In this document: one piece after another, positions 1-64,000 of the stretch
Layout: the number at the start of each line of letters is the position of its first letter
How positions within the stretch are numbered: the stretch's first letter is position 1
DNA from: Bacillus sp. PK3_68
GTDB lineage: Bacteria > Bacillota > Bacilli > Bacillales > Domibacillaceae
NCBI RefSeq assembly: GCF_003600835.1
Contig: NZ_NQYC01000001.1
Span: 1,878,001-1,942,000, forward strand
DNA: 64,000 bases
Direction: 5' to 3'
Position numbers and translations under genes: made by a program
The notes under the pieces: generated by a model
What the model was told of the DNA's origin: nothing
Seen by the model: only the letters and a program-made list of their open reading frames with translations
Databases searched by the model: none

Positions 1-669
1 AAATAATAAGCGAAGGCGCTTCCTTATATTATCCAAGCCGATTCCTTTCTGTTCATGGGTCTTTACCATCGTTTCTGGGCCATTATCTATGACCGTTAGG
101 ACGACCCAGCTTCCTTCTCTTTTCAAGCGAATCAACAATGTCTTCTCCCCTGCCTTTTTTTCAAGGCCATGTTTAAAAGCATTTTCTACAAATGTTTGCA
201 GCATATAGGGCGGAAGATAAGTTGGCAAGGCTCGGTCATCAAGATCAAATTCAACACTTAACTTGTCACCAAATCTAATCTTCTGTACAGACAAATAGTG
301 ATTGGTGTATTCTAGTTCCTTTTCAAATGAGACGAGCGCATCTTTCTCGATATATTTGTAGCGCAAAAATTGAGAAAATTGCTCCATCGACTCCACTATA
401 TCTTTTGTTCGTCCTAAACGCCCGAGCGACAACATCGCATTCAAAGAGTTGAACAGAAAGTGAGGCTGAATTTGCTGGCTCAACTGCAAATATTCCATGC
501 TTTGCAGTTCCTTCTCCATACGAATCTGTTTATTCTCCAGCTGTAAATAGTCAAATTCCCTCTCAAAAAATCCAAGTAAAAGTAAAATAACAAGGCTGGC
601 AATGGGCAACCCGAGGCAAAGAAAGACGATGGAAGTGAATAGCAATGAGCTCACCTTGAAGCCCTCCAT
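1..669 (-). CDS. LytS/YesM-type sensor histidine kinase, C-terminal part (partial)
   Basis: The gene starts at 669 and runs off the left edge; 223 codons are visible. The start has an AGGAA ribosome binding site. A single membrane segment (about residues 7-30) is followed by a short coiled linker, then the phosphoacceptor motif QIQPHFLFNSLN typical of the LytS/YesM kinase family. Further on are the N box VENAFKHG and the glycine box GIGLDNIRKRL of a GHKL ATPase. The extracellular sensor expected for the full family is absent: only one membrane helix precedes the kinase core. The partner regulator, probably a LytTR or AraC-type response regulator, would lie beyond the window. The signal is unknown. 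Confidence 0.85.
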   Translation of the reverse strand, partial: MEGFKVSSLLFTSIVFLCLGLPIASLVILLLLGFFEREFDYLQLENKQIRMEKELQSMEYLQLSQQIQPHFLFNSLNAMLSLGRLGRTKDIVESMEQFSQFLRYKYIEKDALVSFEKELEYTNHYLSVQKIRFGDKLSVEFDLDDRALPTYLPPYMLQTFVENAFKHGLEKKAGEKTLLIRLKREGSWVVLTVIDNGPETMVKTHEQKGIGLDNIRKRLRLLF

Positions 670-837
670 TTTTAATTTCCTGTTTAGTAACGTTTTAATT
701 TAGTTTAACACTTTTTCTAGAGCCCCTTCTATGAATAATTTTTGAAGCCATCAGAGCTTAAGGTCGCTTCCCCTTGAAAAATTTATGGCGCTCTTACATT
801 CAAACGAACGTAGCGCAAGGGAGCTATCACAAATAAA

Positions 838-882
838 GAGCTGTTTCGAAGATCAGCATCACACTGACTTTCAAAACAGCTC
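838..882 (-). terminator. Hairpin terminator after the YfhE-like gene
   Basis: GAGCTGTTT pairs with AAACAGCTC across a short loop, and a U-rich stretch (CTTTATTTG) follows on the minus strand. It lies 9 nt downstream of the stop codon at 891. Confidence 0.6.
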
Positions 883-890
883 CACTCGTT

Positions 891-1028
891 TTACTTCTTA
901 TTTTTCTTATTTTTCTCTTTGTTTGCAGCGTCTGCACGATTAAATTCACTCTGGTACAACACCTCTTGTGTGTTGCTTAGCCCATTGCTTTTATCTGTCA
1001 TTTTCTCATGCGGTTCTTTTCTAGCCAC
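891..1028 (-). CDS. yfhE: YfhE-like small protein (45 aa)
   Basis: This short gene starts at a GTG preceded by a very strong GAGGAAGGGAGA ribosome binding site and encodes a 45-residue, highly charged protein. It carries the segment LSNTQEVLYQSEF, which I recognise as the core of the YfhE family of small Bacillus proteins, and ends in a lysine/asparagine-rich tail. The family has no established function; its small size, charge and restriction to spore formers are as seen for many minor spore or stress proteins. A hairpin terminator follows directly. The family name is from memory and was not checked by a search. Confidence 0.6.
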   Translation of the reverse strand: MARKEPHEKMTDKSNGLSNTQEVLYQSEFNRADAANKEKNKKNKK

Positions 1029-1111
1029 TGTTTATTCTCCCTTCCTCTTTTAGGTCATGTTCTATTCATTACTGTTCCCAGAGGAGAGGTGCTTTAAACG
1101 AACGGTTTGTG

Positions 1112-1435
1112 TCAGCCACGCGGCCATAAAATTACAATTACACCCGCTAGGCAAATCAAACCGCCAATCCAATCAAAGGAATCCGGCGTTTTCTTATCTA
1201 TCCACCAGCCCCATAACAGACTTAATACCACAAATATTCCACCATAGGCAGCATATACTCGACCGAAGCTAGGAAACAGTTGCCAAGTCGCAATTATTCC
1301 ATATAAAAACAGCGCTGTTCCCCCGAGAAAACCGAACCATCCTGGACGCCCTTCGCGCAGCCACTGCCATATTAAATATCCTCCCCCGATTTCAGCTACA
1401 CCTGCTAAAATAAATAAAACTATTGCTTTTATCAC
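1112..1435 (-). CDS. ynfA: YnfA family membrane protein
   Basis: This encodes a 107-residue integral membrane protein with four predicted helices, matching the length of the YnfA (UPF0060) family. Diagnostic segments include [16 protein letters not shown] near the N terminus, [12 protein letters not shown] in the middle and [11 protein letters not shown] before the last helix. YnfA proteins resemble small multidrug resistance transporters and have been linked to export of toxic cations, but the natural substrate is uncertain. The start is GTG with an AAGGAG site 9 nt upstream. It is monocistronic, separated from the neighbours by noncoding DNA. Confidence 0.9.
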
Positions 1436-1645
1436 TTACATAACTCCTTCTCGAATAGGTATCTATAATGTTAAGTCCAGATTATTTTCCACTCGCTTGA
1501 TTCACTCCAATTTTTTCGCTTGCCCCCTTCAAACCAGCGGCTTTTTAACAGGCTACCAATTTTCTCATTAGCTTATAACAATATACTTCTATGTACAATG
1601 CTTCACTTTTTCATTCGTTACTCTTCTTTCTCTTTTATGCAAATA

Positions 1646-1689
1646 AAACAGCTTGCTTGGAGAATAGCCACTCTTCAAGCAAGCTGTTT
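1646..1689 (-). terminator. Terminator of the SulP-Usp operon
   Basis: AAACAGCTTGCTTG pairs with CAAGCAAGCTGTTT (14 bp arms) and is followed on the minus strand by a U-rich TTTATTTG. It starts 12 nt after the stop of the universal stress protein gene at 1701. Confidence 0.85.
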
Positions 1690-1700
1690 AAACAGGGAAA

Positions 1701-2120
1701 CTATTTGACGATTAATGCCGGGCAATTTACTCTTTTCATGACTTTATGACTGACGCTGCCTAACACCATCTCTTGGAATGAATTAAGCCCGCGGCTGCCA
1801 ATAATGACGAGGTCAAAGTTCTCTTTATTTGCATATTCAACAATAGCGGGTCCTGGCTCTCCATGCAAAATTTTCACTTCATACGCTATATGCTGTGATT
1901 GTAATTCTTTTTCCATCTGATGAAGCTTTTCCCGCCGGGAGAGCTCCAGCTCTTCTTTTCCTTGGGAATGAAGGATAGCGCTTTTTGATTTTGAATAGTC
2001 AGCCACATAAACAACCTCAATTTTGCAGTCTTTTACGAGGAAAGCAATTTCAGCAGCTTCCCGCGCTGCTCTCAGGGAATTCTCTGACCCATCTGCAGCT
2101 AGTAAAATCTTTTTATACAT
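1701..2120 (-). CDS. Universal stress protein UspA family
   Basis: This is a 139-residue single-domain Usp protein. It begins with ILLAADGSENS and has the ATP-binding signature of the family near the C terminus: GSRG, nine residues, then GS. It is the second gene of a two-gene operon, 21 nt after the SulP transporter stop, and is followed by a strong terminator. Pairing of SulP anion transporters with Usp proteins, either as neighbours or as fusions, is a known theme, so it may modulate the transporter in response to ATP or stress. This last point is inference. Confidence 0.9.
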   Translation of the reverse strand: MYKKILLAADGSENSLRAAREAAEIAFLVKDCKIEVVYVADYSKSKSAILHSQGKEELELSRREKLHQMEKELQSQHIAYEVKILHGEPGPAIVEYANKENFDLVIIGSRGLNSFQEMVLGSVSHKVMKRVNCPALIVK

Positions 2121-2141
2121 ATTGTCACCTCATTCGCTAAA

Positions 2142-3599
2142 TTAATGAGGCATTAATTTAGCGTTTTTGTGTACAGCTAGCTTGTCAACGATTCTTTGAC
2201 TGGACGAGTTCAATCCTTTAATCGCCACTTTATTATTTCTCTCATTGTATTTCATCATGACCTTATCAATTGCTCCAACGGCGGAGTCATCCCAAATATG
2301 AGCACCTGAAAAATCAATGACAATCTTTTTATTCTCCACCGTAAAATCAAAAATATCTACAAAGTCATCCGCAGAGGCAAAGAATAATTGGCCTTCCACT
2401 GTAAACAATGTATGCTCTTTTTCTACTTGTTTATTGATTTTTATTTTAGAGATTTTAGCTGTAAAAAAGATAGCGCTTAAGATCACTCCAGCAATTACTC
2501 CCTTAGATAAGTCATGAGTTGCAACAACAATCGCCACAGTGACGAGCATCACAACTGCATCTGTTTTCGGTGCTTTCCTTAAGTAAGAGAACGATGACCA
2601 ATCAAACGTTCCGACAGATACCATAATCATAATTCCCACAAGGACCGGCATCGGAATCTGTACAACAAGATCCCCTAATACTATAATTAGAAACATTAAA
2701 AATAATCCTGCCACTAAAGTAGATAACCGGCCGCGGCCGCCTGATTTGACATTAATAACAGACTGGCCAATCATCGCACAGCCAGCCATTCCGCCAAAGA
2801 AGCCTGTTACAATATTGGCTATTCCCTGGCCTCTCGCTTCCCGATTTTTGCTGCTTTCGGTTCCTGTCATATCATCAACAATCGAAGCAGTTAACAATGA
2901 TTCGAGCAGGCCAACGATGGCAAGAGCAATAGAATAAGGAAAGATAATAGCGAATGTTTCAAATGTGAAAGGCACATCTGGAATGAGAAACTGCGGCAGT
3001 TGTTGACTAATGTTTCCCAAGTCTCCTACTGTTCGCACATCTGCTTGTGTATAAATAGCTGCCGCCGTCAAAACGAGGATCGCGATTAATGGTGCCGGAA
3101 TGATTTTGACAAATCGAGGAACAACATACACAATAACTAAAGTAATAGCAACAAAAATATACGTTAGAGTTGAAATGCCAATGAAATTCGGCACTTGAGC
3201 CATAAAAATTAAAATAGCCAGCGCATTAACAAATCCGATCATCACGGCTCGTGGAATAAACTTCATGAGCCTCGCGATTTTAAATACACCAAATAATATC
3301 TGAATGATACCTGTCAAAATCGTGGCGGCCAGCAAATAATTAAGCCCGTATTCTCTCACGAGCGGCCCCATTAATAGCGCCATGGCCCCAGTTGCTGCTG
3401 AAATCATAGCCGGACGGCCGCCAGCAAATGAGATAACAACAGCCATCGTAAAGGAAGCATATAATCCTATCATCGGATCCACTCCAGCGATAATGGAGAA
3501 AGCAATCGCCTCTGGAATAAGCGCTAATGCCACAACGATACCGGCAAGAACATCTGCTCTTATATTAGAAAACCAATCTTTTTTTATTTTTTCTATCAT
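2142..3599 (-). CDS. SulP family inorganic anion transporter with STAS domain
   Basis: This is a 485-residue protein with a hydrophobic transport core (residues about 1-390) and a C-terminal STAS domain (about 400-485). The N-terminal segment [20 protein letters not shown] is typical of the SulP/SLC26 family. Members move sulfate, bicarbonate or other anions, usually with sodium or protons; the substrate cannot be read from the sequence. The start has a GAGGGG site. It is the first gene of an operon with a universal stress protein. At 485 residues it is shorter than most sulfate transporters and nearer the bicarbonate-type members. Confidence 0.9.
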
Positions 3600-3829
3600 C
3601 TTGTTTTACCCCTCATTTATAGTAGGATGTTTTGGCTTTTCACTCTCATGAAAGCCGGGCCGACAGGAACAAAAAACAGTCTATCATCTTTCTTCCCAAA
3701 AAGGAACCCTTTTGGTACTTTTTTTGAACACCAACCTGGTTATAGAGGAAGTAAAAATGCAGGCAAAAGTTACTTTACATACTCTCAGGTAAACAGCCTG
3801 AAACTTTTACACTAGTTAGGGGAGTCGTT

Positions 3830-4372
3830 ATGTTAATCGGATATATGAGGCCATATTATGAAGATCAAAATTGCGACAGCCAAGCACAGCTTTTAGCAGA
3901 CTGGTCATGTGAAAAAATCATTAAAGAAGAACATTCATCTGCCAAAAAGAGAAAGGCCCTTGAGCAGATGATTAAGGAACTTCATCCCGGAGATAAAATT
4001 ATCGTGGCAAAACTTTTTGCATTAGCTGACTCCACTCGCCATTTAGTTGAGCTCTTGGAGACATTGGAGATGAAGGGAGCATTTATTCAATCACTAAAAG
4101 AGGAAATTGATACTAGCCACGAAAGCGGCTACCGGTTCAGTGATATTGTTAAGCACCTTGTTGAGTTTCAAAGTGATGTGATAAGCGAAAAGACTAAAAG
4201 CGGTGTCCATGAAGCGAGGCAAAAAGGGATTGCAACCGGGAGACCGAGAAAGCCGGATGAAAATGTCAAGAAGGCTATCCGAATGTATCAAAGCAAAAAA
4301 TATAGCCTAAGTGATATAAAGGAAGAAACAGGGATTAGCAAATCCACATTATATCGATACTTGGAAAGCTAA
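3830..4372 (+). CDS. Serine recombinase homologue lacking catalytic residues, with C-terminal HTH
   Basis: This 180-residue protein has the fold order of a small resolvase/invertase: an N-terminal catalytic-like domain (about 1-130), then a helix-turn-helix (about 140-178, ending SKSTLYRYLES). In active enzymes the start reads like GYARVST with the nucleophilic serine; here it reads GYMRPYYEDQ, so tyrosine 9 replaces the serine. The later DRLGR active-site motif is replaced by FALAD (63-67), which removes both arginines. Arginines 7 and 41 remain. It should therefore bind DNA without cutting it. No inverted repeats, partner genes or mobile element flank it. A chromosomal regulator or structural role is more likely than recombination, though this is inference. 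Confidence 0.8.
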   Translation: MLIGYMRPYYEDQNCDSQAQLLADWSCEKIIKEEHSSAKKRKALEQMIKELHPGDKIIVAKLFALADSTRHLVELLETLEMKGAFIQSLKEEIDTSHESGYRFSDIVKHLVEFQSDVISEKTKSGVHEARQKGIATGRPRKPDENVKKAIRMYQSKKYSLSDIKEETGISKSTLYRYLES

Positions 4373-4390
4373 CGGCTTTCCTATCCTCAA

Positions 4391-4426
4391 AAGGGCGGCC
4401 CAAACAATAAGACGGCCGCTCTTTTC
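4391..4426. terminator. Bidirectional terminator between recombinase homologue and lysR
   Basis: GCGGCC (4395-4400) pairs with GGCCGC (4414-4419). An A-run precedes the stem and a T-run follows it, so it can serve both convergent genes. Confidence 0.75.
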
Positions 4427-4440
4427 CCCTATTCGAATGG

Positions 4441-5346
4441 TTATATCTCTACCTTTGGGATAGCATTGGCTAAATCCTCTCGTAGCAACTGGCTCAAGAT
4501 TTCAACGACCTTCGGCTGGAATGGGTCCGTTGTTGTCACTAAGGAAAATTTTCTTTTTACCGGCGCTTCTTTTACTTTTAAAATGACAAGTGAACCATCC
4601 ATTGCTTCTTTTCTGATTGCCCATTGTGACAACAATGAGATGCCCAAACCGGCTTCAACGGATTCTTTTATAATTTGTGTGCTGCCAAACTCCATTAATT
4701 GTTCAGGCGGTTGTTCAAATAGCTGAAACATTTTTTCTGTTGCTTCCCGTGTACCTGATCCCTTTTCTCGAACAATCCATGTCTCCTTCTCTAACTCGGC
4801 CAGCCTAATGGACTTTCTGCGAGCGAGTTTATGTTGAGCAGCGGCCACCACATACATTTTGTCTTCAGCGAATGGTTCAAAATTCAGCCTTTCATGCTTG
4901 AATTCTCCTTCTACAATCCCAACATCTAATTGATGCCTGGCGACTAAATGTTCAATTTCCTTTGTATTGCCAATCTTAATAGCTGGCTTAATGAGCGGAT
5001 AATACTTACTCAAATAAGCAATAATATGAGGCAGCACATATTCACCAAATGAATAACTGGCCCCTATCGATAACTCCCCGCTTGCCTTGTTCGTTAAATC
5101 GTCTACTAAACACTTCATTTTAGTATATAACCCTGTGATTTCCTTCGCGTGATGGTAAACGATCTCCCCTGCTTTATTTAAGCGGACATATTTATTTGTG
5201 CGATCTAACAGCCGCGATCCAACTGCACGCTCAAGCGCTTGGATGCACTGGCTGATCGCTGGCTGCGTCATATGCAATTCCTCTGCTGCCCGAGAAAAAT
5301 TCTTTTTTTCTGCCACTGTAATAAAAACAAGCAAAAGTTGATCCAT
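4441..5346 (-). CDS. LysR-type transcriptional regulator (YeiE/CysL-like context)
   Basis: This 301-residue protein has the canonical LysR layout: a winged helix-turn-helix at residues 1-60 (MTQPAISQCIQALERAVGS) and a periplasmic-binding-like effector domain from about 90 to 295. It is transcribed divergently from a YeiH family membrane protein, the classical arrangement of a LysR regulator and its target. In enterobacteria the regulator beside yeiH is YeiE, reported to sense sulfite; assignment to the same signal here is inference from context. The start is well supported by an AGGAG site upstream. Confidence 0.85.
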   Translation of the reverse strand: MDQLLLVFITVAEKKNFSRAAEELHMTQPAISQCIQALERAVGSRLLDRTNKYVRLNKAGEIVYHHAKEITGLYTKMKCLVDDLTNKASGELSIGASYSFGEYVLPHIIAYLSKYYPLIKPAIKIGNTKEIEHLVARHQLDVGIVEGEFKHERLNFEPFAEDKMYVVAAAQHKLARRKSIRLAELEKETWIVREKGSGTREATEKMFQLFEQPPEQLMEFGSTQIIKESVEAGLGISLLSQWAIRKEAMDGSLVILKVKEAPVKRKFSLVTTTDPFQPKVVEILSQLLREDLANAIPKVEI

Positions 5347-5381
5347 ACATATGTTTCTCCTTTCTCAGTTTATTATGCATT

Positions 5382-5425
5382 TTGCTTATTATCACTATCA
5401 TAATGATTTATTTTTCTTATAGCAA
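5382..5425. promoter_or_regulatory. Candidate LysR operator in the divergent lysR-yeiH region
   Basis: An imperfect inverted repeat (TTGCTTAT at 5382-5389 and CTTATAGCAA at 5416-5425) encloses a perfect short palindrome, ATCATAATGAT (5397-5407). It lies centrally in the 127-bp gap between the divergent starts, where LysR proteins usually bind. Assignment is by position and symmetry only. Confidence 0.35.
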
Positions 5426-5473
5426 ATCATCCTTTAAGATAAAATTACAATCTATTTTTGTGGAGGGATTGAA

Positions 5474-6517
5474 ATGGCTATGCAGAATGTTCAACTCAAA
5501 AAAAAGCTTGTCCAGCCAAAAGGCAAGACAGCTTTTCTTCTTCCATGGATCGGCGGGATCTCCTTTACGTTTCTGATTGCTTTGCTGGGATACTTATTAG
5601 CTCAGGTGCCTGGGTTTGATCATGTCGGCCAGTTAGCCTGCGCTATCATAATTGCTGTTGCGTATCGGCAATTACTCGGATATCCAGAAGTCATTCGTTC
5701 CGGTATTGCTTTCTCCTCTAAAAGACTGCTAAGACTGGCAATTATTTTATATGGATTGAAACTAAATATTAGTATGGTTCTGCATGAGGGTCTTGGGCTG
5801 CTCGTACGGGATGCGGGAGTCATCATTTTTGCTATCTTCTTAACGTTAGGAATCGCTAAATTGCTTAAAGCTGATCAAATGATTTCTCTCCTTCTCGGTG
5901 TCGGTACGGGTGTTTGCGGAGCAGCTGCTATTGCAGCGGTGGCTCCTATCGTCAAATCAGACGATGACGATACGGCCATTAGTGTCGGAATCATTGCATT
6001 GGTCGGCACAATATTTGCTATTGCCTATACCATCTTACGGCCGTTTCTTCCTTTATCAGCGGTTGACTATGGCATCTGGTCAGGCATCAGCCTGCATGAA
6101 ATTGCCCATGTAGCCTTAGCAGGAGCACCGGCCGGCCAAGAAGGGTTAGCTATGGCCTTGCTCGCCAAATTGGGGCGTGTCTTTCTACTCGTTCCGTTAT
6201 GCTTTATTGTTATGTATTTGATGAAGCGCAAATCAGCGGAGAATCACTCCGAAGCAAAAGTGGAATTCCCGTGGTCTTTAATTGGATTTCTTGTGATGAG
6301 CCTTTTTGGGAGCTATATTCTCGGCCACTCTATTCACGTTTCAGACAAGACAATGAACGGAGTAGCTAATATGACAACTTGGCTTCTGACAGCAGCTATG
6401 GTGGGTCTCGGGTTAAATGTGAATCTGCGGGACTTACGTACAAAAGCGTTCAGGCCTTTAATCGCTATGGTCCTTACCTCTATTTGCTTATCCATCCTTG
6501 CTTACTTTATCATTTAG
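5474..6517 (+). CDS. YeiH family putative sulfate/sulfite exporter
   Basis: This is a 347-residue polytopic membrane protein of the YeiH/UPF0324 family, with about ten hydrophobic segments. Characteristic stretches include RLAIILYGLKLNIS, LLGVGTGVCGAAAIAAVAPI and GISLHEIAHVALAGAP. The family is annotated as putative sulfate exporters, largely from gene context; direct transport data are limited. The ATG start has a GGAGG site 7 nt upstream. It is the divergent partner of the LysR regulator and is the last gene before a 375-bp gap. Confidence 0.85.
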   Translation: MAMQNVQLKKKLVQPKGKTAFLLPWIGGISFTFLIALLGYLLAQVPGFDHVGQLACAIIIAVAYRQLLGYPEVIRSGIAFSSKRLLRLAIILYGLKLNISMVLHEGLGLLVRDAGVIIFAIFLTLGIAKLLKADQMISLLLGVGTGVCGAAAIAAVAPIVKSDDDDTAISVGIIALVGTIFAIAYTILRPFLPLSAVDYGIWSGISLHEIAHVALAGAPAGQEGLAMALLAKLGRVFLLVPLCFIVMYLMKRKSAENHSEAKVEFPWSLIGFLVMSLFGSYILGHSIHVSDKTMNGVANMTTWLLTAAMVGLGLNVNLRDLRTKAFRPLIAMVLTSICLSILAYFII

Positions 6518-6892
6518 TGAAGCCGCTCATGTTCGTATATTCGTCATCTGTATCTTTTTTCATTCATCACATGATGCAGTTTATTCTGCTTCTTTAGCTA
6601 ACAGCTTATTCTCACTCAGAAACTTCCCTGTACGAAAAACTGACTCGCCCAGGGCAATTTCTATACTAACCCGCAGATGTTCTTCCGCTAACCCCGTCAC
6701 TAAAAAGGCTTTTATTCATATTTCTTAAAATGGATCTCTTATGCTTGCTGACTGATTGAACAATTTCATTCAAAATGCTCTGAAATGCTATATATTTTCT
6801 ATTTGTTTGGAAATTATTCGCAAATCTTGTCTATTTTCTACTGATTCTCTTCCATCGATTAGGTACAATAAAGAAAAGGAGGAAGAATAACG
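6518..6892. other. Gene-poor interval after yeiH
   Basis: No convincing gene was found here. On the minus strand 6581-6700 has an open frame of about 40 codons with a coding-like composition (VTGLAEEHLRVSIEIALGES and onward), but no ribosome binding site and an in-frame stop just upstream, so it may be a gene remnant. A TACAAT -10 element at 6864-6869 precedes the next gene. Confidence 0.4.
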
Positions 6893-7339
6893 ATGAATTA
6901 TAAAAATATTTTAATTGCAGTAGACGGTTCGGATGAAGCAGAACAAGGGCTTCGAAAAGCGATAGAAATTGCCAAGCGTAACGAGTCCTCCCTTCATATT
7001 GTACATATTGTTGATAATGGCTATTTCTCTTCAGTGGAAGCACTGGCCCATGCTTCTATTCCTGATTATAATGAAAAACAAGGGCAGGAACTTCTCGCTA
7101 GGTGCAAGCAAGCAGCAGAAGCAGCAGGCGCTCCGAAAGTTTATACAGTAATGGAAGTCGGCTCTCCAAAGTCATTGATTCCAAATCAGATTGCCGATCA
7201 GGTGGAAGCGGATTTGATTATTTGTGGAGCAACCGGCATTCACGGAGTAGAACGTCTTTTCCTCGGAAGTGTTTCTGAGCGTATTACCCGCACAGCTAAG
7301 TGTGACGTTCTTATCATTCGCAGTAACGACGTACATTAA
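6893..7339 (+). CDS. Universal stress protein UspA family
   Basis: This 148-residue Usp protein begins with MNYKNILIAVDGSDEAEQG and has the C-terminal nucleotide-binding signature GATG, nine residues, GS. It has an AAGGAGGAAG ribosome binding site, is transcribed alone, and ends at a bidirectional terminator shared with the convergent germination operon. It is only distantly similar to the Usp protein at 1.7 kb, so it is a separate paralogue and not a recent duplicate. Confidence 0.9.
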   Translation: MNYKNILIAVDGSDEAEQGLRKAIEIAKRNESSLHIVHIVDNGYFSSVEALAHASIPDYNEKQGQELLARCKQAAEAAGAPKVYTVMEVGSPKSLIPNQIADQVEADLIICGATGIHGVERLFLGSVSERITRTAKCDVLIIRSNDVH

Positions 7340-7348
7340 CACTAAATG

Positions 7349-7387
7349 AAAAATCCAGCCATACATTTTCCTGGCTGGATTTTTATT
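7349..7387. terminator. Bidirectional terminator between usp and the ger operon
   Basis: AAATCCAGCC pairs with GGCTGGATTT, with A-run and T-run flanks. It overlaps the last codons of the GerC gene on the minus strand. Confidence 0.85.
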
Positions 7388-8492
7388 TAATAACCCCGGT
7401 GCTTTTTATCGTCACTTTAGCCTCTACATCGAATTTTAGCCGCGGATAAATCCGTTGCCATTCTGCTTCAAGATCTCGGTTATGAAGCCTTGTAGCCTTA
7501 TAACGAAGACCAAATCCTAAAGGATCCACCTCATTTTCTTGCAAGAATTCCAGGAGATGAAGTGATCGCCTCTTCACTGCCTCGCTCGCGTATTTACTGT
7601 AAAGGCTTAGCTTTTCAGGCTGTACGGGATGTTGTGATTCTTCTATAATTCCATCAATATCCACAGTCATTTTTAAAACAGGTGCTTGATTGGCGGGTGT
7701 CAGTATTTTATACTTTGCCTGTACTTTGCCAACTGCAATCGTAATATGCATTTCCTTCTTTTTCACAACAATGTCTGCCCTTTCCTCCCTGCCCGATATA
7801 AGGTTGTAGTATTTCGTTTTTTCTGGGGTTAACTTTACCTTTTCCCTGCCCTCCTTGAAAACAATGGTCTCGTTCGTTCGATATTCTTGCCCCTTGTCTG
7901 TTGCTCGAATAATCGGCAAAATCGGATCAAGACCAGTCTCAAATAGCCGGCGGGCAAAGTCGTACACGTAGGTGGTTACAATATAGACGCTTTCTGTCCC
8001 TTCATCAGAGAAGATGTTGAACAAGGCGTTGGAGCCCGGTACGTCGGTAGTCGGATTTGTTTTTAAAACTTTTTCCGCTGAAGGGTCGCCGACCGCTACC
8101 CAGGCAATTCCCTGAAAATCTCTTCTTCTTAAGAAAATATCAAATGTTTGTCTGGCGTCACGTTCAAGGATGTTTTTTCCTAAGAGAATTACTTTTGCAT
8201 GCGAAAAGTCTAATTCTTTATCGGTATGTGTTTTTAACATTCGAACCCCTTCTGCCAGAGTAGCGGACTCGATAGACAAATAATCATACGTTGGTTTTGG
8301 AGCTTGCTTGAATGCTCCTGTCGGCACTACTAACTTTAAGGTAATACGATAGGGTTTCTTTTTGTCTTTTGTCCCATCTACACCAACCGCAACAACAAAC
8401 CCCCTCTTATCAATGTCTTTAAATCCACACCCTGATAAGATTGCCAGACAGGTAAGCATAGAAATAACAAGAAAAAGTGTCTTTCTGCTCAT
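7383..8492 (-). CDS. Ger(x)C family spore germination lipoprotein
   Basis: This is the C subunit of a GerA-type nutrient germination receptor: a lipoprotein of about 369 residues held in the outer face of the inner spore membrane. The signal peptide ends in the lipobox LSGC, placing the lipidated cysteine at residue 22. The start at 8492 is chosen because its ATG overlaps the stop of the B subunit gene (ATGA) and has GGAGGGCGAAGGC in front; an upstream in-frame start at 8516 has no such signal. It is the last gene of the operon. The body shows the usual opening DIDKRGFVVAVGVD of the family. Confidence 0.92.
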   Translation of the reverse strand: MSRKTLFLVISMLTCLAILSGCGFKDIDKRGFVVAVGVDGTKDKKKPYRITLKLVVPTGAFKQAPKPTYDYLSIESATLAEGVRMLKTHTDKELDFSHAKVILLGKNILERDARQTFDIFLRRRDFQGIAWVAVGDPSAEKVLKTNPTTDVPGSNALFNIFSDEGTESVYIVTTYVYDFARRLFETGLDPILPIIRATDKGQEYRTNETIVFKEGREKVKLTPEKTKYYNLISGREERADIVVKKKEMHITIAVGKVQAKYKILTPANQAPVLKMTVDIDGIIEESQHPVQPEKLSLYSKYASEAVKRRSLHLLEFLQENEVDPLGFGLRYKATRLHNRDLEAEWQRIYPRLKFDVEAKVTIKSTGVIK

Positions 8493-9583
8493 GCCTTCGC
8501 CCTCCTTCTTATCCACAGAAGACTAAGCAATATGACAAAGATAAAAGGAAAGAACAAGTCAAGCGCGTATGCTGTATACGTATACAGTTGGAGTTCCGTT
8601 AAATAAGGAATAACCATCAGACTGCTAACCCAGAAAACAGCCACAAATAGCCAAGGAGTAAGATTGTAACCTTTCCATTGCAGTTTCTTAAACCAAATAA
8701 TATTTTTGAGTAACTCTATGGCGACATGCCAATGAATAAGTATGCTTAAAAAGGCAATCGCCAAGCTTAATAGGGCGAACATAAAAAGAACGCGCTCGAT
8801 AAAGCCAAACTTCATCCGAATAGAGTCAGCTGTAAGGAACCAGGGATGGACAAGAAGATCAATATTCTTGAACCCCTGGAATCCAATTGGAATGAAATAA
8901 GAAGTAAACAAAGCGAATATTCCGGTTATGACTATAATCAGCAGTTGCTTCCACGACATCGTTTGTTTATTAGTAAACACCCGATTGAAAATAATTAAAT
9001 TTGCCGGTCCTAACACCACGTATACAGCTGCAGCAAATGCCGAGTAATCTGGCATATGTTCGATATACATCATTGCTTCCCTCACGAAGTCCCAATTCAT
9101 CCCTTTATCTACATACATTTTTGCAAAAATAAAAATCGTAATAGGAATGCTGATAAGAAAGACAACCTCTACGGTATACAACACGCTTTTGGAATTCATC
9201 AATATACCGAAGGAAACAAACACCAACATCATGGAAATGATACCTATCAGTGGCATATCGGGATTTAAAAATCGCTTTAGCAAGGCCGAATAAGTAATAA
9301 TGGTAATTAAACCCGCTGTAAACCAGACGAGCACCGTACAGAAAAGAAGCGGCTTGGCAATCCATTTACTGGTGTACTCTTTTAACAACTCGGGATAGCC
9401 TTTGCCGGGAAAGCGGGTAAATATCCTCGTCATCCAGTACATAACCAAGCTTCCTGCACCGAGAGAAAGAATCATCGACACGATGGCTCCTTCCTTTCTT
9501 GCCTCAAAAAGTACCATCGGGACAGAAGTAATAATATGAGCAACCATATTAACAGCAAGCAAGTAATAGAAATAACGATTCAT
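8489..9583 (-). CDS. GerAB family germination receptor permease subunit
   Basis: This 364-residue polytopic protein of the APC-like endospore germination permease family has about ten membrane helices. It is the B subunit thought to bind the nutrient germinant. It lies 2 nt after the A subunit stop and overlaps the C subunit start by 4 nt, so translation is coupled. The particular germinant (amino acid, sugar or other) cannot be inferred from the sequence. Confidence 0.92.
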   Translation of the reverse strand: MNRYFYYLLAVNMVAHIITSVPMVLFEARKEGAIVSMILSLGAGSLVMYWMTRIFTRFPGKGYPELLKEYTSKWIAKPLLFCTVLVWFTAGLITIITYSALLKRFLNPDMPLIGIISMMLVFVSFGILMNSKSVLYTVEVVFLISIPITIFIFAKMYVDKGMNWDFVREAMMYIEHMPDYSAFAAAVYVVLGPANLIIFNRVFTNKQTMSWKQLLIIVITGIFALFTSYFIPIGFQGFKNIDLLVHPWFLTADSIRMKFGFIERVLFMFALLSLAIAFLSILIHWHVAIELLKNIIWFKKLQWKGYNLTPWLFVAVFWVSSLMVIPYLTELQLYTYTAYALDLFFPFIFVILLSLLWIRRRAKA

Positions 9584-9585
9584 AT

Positions 9586-10935
9586 TTATATCCCTTCATT
9601 TTCATTCGCTTTTTTCTGCACAAATAATTTTAAATAAGGCTCGCCAAAGCTGTTGACATGCGTTAAATACATCACCAGGCCGACAACTCCCAATGTCAAT
9701 CCGGCTACCCCTGAAATGGTTGCAATGGCGAGCAAAACATACTTCATTACCCTTACAGCCGTGTTCATCTCATTAATCGGAATGGCAAAGTTGGAAATGG
9801 CCACCGCGGAGACAATAATGATCATAATATTGGAAACCAAAGCCGCTTCTGTTGCAGCTGTCCCCAAAATTAAGCCGCCAACAGTGGTCGCCGTTCCACT
9901 AATTACTTTTGGCAGCCGGACACTCGCTTCAATCAGCAATTCCATAATAATGAGCATAAACAATACCTCAACAAAGGACGGATAAGGAACCCCTACCCGG
10001 CTGCCAGCTACAGACATGGCAAGCTGCACACGGAAAATCTCTGGATTGTATGAAGTGACCGCCACATATAAACCAGGCAGCACCAAAGAAAGAAACATTC
10101 CCAAATAACGGATTCCTTTTAAAAATTTCACTACGAAGTACGGGTAATAGTTGTCATCCATTGCTGATAAAAAATCGAAAAAAACACATGGAGCAATAAT
10201 GGCAAATGGATCTCCATCGAGAAGGATGACTATTTTGCCGCCAGACAAGTTATAGACAACTCGGTCTGTTCGTTCTGTCACCATCATTTTTGGAAACAAG
10301 GCATACTTTTTTTTGTTCATCATTCTTTTTAATTCTACTGTTGATTGGATGATGGGTTCTTTTAGTTCCTTCAAGTTCTGTCTGATATTATCCAGCATTC
10401 TCTCACTAACTGTTTCTCTGTCGTATATTAAAGCCAGTGCCTGATGAGATTTAGATCCGACTTCAAGCATTTCCACTGTGAGCGTCGGCTCATGGTACCG
10501 CTGCCGAATAAGATTGACATTCGTTTGTATATCTTCACTAAATGCATATTGTGGCCCTTGTGTGGTAGTTTCAATAGCAGCTTCAAGAATATTGTTTGTA
10601 TTGACCTTCTTGACGTCAAATAAGAGCAGTTGACCGCTTACAGCAACAAGCACACTGCCTTTGGTTAACTCGATCATTAAGTTTTCCCTGGAAGTGACTT
10701 CCTGCTGGCTAGGAAGTGATTGTAAGTATGCCTCATAATGAGCTTCTGAATCCATTTCAAAAAAAGGCTTAATAATCAGCTTTTGCAGCTCATTACTGTC
10801 TACGACTGTTTTAATAAATAAAAGCGTAGCCTCTTTTCTTTCAATTTTCATGTTTTTCTCTACAAAATCTGAATTTGGCTTCAGCTTTCTTGATAACCAG
10901 CGAATTGTGTCAAGTGCTTTAGCTGAACGTTGCAT
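9586..10935 (-). CDS. GerA family germination receptor A subunit
   Basis: This 449-residue protein has an N-terminal soluble domain (to about residue 250) and a C-terminal region with four to five membrane helices (about 260-430), as in GerAA/GerKA. Recognisable segments are YNLSGGKIVILLDGDPFAI and SGTATTVGGLILGTAATEA. It is the first gene of the A-B-C operon. It is somewhat shorter than the usual 480-540 residues, mainly at the N terminus. Like other members it would be made in the forespore. Confidence 0.92.
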   Translation of the reverse strand: MQRSAKALDTIRWLSRKLKPNSDFVEKNMKIERKEATLLFIKTVVDSNELQKLIIKPFFEMDSEAHYEAYLQSLPSQQEVTSRENLMIELTKGSVLVAVSGQLLLFDVKKVNTNNILEAAIETTTQGPQYAFSEDIQTNVNLIRQRYHEPTLTVEMLEVGSKSHQALALIYDRETVSERMLDNIRQNLKELKEPIIQSTVELKRMMNKKKYALFPKMMVTERTDRVVYNLSGGKIVILLDGDPFAIIAPCVFFDFLSAMDDNYYPYFVVKFLKGIRYLGMFLSLVLPGLYVAVTSYNPEIFRVQLAMSVAGSRVGVPYPSFVEVLFMLIIMELLIEASVRLPKVISGTATTVGGLILGTAATEAALVSNIMIIIVSAVAISNFAIPINEMNTAVRVMKYVLLAIATISGVAGLTLGVVGLVMYLTHVNSFGEPYLKLFVQKKANENEGI

Positions 10936-11018
10936 CCTTTCACCTAATCTCTGTTAATAATTAATCAAACATTTATCAGCCTGGTGTCCTGTTAATTCCT
11001 TTTAAAATTTACATATCT

Positions 11019-11049
11019 TAGTCTCAGCATCCCGCACCTTGTTTATACA
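11019..11049 (-). promoter_or_regulatory. Candidate SigG promoter of the ger operon
   Basis: On the minus strand TGTATA is followed 18 nt later by GAGACTA, which partly matches the forespore SigG consensus (TGNATA and CATNNTA). It lies about 85 nt before the GerA start. The -10 match is imperfect, so this is tentative. Confidence 0.3.
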
Positions 11050-11062
11050 TAACTAAACGACA

Positions 11063-11109
11063 AAAAAGACTGATCCGGACAGGGCTCCCTGTCTTTGGAT
11101 CAGTCTTTT
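11063..11109 (-). terminator. Terminator of rodA
   Basis: GACTGATCC pairs with GGATCAGTC, extended by an inner ACAGGG/CCCTGT stem, with A/T runs at the base. It lies 12 nt after the rodA stop. Confidence 0.85.
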
Positions 11110-11120
11110 CGGATATATTA

Positions 11121-12290
11121 TTATCTGTCTGAAGAGAACATATAGTGACGCTCATTGAAGGTCATAGAAAAAATCAAACTGATAGCAAACATATTTCCCA
11201 TTAACGAGCTTCCCCCATAGCTAATGAATGGAAGCGGGATACCAGTGATCGGCAAAAGTCCAATCGTCATGCCAATGTTTTGGAAGGCATGGAAGGTAAT
11301 CATCGCAATGACTCCGGCACACAGATACGTATAGTACGGTATCTTCGTACTTAAAGCGAGTTTGGTAATATGATAGATTAGCAGGAAGAAAAGACTGACG
11401 ACAATACTCGCACCAATAAAGCCGTATTCTTCGCCGATAATACTAAAAATAAAGTCGGTATGGCTTTCCGGAAGATAAACTTCCCGATAACCGAAACCTT
11501 TCCCCATCGTTTGTCCGGAACCGATCGCCAGCAATGACCTTGTTAAATGGAATCCTGTCGAACTTTCATACGTGTATGGATCAAGCCACGAATAAACGCG
11601 TCCGAACTGATATTGCTTGACGCCAAGGTATTTTTCTAAAATAAGCGGATGCCACAGTACCAGATAGAAAATACCCGTTATAATTGCAGCGGCAGACCCA
11701 AACAACGGCAATAAGATTTTCCACGTAATTCCGGAAACGAAAATCATGCCGAGCAAGATAGATAAGAATACAAGTGACGTTCCGAGGTCAGGCTGTTGCA
11801 TGACGAGCAACAGCGGAAAAGCTGTAACAAGTCCAAGCTTAATCAGAAGCCAGAAGTCCGATTGAATGGTTTTTACCGGGTTCTTCTGATGATGAACAAT
11901 GAGCACACGGGAAAGTGTTAAAATTAAAAATACTTTAATAAATTCGGATGGCTGTAAAGAAAGACCCGGCAGCTGGTACCAGCTTTTTGCCCCATTAATA
12001 ACGGGCGCAATGCTGGAAGGCGCTACAATCAAAAAAGCGAGCAAGGCAATACCAAGCCCATATAGATACCAGGACATCCCCATTAGCTGGTCGGAGTCAA
12101 ATCGGACAACCACTAAAATAATGGCAATGCCGACCATATAATAAACAATTTGCTTCATTACAAAGTTACTGTCATATTGTCCCGTTGTCTGGGCACTATA
12201 AATCGCAACACAACTCGTTATAAACATCATTAACAATATCAAAATTAATCCGTAATCAATACGGCTGGAGTTTTGGTTTGGAGAAGTCAT
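11121..12290 (-). CDS. rodA: FtsW/RodA/SpoVE family peptidoglycan polymerase, RodA-like
   Basis: This SEDS protein of 389 residues has about ten membrane helices. These glycosyltransferases polymerise lipid II during cell elongation, together with a class B penicillin-binding protein. Family motifs are visible: GAKSWYQLPGLSLQPSEF, QQPDLGTS, ESHTDFIFSIIGEEYG and the C-terminal PLPFISYGGSS. The start at 12290 was preferred over 12323 because the upstream ATG lies at or before the predicted transcription start and lacks a ribosome binding site, whereas 12290 has an AGAGG site. It is monocistronic with its own promoter and terminator. RodA was favoured over SpoVE and FtsW from overall similarity. 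Confidence 0.85.
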   Translation of the reverse strand: MTSPNQNSSRIDYGLILILLMMFITSCVAIYSAQTTGQYDSNFVMKQIVYYMVGIAIILVVVRFDSDQLMGMSWYLYGLGIALLAFLIVAPSSIAPVINGAKSWYQLPGLSLQPSEFIKVFLILTLSRVLIVHHQKNPVKTIQSDFWLLIKLGLVTAFPLLLVMQQPDLGTSLVFLSILLGMIFVSGITWKILLPLFGSAAAIITGIFYLVLWHPLILEKYLGVKQYQFGRVYSWLDPYTYESSTGFHLTRSLLAIGSGQTMGKGFGYREVYLPESHTDFIFSIIGEEYGFIGASIVVSLFFLLIYHITKLALSTKIPYYTYLCAGVIAMITFHAFQNIGMTIGLLPITGIPLPFISYGGSSLMGNMFAISLIFSMTFNERHYMFSSDR

Positions 12291-12328
12291 GAAAAGATGC
12301 CTCTTTCTTATAAAATTACACATCTTAC

Positions 12329-12356
12329 ATTATAACGTTAAAGTGCGATTTCACAA
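12329..12356 (-). promoter_or_regulatory. SigA promoter of rodA
   Basis: On the minus strand TTGTGA (12351-12356) and TATAAT (12329-12334) are separated by 16 nt. Transcription would start near 12322, which supports the downstream start codon of rodA. Confidence 0.7.
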
Positions 12357-12428
12357 CAGTTTAACATCAGCTAATAAGAAGAAAATCTTCTGGAAATAAA
12401 ATGAAACACTTTTCACTCTCCAATTTTG

Positions 12429-12896
12429 CTAACTCCAGTAATTGAATACCAGCTCTCCTATGGTGCGCGGCTGCCAGTGAATAATTTGCCCCATTTCCGC
12501 CTTATTCAAATCGTTCTCTTGCTCAATCGAAAATATAGGCTGGGTTGTTATTTTTAACAATTGGTTAAGCTCTTTCGCTTCGCAAATGTAAAAGCCTTTA
12601 AATATTCCGCTTAATGCTGGCTCATCATAAAAAATAATATGTTTAAATGACACCGAAGCTGCAAAAGCAACAATCGGGTAGTGTGCGTTCATCAATATGT
12701 GCAGGCGCTTTTCCCCATTGTCCAGAACCGCTTCAAAAAAATTAGTGTCGACTCTCGGCTTATGAAAGGCAATCATTTCGGCAGCCAGTTCTTGTGCCGC
12801 TTCAACACACATCTGCTTAAATAATTTGCCGTTATTTCGCGGCGGAGGATTTTCTCCGCTTTCATAAAATCCCGTAATTCCGTAGGATAAATGCAT
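12429..12896 (-). CDS. Hypothetical protein (155 aa)
   Basis: I do not recognise this protein. It is a soluble 155-residue protein with mixed alpha/beta composition and no signal peptide or membrane helix. Notable segments are ENPPPRNNGKLFKQMC in the N-terminal part and IIHWQPRTIGELVFNYWS at the C terminus. Codon use resembles the neighbours. The start codon is preceded by GAGAGGAGCAGCACG, giving a usable ribosome binding site. It stands alone between rodA and the divergent thioredoxin gene. Confidence 0.7.
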   Translation of the reverse strand: MHLSYGITGFYESGENPPPRNNGKLFKQMCVEAAQELAAEMIAFHKPRVDTNFFEAVLDNGEKRLHILMNAHYPIVAFAASVSFKHIIFYDEPALSGIFKGFYICEAKELNQLLKITTQPIFSIEQENDLNKAEMGQIIHWQPRTIGELVFNYWS

Positions 12897-13061
12897 CGTG
12901 CTGCTCCTCTCACTTGTAGACGCTCTTTCTTATTATAGGAAAAGCCAGCCCGAATCACTCTCATTTAACGAAAGCTTAAAGAAATTGAAATGTTTTATTT
13001 GTCTCTGGCCGCCGTACGTCATACAATGGAAGACAGAATGAAAACTGAAGGAGAATGAGAA

Positions 13062-13376
13062 ATGGAAAGAGTACAAAGCAAAGATCAATTTCAGCAGTTA
13101 ATTTCACAAGAAAAACCTGTTATTATGAAATTTACAGCTGGCTGGTGTCCCGACTGCCGCCGCATGGATATGTTCATCGACGATATCATCGCTAAATACG
13201 ATCAATATGACTGGTATGAAATTGACCGTGACGAATTTCCTGAAATAGCTGAAAAATATGATGTCATGGGCATTCCGAGCCTTTTAATTTTTAAAAATGG
13301 CGAAAAGCAGGCTCACCTTCACAGTGCCCACGCAAAATCCCCAGAACAAGTGATTGACTTTCTACAATCTGTCTAA
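13062..13376 (+). CDS. Thioredoxin family protein
   Basis: This 104-residue thioredoxin-fold protein has the redox motif WCPDC (Cys29 and Cys32) and the cis-proline segment MGIPSLLIF. The CPDC motif is that of thioredoxin-like proteins such as Bacillus YdbP/YtpP, not the CGPC of classical thioredoxin. It is cytoplasmic, without a signal peptide, and would reduce disulfides or bacillithiol adducts; the target is unknown. The GAAGGAG ribosome binding site is strong, and a terminator follows directly. Confidence 0.9.
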   Translation: MERVQSKDQFQQLISQEKPVIMKFTAGWCPDCRRMDMFIDDIIAKYDQYDWYEIDRDEFPEIAEKYDVMGIPSLLIFKNGEKQAHLHSAHAKSPEQVIDFLQSV

Positions 13377-13382
13377 TTGGCC

Positions 13383-13415
13383 AGCCTCCCAATACGGTAT
13401 ACCGGGAGGCTTTTT
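13383..13415 (+). terminator. Terminator of the thioredoxin gene
   Basis: AGCCTCCC pairs with GGGAGGCT and is followed by TTTTT. Confidence 0.85.
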
Positions 13416-13509
13416 AAGATTAATGGGTGTCCTTGTTAATAAATGTTCAAATATTAGCGAGAAACACCTGCTAACTTACGCTTCACTCTGCTTCATTTAA
13501 TTAGACAAG

Positions 13510-13546
13510 AAAAAGAACCGAAGGAAGCATCGTTTCGGTTCTTTTT
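13510..13546 (-). terminator. Terminator of the sigma-54 activator gene
   Basis: AAAGAACCGAA pairs with TTCGGTTCTTT, with a U-rich 3' flank on the minus strand, just after the stop at 13554. Confidence 0.8.
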
Positions 13547-13553
13547 ACGCTTA

Positions 13554-15833
13554 TTAAATCGTCAAATCAAATTCTTTTATTTTCCTATACAGGGTGCTGC
13601 GGGCGATTCCAAGCCGTTCAGATGCTTCCGTTACTGTTTTTGTTTCAAGCAAGGCTTGTTCAATAAGCTTCTTCTCATAATTTTTGATAGATTTTGGTCT
13701 ATGCTCTTTCCGATGGTAATATCCCATTAATACATTCGGCAAATGTATCGTTTCGATTTGCTGATTCTCCTTGCCAGCAAGCAAGAACGCTCGTTCTAAT
13801 ACATTCTTCAACTCTCGTATGTTTCCCGGCCAATGATATTGAATGAATACTTGCAAAGCCTCTTTACTTACTTGGCTCGGGCCCTGCCCATATAATACGG
13901 TAAACTCCTGCAAGAGTTGCTGACAAAGATGCTCGATATCTTCTGAACGCTCTCTTAGCGGCGGGATCATAACAGATAAAACGTTTAATCGGTAAAAAAG
14001 ATCAGAGCGAAAAGAACCATTGTATGCTATTTCCTCCGCAAGATTCCGATGGGTCGCAGCAATAATTCTCACATCCACAGCCCTTTCCTTCGTCTCTCCC
14101 AAACGCACAATTTTCTTTGTTTCTAGCGCCCTCAGTAAAACCACTTGCAATTCTAACGGCATGTCACCGATTTCATCTAAAAACAGTGTGCCGCCGTGAG
14201 CAGCTTCGAACTTACCAACCGCTCCACCTTTTTTCGCGCCGGTAAACGCTCCATCAGCAAAGCCAAACAATTCACTAGCAACCAAATCCTTAGGCAGCAG
14301 CCCTGTATTTATAGGGATGAAAGGGCCATGATTACGATCGCTTTGCTCATGGATCATTTGAGCGATCACTTCTTTTCCTGTGCCCGTCTCTCCGAGAATT
14401 AACACGTTGGCAACAGATTGGGATGCCAGCCTGGCCACTTCTAATTCTTGTCGGTAATTTTCACTCCATGTCTGAACACGGCCAAATGAAAATGGTGAAT
14501 CTATAGAAACTTGTTTTGTCTTACGCTTTAATAAATATAAATGTTGGTCATTGGTTTCATAGCTGTTGACTTGGAAACACTGCCGTAGATGTTGAAGGGC
14601 ACGCTTAGTAAGAGTTTGTCCTTCGCGAAATTCCGTTAGTTCGATTGCTTTCTTGCTCATATATAAGATTTTCCCTCGCTGTGATAAAACCAACAAAGCC
14701 TCTTCACTAATTCTCCCCCACGCTTCAAGGACAATTTCATTTACCCGATCAGACTCCATAGTTTTAAGCTTAAAAGGTTTGGGTGGAATGTTTTCTTCTG
14801 AGTCCCAAACGATATCAAATTGACCGTTTGATAGCGCTTTGGCAATTTTCACCGGACGTGCTAAATGCCGGTGATCTGCATCTACTACGATTTTGCCGCA
14901 TGCTGTGTCGAATGTTTGGCCGCTTAAGTCGTATAGAATGCGGCGGTGATCTTCACTCTTTACTTTGCAGATACTGTCAATCACTAATCTAGTGCCTAAG
15001 TAAGTATTAAACATTACAGAAGAAATAACTTGCTTCCCTCCAGCAAATCGGTGAAATTTATTAACGAATTCTGTGTTTAATGCATTGGAGAGAGATTGGA
15101 AATAGCTTGCCGAACCGTAATGCCCGGCTCCGTATTCACTCCCCATCGCTGCAATTTCTGTTTCCTTTGTAATTGGACTGAAAATAGGGATTTCTTCGGG
15201 ATTGAATCCCATCCGTTTATAATCCTGATAAAAAGAAATGATACTTTTTCCGACAAGTGTAGAAAAAATGGCATCAGGCTTCTTTAAGTGAATATCTTCT
15301 AAAATATCATAAAATTTTTGCTGCCCGAAAGGAACATACCGCTCTCCAACCACCATTCCCTCCCGCTCATACAAGTATGTTTGAACTTGCTCATTTGTTT
15401 CACGGGGATAAATATAATCTGTGCCGATACAATATACTCGATTTCCATACTGGTTTGTTAAATAATCTAAAAGTGTGTGAACTTGCTGATTAGGTACTTC
15501 TCCGGTATAAAAGACATGCGGATGGCATTCACGTCCTTCATATAAAGTAGGATAGACAAGTAGACAATCGTATGTTTCTAGAATAGGCAAAATCGCTTTT
15601 CGACAGGCTGATGTATAACACCCAATAAAGATTTTTACTCCCTCTTTAGCAAGTTGCTCCGCTTCCTGAGCACTCTTTAACGGATCTGAACAAATATCAC
15701 GCACAACAGTCTCTATAGTGTGCTCCCCGTTATCATACTCTTGGATCGCCAGCTTTGCTGCTTCACATTGCCATTTCTCTGTGATGGAAGTCGTTCCTGT
15801 TAATGAAAACAACAATCCAACTTTACTATACAC
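13554..15833 (-). CDS. Sigma-54 dependent activator with AmiC-like ABC-type substrate-binding sensor domain
   Basis: This 759-residue one-component regulator has three parts. Residues 1 to about 350 form a Peripla_BP_6/AmiC-like domain (start KVGLLFSLTGTTSITE) without a signal peptide, so it acts in the cytoplasm. A short linker (about 360-440) may be PAS-like. The AAA+ sigma-54 interaction domain (about 460-690) has Walker A GETGTGKE, the sigma-54 contact motif GAFTGA, Walker B GTLFLDEIGDMP and PLRERSEDI. A Fis-type helix-turn-helix (EASERLGIARSTLYRKIKEF) ends the protein. It starts with GTG after GGGGATGAC, is divergent from an amidase operon preceded by a -24/-12 promoter, and most likely activates it when the sensor binds an amide or similar ligand. 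AmiC in Pseudomonas is a separate protein acting on an antiterminator; fusion to a sigma-54 activator is a different logic. Confidence 0.9.
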   Translation of the reverse strand: MYSKVGLLFSLTGTTSITEKWQCEAAKLAIQEYDNGEHTIETVVRDICSDPLKSAQEAEQLAKEGVKIFIGCYTSACRKAILPILETYDCLLVYPTLYEGRECHPHVFYTGEVPNQQVHTLLDYLTNQYGNRVYCIGTDYIYPRETNEQVQTYLYEREGMVVGERYVPFGQQKFYDILEDIHLKKPDAIFSTLVGKSIISFYQDYKRMGFNPEEIPIFSPITKETEIAAMGSEYGAGHYGSASYFQSLSNALNTEFVNKFHRFAGGKQVISSVMFNTYLGTRLVIDSICKVKSEDHRRILYDLSGQTFDTACGKIVVDADHRHLARPVKIAKALSNGQFDIVWDSEENIPPKPFKLKTMESDRVNEIVLEAWGRISEEALLVLSQRGKILYMSKKAIELTEFREGQTLTKRALQHLRQCFQVNSYETNDQHLYLLKRKTKQVSIDSPFSFGRVQTWSENYRQELEVARLASQSVANVLILGETGTGKEVIAQMIHEQSDRNHGPFIPINTGLLPKDLVASELFGFADGAFTGAKKGGAVGKFEAAHGGTLFLDEIGDMPLELQVVLLRALETKKIVRLGETKERAVDVRIIAATHRNLAEEIAYNGSFRSDLFYRLNVLSVMIPPLRERSEDIEHLCQQLLQEFTVLYGQGPSQVSKEALQVFIQYHWPGNIRELKNVLERAFLLAGKENQQIETIHLPNVLMGYYHRKEHRPKSIKNYEKKLIEQALLETKTVTEASERLGIARSTLYRKIKEFDLTI

Positions 15834-15862
15834 GTCATCCCCATCCCCTTGTCCTATTTTAG

Positions 15863-15892
15863 GAAAGCTGTCTCAAAATCGGACAAGCTTTC
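15863..15892. promoter_or_regulatory. Candidate upstream activating sequence for the amidase operon
   Basis: GAAAGCTGTC (15863-15872) faces GACAAGCTTTC (15882-15892), an almost perfect dyad with a 9-bp centre. It is centred about 145 bp before the predicted start of the sigma-54 promoter, a usual enhancer distance, and just upstream of the activator gene. Confidence 0.55.
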
Positions 15893-15995
15893 TTTCTCTT
15901 TATCATACAATTAATTTCTGAATATTTGGAATAAAATTGTCTTATTTTACAACATTCTTATAAGCACTTTCTCCATCTCTTACAGATTTTGGTAC

Positions 15996-16011
15996 TGGCA
16001 TAAAAATTGCA
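15996..16011 (+). promoter_or_regulatory. Sigma-54 (SigL) -24/-12 promoter of the amidase operon
   Basis: TGGCATAAAAATTGCA matches the consensus TGGCAC-N5-TTGCW, with GG and GC exactly 10 nt apart. Transcription would start near 16022, about 117 nt before the first gene. The divergent gene encodes a GAFTGA-containing activator, which strengthens the assignment. Confidence 0.85.
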
Positions 16012-16138
16012 GTTAAAAGAACCAGAAAGGAGGATTTTACTCCACATCATAAAGACGGAACTCGTGGATGGGGTTTGCATACTTATCAATTGATGAATGA
16101 ATCATTCTTTGTACTTAAGGAAAAGGAGAGGGTTTGCA

Positions 16139-16321
16139 ATGAAATTATCCGTACGTGAAAGATTAGAAAACCAAGGGGTGCGCGTAACCGAGGAGCATCT
16201 TCCCCTTCTTGAATCACGTTGGCAGGCCATCGAGCAAATGAAAGCTGAAACGGACAGTGCGTCTTTAGACGACTATGATATTTCTCTTCGCAATATTCCC
16301 GGAGGTGATCATATTGAGTAA
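16139..16321 (+). CDS. Small AtzG/GatC-like partner protein of the amidase
   Basis: This 60-residue acidic protein starts at the ATG preceded by AGGAGAGGG; an in-frame ATG 42 nt upstream lacks a site. It has a helical N-terminal half (SVRERLENQGVRVTEEHL) and ends SLRNIPGGDHIE. Its stop overlaps the start region of the amidase, so the two are translationally coupled. Small proteins encoded directly before amidase-signature enzymes include GatC and AtzG, which stabilise their partner. I infer the same role from size, position and coupling; the sequence similarity is too short to be conclusive. Confidence 0.65.
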   Translation: MKLSVRERLENQGVRVTEEHLPLLESRWQAIEQMKAETDSASLDDYDISLRNIPGGDHIE

Positions 16322-17735
16322 AGATCTTATTACAAAATCAGTGGAAGAATTGGCACCATTGATTGAAAATAGAAAGATTTCTTCTCTTGAATTAACAAAA
16401 GCTGTTCTGGATCATGCTGAATCCCAAAATAAAACAATTAATGCATACATCAGCTTTACTCGCGAGAAAGCGGAAGAAACTGCCCGCTATATGGATAAAG
16501 AAATAGCTAACGGAAATTATCGCGGCATGTACCATGGCATTCCGATGGCCGTTAAAGATAATCTATATGTCCAAAACGAAAGAACGACTATGGCTTCAAA
16601 AATTCATAAAGACTTTATTCCCAATTTCGACGCCACCGTTATTGGCAAGATGAGAGAAGCCGGGATTGTTTTTACCGGAAAATTAAATATGCATGAATAC
16701 GCATGGGGGATCACAAATAATAATCCACATTATGGCGCCTGTCGTAATCCGTGGGATTTAGAAAAAATCCCGGGAGGTTCCAGCGGCGGTTCCGGTGCTG
16801 CTGTTGCAGCGGATATGACTACTGCTACCCTTGGGACAGACACAGCCGGTTCCATTCGTATTCCCTCTTCCGCTTGTGGAATTGTAGGATTAAAGCCCAC
16901 ACACGGCAGAGTAAGCAAATATGGATGCTTCCCGCTCTCCTGGTCTCTTGACCACATTGGCCCCATGACAAAAACAGTTAAAGATGCGGCAGGGTTGCTA
17001 GAGATTATTTCTGGATGTGATCCAAACGACCCTACCTCTATTCACGCACCTGTCAGCCGATATACAGAAATGTTAACCGGCGATGTAAAAGGTCTTGTCA
17101 TTGGTGTAAATGAGGAATTCTTCTTTAAAAATGTCGATTCCAAGATAGAAAAGCTTGTACGAGCTGGGATTCAATCCCTAGTCGATCAAGGGGCAAAAGT
17201 AGAAGAAGTGAGCATTTCTTCATTAAGACACGCAGAATATGCAGAAATGATCACCATTTTATCGGAAGCAGCCACGATCCATCATCGAAACCTTTTAGAA
17301 CGACCGGAGGACTTTGGGGCAGATATTCGCTTACTATTTGAGCTGGGAGAACTGCCTTCAGCCGTGGATTACTTGCGAGCTCAGCAGCTACGACGTCAAA
17401 TTAAATTGGAATTTCAACAAGCATTTGAAAAAGTAGACGTATTCATTACCCCAACATTGCCTATTATTTCGCCAAATATTGGGGAAGATTTTGCAGACTT
17501 AAATGGTGAAAAAGTAGATTTGATTGACCATATCATCCGCTTTACGGGACCCGGAAACTTAACCGGCCTTCCCGCCCTTACTGTTCCTTGCGGCCTTGTG
17601 GCTGGCATGCCCGCCGGACTGCAGATTATTGGGCCAGCATTAAAAGAAGAAACCATATTAAACGTTGGCTTTGCTTTCGAAAAGACAAATCCTATGCAAG
17701 GAAGAAAGCCTGGATTAGCCAGCTCCCTTCAATAA
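16314..17735 (+). CDS. Amidase signature family amidohydrolase
   Basis: This 473-residue enzyme is related to GatA/AtzE. From the chosen start the catalytic triad is Lys81 (AVKDN), cis-Ser156 (GGSSGGSG) and nucleophile Ser180 (TDTAGSIRIPSS), all intact. The start is a TTG at 16314: it sits 6 nt after GGAGGTGAT and overlaps the stop of the preceding small gene, whereas no ribosome binding site supports upstream in-frame codons. It would hydrolyse an amide, carbamate or urea-like substrate in the cytoplasm. No GatB gene is nearby, so it is not the tRNA amidotransferase. It is expected to be induced through the divergent sigma-54 activator. Confidence 0.88.
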   Translation: MSKDLITKSVEELAPLIENRKISSLELTKAVLDHAESQNKTINAYISFTREKAEETARYMDKEIANGNYRGMYHGIPMAVKDNLYVQNERTTMASKIHKDFIPNFDATVIGKMREAGIVFTGKLNMHEYAWGITNNNPHYGACRNPWDLEKIPGGSSGGSGAAVAADMTTATLGTDTAGSIRIPSSACGIVGLKPTHGRVSKYGCFPLSWSLDHIGPMTKTVKDAAGLLEIISGCDPNDPTSIHAPVSRYTEMLTGDVKGLVIGVNEEFFFKNVDSKIEKLVRAGIQSLVDQGAKVEEVSISSLRHAEYAEMITILSEAATIHHRNLLERPEDFGADIRLLFELGELPSAVDYLRAQQLRRQIKLEFQQAFEKVDVFITPTLPIISPNIGEDFADLNGEKVDLIDHIIRFTGPGNLTGLPALTVPCGLVAGMPAGLQIIGPALKEETILNVGFAFEKTNPMQGRKPGLASSLQ

Positions 17736-17742
17736 TCTATTG

Positions 17743-17765
17743 CCCCCTTCCTTCATGAAGGGGGT
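17743..17765 (+). terminator. Weak hairpin after the amidase gene
   Basis: CCCCTTC pairs with GAAGGGG just after the stop, but only a poor U-tract follows. Confidence 0.4.
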
Positions 17766-17854
17766 TCATGTGCTTAAACTTATCAGCAAATCCTGAATTT
17801 GATTAAAGAAAGCTCCATCTAGGAGACCAATTTAAATAGCTCTTTAACTCCTCA

Positions 17855-18256
17855 TCATTGTACCTGTACTTTCATCGGTTCTTTTTCTCCTTTTTCCGCT
17901 AAACTGACATGGCGGAACTCACCAACCAGTATTCCAGCTGCTCCTCCTGCAGCAAAAGCAAGTGCCCATAATTCATCTGATAATAGGAAAATAGTAAGGG
18001 AGGCAAGAACATAGACAGGCCATGCATACCAAAGCGACATAAAGAGATCATCCTCTCGTCTCTCAAACCAAGGAGCACCTTTGTAGAGCACGAACCGGTA
18101 AACAGCTGAAATATATAAGAAGAAACAGAAGGTGCCTAGAAGCGCCACCCCGGCAAATGTCCAATTCATATAAAAAATAATAATAAAAGAAGTAGAAAAC
18201 CACACACCTAGTACAGCGATAATATAAGGGTTTGTTAAGAACTCTCTAATTTTCAT
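17855..18256 (-). CDS. Hypothetical four-helix membrane protein
   Basis: I do not recognise this 133-residue protein. It has four predicted membrane helices (about 10-28, 33-53, 75-95 and 97-113) and a charged C-terminal tail ending KEPMKVQVQ. It converges with the amidase gene and is divergent from hemAT. The start has a GGAGAATG context giving a ribosome binding site. A functional link to either neighbour cannot be shown. Confidence 0.75.
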   Translation of the reverse strand: MKIREFLTNPYIIAVLGVWFSTSFIIIFYMNWTFAGVALLGTFCFFLYISAVYRFVLYKGAPWFERREDDLFMSLWYAWPVYVLASLTIFLLSDELWALAFAAGGAAGILVGEFRHVSLAEKGEKEPMKVQVQ

Positions 18257-18359
18257 TCTACATTCTCCTTTCTCCTCTTTATACCGTATGCACGCAGGTC
18301 TATATAAAGACGAATGTTCTTTACATCAATAAAAAGACACAACATTTTTTTCTTCTCTA

Positions 18360-18386
18360 TAAACAATTTTTGTAAACTTCCGATAT
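18360..18386 (+). promoter_or_regulatory. SigD-type promoter of hemAT
   Basis: TAAA (18360-18363), 15 nt, then TCCGATAT (18379-18386) closely matches the motility sigma factor consensus TAAA-N15-GCCGATAT. Chemotaxis receptor genes of Bacillus are typical SigD targets. Confidence 0.8.
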
Positions 18387-18463
18387 GAAAGACAAGAAGC
18401 AATGTATTTTAAAGAGCCATGGGACTCTATCATTGAAAAGGATAGGGATATAGGAGTGGGGAT

Positions 18464-19777
18464 ATGAAATTTTTCAGAATAAAACCAAAAAGAACGGCCG
18501 AGAGCGAAACAGCTTCAACTTTCTCAGCAGTCGGACGTCTATCTGTGCGCCCTGAAGGCAGCCTGATGAATCAACTAGACATGATCAACTTATCTATACA
18601 CGATTTAACGGTCGTAAAATCACTTCAGCCGCTTGTGGAGGAACACCTCGATGATATTGTGACAGCATTTTACGATGCTATTGGCAAACAATCCAACCTG
18701 CTGAATATCATAAAAGAACACAGCAGTGTTGACCGATTGAAGAAAACACTAAGACAGCACATTCAAGAGCTATTTAATGGTGAAATAGATGAGGAGTTTA
18801 TCCAGAAGCGACTTAAGATTGCTTATGTACACGTGCGTATCGGTCTGAAAACAAAATGGTACATGTCCGCTTTTCAGGAGCTATTCAACTCGCTTATCGC
18901 ACTCATTTCTGAGACGGATAAAACGGTCGACGAAAAAATTGAGGCCATTACCTCCGTATCTAAGCTGTTAAATCTTGAGCAACAGCTTGTTCTGGAAGCC
19001 TATGAGAAAGAAGAGGAACGGCTCCGCCTCATAGTCCAGCAAAAGAGAGAAACGATGATTGCTAGCGCTCATTCTATTTCCCAGGAGCTTGCAGCTATTT
19101 CGCAAGAAACAAGTGCATCACTGCGGGAACTTAGCATGAAGTCAGATGCTATCTTACAGCTTTCAAAAGATGGCATGGCCCTCGCTGATGAATCTGCTAA
19201 TCATTCTGTTCGAGGACAGAGAATGCTGAAAGACCAAGGCGAGAAGCTAACAGATATCCAGGCAGCAGTCTCCGATATCCAGACTTTTTCTGCTGAATTG
19301 AATCATATTGCATCCAGTATTACAGAAGTTATTACCATCGTCGGCAACATTGCCGGACAGACCAACTTGCTAGCACTGAATGCTTCTATTGAAGCGGCAC
19401 GTGCCGGTGAATACGGCAAAGGCTTTGCCGTAGTAGCAGAAGAAATTCGCAAACTATCTGACCAAACAAAAACATCCACTACAAATGTATCCGATCATAT
19501 TATGAAGACGAATAGCTTGATTGGCCAGATGAGCCAGTCCGTTGACAAAGTGAATGAGTTAGTCGTAAAAGGCATGGATAGTATGGGAAAAACCGATGAA
19601 GATTTCAACGAGCTATTGGAACTGATTGCAAATACAAAAGAACAAAACCATCGAATTGAAGGCGAAATGGCTCAACTTAACCGTATTGTTGATGAAATTG
19701 AACATGCATCCCAGGAAGTCGCGAATTCCGCTGTCGCTTTAAGCGACTCCACGGAGGACTTGCATTACGACAATTAA
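18464..19777 (+). CDS. hemAT: HemAT heme-based aerotaxis transducer
   Basis: This 437-residue soluble chemoreceptor has an N-terminal protoglobin sensor (about 35-190) and a C-terminal methyl-accepting signalling domain (about 230-430). The proximal heme ligand is His123 in AYVHVRIGL, at the same position as in the B. subtilis protein. The signalling tip reads [20 protein letters not shown], the receptor hallmark. It lacks membrane helices. It senses oxygen and signals through CheA. The gene is monocistronic behind a SigD-type promoter. Confidence 0.95.
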
Positions 19778-19797
19778 AAAAGCTTTACTTTAATGTC

Positions 19798-19830
19798 ATG
19801 CCTCCGGTTTAAATAACAGGAGGCCTTTTT
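19798..19830 (+). terminator. Terminator of hemAT
   Basis: GCCTCC pairs with GGAGGC and is followed by a T-run (CTTTTTATT). Confidence 0.8.
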
Positions 19831-20134
19831 ATTGATAAGCTCTGCTGTATTTGATGATTGAGTTTCGCTATAGACGCCGCTTCCACGCCAATCAGCTATT
19901 GAAAAAACAACCTTCATGTTTAATGGAGCCTATTGATCAAACAAGCTGGCGCATGATAGCAAGCACGGTAATTAGCCATTCTGTTACCCATCTACTTATC
20001 CAGCATAATACATGAAAAAAAGAGGCCTAACTGCTTCGCTCTTCCTGCTCAATAACTGGACAGAAAGACCAAAAAAGCTCGTCCAAAGCCCGACTCTTTT
20101 TCCAAAAGAATCGCGTGCATTGAACGGGCTTTTT
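19831..20134. other. Noncoding interval with a long hairpin
   Basis: No gene was found. Near the right end AAAGCCCG (about 20080) pairs with CGGGCTTT (about 20125), with T-runs on both sides; this is a plausible bidirectional terminator and also serves the small gene ending at 20135. Confidence 0.45.
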
Positions 20135-20272
20135 TTATTGATTGGACGCAATGATAAAGCCGACTTTTTCTTCAATTAATTTGAGTACATCATTTAGTTT
20201 CGTATCTTGTTGTTGTGCTGCTTCATAAGCTTCTCGCATGGCTAAGAGAAACTGCTGCTGGTCCTGTGTCAT
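20135..20272 (-). CDS. Small hypothetical protein, 45 aa (paralogue of the gene at 31762)
   Basis: This short gene has a strong AAAGGAGC site 7 nt before ATG. The product is a helical, glutamine-rich protein with QQQFLLAMREAYEAAQQQD followed by TKLNDVLKLIEEKVG. A second gene of the same build occurs at 31762-31911 (QKQLLLLMQEAYEEAYRDD, then SKVEKVMHIIKERMQ). The shared pattern LL-x-MxEAYExA, D-x-(T/S)K, then a second amphipathic helix supports both as real, related genes. No function is known to me. A two-helix hairpin is the likely fold. Confidence 0.75.
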   Translation of the reverse strand: MTQDQQQFLLAMREAYEAAQQQDTKLNDVLKLIEEKVGFIIASNQ

Positions 20273-20346
20273 TTGTAAGCTCCTTTAGTTTAAAAATACA
20301 ACAATCTTTCTTTTCCACCCTTGCTTATTTTTAAACCAGGAGGCGC

Positions 20347-20670
20347 TTAATTTTTTTCCGTTATTTCAACCCATTCTTCTGCCCATTTTGAAATTTCCTT
20401 CATAACCGGCTTCAGGGCTTTTCCTTTCTCCGTCAATTCATATTCTACACGTACAGGTACTTCTGCGTATACTTTTCTTGTGACGAGTTCTTCTTCTTCC
20501 ATTTCCTTTAAACGCTCTGTCAGCAATTTTCCGCTGATTGGCAGTTCGGCTTTTATTCGTGAAAATCGCTGTGGACCCGAGAGAAGCTGATTAATGATTA
20601 ATCCTGTCCATCTCTTTCCGAGCATCTGCATCCCCTTTTCAAATTTGGGGCAAAGCTGAAAATCACTCAT
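20347..20670 (-). CDS. yodB: HxlR family redox-sensing repressor, YodB-like
   Basis: This 107-residue winged-helix regulator of the HxlR/DUF24 family starts MSDFQLCPKFEKGMQMLGKR. The conserved cysteine (Cys7 in CPK) is the thiol sensor of YodB-type repressors that respond to quinones and diamide. It is divergent from a nitroreductase that resembles YodC, the known YodB target in B. subtilis. The ATG at 20670 is preferred over an upstream GTG because of the AGAGGTG spacing. A palindrome overlaps the promoter of the divergent gene. Confidence 0.85.
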   Translation of the reverse strand: MSDFQLCPKFEKGMQMLGKRWTGLIINQLLSGPQRFSRIKAELPISGKLLTERLKEMEEEELVTRKVYAEVPVRVEYELTEKGKALKPVMKEISKWAEEWVEITEKN

Positions 20671-20748
20671 CGTCTTCACCTCTTTATATACTTATTATAC
20701 CCCTTTTTCTTTAAAAGGAAATCTCTTTACTTTAATAAACAAAGTTAC

Positions 20749-20794
20749 TTGACATCCCTTTATTTTTATTTTATATTTAGTTACGAAATGTAAC
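20749..20794 (+). promoter_or_regulatory. yodC promoter with overlapping YodB-type operator
   Basis: TTGACA (20749-20754) and TATATT (20772-20777) are 17 nt apart. The palindrome GTTAC-GAAAT-GTAAC (20780-20794) covers the predicted transcription start, an ideal place for repression by the divergent HxlR protein. A further GTTAC lies at 20744-20748, just before the -35 element. Confidence 0.7.
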
Positions 20795-20907
20795 AAAATG
20801 ATTTTTCAACACAATCGGGATTTTATTAAATGAGGATAACTTCTTCAACTAACACACATACTGCCTTTAAAGGCGGTAAAACCATTTGCAGAAAGAGGGA
20901 AATTACT

Positions 20908-21507
20908 ATGGCAAAAGACTTTTATACTGCAGTAGAAGAAAGACGCTCTATCTATGCAATCAGTAAAGAACAGCCAGTATCTAATGAACGCGTTCAGGAA
21001 GTCGTTGAGTTTGCAGTAAAATATGCACCTACTGCTTTTAACTCTCAATCTGGTCGTGTCATTGTTTTGTTCGACGAACAACATGATAAGCTATGGGATT
21101 TAACAAAAGAAACATTGCGCGAAATCGTTCCTGCCAAAGATTTTGGCCCAACCGAAGAAAAAATGGAGATGTTCAAAGCTGGCTCCGGCACAGTTCTTTT
21201 CTTTGAAGAGGAAGAAGTGATCAGGGGCCTTCAAGAACAGTTCCCGACATATAGCGATAAATTCCCGGAATATTCTTTGCAATCATCTGGTATGCTCCAA
21301 TATATCGTTTGGACCGCTCTTGAGCAAGAAGGTTTAGGAGCTACTCTTCAGCATTATCAGCCTTTAATTGATGAAAAAGTACGCAATGAGTGGAATGTTC
21401 CCGCTTCTTGGAAACTGCATGCACAAATGCCTTTCGGCAAACCAGTAGCACCTGCTGGTGAGAAAGAATTCCAGCCGCTAAGCGAGCGTGTAAAAGTATA
21501 TAAATAA
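20908..21507 (+). CDS. yodC: Nitroreductase family oxidoreductase, YodC-like
   Basis: This 199-residue FMN-dependent nitroreductase starts MAKDFYTAVEERRSIYAISK, with the family motif RRSIY near the N terminus and the segment APTAFNSQSGRV that binds the flavin. An in-frame upstream start (20830) lacks a ribosome binding site; 20908 follows AGAGGGAAA. It probably reduces quinones or nitro compounds with NAD(P)H as a detoxification step. It is regulated by the divergent thiol-sensing repressor, as the operator placement suggests, and ends at a strong terminator. Confidence 0.88.
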   Translation: MAKDFYTAVEERRSIYAISKEQPVSNERVQEVVEFAVKYAPTAFNSQSGRVIVLFDEQHDKLWDLTKETLREIVPAKDFGPTEEKMEMFKAGSGTVLFFEEEEVIRGLQEQFPTYSDKFPEYSLQSSGMLQYIVWTALEQEGLGATLQHYQPLIDEKVRNEWNVPASWKLHAQMPFGKPVAPAGEKEFQPLSERVKVYK

Positions 21508-21514
21508 TGTTAAC

Positions 21515-21557
21515 AAAAAAAGCTTATTCAACCGTTTTTGTTGAATAAGCTTTTTTT
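21515..21557 (+). terminator. Terminator of the nitroreductase gene
   Basis: AAGCTTATTCAAC pairs with GTTGAATAAGCTT, followed by a long T-run. Confidence 0.9.
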
Positions 21558-21624
21558 ATTATATAAAAATTTCCATGTGTAATGATACAATAAAAAAGTA
21601 GATGAAATAAAAGGCGGTGTCCTT

Positions 21625-22767
21625 ATGTATAAGTTTGTGATGCCTGAAGTAATTTTCGGAAGCGGTTCAATCCAGCAGACGGGAGAAAGCTGCATTCGTC
21701 TCGGGGCAAAACGCGCCCTGATTGTAACTGATCAAGGTGTCATCCAAGCTGGATGGTCCGAGCTGGTAGAAAAAAGCTGCCAAGAAGCAGGGCTTTCTTC
21801 CGTTGTCTTTTCCCATGTCAGCGTAAATCCAAAAGATATAGAAGCAGAAGCCTGTGCCCTCGCCTATCTTGAAAATGAGTGTGATGCTCTCATTGGAGTA
21901 GGAGGAGGCAGCGCGATTGATACTGCAAAAGCAGCTGCGATTCTTGCAACAAATGGCGGTCATATCCGCGATTATGAAGGAGTAGACCAGATCTCCTCTC
22001 CCCTCCCGCCGCTAGTAATGGTTTCCACAACGGCAGGATCGGGTTCAGAAGTATCGCAATTTTCTGTTATAGTTGATACAGAACAACAGAAAAAAATGAC
22101 GATTGTCTCTAAGTCACTTGTTCCTGACATCGCTATTGTTGACCCAGATGTGCTCGCTACAAAAAGCGCCCGTCTGACCGCTTCTACTGGTCTGGATGTC
22201 ATCACCCATGCCATTGAGTCTTTCGTCAGCATCGCAGCTACCCCGCTCACAGATGTTCATGCCAAAAATGCATTGGCTCTGTCGTGCCGTTACTTACGCC
22301 CCTCTGTTGCTTCTAAATACAACAAGAAGGCGAAAGAACGAATGGCGATGGCTAGCTTGCATGCGGGCCTTGCTTTTTCTAACGCTATTCTCGGTGCTGT
22401 CCACGCGATGGCCCATGCAATCGGCGGCCGCTATCCTTTCTTACACGGCGATATCAATGCTGTATTGCTTCCTCATGTGATGGAATTTAACTTGCTGGCT
22501 TCGCCTGATAAATTCAAAGAAATCGCTGCGCTTATGGGCGAAGATGTCCAATCGCTTCCCTCTTCAGCAGCCGGGGAAAAAGCGATCAACTTTATTAAGA
22601 AACTTTCCATTGATATTGGCGCCCCGCTCACATTAACGGAAATGGGATTTGCAGAATCGTCCATCCCTGAAATAAGCGAAACAGCCTTGTCAGATGCCTG
22701 TATGATTACAAATCCTAGAGACATTACGGCAGAAGAAGTAGCTGCACTTCTCTACAAAGCCTTATAG
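21625..22767 (+). CDS. Iron-containing (type III) alcohol dehydrogenase
   Basis: This 380-residue Fe-ADH family enzyme starts MYKFVMPEVIFGSGSIQQTG. It has the NAD-binding segment GVGGGSAIDTAKAAA, the TTAGSGSEVSQFSVI motif, and the metal ligand region DVITHAIESFVS with later histidines in AVHAMAHAIGGRY and FLHGDINAVLLPH. It oxidises alcohols or reduces aldehydes; the substrate is not defined by sequence. It is the first gene of a cluster with a histidine kinase and an NtrC-type regulator, so its substrate may relate to the signal they sense. Confidence 0.9.
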   Translation: MYKFVMPEVIFGSGSIQQTGESCIRLGAKRALIVTDQGVIQAGWSELVEKSCQEAGLSSVVFSHVSVNPKDIEAEACALAYLENECDALIGVGGGSAIDTAKAAAILATNGGHIRDYEGVDQISSPLPPLVMVSTTAGSGSEVSQFSVIVDTEQQKKMTIVSKSLVPDIAIVDPDVLATKSARLTASTGLDVITHAIESFVSIAATPLTDVHAKNALALSCRYLRPSVASKYNKKAKERMAMASLHAGLAFSNAILGAVHAMAHAIGGRYPFLHGDINAVLLPHVMEFNLLASPDKFKEIAALMGEDVQSLPSSAAGEKAINFIKKLSIDIGAPLTLTEMGFAESSIPEISETALSDACMITNPRDITAEEVAALLYKAL

Positions 22768-22776
22768 GTGATTAAG

Positions 22777-24408
22777 ATGAAAAAACAAGATATGATTGAA
22801 CTATTAACAGGGGTCCGATCCTCAAAACAAAACTATTATACAGAGTTAAAGACAACAGTGGAAGAATTAAAGAAACGAAATAGCCAGCTTGAAATCATGA
22901 ATGAAGTGATGAGAAGCTTCAATATCAATATGTCCGTTCAAGAAATGCTGGAGAATACGCTGAAAAAACTCCAAAGCATCTACCCTATCAAACGGGTGAG
23001 CCTCGCCCTCTTTGACGGTTATGAACTTCGTCTGTCCTATATCTTTCCCGAAGACTCATTCTATCTAAAAAAAGAGACTTCCTTTCCTAAAGAGCACTCT
23101 TTATATAACGACGTATTTGTAACTGGGCGAGAACGCATTTATCAACAGGACGATGACTCCGACTTTTTTGAAAAAGAAGCTTTTCAACATCTCCATCTTC
23201 ACTCTGTTTTTTTATTTCCATTAACAAGCCGGGGGAAAATTATTGGCGTACTCTCCCTGGGCTCTCTTGTTCCCTTTTCATATGATGAGAAGGATCAAGC
23301 TTTCTTTCTGCATTTAGCTGGACAAATTGCTGTATGCGTGGAAAACGCCCGGCTGTATGAGGAAGTCTTTGCAAGCAAACAGCAATGGGAAGAAACCTTT
23401 CGTGCAGTCTCTGACGCCATTTTAGTTATCTCACCAAATGGAACCGTTTTATCCAAAAATGATGCAGCTTCTTCCTGGCCGCTGGATTCCCATGGAGACA
23501 TTCGGCCATTCATAAAAGAAGCCGCCCGATCCTCTCGAAATCCATTTGAAGAAACCATTAAGTTCAAAAAGCCGCATTATGCTGAACTGCGGCTTCAAAA
23601 TAAGTTTTATGATTGTTCCTGCTACCCTCTTTTTGTTGAAGACTCTACTCTCCATGCTGTTATTCTCTATATTAAAGATGTTACAGAAAAACGGCAAATG
23701 GAAGCCCAGCTCCTTCATTCCGGTCAGCTGGCAGCGATCGGTGAAATGGCAGCAGGAGTTGCTCATGAGCTTAATAATCCCTTAACAGCCATTATCGGAA
23801 ATACACAGCTGCTTCTTCGCATGAATGATATAAATGAAAAGATAAGGCCACTGCTTGATGATATCGATCTTTGCGGGAAGCGATGTCGGACAATCATCCG
23901 CAGCTTGCTTGCTTTTTCCCGGCAGGAGGAGTTTTCCTTTAAGCCTTGCTCTTTAAACCAGTCAGTAGAAGAAGCGCTTAGTTTAACACGCCGACAAATT
24001 GAGAAACAGAACATTCAATTGGACATCAACCTTTCTTCTTCTCTGCCTCTCATCAACGGAAATTTACAACAGTTAAGTCAAGTAGCCGTGAATTTACTCA
24101 TTAATGCTAAAGATGCGCTTCAAGATGTAAAAGGCAGAAAAAGAAAGATTATCGTTGAAACAAAGAGCGATCATCACTCTGCTTTTCTGACCGTTACGGA
24201 TAATGGTACAGGAATTGCTCCAGAAATAATAAACGATATTTTCCACCCGTTTTTTACTACGAAAGCGGCAAACAGCGGAACCGGCCTTGGGCTGCCTGTT
24301 AGCTTTGGCATTGCCAAGTCACACGGGGGACGCCTCTTAGTCGAAAGTTCAAATTCATATCAAACTACATTCACATTAGCTATCCCTCTTTTAAGTGAAA
24401 GGCTGTGA
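22777..24408 (+). CDS. Sensor histidine kinase with GAF and PAS domains (NtrB/AtoS type)
   Basis: This cytoplasmic kinase of about 543 residues has no membrane helix. A short coiled coil (about 10-40) is followed by a GAF domain (about 45-205), a PAS domain (about 210-310), then HisKA with GEMAAGVAHELNNPLTA and the HATPase N box NLLINAKDALQ and G boxes DNGTGI and GTGLGLPVS. The ATG at 22777 has AGGTGAT in front; a GTG 9 nt upstream abuts the alcohol dehydrogenase stop. With the NtrC-type regulator 4 nt downstream it forms a two-component system. The GAF domain is the likely ligand sensor. Confidence 0.92.
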   Translation: MKKQDMIELLTGVRSSKQNYYTELKTTVEELKKRNSQLEIMNEVMRSFNINMSVQEMLENTLKKLQSIYPIKRVSLALFDGYELRLSYIFPEDSFYLKKETSFPKEHSLYNDVFVTGRERIYQQDDDSDFFEKEAFQHLHLHSVFLFPLTSRGKIIGVLSLGSLVPFSYDEKDQAFFLHLAGQIAVCVENARLYEEVFASKQQWEETFRAVSDAILVISPNGTVLSKNDAASSWPLDSHGDIRPFIKEAARSSRNPFEETIKFKKPHYAELRLQNKFYDCSCYPLFVEDSTLHAVILYIKDVTEKRQMEAQLLHSGQLAAIGEMAAGVAHELNNPLTAIIGNTQLLLRMNDINEKIRPLLDDIDLCGKRCRTIIRSLLAFSRQEEFSFKPCSLNQSVEEALSLTRRQIEKQNIQLDINLSSSLPLINGNLQQLSQVAVNLLINAKDALQDVKGRKRKIIVETKSDHHSAFLTVTDNGTGIAPEIINDIFHPFFTTKAANSGTGLGLPVSFGIAKSHGGRLLVESSNSYQTTFTLAIPLLSERL

Positions 24409-24412
24409 ATAG

Positions 24413-25834
24413 ATGAAACATATTTTAATCGTTGAAGATGAATGGGAAGTTGCCCGGTTTTTAGCAAGATTGTTTGAATTAAAAGGATACAGAACAACAC
24501 ATGTGGAAAACGGCGATTGCTTTGATCAACTTGATGATTATTCTGTTTTTCAGCTTGCTTTTATCGATGTTCGTCTTCCCGATCGCAATGGCCTTGAAAT
24601 TCTACAATCATTAAAATTGAAAGCTCCTCAATGTGCCTGTGTTATTATGACTGGCTACGGTACAGTCAAAACAGCTGTAGACGCGATTAAAAACGGAGCA
24701 GCGGACTTTATCGAAAAACCCTTTGAGGACATTACAGCGATTGAGCAGCTTGCCGAGCGGCTGACCGACAGTTCTCCCAAAAATAACGAAGAAGCAGATT
24801 ATGCGGTTCTCGCCCGGCAGCTCGGCTATTTTCTGGGCACAAATTCTAAGATGCATCAATTATATGAGTTCGCTTATAAAATCGCTTCGAAAGATATTAC
24901 CATTTTAATAGAAGGCGAGACAGGCACTGGAAAAGAGGTGCTTGCAAATTATCTGCATGCGGCAAGCGAACGCAAGGAAAACCCATTTATCGGTATTAAC
25001 TGTGGGGCTATCTCTGAATCGCTGCTTGAAAGCGAACTATTCGGCCATGTAAAGGGAGCCTTCACCGGCGCGACCGCAGATCGGATTGGCTACTTCGAAG
25101 CTGCCTCTTCAGGGACTTTATTTCTTGATGAGATTGCAGAAGCAACCCCTGCTACTCAAGTAAAGCTATTGCGCGTTCTGGAAACGGGTGAGTTTATGAA
25201 AATCGGTGGTACGATTCCAAAGCGGACATCAGCACGCATTATTGCCGCTTCACACGTTAATTTGGAGGAAGCCGTTCGGCAAGGATCTTTTCGCGAAGAT
25301 TTATTATACCGTCTTGATGTAGTAAAGCTCATCATTCCGCCACTCAGAGAACGGCGAGAAGACATTCCCCTTCTTATTCAATCGCTCATTGAACAACTAA
25401 ATGCAAAAATAGTATTTGCCAAGGAAACGATTGATCGAATGGTTGAATATGATTGGCCCGGCAATATGAGAGAGCTTTCCAACGTAATCCGGCGCACTGC
25501 CGCTTTATCAAATGATGGCATGAACATCACTCCCGATTTGTTGCCGGGAAAGGTGAACGGCCAGCATCAATCCGCGTCGGTGCCCGTACAGGTTGCACCA
25601 GCCAATTTTCTTGATGAATGGCGCCAATTTGCCAGTAAAGTCGAACACGTATATAAGAGAGAAGATCCAATGCAGCTGAACGAGCTAATTAGGCAAATGA
25701 AAAATATGGAGAAAAAAACAGCAGCAGCAATCATTCATAATGTTTTAAAAGAAACAGCCGGCAATCGTGAACAAGCGGCTGCCCGACTTGGATTATCCAA
25801 ACGACAAATCCGCTATTACCTAAATGAAAAATAA
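24413..25834 (+). CDS. NtrC-family sigma-54 dependent response regulator
   Basis: This 473-residue protein has a receiver domain (phosphoacceptor Asp52 in AFIDVRLPD), an AAA+ domain (about 140-375) with GETGTGKE, intact GAFTGA, GTLFLDEIAEA and PLRERREDI, and a Fis-type helix-turn-helix at the C terminus (EQAAARLGLSKRQIRYYL). It needs SigL-containing RNA polymerase. The only sigma-54 promoter seen near it is upstream of the convergent adhA-aldehyde dehydrogenase operon, which also carries a symmetrical enhancer, so that operon is the probable target. Confidence 0.93.
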   Translation: MKHILIVEDEWEVARFLARLFELKGYRTTHVENGDCFDQLDDYSVFQLAFIDVRLPDRNGLEILQSLKLKAPQCACVIMTGYGTVKTAVDAIKNGAADFIEKPFEDITAIEQLAERLTDSSPKNNEEADYAVLARQLGYFLGTNSKMHQLYEFAYKIASKDITILIEGETGTGKEVLANYLHAASERKENPFIGINCGAISESLLESELFGHVKGAFTGATADRIGYFEAASSGTLFLDEIAEATPATQVKLLRVLETGEFMKIGGTIPKRTSARIIAASHVNLEEAVRQGSFREDLLYRLDVVKLIIPPLRERREDIPLLIQSLIEQLNAKIVFAKETIDRMVEYDWPGNMRELSNVIRRTAALSNDGMNITPDLLPGKVNGQHQSASVPVQVAPANFLDEWRQFASKVEHVYKREDPMQLNELIRQMKNMEKKTAAAIIHNVLKETAGNREQAAARLGLSKRQIRYYLNEK

Positions 25835-25867
25835 AAGCAGATGGCAGAATTTCTGCCATCTGCTTTT
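25833..25867 (+). terminator. Terminator of the two-component operon
   Basis: AAAAGCAGATGGCAGAA is immediately followed by its reverse complement; the stem is 17 bp and ends in TTTT. The stop codon of the regulator gene overlaps it. Confidence 0.85.
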
Positions 25868-25958
25868 AAGCTATTCACAAAAACATTTTTCAATCATCCT
25901 GATATATAGGATGCATGCTTTACCTGCCATGTCGAAGCGATGAAGTATAGGGACTGTA

Positions 25959-27476
25959 TTAGAAGAATCCAAGGGCATCCTCGCTGTAGCTGACGAGCAG
26001 GTTTTTCGTTTGCTGGTAATGAGACAACATCATCAAATGGTTCTCACGGCCAACGCCCGACATTTTGTAGCCGCCGAATGCCGCATGGGCCGGATACTGA
26101 TGATAACAGTTTGTCCAGACACGCCCTGCCTGAATGCTGCGGCCGAAGCGATAGGCCCGGTTCACGTGGCGAGACCAGACACCGGCGCCCAGCCCATACA
26201 GCGTATCATTGGCGATCTCCAGTGCTTCTTTTTCATCTTTAAAGGTGGTCACAGAAACGACCGGTCCAAAAATTTCTTCCTGGAAAATTCTCATGTTGTT
26301 CGCGCCTTTAAAGACCGTTGGTTTTACATAATACCCATTTTCAAAACCTGCGACCGTGTTTTTGCCGCCACCCACCAGGCATTCTGCTCCTTCCTGGTTG
26401 CCGATATCAATATAAGAAAGGATTTTCTCCATTTGCTCACTGGAAGCCTGGGCCCCCATCATCGTATCGGTATCAAGCGGATTGCCCGTCTTGATTTGCT
26501 TGACACGTTCAATCGCGCGCTCCATAAATTGATCGTAAATACTTTCATGAATCAATGCACGGGAAGGGCATGTACAAACTTCCCCTTGGTTTAAGGCAAA
26601 AAGCACAAAGCCTTCGATCGCTTTATTCAGGAAAGCATCATCTTTTTCCATGACGTCGTCAAAGAAAATGTTCGGTGATTTGCCTCCAAGTTCCAGGGTG
26701 ACAGGAATCAAATTTTGCGAAGCATACTGCATAATCAGGCGGCCCGTTGTCGTCTCGCCTGTAAAAGCAATTTTGGCAATGCGTTTATTAGAGGCGAGCG
26801 GCTTGCCGGCTTCGAACCCAAAGCCATTCACAATGTTTACGACTCCTGGAGGAAGCAGGTCCTGGATCAGTTCCATAAAGACTAAAATAGAAGCTGGCGT
26901 CTGTTCTGCCGGTTTTAGCACGACACAGTTGCCGGCCGCAAGGGCGGGAGCGAGCTTCCACACGCCCATAAGAAGCGGGAAGTTCCAAGGGATAATTTGG
27001 CCGACGACACCGAGCGGCTCATGGAAATGATACGCAACCGTGTCATCATCAATCTGGCTAAGCGATCCTTCCTGTGCACGGATCGCACCGGCAAAATAGC
27101 GGAAATGGTCAATCGCCAGCGGTAAATCGGCATTCAACGTTTCCCTTACGGCCTTTCCATTGTCCCATGTTTCGGCTACCGCCAGCCTTTCAAGGTTTTC
27201 TTCCAGGCGGTCGGCAATTTTATTTAAAATATTCGCTCGTTCGGCCACGGATGTCCGCCCCCAAGCATCTTTAGCCGCATGAGCTGCATCTAAGGCAAGT
27301 TCAATATCTTCTGCCTGCGAGCGAGCTACCTCGCAAAATACTTCCCCCGTCACCGGTGAAATATTTTCAAAGTACTGGCCGCCTACAGGCGCCTGCCATT
27401 CTCCATTAATAAAATTTTCATATCGTTTCTTAAAGGTTACTTTTGACCCTTCCTGGCCCGGATTTGCATAAATCAT
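25959..27476 (-). CDS. NAD-dependent aldehyde dehydrogenase, AcoD/ExaC type
   Basis: This 505-residue aldehyde dehydrogenase starts [20 protein letters not shown] and shows the general base segment [13 protein letters not shown] and the catalytic cysteine region [12 protein letters not shown]. The double Cys-Thr-Cys form and the C-terminal [17 protein letters not shown] are typical of the acetaldehyde dehydrogenases AcoD/ExaC. It lies downstream of a zinc alcohol dehydrogenase on the same strand, so the pair would convert an alcohol to an acid by way of the aldehyde. The AGGGGGAG site supports the start. A long reading frame on the opposite strand is its shadow. Confidence 0.92.
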
Positions 27477-27513
27477 TGCGGCTCCCCCTATCGCGATTTA
27501 CAGTCATCTATTG

Positions 27514-27533
27514 TAAAACTACTTTTCTCTTAA
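27514..27533. repeat. 20-bp exact repeat, copy 1
   Basis: The sequence TAAAACTACTTTTCTCTTAA occurs here, between adhA and the aldehyde dehydrogenase gene, and again at 33269-33288. Confidence 0.6.
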
Positions 27534-27536
27534 ATC

Positions 27537-28601
27537 TTACATCGTCAAGACAATACGCCCATTGATTTTTCCTTGGACCATCTTTTCAAACACTTCATTG
27601 ATTTGATCGAGCGGAGCGGTTTCAATTTGCGCTTTTACTTTTCCTCTTGCAGCAAAGTCTAGTGCTTCTTTCATATCCATGCGAGTACCAACAATCGATC
27701 CTTTTACTGACACGCCATTTAAAACTGTGTCAAAGATCGGAATTGGCAGTTCATCATTTGGAAGACCGACAACAACAAGCGTACCGCCGCGTTTTACAGA
27801 TTGATAAGCTTGCTCAAACGCTCTTTTTGTTACCGCTACGCTGACAGCTGCCTGAACGCCGCCTACACGGTTTTGAATCGCTTCGACTGGATTTTCTTGC
27901 ATGCCATTCACTGTTTCATCTGCGCCTAATTCTTTGGCGAGTACCAGCTTCTCATCTGCAATATCTACCGCCACTACGTTAAATCCCATTGCCTTCGCAT
28001 ACTGAAGAGCAATATGGCCCAGACCGCCAATACCATAGATCGCTACCCAGTCTCCCGGCTTAGCTCCTGATACTTTAAGTGCTTTGTATGTGGTTACTCC
28101 TGCGCACAAGATAGGGGCCGCTGCCACTGAGTCGAGCTCATCCGGTATCTTCGCCACATAATCTGCTGCAGCCAGACAGTATTCCGCGTAGCCTCCATCA
28201 ACAGAATAGCCTCCATTCTCTTGATTCGGACAAAGAGTCTCTTGCCCTTTCAAGCAATACTCGCATTCACCGCAAGCGGAATACAGCCAAGGGATCCCTA
28301 CGCGGTCTCCCACTTTTAAAGTCGTGACCCCTTCACCAACCGCTTCGACTACACCCACTCCTTCATGTCCGGGAATAAGCGGCAGCTTTGGTTTTACCGG
28401 CCAGTCACCATGAGCTGCATGCAAATCTGTATGGCACACGCCGCACGCCTCCATTTTTACGAGTGCTTCTCCAGGCCCCGGCTTAGGCTTTGATACAGTT
28501 TTCACTTCTAAATCTTGTTTAAATTCATTGACCACAGCAGCTTTCATAACACTTGTCCCTTTGTCCACCTTTTTAACTTCTTCTACGACTGTTTCTTTCA
28601 T
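27537..28601 (-). CDS. adhA: Zinc-dependent alcohol dehydrogenase AdhA type
   Basis: This 354-residue medium-chain alcohol dehydrogenase has the catalytic zinc ligands in [15 protein letters not shown] and [12 protein letters not shown], the four structural zinc cysteines in [15 protein letters not shown], and the NAD fold [14 protein letters not shown]. It has an 18-residue charged N-terminal extension before the usual MKAAVVNEF start; the upstream ATG is supported by AAAGGGGG, whereas the inner ATG has a poor site. It probably oxidises ethanol or another primary alcohol and shares an operon with the aldehyde dehydrogenase, behind a sigma-54 promoter. Confidence 0.92.
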
Positions 28602-28639
28602 GAAAAATCCCCCTTTGTCTGATTATTCAGTTTTATAAT

Positions 28640-28655
28640 TGCAAGGAACATGCCA
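28640..28655 (-). promoter_or_regulatory. Sigma-54 (SigL) -24/-12 promoter of the adhA operon
   Basis: On the minus strand TGGCATGTTCCTTGCA fits the -24/-12 consensus with GG and GC 10 nt apart. It lies about 40 nt before the adhA start codon. Confidence 0.88.
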
Positions 28656-28694
28656 GCTAAAAATCGTTGTTTTTGCCGCTTATTTTATAAAAAA

Positions 28695-28753
28695 AGCCGT
28701 ATTTTTGTCTCTTTGGGCCGTTTTTACGGCTATGCTTTGACAAAAAAACGGCT
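28695..28753. promoter_or_regulatory. Nested symmetrical enhancer upstream of adhA
   Basis: Outer arms AGCCGTATTTTTGTC (28695-28709) and GACAAAAAAACGGCT (28739-28753) are reverse complements with one mismatch. Inside them GCCG (28717-28720) and CGGC (28727-28730) form a second dyad. Both share nearly the same centre (about 28724). The array is about 95 bp upstream of the predicted transcription start, as expected for an NtrC-type activator. Confidence 0.75.
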
Positions 28754-28931
28754 GCTATCATCCTTACTCAAAAGGCTTGGTTAAAGATGAATGTTATTTT
28801 TTCCCTAGTGATTATAGCGGGAGCAGCCAGTCCCGGAAAAACCGAACCTACAGAAGCTCATTTACCTCGTGTGGAAAGCATTTGATTGCAGTAAAACTTA
28901 ACAATCCAGTCTAACTCTAACGGGCCCCATC

Positions 28932-28968
28932 AAAAAACAGTCCCACCATCGTTATGGCAGAACTGTCT
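28932..28968 (-). terminator. Terminator downstream of the TerD remnant
   Basis: On the minus strand ACAGTTCTGCC pairs, with G-U pairs, with GGTGGGACTGT, and TTTTTT follows. It lies 19 nt after the remnant's stop. Confidence 0.65.
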
Positions 28969-28986
28969 TCTCTTTTGTTACCCTAA

Positions 28987-29146
28987 TTATCCAAAATACT
29001 TATCGCAGTCTTCTTCCTCTTTACATTTAATCGGCCCTACATCCATTCGAAAATTCCCATCCCAGTCCCATCCAATCAATACTTTGTTGACCCCTGGGTT
29101 ATTTTTAGTTATGTCTAACTTTTGCCCCTTTATTAACGACCCCCAT
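28987..29146 (-). pseudogene. Frameshifted, truncated TerD-family gene
   Basis: The ATG at 29146 has a GGGAG site, but its frame ends after 13 codons. Removing one G from the G5 run right after the ATG gives a single 52-codon frame beginning MGSLIKGQKLDITKNNPGVN and continuing KVLIGWDWDG. This is the N-terminal signature of TerD/stress proteins (KGQKVDLTK, NPG, GLGWD). The reading then diverges into a short cysteine-containing tail and a stop, so most of the 190-residue domain is missing. A terminator follows it. It is either a decayed gene or a sequence error plus truncation. Confidence 0.7.
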
Positions 29147-29189
29147 ATTAACTCCCTTTCCCTTCAATCATTTAATCAAGTAATGAATG

Positions 29190-29924
29190 TTACTGTTTTT
29201 CTACTTTTTTTAATGCCTCTTCATCAACGACCACTGTTACATTCGGATGTGCCAGCAAAGCCGAGGCCGGAAAGCTCTCGTTCGCTTCCTCTGTCAGCAG
29301 TTGAACCATTGCCTCTGCTTTTGATTCTCCTGAAACGAGCAATACAATTTCTTTCGCGCGCATGATTGTTTGAATGCCCATAGTAAGTGCCTGTGTTGGC
29401 ACCTCAGCTAGACTAGAGAAATAACGGGCATTTGCTTTTCTTGTGGATTCATCAAGCGTTACCACATGAGTGATTGAATGGAAAGGAGTACCTGGTTCAT
29501 TAAAACCGATATGCCCATTTCCTCCGATACCGAGCACCTGCAAATCAATATCCCCTGCTTCTCTAATTGACTGCTCGTACTGAAGACATTCCTCCTGTAA
29601 GTCCTTCGCTTCTCCATTCGGCAAATGGATATTTTCCTCCGGTATATCAATATGATCAAACAATTGGTGCTTCATATACGTATAGTAGCTATTTCGGTCT
29701 GTCCGTGGCAGACCGGCATATTCATCAAGGTTAAATGTTGTAATATGTTTATAGCTTGTTCCGGCTGTACGATGATCAGCCACTAATCGCTCGTACATTC
29801 CTTCAGGGGTTCCTCCTGTAGCAAGCCCTAATACCATTTGCGGATTTTGTTTTACTTTTTTTAATACAATCCTGGCAGCTGTTTCACTTAGTTCTCGGTA
29901 ATCTTTTACTTTGATTATGTTCAT
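29190..29924 (-). CDS. nagB: Glucosamine-6-phosphate deaminase NagB
   Basis: This 244-residue enzyme converts glucosamine 6-phosphate to fructose 6-phosphate and ammonia. Family motifs are LATGGTPEGMYERL for phosphate binding, TFNLDEYAGL with the catalytic aspartate, and LGIGGNGHIGFNEPGTPF. The length is normal for the Bacillus type. No nagA or nagR is adjacent, so it is transcribed alone. The AAAGGAG site is strong, and a long hairpin lies just upstream. Confidence 0.95.
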   Translation of the reverse strand: MNIIKVKDYRELSETAARIVLKKVKQNPQMVLGLATGGTPEGMYERLVADHRTAGTSYKHITTFNLDEYAGLPRTDRNSYYTYMKHQLFDHIDIPEENIHLPNGEAKDLQEECLQYEQSIREAGDIDLQVLGIGGNGHIGFNEPGTPFHSITHVVTLDESTRKANARYFSSLAEVPTQALTMGIQTIMRAKEIVLLVSGESKAEAMVQLLTEEANESFPASALLAHPNVTVVVDEEALKKVEKQ

Positions 29925-29950
29925 AACATGGTACTCCTTTAAAAATATAA

Positions 29951-29984
29951 AAATAAAACGATGGCTCTATACATCGTTTTATTT
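29951..29984 (-). promoter_or_regulatory. Hairpin or operator palindrome in the nagB leader
   Basis: AAATAAAACGATG and CATCGTTTTATTT form a perfect 13-bp inverted repeat with an 8-nt loop, directly before the nagB ribosome binding site. On the minus strand it is followed by a U-rich stretch. It could be an attenuator or a dimeric repressor site. Confidence 0.55.
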
Positions 29985-30205
29985 ATTTTTACCATATCCC
30001 TGACAAATAAGCTATCGCTTCAGCGCCTTTTTAACTTAATACATCACCCTTCAACTATAAAAGGTAGATAAACCGTTTCTCTCACCGAGTATAAAATTGC
30101 ATTATTTTGCTTTGATATTCTCTAAAGCATTGGCCGCGCAAATTAACAATAGCGATGGGAGCGAGGAAATCGTCGCATCCCGGAGGAGCTTAATCAGGCA
30201 TAGTC

Positions 30206-30246
30206 AAAGAGCCTGCTGTGATAAATGTCTCCACAACAGGCTCTTT
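30206..30246 (-). terminator. Hairpin after the S66 peptidase gene
   Basis: AAAGAGCCTG pairs with CAGGCTCTTT. The U-tract is weak on the minus strand. Confidence 0.6.
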
Positions 30247-30264
30247 CATACCATTGTATATAAC

Positions 30265-31242
30265 TTACGCTCCGTAAATAATAATTTCAGCCTTGCCATT
30301 TTGTGCCGCAATCTCCGCTTGGCCACCAATTGGCAATGTAGCCATTGGGTCTGTATGACCAAAACTAACATTCAGCAATACAGGAATTCCAGCAAGTTCC
30401 GGCTTATTTTTCAGCAGCGAAATGAGGGCAGATTCGGTCACATCGGACTCTTTTTGAAAACGCCCAATCAACACAGCTTTCAATTCCTTCGCTTCAGGTA
30501 AATGAAGGATTGACTGCAGATCGCGGTCAAACTTCATTAAATGAGTTTCATTATCATCTTCAATAAACAATACTGCTCCTTTTAAAGAAGGCATAAACTC
30601 TGTTCCTTGCAGCAAATTCAACGTGCAAAGATTACCGCCAATTAGCCGTCCCTCTGCTCGCCCTTCTGTGATAATAACAGGTCCTTCATTTGGATAATAT
30701 GTACGGTCTTCTTGTTCCAAGTACCATTTATCGTCACTCCATGTTTCAGGAGTTTCTAATTCGAAGGGCGCATCATTCGTTAAAGCAGTCAGCATGCCTT
30801 GAATGGTGTAATCTGCCATATACTTCATGCCAAACGTAGAAAAATGGGGTCCAGAATAGGTAATTAAACCGGTTTGTCTATAGATGGCCAGCTGAAGTGC
30901 TGTAATATCGCTATACCCGATGAGGATTTTAGGATTGTTTCTAATGAGCTCATAATCAATGTGGGCAAGGAGCTGGTTCGCATTGTATCCTCCGATTGCC
31001 GTAAAAATCGCTTTTACGGCCGGATCGCGAAATGCTTCATGCAAGTCTTCTATTCTATTTTCAACCGATGTAGAAAATACAAGGTCATGCTCATCAACAT
31101 GGCGGCCAAAGGTAACGCGAAAACCTAATTGTTCGAGTCGTTCTTTGGCCAGCTCTACCTGCTTTCCTTTTACAATCGCCATGCTCATTGATGGAGCAAT
31201 CACCCGAATTTCATCTCCGGGCTGTAAACGCGGTGGCTGCAT
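30265..31242 (-). CDS. S66 family peptidase (LD-carboxypeptidase/MccF-like)
   Basis: This 325-residue serine peptidase has nucleophile Ser111 in IGYSDITAL, with the partner residues expected in VLFIEDDNE and VSFGHTDP. The family includes LD-carboxypeptidases that trim muropeptides and MccF enzymes that cleave microcin C-like toxins; the sequence alone does not decide. The start at 31242 was chosen because GGAGGGAAG stands 8 nt before it, while the upstream in-frame ATG at 31269 has none. It follows a GlcG/HbpS gene by 35 nt on the same strand, suggesting an operon. Confidence 0.85.
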   Translation of the reverse strand: MQPPRLQPGDEIRVIAPSMSMAIVKGKQVELAKERLEQLGFRVTFGRHVDEHDLVFSTSVENRIEDLHEAFRDPAVKAIFTAIGGYNANQLLAHIDYELIRNNPKILIGYSDITALQLAIYRQTGLITYSGPHFSTFGMKYMADYTIQGMLTALTNDAPFELETPETWSDDKWYLEQEDRTYYPNEGPVIITEGRAEGRLIGGNLCTLNLLQGTEFMPSLKGAVLFIEDDNETHLMKFDRDLQSILHLPEAKELKAVLIGRFQKESDVTESALISLLKNKPELAGIPVLLNVSFGHTDPMATLPIGGQAEIAAQNGKAEIIIYGA

Positions 31243-31277
31243 TTTTCTTCCCTCCATATTTGTTGCCATGTTCTTTT

Positions 31278-31700
31278 TTACTCAGTTATCAAGCCAAGTG
31301 CCGCTTCACAGCAAGCTTGATCTTGCTCGGTCGAACCGCCGCTTACTCCAATTCCGCCTGCTAGATCTTCTCCACAACGTACAGGATAGCCGCCGCCGAA
31401 CACGGTAAGCCGCTTTGTATGAACAATACCGGTTTTTAAAGACGGCTTGTCTTTAATTACATCATACCATTCATGCGTAGGCCGGCCAAATGCAGCAGCT
31501 GTATAGGCTTTATCCTGGGCGATTTCAATACTTAATAGCGGCGCCCGATCCATTCTAGAAAAAGCTAATAAATTGCCTCCTGCATCCATAATCGCTACGT
31601 TAATAGCAATGCCAAGCTCTCTTGCTTTTTCCTTGGCGGCCTCCACCATCCGCTCAGCCAGATCGCTCGAAATTGTTTTTTGTTCAATAAACATTCCCAT
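31278..31700 (-). CDS. GlcG/HbpS family (DUF336) protein
   Basis: This protein of about 140 residues belongs to the GlcG/HbpS family, with segments AINVAIMDAGGNLLAFSRMD, AAFGRPT and GGYPVRCGEDLAGGIGVSGG. Members bind heme or occur in glycolate and diol utilisation clusters; the function is often undefined. The ATG at 31700 has AGGGG at proper spacing, better than the ATG at 31709, which directly abuts the site. It is probably cotranscribed with the S66 peptidase. Confidence 0.85.
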   Translation of the reverse strand: MGMFIEQKTISSDLAERMVEAAKEKARELGIAINVAIMDAGGNLLAFSRMDRAPLLSIEIAQDKAYTAAAFGRPTHEWYDVIKDKPSLKTGIVHTKRLTVFGGGYPVRCGEDLAGGIGVSGGSTEQDQACCEAALGLITE

Positions 31701-31737
31701 ATCTTCCATCCCCTTTCCCTATCAATAAAAAATTAAG

Positions 31738-31763
31738 AAAAGACGGCACATTGGCCGCCTTTT
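31738..31763 (-). terminator. Weak terminator of the small gene at 31762
   Basis: A short GC-rich stem (GGCGGC with GCCGTC, one mismatch) is followed by TTTTC on the minus strand. It overlaps the stop codon. Confidence 0.4.
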
Positions 31764-31911
31764 ACCTGCTATGTACGTTTTCCTTGTACATTTCCTGCAT
31801 TCTTTCTTTAATTATGTGCATAACTTTTTCAACCTTACTGTCATCCCGATAAGCTTCTTCATAAGCTTCCTGCATGAGCAACAATAACTGTTTCTGTTCT
31901 TGCACTTTCAT
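31762..31911 (-). CDS. Small hypothetical protein, 49 aa (paralogue of the gene at 20135)
   Basis: ATG follows an AGAAGGATG context. The product MKVQEQKQLLLLMQEAYEEA and its continuation form two amphipathic helices joined at RDDSK. It aligns without gaps over about 35 residues with the 45-residue protein encoded at 20135-20272. Function unknown. Both genes stand alone and face the same way. Confidence 0.7.
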   Translation of the reverse strand: MKVQEQKQLLLLMQEAYEEAYRDDSKVEKVMHIIKERMQEMYKENVHSR

Positions 31912-32031
31912 CCTTCTTTTACCTCGATTGTCCAATAGATTTCTTTCTCATAAAACAAATTTATCATACTATAAAATTGCTAATCTTCCAAGAGAAAAGC
32001 AAATTATTTCCTTTTGTGTAACAATTGCAGC

Positions 32032-32068
32032 AGGAGGAGCTGAACAGTCCATCTGTTCAGCTCCTCCT
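32032..32068. terminator. Perfect 16-bp hairpin after the SLH-CAP gene
   Basis: AGGAGGAGCTGAACAG and CTGTTCAGCTCCTCCT flank a 5-nt loop. There is no U-tract on the minus strand, so termination would depend on the stem alone. Confidence 0.5.
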
Positions 32069-32091
32069 TGCCGTAATGAAAATTGTGATGT

Positions 32092-33153
32092 TTATCGCTT
32101 TACGAACATCTGAGTGTAATAAATGCCATAATCGCCGCCCTTGGCAATCCCAATTCCCATTTCTTTGTAATTGGGATTTAAAATGTTGGCGCGATGGCCG
32201 GGACTGTTCATCCAGCCTTCCATAACGGCTTCTGCTGTACTGTAACCAGCAGCAATATTTTCCCCGGCAAATGTGTAGTTAATGCTGAATTGATCCATCA
32301 TTTCGAATGGACTTCCATATGTGGGAGAAGTATGGTCAAAATAGTTGTTTTTCACCATGTCTTCTGATTTTAGCTGGGCTACCTTCGCCACATCATTGGC
32401 ATACTGCAACGATCCTACTCCTGCTTTCGCTCGTTCTTGGTTGACAAGCCCTAAAATTTGCTTTGCGATTTCAGAATGAGTACCCGTAACTGACTGATGA
32501 TCGAGCGGCTGCGGATTCGTCAGTTCCTCATTTTGATCATTTGGCTGATGATGCTTCAGAACATTACTAATAAAGACAGCAAGCTGTCCTCTCGTTACTT
32601 TCCCGTTCGGTGAGAAGGTAGTAGCTGATGTTCCAGAAGTAATTCCTGCTCCTGCAAGAGTTCCAATATACTCAGCTGCCCAATGGCCCTCCGGTACATC
32701 GGTAAAATTCGAACCTTTAGCCCTAGGTAAATTAAATGCTGTTACCATAATTTTTGCTAACTCTGCTCTTGTAAGCGTGCGATTTGGATAGAAGCTCTCT
32801 GCTTTAGAAAATACGCCCCGTTGTGTGAGAGCAGCAATATAAGGATAAGCAGCTGTTCCAGAAGGTGAAATATCTTGAAAACTTGTTGTGCTGGATTGTC
32901 CTGGCTTAATCTGAAGCGCCCGTCCAATGAAAATGGCACTCTGTGCCCGAGTTACCGGTTCACCTGCTCGAAAGGTCCCATCTTTGAATCCAGTGATGAT
33001 TCCCTCATTAGCCATTTTTTCGATTTGCGGGTATGCCCAATATCCGCTGGAAATATCACTAAAAGGATTGGCTGCATCTGCAGGAGATGTCCAAATACTG
33101 CCCGAAAGAATCAATGCGGCGGCGGCTGTTCCCATTTTTTTTGATAGTTTCAT
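32092..33153 (-). CDS. Secreted SLH-domain protein with CAP (SCP/PR-1) domain
   Basis: This 353-residue exoprotein has a signal peptide (cleavage near PADAA, about residue 28), three SLH repeats (about 29-200), a short linker, then a CAP/YkwD-like domain (about 230-353). SLH motifs are FSDISSGYWAYPQIE, FQDISPSGTAAYPYI and FTDVPEGHWAAEYI. The CAP part shows QERAKAGV, NYFDHTSP, GENIA and MNSPGHRANIL. SLH domains anchor proteins to pyruvylated cell-wall polymer. The role of bacterial CAP domains is uncertain. Confidence 0.93.
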   Translation of the reverse strand: MKLSKKMGTAAAALILSGSIWTSPADAANPFSDISSGYWAYPQIEKMANEGIITGFKDGTFRAGEPVTRAQSAIFIGRALQIKPGQSSTTSFQDISPSGTAAYPYIAALTQRGVFSKAESFYPNRTLTRAELAKIMVTAFNLPRAKGSNFTDVPEGHWAAEYIGTLAGAGITSGTSATTFSPNGKVTRGQLAVFISNVLKHHQPNDQNEELTNPQPLDHQSVTGTHSEIAKQILGLVNQERAKAGVGSLQYANDVAKVAQLKSEDMVKNNYFDHTSPTYGSPFEMMDQFSINYTFAGENIAAGYSTAEAVMEGWMNSPGHRANILNPNYKEMGIGIAKGGDYGIYYTQMFVKR

Positions 33154-33268
33154 AAGTTTACACCTCTGCTAAATAAGTGATTTGCTTTTCATCCGGCCTA
33201 TTATATCAATTTCTCCCGTTCATCTCATCGCCTGATTGACCTATTATCCATATTAAAAAAGTACGTTA

Positions 33269-33288
33269 TAAAACTACTTTTCTCTTAA
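33269..33288. repeat. 20-bp exact repeat, copy 2
   Basis: This is the same 20-mer as at 27514-27533, here in the gap between the SLH-CAP gene and a secreted protein gene on the other strand. Confidence 0.6.
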
Positions 33289-33405
33289 TAAAAACAAAAT
33301 AAACATAGAATTTTTTCATTTGACATGTTGTTGACACATTCATCCCTTACATTAAAATTATCAAATCGTTATTGAAGTCTTTCTGTACATAGGAGGAATA
33401 GATAG

Positions 33406-33768
33406 ATGAAAAAGAGAACGATGTCGTACGTGATGAGCGGTGCGCTCTCAATTGGGATTTTAGGATCGGCTCCTTCCATGACAGCAGCAGGCCCTGCCAC
33501 AACAAATGCGGAAGTGACGTCTTATAAATATCGGGACGGCCAGCAGATTAAGCCGATCAGAGATTTTTCTGATGTCATTCGTGAACAGGCGCAAACATTC
33601 GGGATCAACGTTGAAGATAAAGATATAGAAACACTTGCTAAGGAAGTAAGGGAAGAAAAAATAAAACAGCAGGCTGCTGCGCTAGGCATTGATACATCGA
33701 ATAAAGACGTTCAAACCCTTAAGAGCGAAGTTCGCATAGCTCAGCTATCGTTACATGAAAAGCGCTAA
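33406..33768 (+). CDS. Secreted hypothetical protein with two short internal repeats
   Basis: I do not recognise this 120-residue protein. It has a signal peptide (about residues 1-28, ending SMTAAGP) and a helical C-terminal half containing two related units: FGINVEDKDIETLAKEVRE (about 67-85) and LGIDTSNKDVQTLKSEVR (about 93-110). The ribosome binding site AGGAGGAATAG is strong. It precedes an OmpR-type two-component system in the same direction, with a gap of 125 nt, and might be the sensed or regulated exoprotein; this is inference. Confidence 0.75.
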   Translation: MKKRTMSYVMSGALSIGILGSAPSMTAAGPATTNAEVTSYKYRDGQQIKPIRDFSDVIREQAQTFGINVEDKDIETLAKEVREEKIKQQAAALGIDTSNKDVQTLKSEVRIAQLSLHEKR

Positions 33769-33893
33769 ATGAGATTCTTTCTTTAAGCTGTCAATTTGGC
33801 AGCTTATTTGCTTTTTAATTATAATGATTAAAAATGTAAGCTATTTGTTTAACGAACATACACCAGTAATCAAATGAGCTGAGGTGAAGTGAG

Positions 33894-34586
33894 ATGACTG
33901 CTTCTGTACTGCTTGCAGAGGATGAATTGGCTATCAGCCAAGTATTAAAAGCTTATCTAGTCAAGGCCGGCTTTCATGTGATCCAAGCTTTCGACGGACG
34001 ACAAGCGATTGATTTATTCTATTCCGAGCCGCCTGATCTTGTGCTGTTAGATGTCATGATGCCCAAGGCAGATGGCTGGACCGTTCTTAAAGAGATTCGT
34101 CAAACAAGTGCCTGTCCAATCATTATGCTGACAGCTCTTGGGGATGTAACCTATCGGCTAGATGGATTAAATAATGGTGCAGATGATTATATTACAAAGC
34201 CATTCAATGGAGAAGAAGTGGCAGCTCGAGTGCGGGCGGTTCTGAGACGATCAATCAACGAACCCCCGACTTCGGCTCTCAAGCATTATGGCAGCTTAAC
34301 CATTGATAGTGTGGCCCATCGAGTCACATTAAAAGGAATTGATTTATCATTAACACCACGTGATTTATCGGTATTGCTGTTTCTTGCCTCCCAGCCAAAT
34401 CGAACCTTTACACGGGAACAGCTGATCGAGCATGTGTGGGGACATGATTATGACGGCAGTGATCGCGCTGTGGACTTGTCGATCAAAAGACTCCGCAAAG
34501 CCTTGAAAAATTGGCCGGAGACAGAAGGAGAAATTAAAACCTTACGGGGATTGGGGTATCAATTTTGTGTTCATGAAAACAACTAG
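33894..34586 (+). CDS. OmpR/PhoB family response regulator
   Basis: This 230-residue protein has a receiver domain (phosphoacceptor Asp53 in LVLLDVMMPKADGW, conserved lysine in YITKPF) and a winged-helix output domain (about 130-228, with FTREQLIEHVWG and VDLSIKRLRKAL). It overlaps the start of the cognate kinase, which signals translational coupling. The regulon is unknown. GAGGTGAAGTGAG precedes the ATG. Confidence 0.93.
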   Translation: MTASVLLAEDELAISQVLKAYLVKAGFHVIQAFDGRQAIDLFYSEPPDLVLLDVMMPKADGWTVLKEIRQTSACPIIMLTALGDVTYRLDGLNNGADDYITKPFNGEEVAARVRAVLRRSINEPPTSALKHYGSLTIDSVAHRVTLKGIDLSLTPRDLSVLLFLASQPNRTFTREQLIEHVWGHDYDGSDRAVDLSIKRLRKALKNWPETEGEIKTLRGLGYQFCVHENN

Positions 34587-36024
34587 AAGAGTTTCTTTGC
34601 TGCGTTATTGGACAACGCGTTATGTTGCTGCTCTTTGCCTCGGTCTTTTAATTGCCGCCATGCTTACAGTTATTTGGCTGCAGCATACGATGCTTAACAA
34701 TCGGCTGGAAGTGTCAGAATTTATTGCAGAGGAGTTAGCAAACCGAATTGCCGGCAGCCAAGAGGAAAAAAGTGTCTCTCCCACTATTGATGAAGACATG
34801 TTGAAGAGCCGGGAGCTCTTTTTGCAATCTGAACATCCGCCAGCTATCTATATTACAGATCCAAAAGGACGAGTACTCTCGGCTAATCAGCAAACCTCCG
34901 GCATTAAAACAAGTTCCTTTGCAGCTTCTCTATTGGAAAAGAAAGGAGACGTGTTGAAACTTTCTCCTGAATTGGCTAATGGCTCACGTACATGGATGAT
35001 TAAAAAGCCGATTAAGGTAGATGACATTATATTCGGTTGGGTCGTCATGCTGCAGCCAGAGAATGAACTGGAAAATGTGACAGAGGAATACCGTCTTCTC
35101 ACCGGTCTGATTATCAGTCTTGGCTTGTTCGGCTGGGCTGCCATTTATATTCTCTCTCGCCGGCTCGCTACTCCAATCAGCCAGGTGGCAAAAGCGGCAA
35201 AACAAATTCAGGAGGGAAACTACCAAGTTCGCCTGCCGGAACAAATTAAAGAACAGGAGGTATACGATCTCGTTCACTCATTTAAGGAGATGGCCCAAAA
35301 GCTTCAGCAGCTAGAATCCTTGCGTGCTGAACTGCTGGCCGGTGTTACCCATGAGCTAAAAACACCTGTCACTTCAATCAGTGGACTCCTACAAGCTGTA
35401 AAAGATGGAGTGGTGACAGGCGAAGAAGCACAAAACTTCATTGATATCTCCTTAAAAGAGACAACGAAAATGCAAAAAATGGTCAATGATTTGCTTGATT
35501 TCAATTCATTTTCAGCAAAAGCCCTGCCTGTGGCAGTGGAAAAGCATTCAGTAAATGAGCTGATTTCTGAAATCGTTCATCAATGGCACTTGGGCCAGGA
35601 GACTGAGGAAATTACAGTGTCACTGTCTCCCCTGCCACATGATCGATATATTTCAACGGATGCCGTTCGGCTTCAGCAAATCATCGTTAACTTATTAAAT
35701 AATGCGCGCCATGCTGTAGATTCGGATGGGAAAATTGAAGTTATATTATCAGAACAAGAAGGCGGCCTTCTCTCTATTGAAGTGAAGGACAATGGCAGCG
35801 GCATTCCTCTAGCTGAACAGCCATTGATCTTCGAGCGCTTTTACCGCGGCGAACAAAAAAAATACAAAGTGCGCGGTTTGGGGCTTGGCCTTCCTTACAG
35901 TAAACTGCTAGCCCAAGCATTAAAAGGTGACCTCCTGTTAAAAGAGAGTTCACCGACAGGAACGACTTTTCGAATTTCCCTGCCGTTATCAGAAGAATCG
36001 TTTGGCAAGTCCTCCTTTGGCTAA
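34573..36024 (+). CDS. HAMP-containing sensor histidine kinase
   Basis: This membrane kinase of about 483 residues has a first helix (about 13-36), an extracellular region of about 140 residues, a second helix (about 175-195), a HAMP domain, HisKA (AGVTHELKTPVTSISGL) and a HATPase domain with NLLNNARHAV, DNGSGIP and GLGLGLPYSK. The start codon could be this ATG or a GTG 6 nt upstream; both overlap the regulator gene. It ends at a strong terminator. The signal is unknown. Confidence 0.92.
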   Translation: MKTTRRVSLLRYWTTRYVAALCLGLLIAAMLTVIWLQHTMLNNRLEVSEFIAEELANRIAGSQEEKSVSPTIDEDMLKSRELFLQSEHPPAIYITDPKGRVLSANQQTSGIKTSSFAASLLEKKGDVLKLSPELANGSRTWMIKKPIKVDDIIFGWVVMLQPENELENVTEEYRLLTGLIISLGLFGWAAIYILSRRLATPISQVAKAAKQIQEGNYQVRLPEQIKEQEVYDLVHSFKEMAQKLQQLESLRAELLAGVTHELKTPVTSISGLLQAVKDGVVTGEEAQNFIDISLKETTKMQKMVNDLLDFNSFSAKALPVAVEKHSVNELISEIVHQWHLGQETEEITVSLSPLPHDRYISTDAVRLQQIIVNLLNNARHAVDSDGKIEVILSEQEGGLLSIEVKDNGSGIPLAEQPLIFERFYRGEQKKYKVRGLGLGLPYSKLLAQALKGDLLLKESSPTGTTFRISLPLSEESFGKSSFG

Positions 36025-36046
36025 TAAAACAGTAAATCCAGATTGT

Positions 36047-36080
36047 AAAGGCTGACTCTTTTTTCGAGTCAGCCTTTTTT
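36047..36080 (+). terminator. Terminator of the OmpR-type two-component operon
   Basis: AAAGGCTGACTC pairs with GAGTCAGCCTTT, followed by T6. Confidence 0.9.
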
Positions 36081-36081
36081 G

Positions 36082-36237
36082 TTATACTTCCGGTTCAAAT
36101 GTCTTACAATCAGTCTCTTTTGTGTTAGTGGCCTGATTCCCTTTATGGCTAACCACATAAATTCGATCTGCTGTACATTCGTTTCCTTTCGCCCAATAAG
36201 TACAGTTGTTTACTTCACAAAGTACGTCTTTCGCCAA
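36082..36237 (-). CDS. DUF1540 small cysteine protein (51 aa)
   Basis: This TTG-started gene has AAGGAAGGGGGTG upstream. The product begins MAKDVLCEVNNCTYWAKGNE and has four cysteines in the DUF1540 arrangement (CEVNNC, C-x-A-D, D-C-x-T-F). Such small proteins occur in spore formers and may bind metal through the cysteines; a function is not established. A close paralogue lies just upstream on the same strand. Confidence 0.8.
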   Translation of the reverse strand: MAKDVLCEVNNCTYWAKGNECTADRIYVVSHKGNQATNTKETDCKTFEPEV

Positions 36238-36321
36238 TGTTCACACCCCCTTCCTTATATATTTAGCAAAAAGGATAAGCTCATTCCCTCCTTATTTTGG
36301 TCTTGCTCTCTGATCCGAATC

Positions 36322-36356
36322 AAAAAAGGCTTGCCATTGGTGGCAAGCCTTTTTTG
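36322..36356 (-). terminator. Terminator between the two DUF1540 genes
   Basis: AAAAAAGGCTTGCCA pairs with TGGCAAGCCTTTTTT; it is fully symmetrical. It separates the two paralogues into different transcripts or attenuates the second. Confidence 0.85.
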
Positions 36357-36366
36357 AAAAGTATCT

Positions 36367-36531
36367 TTACTCTCTCTTAAATGTTTGGCAATCTGTTTCT
36401 TCTACATTGGATGCTCGATGGCCCCGGTGACTGGTCACAAGAATTTCATTAGCAGAGCATCGATTTCCTTCTTCCCAATAAACACAGTTGTTCACTTCAC
36501 AGAGTACGCCCTCTAATACATCTTTATTCAA
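36367..36531 (-). CDS. DUF1540 small cysteine protein (54 aa)
   Basis: This second DUF1540 gene is also TTG-started, with AAAGGAGG 8-9 nt upstream. The product contains LCEVNNCVYWEEGNRCSANE and ends DCQTFKRE, with the same four cysteines as the downstream paralogue. The two proteins share about half of their residues, indicating a tandem duplication. It lies 28 nt downstream of the manganese catalase gene on the same strand and may be cotranscribed with it. Confidence 0.8.
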   Translation of the reverse strand: MNKDVLEGVLCEVNNCVYWEEGNRCSANEILVTSHRGHRASNVEETDCQTFKRE

Positions 36532-36559
36532 AGTAGTTTCCTCCTTTTAAATAGTTGAT

Positions 36560-37384
36560 TTATTGTGGGTCGTGTGGCGGAGTGCTGTGCATATACGGGG
36601 GAGCTGGCGCCAGCATCGGTTTTTCCCCGTAGATGACCGGCATTTCCTCATATTCGAATTTTTTTCCGTCCGGTGCGGTTCCTTCAGCCCAGCTGCCTTT
36701 TACACTGTCTTCCCCTTCTGAAAAGTTGTACAGTTTATGTGAAAACTCTGTTGCTTCATATTCAGCAGGCACAGTAGAAGGAACGATGACTCCTTCTTTC
36801 TCCTCTAATTCTTTAATGGCTGCAATCCATTGATTTTGATGCATGGTATCACGTGCCAGCAGGAATGATAACATATCCTTAACACCGCGATCATCTGTCA
36901 TTTCATACAGACGAGCCACCTGCAATCTTCCCTGAGACTCGGCGTTTAAATTCGCACGGAAATCCGCTAATAAGTTGCCACTTGCTACGATATATCCAGC
37001 ATTCCAAGGAACACCGGTACTGCTTTCCGGCGTGGCACCCAGTCCAGATACGATAGCGTGATGCGGATTCATCCCACCCATAATCGCACCAATAACCGGA
37101 TCTTTAGCTGCATTTTCCTGCTCATTCACCGGCGCCTTATCAAGCAGGCGTGCAATCATGGTGGCAATCATTTCCACATGGCCAATTTCTTCTGTTCCTG
37201 TATCTAAAATGAGGTCTTTATACTTCTCGTTCCCTCTCGTATTCCATCCTTGGAATAAATATTGCATAGCAACTGAAATTTCGCCGAACTGCCCGCCAAG
37301 AATTTCTTGCAATTGTTTGGCGTACACCGGATCCGGTTTATCTGGTTTTGCGTGGAATTGAAGTTCTTTCTTATGGAAAAACAT
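36560..37384 (-). CDS. Manganese catalase family protein (YdbD/CotJC-like)
   Basis: This 274-residue ferritin-like protein retains all dimanganese ligands at the positions known from the Lactobacillus enzyme: Glu35, Glu66, His69, Glu149 and His182. It should disproportionate hydrogen peroxide without heme. Homologues in Bacillus are cytosolic (YdbD) or spore-coat associated (CotJC). The C-terminal tail is proline and histidine rich (MLAPAPPYMHSTPPHDPQ). It is followed closely by a DUF1540 gene, in keeping with a sporulation or stress role. Confidence 0.92.
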   Translation of the reverse strand: MFFHKKELQFHAKPDKPDPVYAKQLQEILGGQFGEISVAMQYLFQGWNTRGNEKYKDLILDTGTEEIGHVEMIATMIARLLDKAPVNEQENAAKDPVIGAIMGGMNPHHAIVSGLGATPESSTGVPWNAGYIVASGNLLADFRANLNAESQGRLQVARLYEMTDDRGVKDMLSFLLARDTMHQNQWIAAIKELEEKEGVIVPSTVPAEYEATEFSHKLYNFSEGEDSVKGSWAEGTAPDGKKFEYEEMPVIYGEKPMLAPAPPYMHSTPPHDPQ

Positions 37385-37481
37385 AAACTACCACCTTTGC
37401 TATTTTATTTGAATCACCGGTTGTAACCGGCTTTATGAAGATAGTATGTTATTCCACGTTTGGCTTTTTTTAAACAAAAAT

Positions 37482-37503
37482 AACCTCCGGCTTGCCGGAG
37501 GTT
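37482..37503 (-). terminator. Terminator of the siderophore importer operon
   Basis: AACCTCCGG pairs with CCGGAGGTT, followed on the minus strand by a U-rich TTATTTTTG. Confidence 0.85.
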
Positions 37504-37516
37504 AAAATTAAATCAC

Positions 37517-38476
37517 TTATTTTAATGCTGATTGTACTTCCTTCACCATGGCAGAAACAGACTCTAATCCACCGCCAGATAAGTACCAGTAACCAGGATC
37601 TAGATAAACAATGTGGCCATCTTTATAAGCCTTCGTATTTTTCACTAAATCATTTTCGATCACTTGCTTAGCGGATGATCCGCCTCCTTCAGCAACAACA
37701 GCGCCGCGGTCAACTACGAATAAGTAGTCAGGGTTTTTCTCTACAATGTACTCAAAAGAAATGCTTTGACCGTGAGTAGATACTTCAATATTTTTATCAA
37801 CCGGAGTTACACCGAATACGTCGTGAATGATACCGAAACGGGAACCTGGTCCATATGCACTCACTTTGCCATCGTTAGCCAATACGACTAAAGCGTTTTT
37901 CTTATCTTTTGAAGCTTGCTCTTTCAGCTTGCTAATTTCATCTTCTACTTTCGTCAATTCTGTTTTTACTTCCTCTTCTTTATCGAAAACTTCACCTAAT
38001 GTTGTGGCATTTTTCTTAAATGAGTTCATAAAGTCAGCTGGGTCAACAGCTAAATAAATAGTTGGAGCGATTTCAGCAAATTGATCATACAATTCAGCTT
38101 GACGGCCAGAAATAATGATCAAGTCAGGAGACAATTCGTTTACTTTTTCAAAGTCTGGTTCTTTTAAGCTTCCAACATTCTCGTACTTATCCTCTTCATA
38201 CTTAGACAAATATTTAGGAATATTTTCTTTAGGAAGCCCCGTTACTTCTACACCAAGCTTATCAAGTGTATCCAGGGAACCGAAATCAAAGACAACTACT
38301 TTTTCTGGGTTTTTCTTTACTTTCGTTTCACCAAGCTCATGCTTAACTGTTACCTCTTCTGTTTCTTTTTTCGGCTCACTGCTGCTGCTCTTTTCTTTGT
38401 CCTCATTTGATCCGCAAGCAGCCATAATAGCGACTAGCATCGCTGTGATCATAAGTAATGATAGCTTTTTCCACAT
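37517..38476 (-). CDS. yclQ: Siderophore-binding lipoprotein, YclQ-like
   Basis: This 319-residue lipoprotein has a signal peptide and lipobox MAACGSNEDK and a FhuD/BtuF-type helical-backbone binding domain (VVFDFGSLDTLDKLGV, PDLIIISGRQ). It is the last gene of a permease-permease-ATPase-binding protein operon in the order of B. subtilis yclNOPQ, which imports petrobactin and its photoproduct. Substrate assignment rests on that order and on overall similarity. Confidence 0.88.
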   Translation of the reverse strand: MWKKLSLLMITAMLVAIMAACGSNEDKEKSSSSEPKKETEEVTVKHELGETKVKKNPEKVVVFDFGSLDTLDKLGVEVTGLPKENIPKYLSKYEEDKYENVGSLKEPDFEKVNELSPDLIIISGRQAELYDQFAEIAPTIYLAVDPADFMNSFKKNATTLGEVFDKEEEVKTELTKVEDEISKLKEQASKDKKNALVVLANDGKVSAYGPGSRFGIIHDVFGVTPVDKNIEVSTHGQSISFEYIVEKNPDYLFVVDRGAVVAEGGGSSAKQVIENDLVKNTKAYKDGHIVYLDPGYWYLSGGGLESVSAMVKEVQSALK

Positions 38477-38497
38477 AATCTCTCTTCTCCTCTGCCT

Positions 38498-39256
38498 TTA
38501 CTTAAAATATACACAAATTTTTTCGTTATTCACTGTTTCAATTTTCATATCAATTTCATAAATGTTGCGTAACACATTCCGCTCCATCATTTCATTCACT
38601 GTGCCTTCTTTAACGACTTTGCCGTCTTTTAAGGCTACGATATAATCGGAATAACAGGAAGCAAAGTTAATATCATGGATGACGATAACAACCGTTTTTC
38701 CTAGTTCATTTACTAGTCGCCGCAATACTTTCATAATTTGCACAGAATGCTTCATATCGAGGTTATTAAGCGGCTCATCTAATAAAACATATTCTGTATC
38801 CTGAGCGATAACCATCGCGATGAACGCCCGCTGACGCTGACCGCCGCTCAATTGGTCAATATATTTATCTTGCATATCTTCGAGCTCCATATAGCGAATT
38901 GCTTCGTCTACATGCTTCCAATCCTCTCTCGACAAATTGCCTTGTGAGTAGGGAAAGCGACCGAAGGAAACAAGCTCACGAATCGTCAATCGAAGATTTA
39001 AATGATTCGTCTGCTTTAAAATTGCCACTTTTTTCGCTAATTCTTTGCTCTTTGCCTGATTTACGCTTTCACCATCAATCAATATTTCGCCTTCATCCTT
39101 CGTAATAAGCCGGCTAATCATCGACAGTAATGTACTCTTTCCTGCACCGTTTGGTCCGATGAAAGAAGTAATTCTTCCTTTTGGAATCGAGACGGAGACT
39201 TGATCAATGACAGCTTTGCTTCCATATCGTTTCGATACACCTTTAACTTCTACCAT
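38498..39256 (-). CDS. yclP: Iron-siderophore ABC transporter ATPase, YclP-like
   Basis: This 252-residue ATPase has Walker A GPNGAGKST, signature LSGGQRQR, Walker B VLLDEPLNNLD and the H-loop histidine in VIHDINFA. It energises the YclN/YclO permease. The start overlaps the yclO stop by 7 nt, with AAGGAG in front, so it is translationally coupled. Confidence 0.92.
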   Translation of the reverse strand: MVEVKGVSKRYGSKAVIDQVSVSIPKGRITSFIGPNGAGKSTLLSMISRLITKDEGEILIDGESVNQAKSKELAKKVAILKQTNHLNLRLTIRELVSFGRFPYSQGNLSREDWKHVDEAIRYMELEDMQDKYIDQLSGGQRQRAFIAMVIAQDTEYVLLDEPLNNLDMKHSVQIMKVLRRLVNELGKTVVIVIHDINFASCYSDYIVALKDGKVVKEGTVNEMMERNVLRNIYEIDMKIETVNNEKICVYFK

Positions 39257-40200
39257 TTTTTATTCTCCTTTAACAGTAAGTAAATAAAGTACACACCGCC
39301 AACAAAGTTAATAATAACGCTCAATGTCGTGCTGAAAGTGAATACTCGTTCCACAATCAACTGACCGCCCACGAGAGCAATAATACTAATTAGGATAGAA
39401 CCAGCTAATAAGTAGGAATGCCTGAACGTGCGGAACATCTCGTAAGTAACATTGACAACGAGCAGACCTAAAAATGTAATCGGGCCAACTAGCGCAGTGG
39501 ATACTGAAATTAGAATGGCAACGACGACTAACAGCCGTTTGACTGTATAATCATAGTCCACTCCCAGATTGATAGCATGTTCTTTTCCAAGCGCCAGAAC
39601 ATCCAAATACTTCATAAAGCGAATAAAATAAAGGGATGTCAAAACAAGGACAATGACAGCGAGTGTTAAAACATCCGTCTGAACATTATTAAAGCTTGCG
39701 AACATTCTATCTTGAATAATCTGGAATTCGTTCGGGTCAATCAGTACCTGCATGAAAGAGGTGAAACTTTGAAAAAACGTTCCAAATATTAAACCAACTA
39801 ATAAAAGGAAATAAATATTTTCTCCTTCACGTTTAAATAAAACTTTGTAAAGAATACCGGCAAAGAACACCATTAGGATAACAGAGACAACAAAGTTGAC
39901 TTGTTTGTTCATCCATGTTAAATCGGTGGAACCGAACGCAAAGATCAGAACGGTCTGAATCAGCATATAAAGCGAGTCTAAGCCCAAAATGCTTGGCGTT
40001 AAAATACGGTTATTTGTGATCGTTTGGAAAATTAATGTAGAAAATGCGATAGCTGCTCCGGTCAGAACAATCGCAAAGATTTTTAGTCCTCTTTTCGGCA
40101 AAGCATAATCCCAATTGTTTCCGAGACCGGTAAACATAAAAACAACAATCAACAGGACAGCGGCCGCCGACAGGATAAGTAACTTTTTCTTATCACTCAT
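39250..40200 (-). CDS. yclO: FecCD-type permease, YclO-like
   Basis: This 316-residue permease of the FecCD family has about nine membrane helices. Characteristic segments are ILTPSILGLDSLY and FLGLLVVNVTYEMFRT. It pairs with the product of the overlapping upstream gene to form the membrane channel. The GAGGAGAAAG site precedes the ATG within the yclN coding end. Confidence 0.9.
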   Translation of the reverse strand: MSDKKKLLILSAAAVLLIVVFMFTGLGNNWDYALPKRGLKIFAIVLTGAAIAFSTLIFQTITNNRILTPSILGLDSLYMLIQTVLIFAFGSTDLTWMNKQVNFVVSVILMVFFAGILYKVLFKREGENIYFLLLVGLIFGTFFQSFTSFMQVLIDPNEFQIIQDRMFASFNNVQTDVLTLAVIVLVLTSLYFIRFMKYLDVLALGKEHAINLGVDYDYTVKRLLVVVAILISVSTALVGPITFLGLLVVNVTYEMFRTFRHSYLLAGSILISIIALVGGQLIVERVFTFSTTLSVIINFVGGVYFIYLLLKENKKW

Positions 40201-41143
40201 AAGCCTTTCTCCTCATCAGCAAATATAAAAAGATGCCGCTTCCAATGACACCGACAGTCAACCCAATTGGAATTTCGTACGGATAAATGATCACCCGGCC
40301 GATAATGTCACAAAACAGGACGAAAACAGCTCCAAGTAACGCTGTGTGTGACAAACTCTTCTTTAAATGGTCTCCCCTATAAATCGATACGATATTAGGA
40401 ATAATTAAGCCTAAAAACGGGATCATGCCGACGGTTAAAACAACCAGAGTTGCAGATAAAGCAACAATTACGAGCCCGATATTAACGACACGCTTATAAT
40501 TCAAGCCGAGATTCATGGCAAAATCTTCTCCCATGCCAGCCAGTGTGAAGCGTTCCGCATATATGTAAGCAATAATTAAAAGCGGGATACTAATATAAAG
40601 AAGTTCGTAGCGTCCTGAGATGACCATTGAGAAATCCCCTTGCAGCCAGGCAGCCATATTCTGTATTAAGTCGTATTTATAAGCGAAGAAAGTAGAAATC
40701 GACGTTAAAATATTCCCGAACATTAACCCGACAAGCGGGATGAAAATCGTGTCTTTAAATTTAATTTTATCGAGGATTTTCATAAACAGAAATGTGCCAG
40801 CCAGTGCAAAAATGAAAGCAACAATCATTTTCTCAATCGGACTTGCGGCTGTAAATAAAATAAGTGAAATTAAAATTCCAAGTCGTGCAGCATCTAATGT
40901 TCCTGCAGTGGTTGGTGAAACAAATTTGTTTCTGCTCAGCTGCTGCATGATCAAACCGCTAATGCTTAAACTCACTCCAGCGATGATAATACTTACAAGC
41001 CGCGGAATCCGGCTTTTCCAAACAATTTGCGCCTGGTCATCTGTTAAATTAAACAATTGTAGCGGAGAAATGTGTGTGACTCCGATAAATATAGAAAGAA
41101 TCGATAGAATGATCAGCGCAATCACTAAATATCTCTTTTTCAT
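40193..41143 (-). CDS. yclN: FecCD-type permease, YclN-like
   Basis: This 316-residue FecCD permease is the first gene of the siderophore operon. Segments SLSISGLIMQQLSRNKFVSP and GMIPFLGLIIPNIVS are typical. The ATG at 41143 fits the AAGGGAC site better than the ATG at 41149. A Fur box lies about 60 nt upstream of the start and a Fur-controlled promoter about 600 nt upstream. Confidence 0.9.
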   Translation of the reverse strand: MKKRYLVIALIILSILSIFIGVTHISPLQLFNLTDDQAQIVWKSRIPRLVSIIIAGVSLSISGLIMQQLSRNKFVSPTTAGTLDAARLGILISLILFTAASPIEKMIVAFIFALAGTFLFMKILDKIKFKDTIFIPLVGLMFGNILTSISTFFAYKYDLIQNMAAWLQGDFSMVISGRYELLYISIPLLIIAYIYAERFTLAGMGEDFAMNLGLNYKRVVNIGLVIVALSATLVVLTVGMIPFLGLIIPNIVSIYRGDHLKKSLSHTALLGAVFVLFCDIIGRVIIYPYEIPIGLTVGVIGSGIFLYLLMRRKAYE

Positions 41144-41205
41144 AACCATGTCCCTTATCTTACTGCCGCAACAGAAATTTTTAAGCTATCAGCTAAATGG
41201 ATGAC

Positions 41206-41224
41206 GATAATGAAATTCATTATC
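41206..41224 (-). promoter_or_regulatory. Fur box upstream of yclN
   Basis: GATAATGAAATTCATTATC matches 17 of 19 positions of the Fur consensus GATAATGATAATCATTATC and is nearly symmetrical. Confidence 0.85.
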
Positions 41225-41737
41225 AACAAATAACGAAAAAATAATCTTCACCGGATGAAGAAACTTATTTAAACAAGCATATAATTGAGCGCACTCATTT
41301 ATATCATCGTTTTTAAATCGCGTTAAACTTACTCGTATCTTGTTCAATGCTTCAGGTACAAGTAACTCCCCAACTCTTTTTATCTACTAAATAGTCTATC
41401 TAGCAGTCCTTGCTGCCATTAGTTAAATAGATTAACTTGTTGCTGGGATAGGCCTGATGTTCAATAAAACCATGTTTAAGCACATTGTCAGTTAGAGATG
41501 GGGCTTTCACAGCCTATAGACTAACGCTTCCTCCAGAAGATACTTATTCTTCCTCACCCAAACATACTTTTCTTTGACAGCTCTTCGCTTCATATTTTAC
41601 AAAACTATACTTGCTTATGCAAGAATCCATTGTAAAGTTAGCATTATTTTCGGAATAAATGGTCAATTTGTGAACGCTCTTTTCATCCCTCAATGCCTAT
41701 TATCGCAAATACACTTGCTCCCCTTTCACGCTTGTAT
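41225..41737 (-). other. Long leader or noncoding interval upstream of yclN
   Basis: No established gene was found. If transcription starts at the distal Fur-controlled promoter (near 41752), this stretch is a leader of about 600 nt. On the minus strand it holds a TTG-started frame of 49 codons (41544-41693; RDEKSVHKLTIYSENNANFT) with a weak ribosome binding site, and stem-loops near 41390-41430 (GCAG-CAAGGA-CTGC inside ATCTA/TAGAT). It could be a degraded gene, a small iron-responsive RNA or a structured leader. Confidence 0.4.
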
Positions 41738-41788
41738 TGATACTCATTCTCACTAACAATGATAGATGATAATGCTTCTCATTGTCAA
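41738..41788 (-). promoter_or_regulatory. Fur-controlled SigA promoter with two Fur boxes
   Basis: On the minus strand TTGACA (41783-41788) and TATCAT (41759-41764) are 18 nt apart. One Fur-like box, GATAATGCTTCTCATTGTC (41768-41786, 15 of 19), covers the spacer and -35; another, TGATACTCATTCTCA (41738-41752, 13 of 15), covers the start. This is a repressed arrangement facing yclN. Confidence 0.7.
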
Positions 41789-41821
41789 TAGCTAATTAAC
41801 ATATTTCCCAGTAAAAGAAAG

Positions 41822-41862
41822 GGCCGTCTTAAAGTGATGAAATAATCATCTATAAGACAGCC
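41822..41862 (-). terminator. Terminator of the DUF3231 gene
   Basis: GGCCGTCTTA pairs with TAAGACAGCC (one mismatch); a U-rich CTTTCTTTT follows on the minus strand. Confidence 0.65.
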
Positions 41863-41869
41863 GATTTAT

Positions 41870-42385
41870 TTAACCTTCTGTAATTGGTCGGCTTTGATGA
41901 AGCGGCGGCGGCATAAGCCAGCCATTCTCTTTATTTAACTGAAGAAAACGGCCACCAAGAGCAGCTTTCTGATTGTGAAATTGTAAAAACATTGCAGCAA
42001 TATCCTCGCGGATACACTGGCTAATCATTTGACTGCAAGCGACTAAGCTAGCAGCAATACTGCCTGACATAATAGTGGAAATTTCATGGTCTTGAAAACG
42101 GGCTCCAGGAGGAATGCTGTTCACATCTGCTTGTGGGCGTTCCATCGGTCCTGCAGGAAGTCCGACCCCATTTTCTTTCAATAATGGCTCAAGCTGTGCT
42201 GCTTCTGACTGTGCTTGCCGAATAGATTCTTCTATGAGCTCTCTCAACTTTTCATCGCCCGCATGATTAAGCAATGTCTGTTGAACTCCGATTGCTCCGT
42301 TAGCTTTCATGAGGGCCGTCCATACACCGACTACTTCTCCATAATGCATTGGTTCGTTCTTAGGGTTTCCACTTAAAATTCCCAT
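41870..42385 (-). CDS. DUF3231 family protein
   Basis: This 171-residue helical protein starts MGILSGNPKNEPMHYGEVVG, typical of the DUF3231 family of spore formers, which resembles ferritin-like coat proteins such as CotF. The ATG at 42385 follows AGGAGG at 6 nt; an upstream in-frame start at 42451 is not supported. The C-terminal half has the segment DHEISTIMSGSIAASLVAC. Function unknown, with a spore association inferred from the family distribution. It is divergent from ydfJ. Confidence 0.8.
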   Translation of the reverse strand: MGILSGNPKNEPMHYGEVVGVWTALMKANGAIGVQQTLLNHAGDEKLRELIEESIRQAQSEAAQLEPLLKENGVGLPAGPMERPQADVNSIPPGARFQDHEISTIMSGSIAASLVACSQMISQCIREDIAAMFLQFHNQKAALGGRFLQLNKENGWLMPPPLHQSRPITEG

Positions 42386-42513
42386 AATAACCTCCTGGCT
42401 ACATCTTTCATTTTTGTGTTTTATCCACATCTCTAGTTTGGCCTTCTTCACTCTTTTTCATTCCATAACAAAGCGCGATACCGTATGATTAAGACAAAAA
42501 GGAGAACGTGGCT

Positions 42514-44670
42514 ATGAGGAATATTCCTTCCTTTCTTGTCCGTTTCCATAAAGTCATTCTTTTTTTGTGGCTTGCTGCCGCGATTATCATGGGGGTTTTT
42601 GCGACTAAACTTCCTTCCATGCTTGAGGGTGATGGATTTCGGACAGACGGAGAGTATGAGCAAGTCCAGAAAGACTTAACTGATACGTTTGATTTCCCTG
42701 AATCAACAATTATGGTGCTGTTTGAAAAAGAGAAAAAGGAATCAAAAGCAGCATTTGAAGACAAAATTGGATATACACTGACTGAAATAAAAAAGTTAGG
42801 CCTTGCATCAGCGATTGAATCACCGTTAGACAATACGTCACTTATGAAAAAAGATACCGCTTATGCGATGATACATATTGATGACAAGACAGCAGAAATG
42901 CCAGCCATTATTAGCGATATAAAAAAGCAGGTAAAAGAAAAAGAAGGCATCACCTTAACAGGAGGACCTGTTATTTCTGAAGATATTAATAAAGCGAGTC
43001 AAGATGATTTAAAACAGGCAGAACTTATTGGCCTCCCTGTTGCATTGCTCGTTCTTTTGCTTTCATTTGGTACACTTACTGCTTCTATATTGCCACTTAT
43101 CGTCGGAGGGATAACTATTGTTATTGGTTTCGGCTTACTTACCTTTATTGGAAAAGAAGTAGAGCTGGCGATTTTTATTTTAAACATTGCACCGATGGTC
43201 GGCCTCGCCCTGTCTATCGATTTCTCTCTCCTGTTCATTAATCGCTATAAAGAAGAATTCCAGAAGCAGCCGAAAACAGAAGCCTTAATCGTAACGATTA
43301 ACACGGCAGGGCATTCCATTTTATTCTCAGCTGTCTGTGTATTTATCGGTCTCGGTTCCATGATGTTGATTGATGTGGATATCTTTAAGAATGTCGCTAT
43401 TGGCGGCATGGTCGTCATTGCTATTGCTGTGCTCGGATCACTTACACTACTACCGGCCCTTTTATACATTCTTGACGACCGAATTTATAAGTGGCGCATT
43501 CTTCGGACAGACAAAGATAATAGTGGCCGCTGGCGGGCATTTGCCTCTATGGTAATGAAGCGTCCGGTCTTAATTACCATCGCCGCAACGGCCATTCTGA
43601 TCGCCGGTGTTATGCCTGTACAGGATATGAAGCTATCCATACCGACAGCCGATTCCTTGCCGAAAACCTTTGACTCACGAATAGCCTATGAGAAAATTGA
43701 ACGGGACTTCATGCAAAGAAATAAAAGTATCCTTTATGCTGTTGCTGAACGAAAGGATGGTTGGCTAGATGAAGCTGGCCTGGAGCAAATGAAGGGACTA
43801 ATAGACTCTTTCCTCTCTGAAAAGGAAGTAAATGAAGCCGAGTCAATCTTTTCGATCAGCAAACTATCAGAACCCCAGCAAGTCGCAGCCGCTCTTGAGC
43901 AGCCGCAAATGAAAGCAAAGCTGGAACCAGCTGTCCAACCGTTTGTTCGAGGGGACAAGCTGTTAGTTCCCATCCACTTGAATGTGGAAGCAAATTCAGA
44001 CGCTGCCCAAAGGCTGGCCCGCGAGTGGAGCGAAGAAGACTGGCCAGTAAACATTCAATTCGGTGGACAGCCAAAGTTCAATCAAGAAATTTATGATGAG
44101 ATTTTTGATAAAATCGGTCCTATTCTCGCGATTATTTTATCATCGACATTTATCATTCTTATGTTCGCCTTCCGTTCAATCATTATTCCGCTTAAAGCTA
44201 TCTTAATGAATGTTCTTGGGCTTACCTCCACATTCGGCATTCTCGTCTGGCTATTTCAGGGAGGGCATCTCGGACTTCATGAAATGGACATTTCGTTAAT
44301 TTTGCCGGTGCTCGTCTTTAGTCTCGTTTTTGGCTTAAGCATGGATTATGAAGTCTTTTTAATTTCCCGGATTCGCGAATATTACTTGAATACAGGAGAT
44401 AATACTAAGTCTACCGTGGAGGGACTTGCCAGCACGAGTAGAGTTATTACTGCCGCTGCATTAATTATGATTGTGATCACCGGGGCGTTTGCTTTTACCG
44501 GTGTTGTACCTGTAAAACAAATTGGCATTGGCATAGCTCTTGCTATTGCGATTGACGCGACGATCATCCGCCTCCTCCTTGTGCCAAGCTTAATGAAGCT
44601 GCTGGGCGATTGGAATTGGTGGTATCCGTTTCGAGCGAAAGCGGCAAAGAAACCAAACGAGCACGTATAA
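42514..44670 (+). CDS. ydfJ: MMPL/RND family transporter, YdfJ-like
   Basis: This protein of about 718 residues has twelve predicted helices in two repeats, each with a large extracellular loop (about 40-170 and 375-510), as in MmpL/YdfJ proteins. Motifs include GLALSIDFSLLFINRYKEE and FGLSMDYEVFLISRIREYY, with the paired aspartate/tyrosine proton-relay residues. It probably exports lipids or hydrophobic compounds using the proton gradient. A GTG 6 nt upstream of the ATG is an alternative start. It is monocistronic. Confidence 0.9.
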   Translation: MRNIPSFLVRFHKVILFLWLAAAIIMGVFATKLPSMLEGDGFRTDGEYEQVQKDLTDTFDFPESTIMVLFEKEKKESKAAFEDKIGYTLTEIKKLGLASAIESPLDNTSLMKKDTAYAMIHIDDKTAEMPAIISDIKKQVKEKEGITLTGGPVISEDINKASQDDLKQAELIGLPVALLVLLLSFGTLTASILPLIVGGITIVIGFGLLTFIGKEVELAIFILNIAPMVGLALSIDFSLLFINRYKEEFQKQPKTEALIVTINTAGHSILFSAVCVFIGLGSMMLIDVDIFKNVAIGGMVVIAIAVLGSLTLLPALLYILDDRIYKWRILRTDKDNSGRWRAFASMVMKRPVLITIAATAILIAGVMPVQDMKLSIPTADSLPKTFDSRIAYEKIERDFMQRNKSILYAVAERKDGWLDEAGLEQMKGLIDSFLSEKEVNEAESIFSISKLSEPQQVAAALEQPQMKAKLEPAVQPFVRGDKLLVPIHLNVEANSDAAQRLAREWSEEDWPVNIQFGGQPKFNQEIYDEIFDKIGPILAIILSSTFIILMFAFRSIIIPLKAILMNVLGLTSTFGILVWLFQGGHLGLHEMDISLILPVLVFSLVFGLSMDYEVFLISRIREYYLNTGDNTKSTVEGLASTSRVITAAALIMIVITGAFAFTGVVPVKQIGIGIALAIAIDATIIRLLLVPSLMKLLGDWNWWYPFRAKAAKKPNEHV

Positions 44671-44678
44671 AGACAAAA

Positions 44679-44707
44679 AGGGTGACCAAAAACTTCTCGG
44701 TCACCCC
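44679..44707. terminator. Bidirectional terminator between ydfJ and the helicase gene
   Basis: GGGTGACC pairs with GGTCACCC, with an A-run before it and a pyrimidine-rich stretch after it. Confidence 0.75.
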
Positions 44708-44713
44708 CTTCCT

Positions 44714-45943
44714 TTATTTACGCCTATTTTTTCTCCCTTGCCGTTGTCTGGCTGACGGTCGATCCTTTTTAGAAGAACCAATGGGCCTCTGATTTCTTTT
44801 ATTATCCACGGGCGGAGCAGCCTGCTCAACGATTTTCCGTTCAAGCGGCCGACCCAGTCCATTTTCAATAAGACGAAGGAAGTCTTTATCCTTCAAGGCA
44901 GCAAACGTATAGGCTTCTCCCTTTTCTCCGGCTCTTCCTGTACGCCCGATCCGGTGGATATAACTTTCCATATCATGCGGGATATCATAGTTGAATACGT
45001 GGGTAACTCCTTCTACATCCAACCCGCGGGATGCCACATCTGTTGCCACAAGCAAATGCAATTCAGCGTCACGAAATCTTTTCATGACCCTTTCTCTTTT
45101 CGCCTGAGACAAGTCTCCATGCAATTCATCAATATTATAGCCTTTTGCCTTTAACTCATCGCATAGCTTGCTGACGCGTCGTTTTGTCCGGCAGAAGATG
45201 ATGCCTAAAAAAGGTTGGGCCTCATCAATCACTTCACACAGTGCCTGTTGCTTACGGCGGTCGGTCGTTTCAATCACAAACTGTTTCGTCTGTTCCACCG
45301 TTACCTCTTTGCTCTTCACATGAACGGAGCGTGGATTTCTCATATATCTCTTCGCCAGCTGACGGACATCTTTTGGCATGGTTGCCGAAAATAAAGCCGT
45401 TTGCCTTGTAAAAGGTGTCTCTCTAATGATAGCCTCCACTTCATCTAAAAAACCGATATGAAGCATTTGATCAGCCTCATCGAGCACAAGCATCGACACG
45501 TCTGTTAAATCAACCGTTCCACGGCGAATATGATCGAGTAATCTTCCTGGCGTAGCAATCACAATATGCACTTGCTCATTAAGCCGCCGAATCTGCTGTT
45601 CCACATCTTGTCCACCGTAGGCAGCAAGTATATGTACGCCGCTCTCTTCTGTCAGCAATCCGCGCAATTCTTCCGTTATTTGCAAGGCCAGCTCTCTTGT
45701 TGGCGTGACAATTAATCCTTGAATCTCACCTTTTTGAATATTTATCTTTTCAAGCAAGGGCAATAGAAAAGCAAATGTCTTGCCTGTTCCTGTTTTTGCT
45801 TGAGCAATCACATCTTCTCCTTCTAACAAAAGTGGGATTGCTTCTTTTTGCACGGGGGTGGGTGATTCGATATTCTTTTCTTTTAATTTTCCAGCCCATA
45901 CTGTGCTGACTCCTAAATCTGTAAATTGATTCAAACTCTTCAC
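44714..45943 (-). CDS. DEAD-box ATP-dependent RNA helicase
   Basis: This 409-residue helicase has the full motif set: Q motif FTDLGVS with [11 protein letters not shown], motif [24 protein letters not shown], and motif [12 protein letters not shown]. The basic tail (about 375-409, [20 protein letters not shown]) probably binds RNA. Bacillus has several such proteins (CshA, CshB, YfmL, DbpA); the short length without an RRM domain speaks against CshA and DbpA, and I cannot decide further. It acts in mRNA turnover or ribosome assembly, especially in the cold. Confidence 0.92.
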
Positions 45944-46057
45944 CTCTTTTTTCCATTATACATAAAAGAAGAAAAAGTGCAGATAGAGCTTATTGATTCT
46001 CTTTAGTGAATAAACCACCATTGTCTTTAAAGATAAATAGGTAGATACACAATTTAA

Positions 46058-46087
46058 AGCGCCATCCCGTGTGATAGGGATGGCGCT
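46058..46087 (-). terminator. Terminator of the CotF-like gene
   Basis: AGCGCCATCCC pairs with GGGATGGCGCT; a moderately U-rich stretch follows on the minus strand. Confidence 0.75.
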
Positions 46088-46095
46088 CTTGCTAA

Positions 46096-46722
46096 TTAAT
46101 GAGTCGACATATTGCCTGGTGCACCTGTTGCTGGTGCATATGATTGCATCATCTGCTGCATATCCTGCTGCGGAAATTGCGGCACCTGATAGTAATGATG
46201 CTTATTTTGATAAATAGACAACTCGTATGCCATCTCAATACAGTTCGGGATTGAATCAGCCAGCACACGGCGTACAACCGGATTTGTTGATTCCAGAGCA
46301 GCCATTGTTTTCATGGAAGCCGTTGACTTCATGGACCCCAGCATGGCACCGGAAATAAACGCATCGTTAATTTCAGATGTCGATTGCATTGGTTTTTTCG
46401 GCTGGGTTGGTGTTAAGCCGTAGATGAAGTCATTATCCTGCTTCATTTTATAACTTTGTGTCGGCACAGCCGGGTCCTGACCGGACTGGAAGCAATCCAA
46501 TGTTGTGTTGTACTCCTGTTGCATGAATTGGTATTGACGGTCAAGAATATCGCGCAGCTCCTGATCTTTCACGTGAGAACGAAGCATCATGTATTCATTC
46601 ATCGTACCTACCGCACCGGATAAGACTTCATGAACATCAAGCACCTCGTGAGCTCCGTGATTCATTTGTGGCGAAACGGCACCTGCATGCATGTTCGTAT
46701 GAGTCTGTTCATTTTGATTCAT
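46096..46722 (-). CDS. Spore coat protein, CotF family
   Basis: This protein of about 208 residues has a histidine- and asparagine-rich N terminus, a CotF-type helical domain (about 30-85, with VLSGAVGTMNEYMMLRSHV) and a second helical part with ISGAMLGSMKSTASM and NCIEMAYELSIYQNKHHYYQ. The C terminus is rich in proline, glutamine and methionine. CotF proteins are inner coat components, often processed. AGGAGGG precedes a TTG-ATG pair; either could start translation. Confidence 0.88.
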   Translation of the reverse strand: MNQNEQTHTNMHAGAVSPQMNHGAHEVLDVHEVLSGAVGTMNEYMMLRSHVKDQELRDILDRQYQFMQQEYNTTLDCFQSGQDPAVPTQSYKMKQDNDFIYGLTPTQPKKPMQSTSEINDAFISGAMLGSMKSTASMKTMAALESTNPVVRRVLADSIPNCIEMAYELSIYQNKHHYYQVPQFPQQDMQQMMQSYAPATGAPGNMSTH

Positions 46723-46867
46723 CAAAGTAAATCCCTCCTGTAGTTGAGTGGTACGCCGTTAGTATGCAGCTGCTTATTTTGATTTATACAAGCAAAAACA
46801 GACAAATTCCCGAAGTATAAATGCCGCATATAATACTGGGACTGCACTAAATAGGAGGAGATCTTTT

Positions 46868-47356
46868 ATGAATAGACAACGTCATTTAGCTTGGCATGAA
46901 ACAATGGAATTACATGAACTAACTGTATTTCAATCGCTCGGATTGATGAAGCTAAAGAAAACCTTTCCGAAAATTACAGACCCAGAATTAAGAACTATTT
47001 ATCAGCAGACCATTAATAGTCTCACCGGTAATATTCAGGAATTGCTCCGATTTTACAGAATGGTGCCACATCCCGGACGCGAAGAAGAAACAAGAGCAGA
47101 TGAACTGCCATTTTATGCTGGGGACCTTCTTGCCTTCCTTAAAACAGCGGTCCGAAACCTAGCTATTGCTATTACAGAAACGGCTACCCCCGCCTTAAGA
47201 ACCGTACTCGTTAAACAGTTGAATGGCGCGATTCAAGCCCATACTTCCATCTATAACTACATGTATAAAAGGGGGTATTATCCTTCATACGACTTAAACA
47301 AATTATTGCAAAATGATGTCGCCCTTGCTAATCAAGCGTTGGCCCAAAAAATGTAA
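46868..47356 (+). CDS. CotF-related coat/ferritin-like protein
   Basis: This 162-residue all-helical protein starts MNRQRHLAWHETMELHELTV. The histidine-glutamate pattern near the start and the C-terminal YNYMYKRGYYPSYD resemble short CotF-family proteins such as YhcQ/YusN of B. subtilis. It is divergent from the longer CotF-like gene, suggesting a coat-related locus. A strong TAGGAGGAG site supports the start. Confidence 0.8.
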   Translation: MNRQRHLAWHETMELHELTVFQSLGLMKLKKTFPKITDPELRTIYQQTINSLTGNIQELLRFYRMVPHPGREEETRADELPFYAGDLLAFLKTAVRNLAIAITETATPALRTVLVKQLNGAIQAHTSIYNYMYKRGYYPSYDLNKLLQNDVALANQALAQKM

Positions 47357-47368
47357 GCATAACTATCT

Positions 47369-47399
47369 GGATTGTCTTACACAGGCAATCCGTTTTTTT
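47369..47399 (+). terminator. Terminator of the CotF-related gene
   Basis: GGATTG pairs with CAATCC, followed by T7. Confidence 0.8.
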
Positions 47400-47484
47400 A
47401 TTTTTTCTCTTTAGGATAGATATTGATCATAGAGAATAATTTTTTGGCTAAGAATCACACTACCTTTATAAGGAGGGTGAGTGC

Positions 47485-47919
47485 ATGGAACATACGAAGG
47501 CGCTATTGATCAAATTTGTCGCAGTAACAGCAGCTGTATGGATCATTATGGGTGTATTTTACGGAGTTGATTTCGGGGAAATCCTAACCATAAGTATTCT
47601 TTTAACTATTGCTGCCTATATTATCGGCGATTTGTTTGTTTTACCTCGTTATGGAAATATGACAGCAGCCGTTGCTGACTTTGGCTTAGCATATATCGGT
47701 ATTTGGCTGATCGGAAGCGTCGTTATTAACGAAAATATTTCACTTGGATGGGCTAGCTTCTCTACAGCACTGGTGATTGCCGCTGCAGAAGTTCTCTTCC
47801 ACTTTTATATGATGAGACGCGTTTTTACACAAGATCAAAACAGAAGTCAAATTCAGCAAAATCCTGCTCTAGCTACTGAAATGGCAGAAGAAACAGACAT
47901 CCATAAAGATGATAAATAA
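47485..47919 (+). CDS. YndM family (DUF2512) membrane protein
   Basis: This 144-residue protein has four membrane helices (residues 10-115), then a polar tail ending AEETDIHKDDK. The segments DFGEILTISILLTIAAYIIG and LFVLPRYGNMTAAVADFG match the YndM/DUF2512 family of spore formers. Function unknown. A strong AAGGAGGGTG site and a terminator frame it as a single-gene unit. Confidence 0.88.
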   Translation: MEHTKALLIKFVAVTAAVWIIMGVFYGVDFGEILTISILLTIAAYIIGDLFVLPRYGNMTAAVADFGLAYIGIWLIGSVVINENISLGWASFSTALVIAAAEVLFHFYMMRRVFTQDQNRSQIQQNPALATEMAEETDIHKDDK

Positions 47920-47948
47920 ACCAGCGGCCATAAAGGCCCTGGTTTTTT
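47919..47948 (+). terminator. Terminator of the YndM-like gene
   Basis: AACCAG-GGCC pairs with GGCC-CTGGTT (one bulged base), followed by T6. Confidence 0.8.
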
Positions 47949-48049
47949 CTTGTTCATGAGCAATTTTCTTGTCCATCGTTTTATTTTCAGGTACTATTTA
48001 AGAGTAAAATATTTAAATATCTAAATATATTTCGAAATGAGGGAAACTG

Positions 48050-48799
48050 ATGAAACTTGAAGGAAAAGTAGCCATCGTAACTGGCGGTGCAGGTGGCATC
48101 GGCCGTGGCATTGCACTAGCAATGGCAAAAGAGGGTGCTCACGTAGCCATCGTTGACGTGAATGAAGAAAACGGTAAAAAAACTTTAACAGAAGTGAATC
48201 AATTAAATGAGGGTCTTCTTTTTATTAAAGATATATCTGTACAAGAAAACATTGAAACCATTGTAAGCGAGGTCGTTAATCACTTCGGTAGAATTGATGT
48301 GTTAGTAAACAATGCTCACGCATCTAAAAATGTTCCTTTTACAGAAACAACCATGGAGCACTTTGACCTTTCTTTCGGCACAGGTTTTTATCCAACTTTT
48401 AATTTCATGAAATCCTGCTATCCTGAGCTAAAAAAAACACAAGGTAAAGTCATTAATTTTGCCTCCGGAGCAGGCCTTGAAGGGCAGGTTACCCAAACTT
48501 CCTATGCGGCAGCCAAAGAGGCTATCCGCGCCATTTCACGCGTAGCTGCCAATGAATGGGGGCCAGACGGCATCAACGTCAACCTTATCTCACCAATTGC
48601 CTTGACGCCAGGTGTAGAGTATTGGCGCGAGAATAATAAAGAAGCGTACGATGAGATGCTTCAAAAGATCCCTCTTCGCCGACTTGGTAAACCAGAACAA
48701 GATATTGGCCGGACGGCTGTCTTTTTAGCAAGCGATGACGCAGATTATATTACTGGACAAACAATTATGGTTGATGGTGGTTCCATTAAACTACGTTAA
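48050..48799 (+). CDS. SDR family oxidoreductase
   Basis: This 249-residue classical short-chain dehydrogenase has the cofactor motif TGGAGGIGRG and the catalytic YAAAK (in SYAAAKEA). The usual NNAG is altered to NNAH, and Asp in AIVDVN suggests NAD preference. It is the first of two SDR genes translated in tandem, 13 nt apart, upstream of a MarR regulator. The substrate is unknown. ATG follows GAGGGAAACTG. Confidence 0.9.
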   Translation: MKLEGKVAIVTGGAGGIGRGIALAMAKEGAHVAIVDVNEENGKKTLTEVNQLNEGLLFIKDISVQENIETIVSEVVNHFGRIDVLVNNAHASKNVPFTETTMEHFDLSFGTGFYPTFNFMKSCYPELKKTQGKVINFASGAGLEGQVTQTSYAAAKEAIRAISRVAANEWGPDGINVNLISPIALTPGVEYWRENNKEAYDEMLQKIPLRRLGKPEQDIGRTAVFLASDDADYITGQTIMVDGGSIKLR

Positions 48800-48812
48800 T
48801 GGAGGAATAATG

Positions 48813-49547
48813 ATGAAACGATTAGAAAATAAAGTAGCTATTATCACAGGCGGTGCTTCAGGCATGGGAGAACGCATGGCGCACCTTTTTAGCCAAGAAG
48901 GCGCGACTGTAATTGCTGCCGATATTAATGAGGCTGCACTGGAGAAAAGCAGCGAATTTGACAACATCCATGGTATGAAATTGAATGTTGCCTCTGAAGA
49001 GGACTGGCAGCAGCTATTAAAAGAGGTAAAAGAGCGCTTCGGCAAAATCGATATTCTTGTGAACAATGCTGGCATTTCCTCAGAAAAGCCTGTTGAAGAA
49101 GTAAACATTGATGATTGGCAAAAAATGCTGACAATTAATGGCTTTGGTCCCTTCCTCGGCATTAAGCATGTTGTTCCTTACATGAAGGAGCAGAAGAAAG
49201 GAGCAATTGTCAATATCTCCTCTTTCACAGCACAGATTGGCATGGGCTTTAATCCATATTCCGCTTCTAAAGGCTCTGTCCGGGCAATGTCAAGAGCGGC
49301 AGCCACTCAATACGGCCGAGCGGGCATTCGCGTAAACGCCGTATTTCCAGGGATTATTGAAACACCGATGACAAAGAACTTAGAAGCAACAAAAGGCTAT
49401 GTCGAACAAATGGTAGCTGCTACTCCGCTGCAGCGCTTAGGACAACCTGAAGACATTGCAAATGCTGTTCTATTCCTCGCTTCCGATGAGTCTTCTTATA
49501 TTACCGGAGCAGAACTCGTCATTGATGGCGGCTTTTCCGCTCAATAA
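48813..49547 (+). CDS. SDR family oxidoreductase, FabG-like
   Basis: This protein of about 244 residues is a classical SDR with TGGASGMGE, NNAG, catalytic serine in NISSFTAQ and YSASK. It resembles 3-oxoacyl-ACP reductase/glucose dehydrogenase-like enzymes. The ATG at 48813 lies 7 nt after GGAGG; an adjacent ATG at 48810 is equally possible. It forms a bicistron with the preceding SDR. The two share the fold but only moderate identity, so they are old duplicates or separately acquired. Confidence 0.9.
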   Translation: MKRLENKVAIITGGASGMGERMAHLFSQEGATVIAADINEAALEKSSEFDNIHGMKLNVASEEDWQQLLKEVKERFGKIDILVNNAGISSEKPVEEVNIDDWQKMLTINGFGPFLGIKHVVPYMKEQKKGAIVNISSFTAQIGMGFNPYSASKGSVRAMSRAAATQYGRAGIRVNAVFPGIIETPMTKNLEATKGYVEQMVAATPLQRLGQPEDIANAVLFLASDESSYITGAELVIDGGFSAQ

Positions 49548-49554
49548 CCATCTT

Positions 49555-49579
49555 GCCCCTTTTTTAAAGGGGCTTTTTC
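49555..49579 (+). terminator. Terminator of the SDR pair
   Basis: GCCCCTT pairs with AAGGGGC, followed by T5. Confidence 0.8.
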
Positions 49580-49626
49580 TTTTAATATGATATGATAGAA
49601 AAAGTACGATAGAAAGCAGGGATTTT

Positions 49627-50040
49627 ATGGAGCAAGAATCGATTTTTGAGCTTTTGCACACAATGGACCAGGTAACAAATAAACTGATTATCCAATGGAA
49701 TAGAACGTTTAATGAAAATCTCGGCATTTCTCATATTCTCGTACTCAGTCACTTAAACGAACATGGCAAAAGCCGTCCGTCTGACATTGCTAAGGCCCTT
49801 GGTCTAACGCCTCCTTCTTTAACCCATCTATCTGAGAAGCTGATCAATAAAAAACTTGCCGTCCGGCTCGCCGATGAAAACGACAGGCGCATTCTTTATC
49901 TTGACCTGACAAAACTCGGATATGAAATGCTGAGGAAAGCGTACAAAGAAGGACAACAGTTGCGAAAGCAGCTATTTGAAAAATTAACAGCAGAAGAACG
50001 CAAGCAACTATTAGCAATTTACGAGAAGCTGAATAGCTAA
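49627..50040 (+). CDS. MarR family transcriptional regulator
   Basis: This 137-residue winged-helix regulator has SRPSDIAKALGLTPPSLTHL as recognition region and the wing DENDRRILYLDLTKLG. MarR proteins repress detoxification or catabolic genes and release DNA on binding phenolic or oxidant ligands. It is in the same direction as the two SDR genes but behind a terminator, and may regulate them; no operator was identified. Confidence 0.9.
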   Translation: MEQESIFELLHTMDQVTNKLIIQWNRTFNENLGISHILVLSHLNEHGKSRPSDIAKALGLTPPSLTHLSEKLINKKLAVRLADENDRRILYLDLTKLGYEMLRKAYKEGQQLRKQLFEKLTAEERKQLLAIYEKLNS

Positions 50041-50061
50041 ATGACGTTTTTTCTTTCCATA

Positions 50062-50094
50062 GAAACAGGCTTGCTCATGTAGCAAGCCTGTTTC
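50062..50094 (+). terminator. Terminator of marR-like gene
   Basis: GAAACAGGCTTGCT pairs with AGCAAGCCTGTTTC, a 14-bp perfect stem. Confidence 0.8.
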
Positions 50095-50303
50095 TATGTT
50101 TGTTTCAGAAAATCTTCTGAATTGTTGCGAATCTTCCGAGTAGCAGTGGCCTGATTTACTTCAAGGGCAGCAGTAATTTTCCAAGCGGTTTTGTACTTGC
50201 TGCTTGATGTAATTATCCTTTCTTACTCCACCTCTTCCACTAGACCTTCCTTCCTTTTTGATAGCATCTTAAAGCCTCTACCAAACGAGTATTTTACACA
50301 ATT
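50095..50303. other. Interval between two convergent terminators
   Basis: No gene was identified. On the minus strand a coding-like stretch (about 50155-50250, reading DNYIKQQVQNRLENYCCP before a stop) lacks a normal start codon and is left unassigned. Confidence 0.35.
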
Positions 50304-50333
50304 AAAACCCCAGCTGAAGCAGCCTGGGGTTTT
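50304..50333 (-). terminator. Terminator of the liv operon
   Basis: AAAACCCCAG pairs with CTGGGGTTTT. It lies 30 nt after the last gene of the operon. Confidence 0.8.
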
Positions 50334-50362
50334 GCAAATAATAGGGGCGATGAAATTTATTG

Positions 50363-51070
50363 TTAGTGCCCGCCAAGATAGGCCATTTTTACTTCTTCAC
50401 TTGCTTGCAGTTCTTCTGCTGTTCCAGAAATGACTATCTGTCCTGTTTCCACTACATATGCCCGGCTAGCAATTGATAAAGCCATATGGGCATTTTGCTC
50501 AACCAATAAAATGGTTGTGCCATCGCGGTTAATCTCCTCAATAATACGGAAGATCGTTTGAACAAGCAGCGGAGCCAGCCCCATAGAAGGTTCATCCAGT
50601 AAAAGGAGCTTCGGGCGAGCCATCAAAGCCCGGCCCATCGCCAGCATTTGCTGCTCTCCTCCGGAAAGTGTTCCGGATAACTGTTTTCTCCGCTCTTCGA
50701 GTCGCGGGAACAGCTCATACACCCTTTCAAAGTCCTGACGAACGCCTGCCGAGTCATTTCTTAAATAAGCACCGAGCTCCAAATTTTCTTCTACAGTCAT
50801 GTTGGCAAACACCCGGCGTCCTTCAGGTACATGGGAAATGCCAGCTTTAACAATTGTTTGTGCAGGCTTTCCAGCGATTGACTTCCCTAGATATTCAATC
50901 GTTCCTTCTTTTGGCTTGAGCAAGCCGGACAGCGTTTTAAGCAATGTACTCTTCCCCGCTCCGTTGGCACCAATTAAAGTAACGATTTCTCCTTCATTTA
51001 CATCAAGGGAGACTCCCTTTAACGCCCGGATATTTCCATAGTTGACATTGATCTGATTCACTTTAAGCAT
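50363..51070 (-). CDS. livF: Branched-chain amino acid type ABC transporter ATPase LivF
   Basis: This ATPase of about 235 residues has GANGAGKST, signature LSGGEQQM and Walker B LLLLDEPSMGLAP. It is the last gene of a complete LivJ-H-M-G-F type importer for branched-chain amino acids or related amides or urea. The start at 51070 overlaps the livG stop by 8 nt and is preceded by GGAGAG; an upstream in-frame start is less likely. Confidence 0.92.
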   Translation of the reverse strand: MLKVNQINVNYGNIRALKGVSLDVNEGEIVTLIGANGAGKSTLLKTLSGLLKPKEGTIEYLGKSIAGKPAQTIVKAGISHVPEGRRVFANMTVEENLELGAYLRNDSAGVRQDFERVYELFPRLEERRKQLSGTLSGGEQQMLAMGRALMARPKLLLLDEPSMGLAPLLVQTIFRIIEEINRDGTTILLVEQNAHMALSIASRAYVVETGQIVISGTAEELQASEEVKMAYLGGH

Positions 51071-51851
51071 TGGCACTCTCCACCTCCTCACCTAAATACG
51101 CTTCAATAACTTTCGGATGATTCCGGATAACCTCTGGCTCGCCCTCAGCAATTAGCTGGCCGTGATCCAGCACATAAATCCGTTCACATATGCCCATTAC
51201 CAGCTTCATATCATGTTCGATCAATAAAATAGTCAAGTTAAATTCTTTACGAATAAAGGCAATTAAGTCCATGAGTTCTGCCGTCTCTTGCGGATTCATC
51301 CCAGCGGCCGGTTCATCAAGCAATAACAGCTTCGGACCGGCTGCCAGCGCTCTCGCAATTTCTAGCCTTCTCTGTTGACCATAAGGGAGATTTTTTGCGA
51401 CCTCATCTTTTAAATGATCTAGTTTAAAAATTTTAAGAAACTGGATTGATTTCTCTTCCATCTCTTTTTCTCCTCTAAAATAAGAGGGAAGACGTAAAAC
51501 GGAACTCCAAATCGAATGCTTAGCAAGGGAGTGATAGGCAACTTTTACGTTATCAAGAACAGAAAGCTCATTAAAGAGGCGAATATTTTGGAAGGTGCGG
51601 CTAATCCCTCCACGGGTAATTTGATAAGGAAGCAAACCATTAATGCGCTTTCCATCAAACCAGATATCACCTTCTGTTGGCACATATACACCTGTGAGCA
51701 AGTTGAAAGTCGTTGTTTTTCCAGCGCCGTTCGGCCCAATCAGCCCAATCAGTTCCCCTTGATGAATTTCGATATTTATGCCTGACACAGCTTTTAAACC
51801 GCCAAATTGAATGCCTGCACCTTCGACATGTAGCAACGGTTTACTTGCCAT
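51063..51851 (-). CDS. livG: Branched-chain amino acid type ABC transporter ATPase LivG
   Basis: This 262-residue ATPase has GPNGAGKTT, LPYGQQRRLEIARAL and LLLLDEPAAGMNP, plus the C-terminal extension typical of LivG. The ATG at 51851 follows AAGGAGGGGACTC and overlaps the livM end by 11 nt. It works as a heterodimer with LivF. Confidence 0.92.
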   Translation of the reverse strand: MASKPLLHVEGAGIQFGGLKAVSGINIEIHQGELIGLIGPNGAGKTTTFNLLTGVYVPTEGDIWFDGKRINGLLPYQITRGGISRTFQNIRLFNELSVLDNVKVAYHSLAKHSIWSSVLRLPSYFRGEKEMEEKSIQFLKIFKLDHLKDEVAKNLPYGQQRRLEIARALAAGPKLLLLDEPAAGMNPQETAELMDLIAFIRKEFNLTILLIEHDMKLVMGICERIYVLDHGQLIAEGEPEVIRNHPKVIEAYLGEEVESANA

Positions 51852-52791
51852 ATGAGTCCCCTCCTTTCGCATTTGTCCATTTGCCAAAGTAATCCGTAAT
51901 CTCTTTTGTTCCCATCAATCCTTGAGGGCGATATAACATGACAATGACAAGTACAAGACTATAAATAATCATGCGCGTTTCCGGGTAGTCCTGCAGGAAA
52001 GTAGAGACAATCGTTAATAAGATCGCTGAAATAACAGCTCCCGACAAACTGCCGAGACCACCTAAAACAACAAAAATCAAGATATCAAAAGACTTTAGAA
52101 AACCAAAGTTTGTCGGCTGAATGATATAGAAGTTATGAGCATACAGCCCGCCGGCAATCCCAGCAAAAAAGGAGCCAAGAGCAAAAGCAACGACCTTATA
52201 GTATGTCGTATTAATCCCCATTGCATCTGCCGCGATTTCATTTTCTCTAATGGCAATACAGGCACGTCCATGCCGTGAGTTCGTAAAGTTCACAATAACG
52301 ACAATAGTAATCAAAAGACAAATAAAAGTATATGTCCAATCTGTAAAGTGGGAAACCTGCATTCCTGCAGCCCCGCCAACATAATCAATATTTAGAAAAA
52401 CAATCCGGATAATCTCTGCAAATCCCAATGTAGCAATAGCCAGGTAATCTCCTTTTAAACGCAGGCTCGGAATTCCAACCATTAAGCCTGCTAAAGCAGC
52501 GACAATTCCGCCTACAATTAATGCGGCCACAAAAGGAAATTCCAATTTCATCGTAAAGATAGCAGAAATGTAAGCGCCTACAGCCAGAAATCCGGCATGC
52601 CCGATCGAGAATTGACCGGTAATTCCTATAACTAAATGCAGACTGACTGCTAAGATAATATTGATAGCTATAAATATTAACGTATTAGCATAGAACGGAT
52701 TTAATGATCCGGAATTAATTAAAAATTGTACAACTCCATAAATCACTATTGAGAGAATAATAAATAACCAAAACCCTTTAGCTTTTTTCAT
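51841..52791 (-). CDS. livM: Branched-chain amino acid type ABC permease LivM
   Basis: This 316-residue permease has eight to ten helices, with GIPSLRLKGDYLAIATLGFAE and RENEIAADAMGINTTYYKV as family hallmarks. The ATG at 52791 fits AGGTGGGG; a GTG 9 nt upstream is less well spaced. It lies 9 nt after the livH stop. Confidence 0.9.
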   Translation of the reverse strand: MKKAKGFWLFIILSIVIYGVVQFLINSGSLNPFYANTLIFIAINIILAVSLHLVIGITGQFSIGHAGFLAVGAYISAIFTMKLEFPFVAALIVGGIVAALAGLMVGIPSLRLKGDYLAIATLGFAEIIRIVFLNIDYVGGAAGMQVSHFTDWTYTFICLLITIVVIVNFTNSRHGRACIAIRENEIAADAMGINTTYYKVVAFALGSFFAGIAGGLYAHNFYIIQPTNFGFLKSFDILIFVVLGGLGSLSGAVISAILLTIVSTFLQDYPETRMIIYSLVLVIVMLYRPQGLMGTKEITDYFGKWTNAKGGDSYGK

Positions 52792-52800
52792 CTGCCCCAC

Positions 52801-53676
52801 CTACACTTTCTCTCTAGTATTTTTGCCAAAGAGGCCCGATGGTTTAAAAATAAGAATTAATATTAAGATGATAAAGGCGGCGGCATCTCTCCACAGTGAA
52901 TAACCGAAGGCACTGACGATTGTTTCAACTACTCCAAGCACAAGTCCGCCAACCATCGCTCCCGGAATGATACCAATTCCGCCTAATACTGCCGCTACGA
53001 ATGCCTTTAAGCCTGGAATAACTCCCATCAATGGATCAATCTTTGTGTAATAAGTTCCAAAAATGACTCCGGCTGCCCCTGCTAGTGCTGAGCCGATTGC
53101 AAATGTAAAAGAAATGGTTCGGTCAACGTTGATCCCCATCAATCGGGCTGCTTCTGCATCGTAAGAAACCGCACGCATAGCTTTTCCCATTTTTGTGCGA
53201 TGAACGATAAATTGTAAGATAATCATAAGAATAATAGAAACAGAAAGAATTAATAAAGACTGGCTGCTAATGTTTACTCCAAAAATCTCAAATGTCTTGC
53301 TGGGAAAAACGTTAGGATAAGCTTCCGGCTGGGCTCCTCGAATATAAATAACCCCGTATTGAATAAAAAGTGATACCCCGATAGCTGTAATCAGAGCAGC
53401 AATTCTGGTGGCATTGCGAAGGCGTTTATAAGCTACCCTTTCGATAACGACTCCCACTACAGCACAAACCGCCATAGCAAGCAAAAGGGCCGGCAGAAAA
53501 CTTAACCCCCAGCCGCCAATCGCGTAAAATCCAATAAATGCTCCGATCATGAATACTTCCCCATGGGCGAAGTTAATTAATTTAATGATTCCATAAACCA
53601 TCGTATAGCCAAGGGCTATTAATGCATAGATACTGCCGAGTGATATACCGTTGACAATCTGCTGTACCCATTCCAT
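52801..53676 (-). CDS. livH: Branched-chain amino acid type ABC permease LivH
   Basis: This 291-residue permease starts MEWVQQIVNGISLGSIYALI, a classical LivH start. The ATG at 53676 follows AAAGGAGTGAG, whereas upstream in-frame codons are unsupported. Typical segments are LINFAHGEVFMIGAF and VLGGIGIIPGAMVGG. Confidence 0.92.
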   Translation of the reverse strand: MEWVQQIVNGISLGSIYALIALGYTMVYGIIKLINFAHGEVFMIGAFIGFYAIGGWGLSFLPALLLAMAVCAVVGVVIERVAYKRLRNATRIAALITAIGVSLFIQYGVIYIRGAQPEAYPNVFPSKTFEIFGVNISSQSLLILSVSIILMIILQFIVHRTKMGKAMRAVSYDAEAARLMGINVDRTISFTFAIGSALAGAAGVIFGTYYTKIDPLMGVIPGLKAFVAAVLGGIGIIPGAMVGGLVLGVVETIVSAFGYSLWRDAAAFIILILILIFKPSGLFGKNTREKV

Positions 53677-53795
53677 GATTCTCACTCCTTTTAAACAAAC
53701 TTTTGCATCCTGTTTATTTTTACCGACGAAAAAACTGAAATGGGAGGATGCTCCTCCCATTTCTCACATACTAGCATGATGGACAATTGTTCATA

Positions 53796-54992
53796 TTAAG
53801 GGTTAATTTTTGTTTTAAAGACTTGCTTGCCATCTTTGTACTCTAGAACAGTTGCCGTTTTGATCGGGTTGTGATTTTCATCAATCGTAAAGTTACCAGA
53901 AACGAGTGACAGATCTTTTGTTTCTGCTAGAGCGTCTTTAATTTTTGTTGAATCAGTGCTTCCCGCACGCTTGATTGCGTCCGCCAACAGATATACAGAA
54001 TCATAACCAAGAGCATTAAACGCATCTGGTGATTGATCTTTATTCTTAGCCTTAAATGCTTCTACGAATTTTTGAATCTTTTCATCTGGGTCTCCAGAAG
54101 AATAATGGTTGGTGATAAATGTGTTATTTAACGCATCAGCACCGGCTAATTCAATAAGCTTTGGTGAATCCCAGCCATCGCCGCCCATAAATGGCGCTTT
54201 AATGCCCATTTCACGTGCTTGCTTGATAATTAATCCAACTTCCTCATAGTATCCAGGAATAAATACGAATTCCGGATTCGCTGCTTTAATGCGTGTTAAC
54301 GTAGAGCGGAAATCAGTATCCTTAGCTACGTATGCTTCTTCCGCGACAACTTTTCCGCCGGCTTTCTCAAAAGTCTCTTTAAAAGAAGCAGCTAGGCCTT
54401 TTGCATAGTCACTTGCACTATCTGCAAAGATGGCGGCATTTTTCACTTTTAAATCTTTAGCTGCAAAGTTGGCAGCCACTGTTCCTTGGAATGGATCAAT
54501 AAAGCATGTACGGAAAATAAACTCATTTACTTTATTGTTTGTCCCTACTGTCACGTTAGGGCTCGTGCCCGAAGGAGTGAGAAGAACCGTTTTGTTATCA
54601 TCAGCTATTTGAACTTGCGCTACAGAGTTACCGCTTGTTGCCGCTCCGATAATAGCTGTTACTTTTTCCTGGCTTGTCAGCTTGATCGCCGCGTTGGTTG
54701 CTTCCGCTGCATCCGATTTATTATCTATTTTAACTACTTCGATCTTTTTACCGTCAATCCCGCCATCTTTGTTGATTTCTTCAACAGCGAGGTCTACTCC
54801 CTTGCCAATGGATTGTCCATAAGAAGCTACTGCTCCTGATAATTCGAGGTTGGCTCCGATTTTAATGACATCTCCGCCACCGCCAGAACCACCGCTTCCT
54901 GATTCTCCGCCTGCACAACCAGATAATATACCCGCTACTAAAGTCGCAGACAAAAGCATGTGAGGAAGCTTTTTCTTTAATCTCTTTCTCAT
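53796..54992 (-). CDS. livJ: Branched-chain amino acid type substrate-binding lipoprotein LivJ
   Basis: This 398-residue lipoprotein has signal peptide and lipobox GILSGC and a glycine-rich linker (GGESGSGGSGGGG), then a Peripla_BP_6 domain (IKIGANLELSGAVASYGQS). It captures the amino acid or amide outside the cell. The ATG at 54992 follows AGGGGGATT. It belongs to the same fold family as the sensor domain of the sigma-54 activator at 13.5-15.8 kb, though they are not close. It is the first gene of the operon, 119 nt before livH. Confidence 0.92.
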   Translation of the reverse strand: MRKRLKKKLPHMLLSATLVAGILSGCAGGESGSGGSGGGGDVIKIGANLELSGAVASYGQSIGKGVDLAVEEINKDGGIDGKKIEVVKIDNKSDAAEATNAAIKLTSQEKVTAIIGAATSGNSVAQVQIADDNKTVLLTPSGTSPNVTVGTNNKVNEFIFRTCFIDPFQGTVAANFAAKDLKVKNAAIFADSASDYAKGLAASFKETFEKAGGKVVAEEAYVAKDTDFRSTLTRIKAANPEFVFIPGYYEEVGLIIKQAREMGIKAPFMGGDGWDSPKLIELAGADALNNTFITNHYSSGDPDEKIQKFVEAFKAKNKDQSPDAFNALGYDSVYLLADAIKRAGSTDSTKIKDALAETKDLSLVSGNFTIDENHNPIKTATVLEYKDGKQVFKTKINP

Positions 54993-55109
54993 AATAATCC
55001 CCCTATTTTCTGATTTTTCTAACAAATGAAAGCGGTACATTGTAACTCTCTCCTTCTTTCATCATTAGTAAAAAATCAAATATTTAGTATTACACAATAG
55101 TATTTTAAT

Positions 55110-55133
55110 CTAAACTAACTATTTAGTCTAGAC
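55110..55133 (-). promoter_or_regulatory. Candidate operator upstream of livJ
   Basis: CTAAA-N7-TTTAG (55110-55126) is immediately followed by the palindrome GTCTAGAC (55126-55133), about 120 nt before the livJ start and near an AT-rich promoter-like region. This suggests a dimeric regulator site. The protein is unknown. Confidence 0.35.
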
Positions 55134-55542
55134 TTAATTTTCTTTTAATTAATATATTTCTGAATCTTTATTAATATACAACTTTTATTTTTAAACCACA
55201 CTATCTACCTAGTGAAATTCCTTTAAAAACCATTGCCAAACGACAATACTACAAAAGTAACCGTTTCTTGATCTTTAAGAAAATCAAAAAAGCCACTCCC
55301 TCTCATTTACTGTACATAGTTTCATATACTCTGCTTCTTTTGCTTTAATGCTGTGCACAAGAAAAATAAAATGATAGACAGATGACCACTAGTTATATCC
55401 GAAGCTGGCTGCCGCTCCCTCTGTCTTTTCTTCTTCCAAATCTGTGATCATTATTATTTACTTATCTAAAACAGACTTTCTTGGGCAACTCTTTCATATC
55501 ATAGTAGAACAATAGCAAAAATTTACTGGAGGGAGTACTTGT
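55134..55542. other. Interval between livJ and dedA
   Basis: No gene was recognised. It presumably carries the upstream part of the liv promoter region and the dedA promoter. Confidence 0.4.
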
Positions 55543-56184
55543 ATGCAAAGCTGGATGGTTGAAATGATGGAGCAGTATGGTTACGTCGGTATTTTCCTCT
55601 TAATCGCGTTTGAAAATATATTCCCCCCTATTCCCTCTGAGGTCATTCTCACTTTCGGCGGGACGATGACCACTTTCTCAACGCTAACAGTTCCGGGGGT
55701 CGTATTGGCGGCTACAGCAGGGTCGCTTACCGGAGCAGTTATCTTATATAAAATCGGCAATTTGCTTGATGTAGGGCGTCTCGAGAAAATCATTGACCGA
55801 TGGGGTCGTATTCTTCATCTGGATAAAAAAGATATTTACAAAGCGGACCGATGGTTTAACGATTATGGCTATTGGACAGTTCTCGTCTGCCGGGTTATTC
55901 CACTCGTCCGCAGTCTTATTTCTATCCCTGCCGGTATGGCACGGATGAGGTTTTCATTGTTTCTGTTTTTGACCTCTGTCGGTACATTTGTCTGGAATCT
56001 TCTTCTTGTCTCGGCAGGTGCCTTTTTTGGCGAGTCGTGGGAAAAGATTGTTCTCTTTTTGGACATGTATGCCAATATTATTTATGCACTGATCGGCTCA
56101 TCACTAACATGTTTCCTGTTTTTTCTTCTATTTAAAAGAAGAAATAAAAAGAGAGTACATCTCTTGAGGCACTCTTTTTTATAA
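55543..56184 (+). CDS. DedA family membrane protein
   Basis: This 213-residue DedA/SNARE-associated family protein has about five helices. Hallmarks are FENIFPPIPSEVILTFGG and CRVIPLVRSLISIPAGMARM. DedA proteins are lipid scramblases needed for membrane homeostasis, and some recycle undecaprenyl phosphate or phosphatidylethanolamine. The GGAGGGAG site is strong, and an AAAGAG/CTCTTT hairpin overlaps the stop codon. Confidence 0.92.
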   Translation: MQSWMVEMMEQYGYVGIFLLIAFENIFPPIPSEVILTFGGTMTTFSTLTVPGVVLAATAGSLTGAVILYKIGNLLDVGRLEKIIDRWGRILHLDKKDIYKADRWFNDYGYWTVLVCRVIPLVRSLISIPAGMARMRFSLFLFLTSVGTFVWNLLLVSAGAFFGESWEKIVLFLDMYANIIYALIGSSLTCFLFFLLFKRRNKKRVHLLRHSFL

Positions 56185-56333
56185 AAATAGTTGATTATTG
56201 ATTTTCGCTGCAAGCGGGCGGTCTGTGAGCCTCTTCGTCGCGCGCTCCTATAGGGTCTAACCAGAGCTCACTTTTTCCGTTGAAGTCGCCGCCTTCCACT
56301 ACAATCAACTAGTGTATTCAGCTTTAATAGGTC

Positions 56334-58220
56334 CTATAAAATAGTAATGTCACCTGCAACAATGAGGGCTTTTAGTGTTAGCAGCAATTCATAGCTTACT
56401 TGCGGATCTCGCAAATCTTTATCAAGCAAGGATTCTATTTTTTCAACCCGGTAGCGCAATCCACTCATCGAAAGGGACAAGTCATTCATGGTTTTCTCAA
56501 GATTTCCACCATTGCTTAAAAATATATAAAGTGTTTTAACAAGCTCATTCTTCTTTGCTCCCTCACTTTCAAAGAGCGGCCCTAATAAATAATGAGCCTT
56601 CTGCTTCACAGCTTCCTTATCTTGCGAGCTTAGCAAGATCCCTGTTACTCCTAAATTTTCAAAGAGAAAGAGTGTTTCGTTGTGTGCGCCAATCTTCAAA
56701 GCAATGATTGCTTCCTTATAGTAAGTAGCAGCTTGCTCAATTTGTTTTCCTTTTGTGCTCACGCCCATTCGAAACAAATAAGCTGGGTATACGCCACCGA
56801 GATGGTCAATGAGACAACTGCATAATTCAGGAAGCTTTTTCTCTGTCGTTAGAGAATCTGTTTGAATGAGCAAAATAATGTTTCCATCTCGCTGACCAGT
56901 TACAAGCTGGACTTTTTGGCGCTTAAAATAGTGAAAGATTGTTTCCATTAATTGTTCATGAAAAAACAGTTCATTAACCGGATGGCTTTGTCTGCTCTGA
57001 TAAGTTAATACAATCATCCGGAAAGACAGGCTCAAATCAATATTCATATAGCCGCCCCGCTTTAATATTTCTTGTTTCGACGGAAAGTAACCATTTAGTA
57101 TTTGTTCAAGAAAATGTCCTTTCATTCTTTCCATTGCTTCAAAGCTCGTTTTTTCATTTAATAGATAAAGAGAGCAAACGGTAGCTGCCCGCTCTAATAT
57201 CATTGAATCAACCTTAGGAAAGTCCCTAACACTGGTTTCATAAATGAATGAACAATAGCCCAATATCTTTTTTTGCAGCCGGATCGGAGTAATTAAACGC
57301 TGGTGCTGCTCATCCTTTAGTCTTTTCGTTTCTTTAATCGTTACCTTATCATCGCCTTGATGTAGCAGCTCTTTAAAGCCAGCCTCTATCTTTGCATATT
57401 CCTCATCTGTTATCCCAGCACAAGCAAGCTTCTCAAAGTAAGTGTTTTCGATTAGGAGAGGACAACTTGTTGTTTCATAAACAGCTGCTGCAATAGACTG
57501 CAAATCATTTCCATTGATAACTTCTTCTGTCAGCCTTTCATGAATGATCGCTGCCTTTTCTAAGTTGTTGCGTTCTTCAAGCAACATATTGTAAGCAACT
57601 TCCAGTTCCTTTACAATTGTCTGATTCTCATAATAATTTAATTCTTCATCCGCTTTTCCCTGCCAACAATGAAGAGACTTGCCAATATAACGGCATACGG
57701 GATCTCCAGTCCCTTTGCAAGCAATTTCTTTAAAAATAACTGTGTGTCCGCAGACTGTCGAATAGTACCCGCTTGCATAGCCGATCAGTGTATGGCAAAC
57801 AGGATGCTTTTCCACACCAAACTGTTTACTATTTTCCTCTGCTTCGTATGAGCTGTACCATATTCCTTCAACATGCACATCCTCTACCTTCTTATCGGGA
57901 TGAAAGTGAATTTGGAATTTCGTTGTCTTTGCTTTCGTGTAACCCTTCAATGCGTGAAAAACGGACCCCTGTCTTAACACTTCTTCTATGGAAGAAAAGT
58001 CCTTTTTTAACGCTCGCTTCGCATCATTGACTCCAAGGTTCCAACCATAGCGAATAAGAAACCCTTTCATCCGTTCATTCCCGATGTTTTCTGCCAAGTC
58101 TTTACGAAGCGTGCCAAAAACAGCGGAAGAGGTCAGAACGATTCTTTCATCATCCAACTGTATAATCCCCTCTCGTTCTGACAGATGGAGGGAAGTCTCG
58201 GGAAAGGTCTGATTACTCAT
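56334..58220 (-). CDS. XylR_N-V4R-PucR chimeric transcriptional regulator
   Basis: This 628-residue regulator begins with an XylR_N/aromatic effector domain (about 15-115), followed by a V4R domain (about 130-205) with the metal-binding cysteine and histidine pattern in HPVCHTLIGYASGYYSTVCG and DPVCRYIG. A coiled coil (about 215-240) follows. From about 240 the protein resembles PucR/CdaR regulators (GAF-like and GGDEF-like parts, then HTH_30 near residues 565-620: NLEKTMNDLSLSMSGLRYRV). In XylR/DmpR the same sensor drives a sigma-54 AAA+ domain; no AAA+ motif is present here. It lies 35 nt downstream of hpaB on the same strand and probably activates it in response to an aromatic compound. 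Confidence 0.88.
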   Translation of the reverse strand: MSNQTFPETSLHLSEREGIIQLDDERIVLTSSAVFGTLRKDLAENIGNERMKGFLIRYGWNLGVNDAKRALKKDFSSIEEVLRQGSVFHALKGYTKAKTTKFQIHFHPDKKVEDVHVEGIWYSSYEAEENSKQFGVEKHPVCHTLIGYASGYYSTVCGHTVIFKEIACKGTGDPVCRYIGKSLHCWQGKADEELNYYENQTIVKELEVAYNMLLEERNNLEKAAIIHERLTEEVINGNDLQSIAAAVYETTSCPLLIENTYFEKLACAGITDEEYAKIEAGFKELLHQGDDKVTIKETKRLKDEQHQRLITPIRLQKKILGYCSFIYETSVRDFPKVDSMILERAATVCSLYLLNEKTSFEAMERMKGHFLEQILNGYFPSKQEILKRGGYMNIDLSLSFRMIVLTYQSRQSHPVNELFFHEQLMETIFHYFKRQKVQLVTGQRDGNIILLIQTDSLTTEKKLPELCSCLIDHLGGVYPAYLFRMGVSTKGKQIEQAATYYKEAIIALKIGAHNETLFLFENLGVTGILLSSQDKEAVKQKAHYLLGPLFESEGAKKNELVKTLYIFLSNGGNLEKTMNDLSLSMSGLRYRVEKIESLLDKDLRDPQVSYELLLTLKALIVAGDITIL

Positions 58221-58255
58221 GCACCATCACCTGCTTTTCTTGCATGGTTTAATTA

Positions 58256-59767
58256 TCACTCTGTGCCAACCGGGCTTTTGTGTGCATTTACCCATGTGTC
58301 AGTCGTCCATCCAGAAAGATCGTATTCACTCATTGCCTGATCAACAAATGCTTTGTACTTTGCCGTTTGACCTGACAACTCAGCATTTCTAAGCGTCTCC
58401 AGCCGAATATTCTCATGGTTTCCGACGTAATTGAGCTCGTACAACTCGTTGCGACCACCAAACTCTGTGCCGAGGGCATCCCAAATCAATTTCATGAGTT
58501 TTACTCGTTCTAACGCATCAATTCCCGTTCCCTTATAATATTGGTCCAGGTACTGGCGGATTTCCGGATTTTCAAAGTCTTTCGCGCTGGATGGAAGTTG
58601 AATCAACCCTCCCGCTACTACTGTTTCAAAGATCTCTTTTACTCTTGGCCACACCATTGGAGCCAGAACCCGGTAAGCTGCGGCCGATTGTCCATTCGGA
58701 AGAACAACGCCGTTGTCTCCCTTTTCTGGATCTGTTGCCATAGCCGTGGAAAGTGACCAGAACATATTTCTCCAGGCGAGCACCTGGCCAATATTCGCTT
58801 GCACTCCTCTGAACCCTTTTGTACCGGATGCCTCTGTCGCTTTCATTAATAAGCCTGCCATGAAGTCCAGCTTCACTGCAAAGCGAGTGCACCCATGAAA
58901 CGTATACCGATTCATCCAGCCGGTTTTGCCGCGAAAGCCGTTTGCAATTTCCACATTCCGGTAAGCGAGTACATTTTCCCACGGTACGAAAACCCGGTCA
59001 AGTACGATAACGGCATCATTTTCATCAAAACGGCTTGATAAGGGATAATCAAACGGAGTACCTAACTTTGCTGCTATCAGCTCATATGATTGCCGGCTAA
59101 TTATCTTCAGCCCTGGTGCGTTCATTTCAACGAAGAAAATTAAAGCGTGGTCAAGATCATCCTTCGCCAGATCAACGGGCGAATAGTTTGCGACAAAATT
59201 ATAATTGGTAATGGCGGCCGATGTACCGACCATTTTGGCACCGCTTACAATGATGCCATTATCCCGTTCTTCTACTACACGAACAAAGACATCTTGATTC
59301 TCATGAAGCGGTTTGGACCGGTCCATTTGCGGATTAATAATCGTATGATTACAAAATGGCACTTCCTTCGTTGTTTTTTCATACCATCGGCGTGCATTGT
59401 CTTCAAACCCTTTATAAAAGTTAGCATATGGTTTCAAATGAGCAGTAAAGGCTGCTTTATAATCAGGTGTCCTGCCCATAAACCCGTAGCTTAACTTGGA
59501 CCATTCAGCGATGGCATCCCGGGCCTCCAGCAGTTCCTGGGCACTTGTAGACGGTTTAAAAAACTTTTGTGTTAAATGCCCCTCCTTTGTTTTTGTTGTT
59601 AAAATCGAGGCTGTGTCCGGTTGATGAAGTGCATCATACAAACGAGCCATCGATCTTACGGAATTTTGATAAGCCGGATGAATCGTGACATCCTCAATTT
59701 TTTCTCCATTTAAGTAAATAACACGTCCATCTCGCAGACTCTCAATATACTCCTGGCCATTCATCAT
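58256..59767 (-). CDS. hpaB: 4-hydroxyphenylacetate 3-monooxygenase, oxygenase component
   Basis: This 503-residue flavin-dependent monooxygenase of the HpaB family starts MMNGQEYIESLRDGRVIYLN. Motifs include FMGRTPDYKAAF, VGTSAAITNYNFVANYSP and the substrate/FAD region NRYTFHGCTRFAVKLDF. It hydroxylates 4-hydroxyphenylacetate or a related phenol ortho to the hydroxyl, using FADH2 from a separate reductase (HpaC), which is not in the window. The ATG at 59767 follows GGAGG; a start 15 nt upstream would leave no site. No ring-cleavage genes are present in the visible region. Confidence 0.92.
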   Translation of the reverse strand: MMNGQEYIESLRDGRVIYLNGEKIEDVTIHPAYQNSVRSMARLYDALHQPDTASILTTKTKEGHLTQKFFKPSTSAQELLEARDAIAEWSKLSYGFMGRTPDYKAAFTAHLKPYANFYKGFEDNARRWYEKTTKEVPFCNHTIINPQMDRSKPLHENQDVFVRVVEERDNGIIVSGAKMVGTSAAITNYNFVANYSPVDLAKDDLDHALIFFVEMNAPGLKIISRQSYELIAAKLGTPFDYPLSSRFDENDAVIVLDRVFVPWENVLAYRNVEIANGFRGKTGWMNRYTFHGCTRFAVKLDFMAGLLMKATEASGTKGFRGVQANIGQVLAWRNMFWSLSTAMATDPEKGDNGVVLPNGQSAAAYRVLAPMVWPRVKEIFETVVAGGLIQLPSSAKDFENPEIRQYLDQYYKGTGIDALERVKLMKLIWDALGTEFGGRNELYELNYVGNHENIRLETLRNAELSGQTAKYKAFVDQAMSEYDLSGWTTDTWVNAHKSPVGTE

Positions 59768-60137
59768 AATAAAAACCTCCATTTGTCAGAAAATTCTTTC
59801 TGTTATCCTTATCATAATGAATGTTCCGTTATTTTCCTACAACAAAGACTTACTAAAAAATAATAATTATTAAACACTTTTTGTTTGATAACTTCAGAAC
59901 CAGAATAGTAAACCATCCATATAACGTTCATGCTAATTAAAAATTCCGAAAAAACTGGATCTGAAAGAGTAGAAAAACTATCCTTTCAGATCCAGCTTTC
60001 TTTCTATCTTAATAATTAAGCCTCCATATACACCTCTATAGCCTGTACACCACGACTAAGACCGCTTTGCTTTGTGCTGTTAAAATAAATAACTGAACAT
60101 TCTCCTCCGACAACACTTATTAAGAATGAAATATTAT
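59768..60137. other. Interval upstream of hpaB with terminator and a coding-like fragment
   Basis: The hpaB promoter should lie at 59790-59950; an AT-rich palindrome TAATAATTATTA is at about 59861-59872. On the minus strand 60016-60142 reads in one frame as a coding-like 42-codon stretch (GGECSVIYFNSTKQSGLSRG, ending VYMEA) without a usable start codon, overlapping the end of the transferase gene. It may be a remnant. Confidence 0.4.
59955..59995 (-). terminator. Terminator downstream of the phosphopantetheinyl transferase
   Basis: CTGGATCTGAAAG pairs with CTTTCAGATCCAG, and TTTTTTCGG follows on the minus strand. Confidence 0.85.
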
Positions 60138-60836
60138 TTAATTTCTTGTACCGCTTTTAACAAAATAGGCCGTTAGTTCGTCTAGGCAAATCTTTTCAAA
60201 GAGAAGATTCATCGGTTTCACAGAAGAATAACAAACTGAACAGCGATAGGCGCGGGACAGGTTTGCGTAAGCAAACTTCCATGTTCCAGCTAATTCAGCA
60301 GGTAATCGTAAAACAGGCGGGTTGGATAGTTCAAATTCAACAGCTGTAAGCGAACCTCCTGTCAGCCCTGTTCCTTCTGCTTTGAAAAAAGACTCCTTCA
60401 GTGTCCAGTAGGTATATAACGCTGATAATTTTTCCTCCTCACTTTCTCTTGTCTGAAAAAAACGATGTTCATTTGGACTAAGAAACTCTGTCGCGACCGC
60501 AAAATCTATTTGACGGATCTTTTCTATATCAATGCCAATCCTGCCATTTGGGTGAACAGCACAAGCGATAAATTCCTCGGAATGAGAAATGCTTATCTGT
60601 CCCTCAAAATTCGCAACATAAGGTTTGCCATTCGCCGCTCTTTTTATCGGTTGATCTATAATTTGGTGACGTTCTGCTAAGTACCGGGCTAGTAAAGTGC
60701 CAATTAAAGAATTAATCTGATCTTCCTTCTTTCGATAACGAAGAATATAACTCTTCTCCTCATCTGTTAAAACAGAGTAAAGAGCAAATGGAATCAGTTC
60801 TATATCTGTTCTTTCGACAATAAAAAGCTCAATCAA
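60138..60836 (-). CDS. Sfp-type 4'-phosphopantetheinyl transferase
   Basis: This 232-residue transferase attaches the phosphopantetheine arm of coenzyme A to carrier domains. The magnesium-binding motif GRIGIDIEKIRQID and the WTLKESFFKAEGTG motif are intact. It starts with TTG after AAGGAG. It is 183 nt downstream of a nonribosomal peptide synthetase gene on the same strand, separated by a strong terminator, so it may have its own promoter; its natural partner is the carrier domain of that synthetase. Confidence 0.92.
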   Translation of the reverse strand: MIELFIVERTDIELIPFALYSVLTDEEKSYILRYRKKEDQINSLIGTLLARYLAERHQIIDQPIKRAANGKPYVANFEGQISISHSEEFIACAVHPNGRIGIDIEKIRQIDFAVATEFLSPNEHRFFQTRESEEEKLSALYTYWTLKESFFKAEGTGLTGGSLTAVEFELSNPPVLRLPAELAGTWKFAYANLSRAYRCSVCYSSVKPMNLLFEKICLDELTAYFVKSGTRN

Positions 60837-60915
60837 TGCGCTTAGCTCCTTAAAAATATTAAATTAGTAGCATAAGGGGACATCTTATCGATAGGATCCC
60901 CGGACCAAGAAAAAA

Positions 60916-60979
60916 CGCTTGTCTTTCAGGATGCACGTCTGCCCAAAAGCAAACAAGAAAGCATCCATGAAAGCAAGCG
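60916..60979 (-). terminator. Terminator after the NRPS gene
   Basis: CGCTTGTCTTTCAGGATGC (60916-60934) pairs with GCATCCATGAAAGCAAGCG (60961-60979) with small bulges. TTTTTTCTTGG follows on the minus strand. Confidence 0.8.
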
Positions 60980-61019
60980 CTATTCAATATGTCATTTGTC
61001 TATATAGGTGCTGCTATCA

Positions 61020-64000
61020 CTATGGGCGCGGAAAGTAACCAACTTTTGCAGCGTATGAGATCATTTTCTCAAAAAACTTCTCATCTATTTCCGGACATGC
61101 CACATTTGTATTTGCAAGCAACTTCTTTGTTTCCGGGCATGAGTAGCGGTAGGGAGAGTCCTTTGCCCCGTCTCCTTCAAGCTGAGCTATAGTCAACTGT
61201 AAAATTTCAGGATCGATATCGTTGTCGCCAAACAGCCAATTTTCGTATGCTTCTGGCTCCTTCAATTCAATGTTATAACCGCATTTTCTTAATTGCTCAA
61301 TCATATCCGAATAATGGATTTGTACTTGGTTACAAATATGAAGCACCCGTCCGGCCGATTCCGGCTGCACCGCCAAGGCAACAATGCTTTCGCTTGCGTA
61401 ATCAATAGGTGTGTAATCCACATACCACTCTACCTTCGGTGCAACTTTCAAGGACAGCATCGTTTTTAACATTCGGTAGTAGGCATTGCTGTCAATGTTC
61501 TTTTGGAATCTTCCAGTCTGTGAATGGCAAGTTAGATTGCCGGCGCGATAAATCGTAACTGGAATCTCCGCTTTTGACGCAGCTTCAAATAATAGTTTCT
61601 CCGATTCGAGCTTGCTGTTTACATAGACATTTGTTAAGGAAGCATTCATCCAGTCATCCATACTTTGTAGGCTATCCCATTTTCCTTCTAAAGCAAGATC
61701 CTCCGGAATGCCTAAAGTAGAAATATAGTGAAAACGCAGCCCTTCTTTCTCTTTAGCAAACTTCAAAAGAGCTTCTGTGCTTTGCTTATTAACCCGAGAA
61801 AAGTGATCAACCTCTCCAAAGTGCCTAACATCCGCTCCACAGTGGATAATGCTGTCGATGCACGTTTCTAAATAGCTTCGATCCTCTGCAGACAACCCGA
61901 GGTCTTCTTTCTCTAAATCTCCTATAATCACAGTAATGCGCTGTGCTTCCTTTTCTATCTCTTCACCAAAATAATGAGTAAGAATATTCCACAGTCTTCC
62001 TTTTGCCTGCTCAGCAGAATCACCGCGCACTAAACAGTAAACGTTAGCTTCCGTTTGCGATAGTAATTGCTGTAAAATATGAGATCCTAAATAACCGGTT
62101 GCTCCCGTTAACAGTACGTGTTGAGTCGCAAGCAACTGAGCTGAATTTCCAGAGCCAATCTTTATTGGCCTTTCCGGTAAATCAATGATTTCATGAACAG
62201 CGGCTGTTTTTTCAGTATTTGCTGTAACAGCGGATAACTCTAGCGCCCGGGAAGCAAGTTCAGCGATGGTCGGATACATAAAAAAGTCATTAATTTTTAG
62301 TTGAGGATACTCTGGTTTTAATAGAACGAGAGTTTCCAGGATTTTAAGCGAGTGACCACCGATTTCGAAGAAGTTATCGTAAATATCGATAGCAGGCAGC
62401 TTTAAAGTTGTCTTCCATGCTTCTGAAATTACCTTTTCTATTTTTGTCCGCGGTAAATTCTTAGCAACTGTCTGCTCTTGTTTCATGAGCTCATAAGTTG
62501 ATAAAGTCCGTCGGTCAATTTTCCCGGAAGGCGAGACCGGCATTTCCTTTATATATTGAATATAAGTCGGCACCATATACTTAGGTAGCTTCTGCAAAAG
62601 AAAATCCCGTATTTCTAATTGAGATAATTCCTCTCCTGCCACACTTGTATAGAAAGCTGCAAGAACATTTAGCCCATCTTCATCCACTTTGGGAATGATG
62701 GCTGCATCTTTTATCAGCTCATAACTCGTCAACGCGTCCTCTACTTCACCAATTTCAATACGGTGTCCTCGGATTTTTATCTGAGAATCTTTTCGACTCA
62801 CATATTCAATTTCTCCAGAAGGCAGCAGTCGAACGATGTCTCCTGACCGGTACAGAACAGAACTAAATGGGTCATTGAATATATTCGGAACAAATGCAGC
62901 CTCCGTCTTATCAGGCTGATTCAGATACTCACGTGCTACTCCTGCCGAACTGATAAGCAGCTCGCCCGGCACACCAATCGGACACAATTGATTTTCATCA
63001 TTTACGATATAAACAGCATGGTTATGGAGTGGATGCCCAATTGGTACGGTAGGCGTATCTAGCATTTCCTCGTTTACTTTATAAAAAGCAGACATAACCG
63101 TACATTCCGTTGGCCCGTACATATTGTATATAGCAATATGCTTGCCGAATTTTTCATGGAAAGCGAAAGCTGTTTCCATGATTAATGCTTCGCCGCCAAT
63201 TGTAATTTGACGAATATTTTTAAACTTTTTAACTCCTTCACTTGAAAGCTTTGCGACCAGTTCATTAAAAAAGATGGTCGGCAAGATAGCGATAGATGTT
63301 ACTCCCTCTCGCTCAATAGCCTCTGCAAAAGCTTCCACTGACATTCTTTCTTCGTCGGAAAGCAAATATAGTCGTGCTCCGTTAAATAGCGCGCTGAACG
63401 TATCATAAATAGAAGCATCAAAGCTATAAGGCGCAAATTGGCAAAGAACATCCTTCTCCGTAAATGTCATTTCCTGTGTAGACCAGTTAATTAAATTGAT
63501 CACACCTCGATGGCGGATGAGCGTGCCCTTAGGCCGTCCTGTAGAGCCTGATGTATAAATCACATAAGCGAGCTGTTCAGATGACGCTTCTACCTCAATA
63601 GAACTGCAAGGATACGCCGCAAAATCGGTCTCTGAAAAAATAGAGTATTTTTTGCCTTGAGGCAGCAATTCTCTAAATGAATCAACATAAGCAGAATCCA
63701 CCAGGGCAATGGACGAATTCGTATCTTTTATAATGTAACTGTTGCGTTCAACTGGATGATCCGGATCAAGCGGTACATAGGCTCCGCCTGCTTTTAACAC
63801 GCCGAGTATGGAAACGATGGTTCCAATGCTTCTTTTCATAAAAATAGGCACGAGCTCCTCTTTAGTTAAACCTTTTTGCAAAAGCATGTGCGCTACTTGA
63901 TTTGATTGTTCTTCCAGCTCTGCATAAGTGATGCTGAATCCGTTGGAAGAAACGGCTGTTTGATCCGGAAAACGCTCAGCTGTTTTTGAGAATACTTGAT
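61020..64000 (-). CDS. Nonribosomal peptide synthetase, adenylation-carrier-reductase module (partial)
   Basis: The frame is open to the right edge, so the N-terminal part is missing; about 993 codons are visible. The adenylation domain (visible residues about 1-480) has TYAELEEQSNQVAH, YTSGSTGRPKGT, NMYGPTE, GELLISSAGVAREY, YRSGDIVR and KIRGHRIEIGEVE. The carrier domain has FFEIGGHSLKI. The C-terminal thioester reductase (from about 600) has the NAD(P) motif LLTGATGYLGS and active-site YVNSK, so the product would leave as an aldehyde or alcohol. By manual alignment to GrsA the selectivity residues read DAYATGMVMK, which I cannot assign. With the transferase next to it, the locus resembles ausA/ausB, which make pyrazinones from a dipeptide aldehyde. 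Confidence 0.92.
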   Translation of the reverse strand, partial: QVFSKTAERFPDQTAVSSNGFSITYAELEEQSNQVAHMLLQKGLTKEELVPIFMKRSIGTIVSILGVLKAGGAYVPLDPDHPVERNSYIIKDTNSSIALVDSAYVDSFRELLPQGKKYSIFSETDFAAYPCSSIEVEASSEQLAYVIYTSGSTGRPKGTLIRHRGVINLINWSTQEMTFTEKDVLCQFAPYSFDASIYDTFSALFNGARLYLLSDEERMSVEAFAEAIEREGVTSIAILPTIFFNELVAKLSSEGVKKFKNIRQITIGGEALIMETAFAFHEKFGKHIAIYNMYGPTECTVMSAFYKVNEEMLDTPTVPIGHPLHNHAVYIVNDENQLCPIGVPGELLISSAGVAREYLNQPDKTEAAFVPNIFNDPFSSVLYRSGDIVRLLPSGEIEYVSRKDSQIKIRGHRIEIGEVEDALTSYELIKDAAIIPKVDEDGLNVLAAFYTSVAGEELSQLEIRDFLLQKLPKYMVPTYIQYIKEMPVSPSGKIDRRTLSTYELMKQEQTVAKNLPRTKIEKVISEAWKTTLKLPAIDIYDNFFEIGGHSLKILETLVLLKPEYPQLKINDFFMYPTIAELASRALELSAVTANTEKTAAVHEIIDLPERPIKIGSGNSAQLLATQHVLLTGATGYLGSHILQQLLSQTEANVYCLVRGDSAEQAKGRLWNILTHYFGEEIEKEAQRITVIIGDLEKEDLGLSAEDRSYLETCIDSIIHCGADVRHFGEVDHFSRVNKQSTEALLKFAKEKEGLRFHYISTLGIPEDLALEGKWDSLQSMDDWMNASLTNVYVNSKLESEKLLFEAASKAEIPVTIYRAGNLTCHSQTGRFQKNIDSNAYYRMLKTMLSLKVAPKVEWYVDYTPIDYASESIVALAVQPESAGRVLHICNQVQIHYSDMIEQLRKCGYNIELKEPEAYENWLFGDNDIDPEILQLTIAQLEGDGAKDSPYRYSCPETKKLLANTNVACPEIDEKFFEKMISYAAKVGYFPRP

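Follow-up and report, generated by a model that had tools for sequence, protein, structure and literature searches.

Within the window (the whole 64,000-nucleotide stretch of DNA that was analyzed), a single polypeptide joins a binding-protein-type sensor to a sigma-54 activator, and its gene diverges from an amidase operon. Judging from sequence, this fusion probably functions as a one-component, ligand-gated sigma-54 activator of that operon. What would be new is the coupling of an AmiC-type sensor to sigma-54 activation, in place of antitermination. That the fusion senses and acts at the divergent sigma-54 amidase promoter had been proposed in a preliminary description, and this reading draws support from gene order (19 of 21 complete fusions), from promoters in 19 of 19 divergent regions, from the operator-like sites of the short form and from three amidase homologs that have no adjacent fusion and lack the promoter.

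A sensor and a motor in one chain

The fusion (13554..15833, minus strand) is a 759-residue protein with a GTG start, which we aligned with 20 other complete fusions. Pfam recovers the single-chain order described earlier: Peripla_BP_5 at residues 4–355 (3.1e-112), Sigma54_activat at residues 457–621 (1.9e-62), AAA_lid_14, and the Fis-type helix-turn-helix HTH_8 at residues 718–755 (1.1e-10; 13569..13682, minus strand). Sensor and motor are joined by a PAS-like linker (residues 356–456; 14466..14768, minus strand), which the preliminary description had not mentioned. The AAA+ sigma-54 interaction domain plus lid spans residues 457–708 (13710..14465, minus strand); it contains both Walker A and Walker B, and its GAFTGA loop occupies residues 528–533 (14235–14252, minus strand). 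All 21 complete fusions carry either GAFTGA (14) or GAFTGS (7). By its AAA+/GAFTGA domain, Walker motifs, Fis-type helix-turn-helix and a predicted -24/-12 target with upstream sites, the fusion is of the sigma-54 enhancer-binding protein type, and the genome holds one sigma-54 gene.

The AmiC/UrtA-type ligand-binding domain (residues 4–355; 14769..15824, minus strand) had been assigned to Peripla_BP_6, which does match (6.4e-63), but Peripla_BP_5 fits better, with 375.7 bits against a curated cut-off of 27 and positions 2–358 of the 363-position profile covered. The N-terminus, MYSKVGLLFSLTG, shows no leader on inspection, in line with the earlier claim that a signal peptide is absent, and comparison with structure databases aligns the domain from residue 4–5 onward. 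Its PDB matches include 8tg1 (2.1e-68), AmiC (1pea; 4e-53) and UrtA (7s6e; 5.8e-51). The pocket motifs YPT and DYIYPRE match those of AmiC, with Ala replacing AmiC's Thr at the YPT position in 7 of 21 fusions. These motifs are compatible with the short-chain amides that AmiC senses, and the ligand is presumably an amide.

Promoter, operator-like sites and the facing amidase

The -24/-12 sigma-54 promoter TGGCATAAAAATTGCA lies exactly where it had been placed, at 15996..16011 on the plus strand, and is an exact match. In comparison with relatives, promoters of at least 14 points directed at the enzyme occur in all 19 divergent regions, against a shuffled mean of 0.11 of 19 (maximum 2). Three 17-bp operator-like sites accompany the promoter. 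Site 1, TGTCCTATTTTAGGAAA (15850..15866), has three mismatches to the family consensus, lies 19 bp from site 2 and sits 17 bp ahead of the activator's own GTG start. Site 2, TGTCTCAAAATCGGACA (15869..15885), matches the consensus without mismatch and is centered 120 bp ahead of the -24 GG. Site 3, TGTCTTATTTTACAACA (15938..15954), has two mismatches and is centered 51 bp ahead of the -24 GG; sites at 51–52 bp also occur in the related loci L123, L124 and L125. The preliminary description had instead noted a 30-bp dyad at 15863–15892. The dyad is present, but its outer arms are not conserved; by eye, L123 and L125 keep only the inner 17 bp (15869–15885) as a dyad. The conserved unit is the 17-bp site, present in three copies, with site 2 as the dyad's core.

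Across the short-form relatives, TGT-N11-ACA-type sites with at most three mismatches occur in all 12 divergent regions, pairs of them 18–19 bp apart occur in 10 of the 12, and most regions have a third site near the promoter. When three further promoters are included, the 15 regions hold 38 sites against 0.95 by shuffle (maximum 4), and 13 of the 15 have an 18–19-bp pair against none by shuffle; because the consensus was derived partly from the same regions and the additional promoters were chosen for having sites, these counts are on the generous side, the spacing to a lesser degree. The main promoter of L129 has no site pair, and a third site was not found in L128, L130 or the AmiS promoter of L124. 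In this genome, the combination of promoter with proximal and distal TGT-N11-ACA sites occurs only at this locus, as does the sole mismatch-free 17-bp site. A single site was rejected as a regulon finder, since its 17 genomic places at two or fewer mismatches, compared with 11 for a reversed control, are uninformative.

The operon had been described as an amidase pair. One member is indeed an amidase-signature (AS) amidase of 473 residues (16314..17735, plus strand; PF01425, 1.1e-116); the other is a conserved 60-residue ORF (16139..16321, plus strand), a putative amidase partner whose stop overlaps the amidase start. That start is most likely TTG 16314, which stands behind GGAGGTGAT (16301–16309), rather than the previously predicted ATG 16275. 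In Pfam, the enzyme matches PF01425 only, and the CN_hydrolase domain of the aliphatic amidase AmiE is absent. Divergent homologs in L123–L125 are 74–84% identical to the amidase, and the small ORF is 77% identical to its counterpart in L123 and 53% in L125, with no significant match in Pfam or the PDB. No AmiS/UreI partner was found in this genome.

These elements suggest a model for induction. A small amide, possibly derived from a nitrile, would bind the cytoplasmic AmiC-type domain, and closure of the sensor, passed on through the linker, could free the AAA+ ring. Dimers at the three sites would then join into a hexamer able to open the SigL–RNA polymerase complex at 15996–16011, turning on the 60-residue ORF and the AS-type amidase. 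Occupancy of site 1, so close to the activator's start codon, may additionally let the fusion limit its own expression.

Relatives and competing readings

Both the domain combination and its promoter recur in relatives. There are 20 further complete fusions, in short and long forms, two of them on plasmids; the phylum was searched with residues 1–440, and a plasmid search reached beyond it. By contrast, matches in a phylum-wide search with the whole protein (two candidates scored per genome) were dominated by the AAA+ domain, and a scan of 84,980 species, swamped by this common domain, is silent on the spread of the fusion: none of the 80 loci kept had a best segment that started before residue 343. 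Nineteen of the 21 complete fusions diverge from an operon for an AS-type amidase, an aliphatic amidase or a nitrile hydratase. Within the genus, one of four genomes has the fusion. Both plasmid records examined annotate the regulator only as a 'transporter substrate-binding protein', and the titles and opening abstract lines of the literature matches listed for the regulator, the fusion and ami/nitrile systems do not describe it.

What the sensor binds and what the motor controls can each be read differently. It is unlikely that activator and target are as proposed but the sensor responds to urea or some other non-amide, like the UrtA transporters that have the same fold. The UrtA model TIGR03407 is the best NCBIfam match over the binding domain, though under its cut-off (304.9 of 492.75 bits), and the UrtA structure noted above also matches; yet the tree places the fusion domains apart from 22 standalone UrtA-like proteins (support 100/100), 20 of the 21 standalone proteins compared carry Val at the YP[TA] position of the fusions, and amidases or nitrile hydratase adjoin 19 of 21 fusions. 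Urea is disfavored by tree and pocket motifs. The AmiC branch is very long, so that a greater nearness to AmiC than to UrtA is tentative. We find it more doubtful still that the binding domain is purely structural and that activity is set by nitrogen status or by the PAS-like linker. The linker's PAS match is under the cut-off in the window (E=0.024), PAS_8 and PAS exceed theirs in the relative L121, and weak PAS or GAF matches occur in the middle region of two of three long fusions scanned. Against this, none of the other three segments is as poorly conserved across the nearest three relatives as the linker (47/45/35%, versus 75/69/66% for the binding domain), and the binding domain is well kept, ligand-facing motifs included.

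Least probable of all is that the fusion controls something else and a different regulator drives the amidase. Some 36 places in the genome match the sigma-54 activator domain, and alternative activators are therefore at hand. Moreover, two complete fusions, L135 and L140 (both in genome G345), have no adjoining amidase, and the 700 bp on their divergent side hold neither a promoter of 13 points nor a TGT-N11-ACA site. However, the 12 short-form regions combine promoter and sites with a divergent fusion, the arrangement is unique in this genome, and both are missing at three of three amidases without a divergent fusion. Among these control homologs, the -24/-12 promoter is missing in 3/3; L161 has one three-mismatch site and a TGT-N11-ACA at -611. 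The nitrile hydratase operon of control L162 has two TGT-N11-ACA sites but no upstream promoter of 13 points.

Returning to the proposed sigma-54 activator, we consider it likely that the fusions constitute an unnamed family that pairs an AmiC-type amide sensor with an AAA+ motor and controls initiation rather than antitermination. The family would comprise a short form with a PAS-like linker and a long form with a middle region of ~280 residues. Short-form operators would follow a grammar of 17-bp sites paired at a spacing of 18–19 bp, to which a third, closer to the promoter, is usually added. Its distribution would be patchy and sometimes plasmid-borne, with the module re-used for AS-type amidase, aliphatic amidase with AmiS, nitrile hydratase, and aliphatic amidase with formamidase. 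If so, the regulator, the operator and the class of inducer could be predicted for operons hydrolyzing amides and nitriles whose regulator bears only a substrate-binding-protein label, as in the two plasmid records, and the fusion could provide Gram-positive hosts with a switch inducible by amides.

Comparison with known systems

The pairing of an AS-type amidase with a small adjoining ORF resembles the AtzE–AtzG amidohydrolase pair, in which AtzG is the small partner. However, the window amidase falls short of both cut-offs for AtzE, with 353 of 425.75 bits for TIGR02715 and 364 of 461, and AtzG or GatC kinship of the small ORF found no support; no AtzG-like family matched it. With UrtA urea-binding proteins, the sensor shares fold and Pfam family, but it belongs to a separate clade, has other pocket motifs and no visible leader, and is not part of a transporter.

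NorR, XylR and PrpR are one-component sigma-54 activators, and the fusion has their order of N-terminal sensor, AAA+ domain and helix-turn-helix. Known sensor domains of sigma-54 activators include PrpR_N and V4R (PMC6615313). The fusion's sensor is a full Peripla_BP_5 domain, which is not among the 11 sensor kinds named for the activators of 57 Clostridiales (PMC6615313).

A functional parallel is the ami operon of Pseudomonas aeruginosa, in which acetamide releases AmiR, an antitermination factor (PMC5259723). An AmiC-type sensor controls amide hydrolysis there and probably does so here, and the amidase, AAA ATPase and AmiS/UreI genes of short-form loci L122 and L126–L130 (with the AAA and AmiS domains confirmed for L126) recall amiEBCRS (PMC5259723). 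No ANTAR domain was found in the fusion or in the six other window ORFs scanned. In contrast to AmiC–AmiR, the fusion places sensor and sigma-54 AAA+ activator in one chain and faces a -24/-12 promoter; if our reading is correct, one kind of sensor is connected to two unrelated outputs, antitermination in Pseudomonas and sigma-54 activation here, for similar metabolism.

Architecture and distribution of the fusion

The ORF at 13554–15833(-) encodes one 759-residue chain in which Pfam places Peripla_BP_5 (residues 4–355), Sigma54_activat (residues 457–621), a AAA+ lid and HTH_8 (residues 718–755). The AAA+ domain has GAFTGA, Walker A and Walker B motifs, and no leader peptide is seen on this protein, whose binding domain starts at residue 4–5. 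Pfam and alignment thus agree with the preliminary description, which joined a binding-protein domain without signal peptide, a GAFTGA-containing AAA+ domain and an HTH in a single polypeptide. The solved structures nearest to the binding domain are 8tg1 (2.1e-68), AmiC (1pea, 4e-53) and UrtA (7s6e, 5.8e-51). Judged by its sequence, the segment joining sensor to motor is PAS-like; the window's linker gives a PAS match under the cut-off (E=0.024), and that of the plasmid relative L121 passes the PAS_8 and PAS cut-offs.

Searches of genomes and plasmids with the protein's sequence, along the lines proposed in the same description, yielded 20 further complete fusions, for a set of 21: 12 of a short form with the PAS-like linker and 9 of a long form with a ~280-residue middle. 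By Pfam, the domain order of the window's fusion recurs in the four long ones scanned out of nine (HTH_8 not reached in L134); the remaining fusions were assigned by alignment. Across the order, residues 1–440 matched in 55 of 397 sampled genomes (E≤1e-25), and a frame of fusion length occurs in 18 of the 397, the window's own counted: 10 short (768–818 codons) and 8 long (947–990 codons; two copies in one genome). One of four genomes of the genus has the fusion. A phylum-wide sample of 398 genomes, with at most four candidates scored per genome, gave 12 matches at E≤1e-50, namely the window's own and 11 frames of 420–446 codons, the size of standalone UrtA. Among plasmids, at least 80% of the protein is covered in 2 of 3,721 matching records, from Parageobacillus thermoglucosidasius and Peribacillus asahii. 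Left out of the set of 21 is fragment L141, whose frame ends after 335 codons close to a contig end; this truncated copy (L141 6018–7025) lies in genome G305, which also carries an intact copy, and its upstream region holds two TGT-N11-ACA sites 18 bp apart.

Promoter and operator sites

A -24/-12 element, TGGCATAAAAATTGCA, is present at 15996–16011 in front of the divergent operon, where it had been claimed, and the divergent transcript should arise from this predicted promoter. Its conservation in relatives, suggested earlier as a check, was borne out in all 19 divergent intergenic regions scanned (12 short, 7 long; L135, L140 and L141 excluded): in each, a match facing the enzyme scores 14 or more of 16 points, and no match in the opposite direction exceeds 10 points. 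In shuffles that preserve dinucleotides, the mean was 0.11 of 19 (maximum 2). Upstream of L135 and L140, no 13-point promoter match was found in the divergent direction.

Three operator-like sites lie in the window, at 15850–15866, 15869–15885 and 15938–15954. The 12 short-form regions hold 19 copies of the TGT-N11-ACA pattern versus 0.93 by shuffle (maximum 5). The 7 long-form regions hold 8 versus 0.93 (maximum 5), mostly with a different core, and some of these loci are near-copies of one another. We then scanned the 200 bp ahead of each of 15 short-form promoters: all 12 that are divergent and three extra (second amidase of L129, AmiS gene of L124, and aliphatic amidase of L121, a weaker promoter of 14.5 points) picked because sites had already been noticed there. 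The consensus TGTNTCAAAATNNGACA with up to 3 mismatches has 38 sites in 15/15 regions (12/12 divergent) against 0.95 in shuffles (maximum 4), counts that are optimistic because the consensus was derived from the same regions. Site spacing is the stronger argument. Pairs 17–19 bp apart occur in 13/15 regions (10/12 divergent; shuffles 0), or at 4 mismatches in 14/15 (11/12 divergent; shuffles 0.04, maximum 2). A third site, centered 48–64 bp before the -24 GG, is found in 12/15 regions, two of them only at 4 mismatches; it is absent from L128, L130 and the AmiS promoter of L124. The 30-bp dyad described earlier stands insofar as it coincides with the second operator site (15869–15885); its outer arms form no dyad in L123 or L125.

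As controls, we took three amidase homologues without an adjacent fusion (71, 61 and 57% identical). None has a -24/-12 match of at least 11 points within 700 bp, except that L162 has one at -545 scoring exactly 11. Control L161 has a TGT-N11-ACA at -611 and one 3-mismatch operator site within 500 bp; the remaining two have no operator site within 500 bp. The L162 amidase is part of a nitrile hydratase operon in G284, a genome with a fusion elsewhere (L126), and this operon has two TGT-N11-ACA sites upstream but no 13-point promoter. The window has two more -24/-12 matches without mismatch, neither with an operator upstream, and five additional matches of 15 points in relatives (L122, L124, L125, L138 and L139 loci) have no TGT-N11-ACA within 180 bp. 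Genome-wide, a -24/-12 element with TGT-N11-ACA occurs at three places for the proximal distance and one for the distal; the amidase locus alone combines the promoter with both.

The genome has one sigma-54 gene and, at E≤1e-50, 36 places that match the sigma-54 activator domain, of which one is partial and another contains stops. In the window, a gene with such a domain at 24413–25834(+) (C1:1902833) follows an ORF at 22768–24408(+) that by eye resembles a histidine kinase, perhaps making a two-component pair. A mismatch-free -24/-12 element, TGGCATGTTCCTTGCA, lies at 28640–28655(-) just ahead of the ORF at 27537–28601(-), with no TGTNTCAAAATNNGACA-type operator within 200 bp. Elsewhere, 18464–19777(+) encodes Protoglobin and MCP signalling domains (Pfam), presumably a HemAT-like soluble globin-coupled transducer.

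Neighboring enzymes and the candidate ligand

By annotation or BLAST, an amide or nitrile enzyme is divergent from 12/12 short and 7/9 long fusions. The window's divergent operon includes a 60-aa ORF at 16139–16321(+), with 77% identity in L123, 53% in L125 and a counterpart in L124 seen by eye; its second gene encodes an amidase-signature enzyme (Pfam). The amidase frame is open from 16275, and TTG 16314, with GGAGGTGAT ahead and overlapping the stop of the 60-aa ORF, is the likelier start. AS-type amidases occur in the window, L123, L124 and L125 (relatives 74–84% identical to the window's). An aliphatic amidase lies beside the fusion in L122 and L126–L131 (the L131 contig is just 5.2 kb), followed in L122 and L126–L130 by an AAA gene and an AmiS/UreI gene, some frames being short. 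In L121 the divergent enzyme is nitrile hydratase, and an aliphatic amidase lies on the opposite side of the fusion. In this Parageobacillus plasmid (L121 1579–8415), annotated cobalt transporter genes in line with the nitrile hydratase genes suggest a cobalt enzyme. Among long forms, L134 has an aliphatic amidase and a formamidase, each over its NCBIfam cut-off, and L136 an NCS1-type permease domain in a scanned neighbor.

Several features bear on whether the fusion would sense short amides or urea. A tree of 45 binding domains (L147 and L153 omitted) groups the 22 standalone UrtA-labelled proteins (21 genomic, one PDB chain) together at 100/100 support and places the 12 short fusions in a separate group, also at 100/100; the long fusions are not clearly a single group, and AmiC, on a branch of length 2.1, is placed unsurely. 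The position matching AmiC Thr106, a residue with a role in ligand choice, is Thr in 14/21 and Ala in 7/21 fusions, and Val in 20/21 and Thr in 1/21 standalone proteins; the numbering was counted from the structure alignment, in which 1pea has Thr and chain 1qnl Asn. AmiC and the window's fusion share DYIYPRE, versus DYVFPR in 18/21 standalone proteins, the other three being missed by the pattern. Together, the grouping, the Thr106-position residues and these motifs make short amides a likelier ligand than urea. The 57% identical L162 amidase comes after nitrile hydratase genes, which makes nitrile-derived amides plausible substrates. Two long fusions of genome G345, L135 and L140, have no amidase nearby; their surroundings include a recombinase and ABC transporter genes of peptide or nickel type, the latter beside L140, so part of the family may respond to another kind of ligand.

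Relation to known regulators

In P. aeruginosa, as the relevant passages of PMC5259723 describe, acetamide binding makes AmiC release AmiR, an antitermination factor. The fusion's sensor domain is not among the 11 kinds named in the consulted part of a survey of 490 sigma-54 activators from 57 Clostridiales (PMC6615313), and the consulted passages of two wider surveys (PMC12316311, PMC3162934) do not mention it, although their supplementary tables may list it. Literature text searches gave no account of the fusion among the matches listed. Given this absence from the surveys' passages and from those matches, we regard the fusion as a known kind of regulator carrying what may be a previously undescribed sensor combination.
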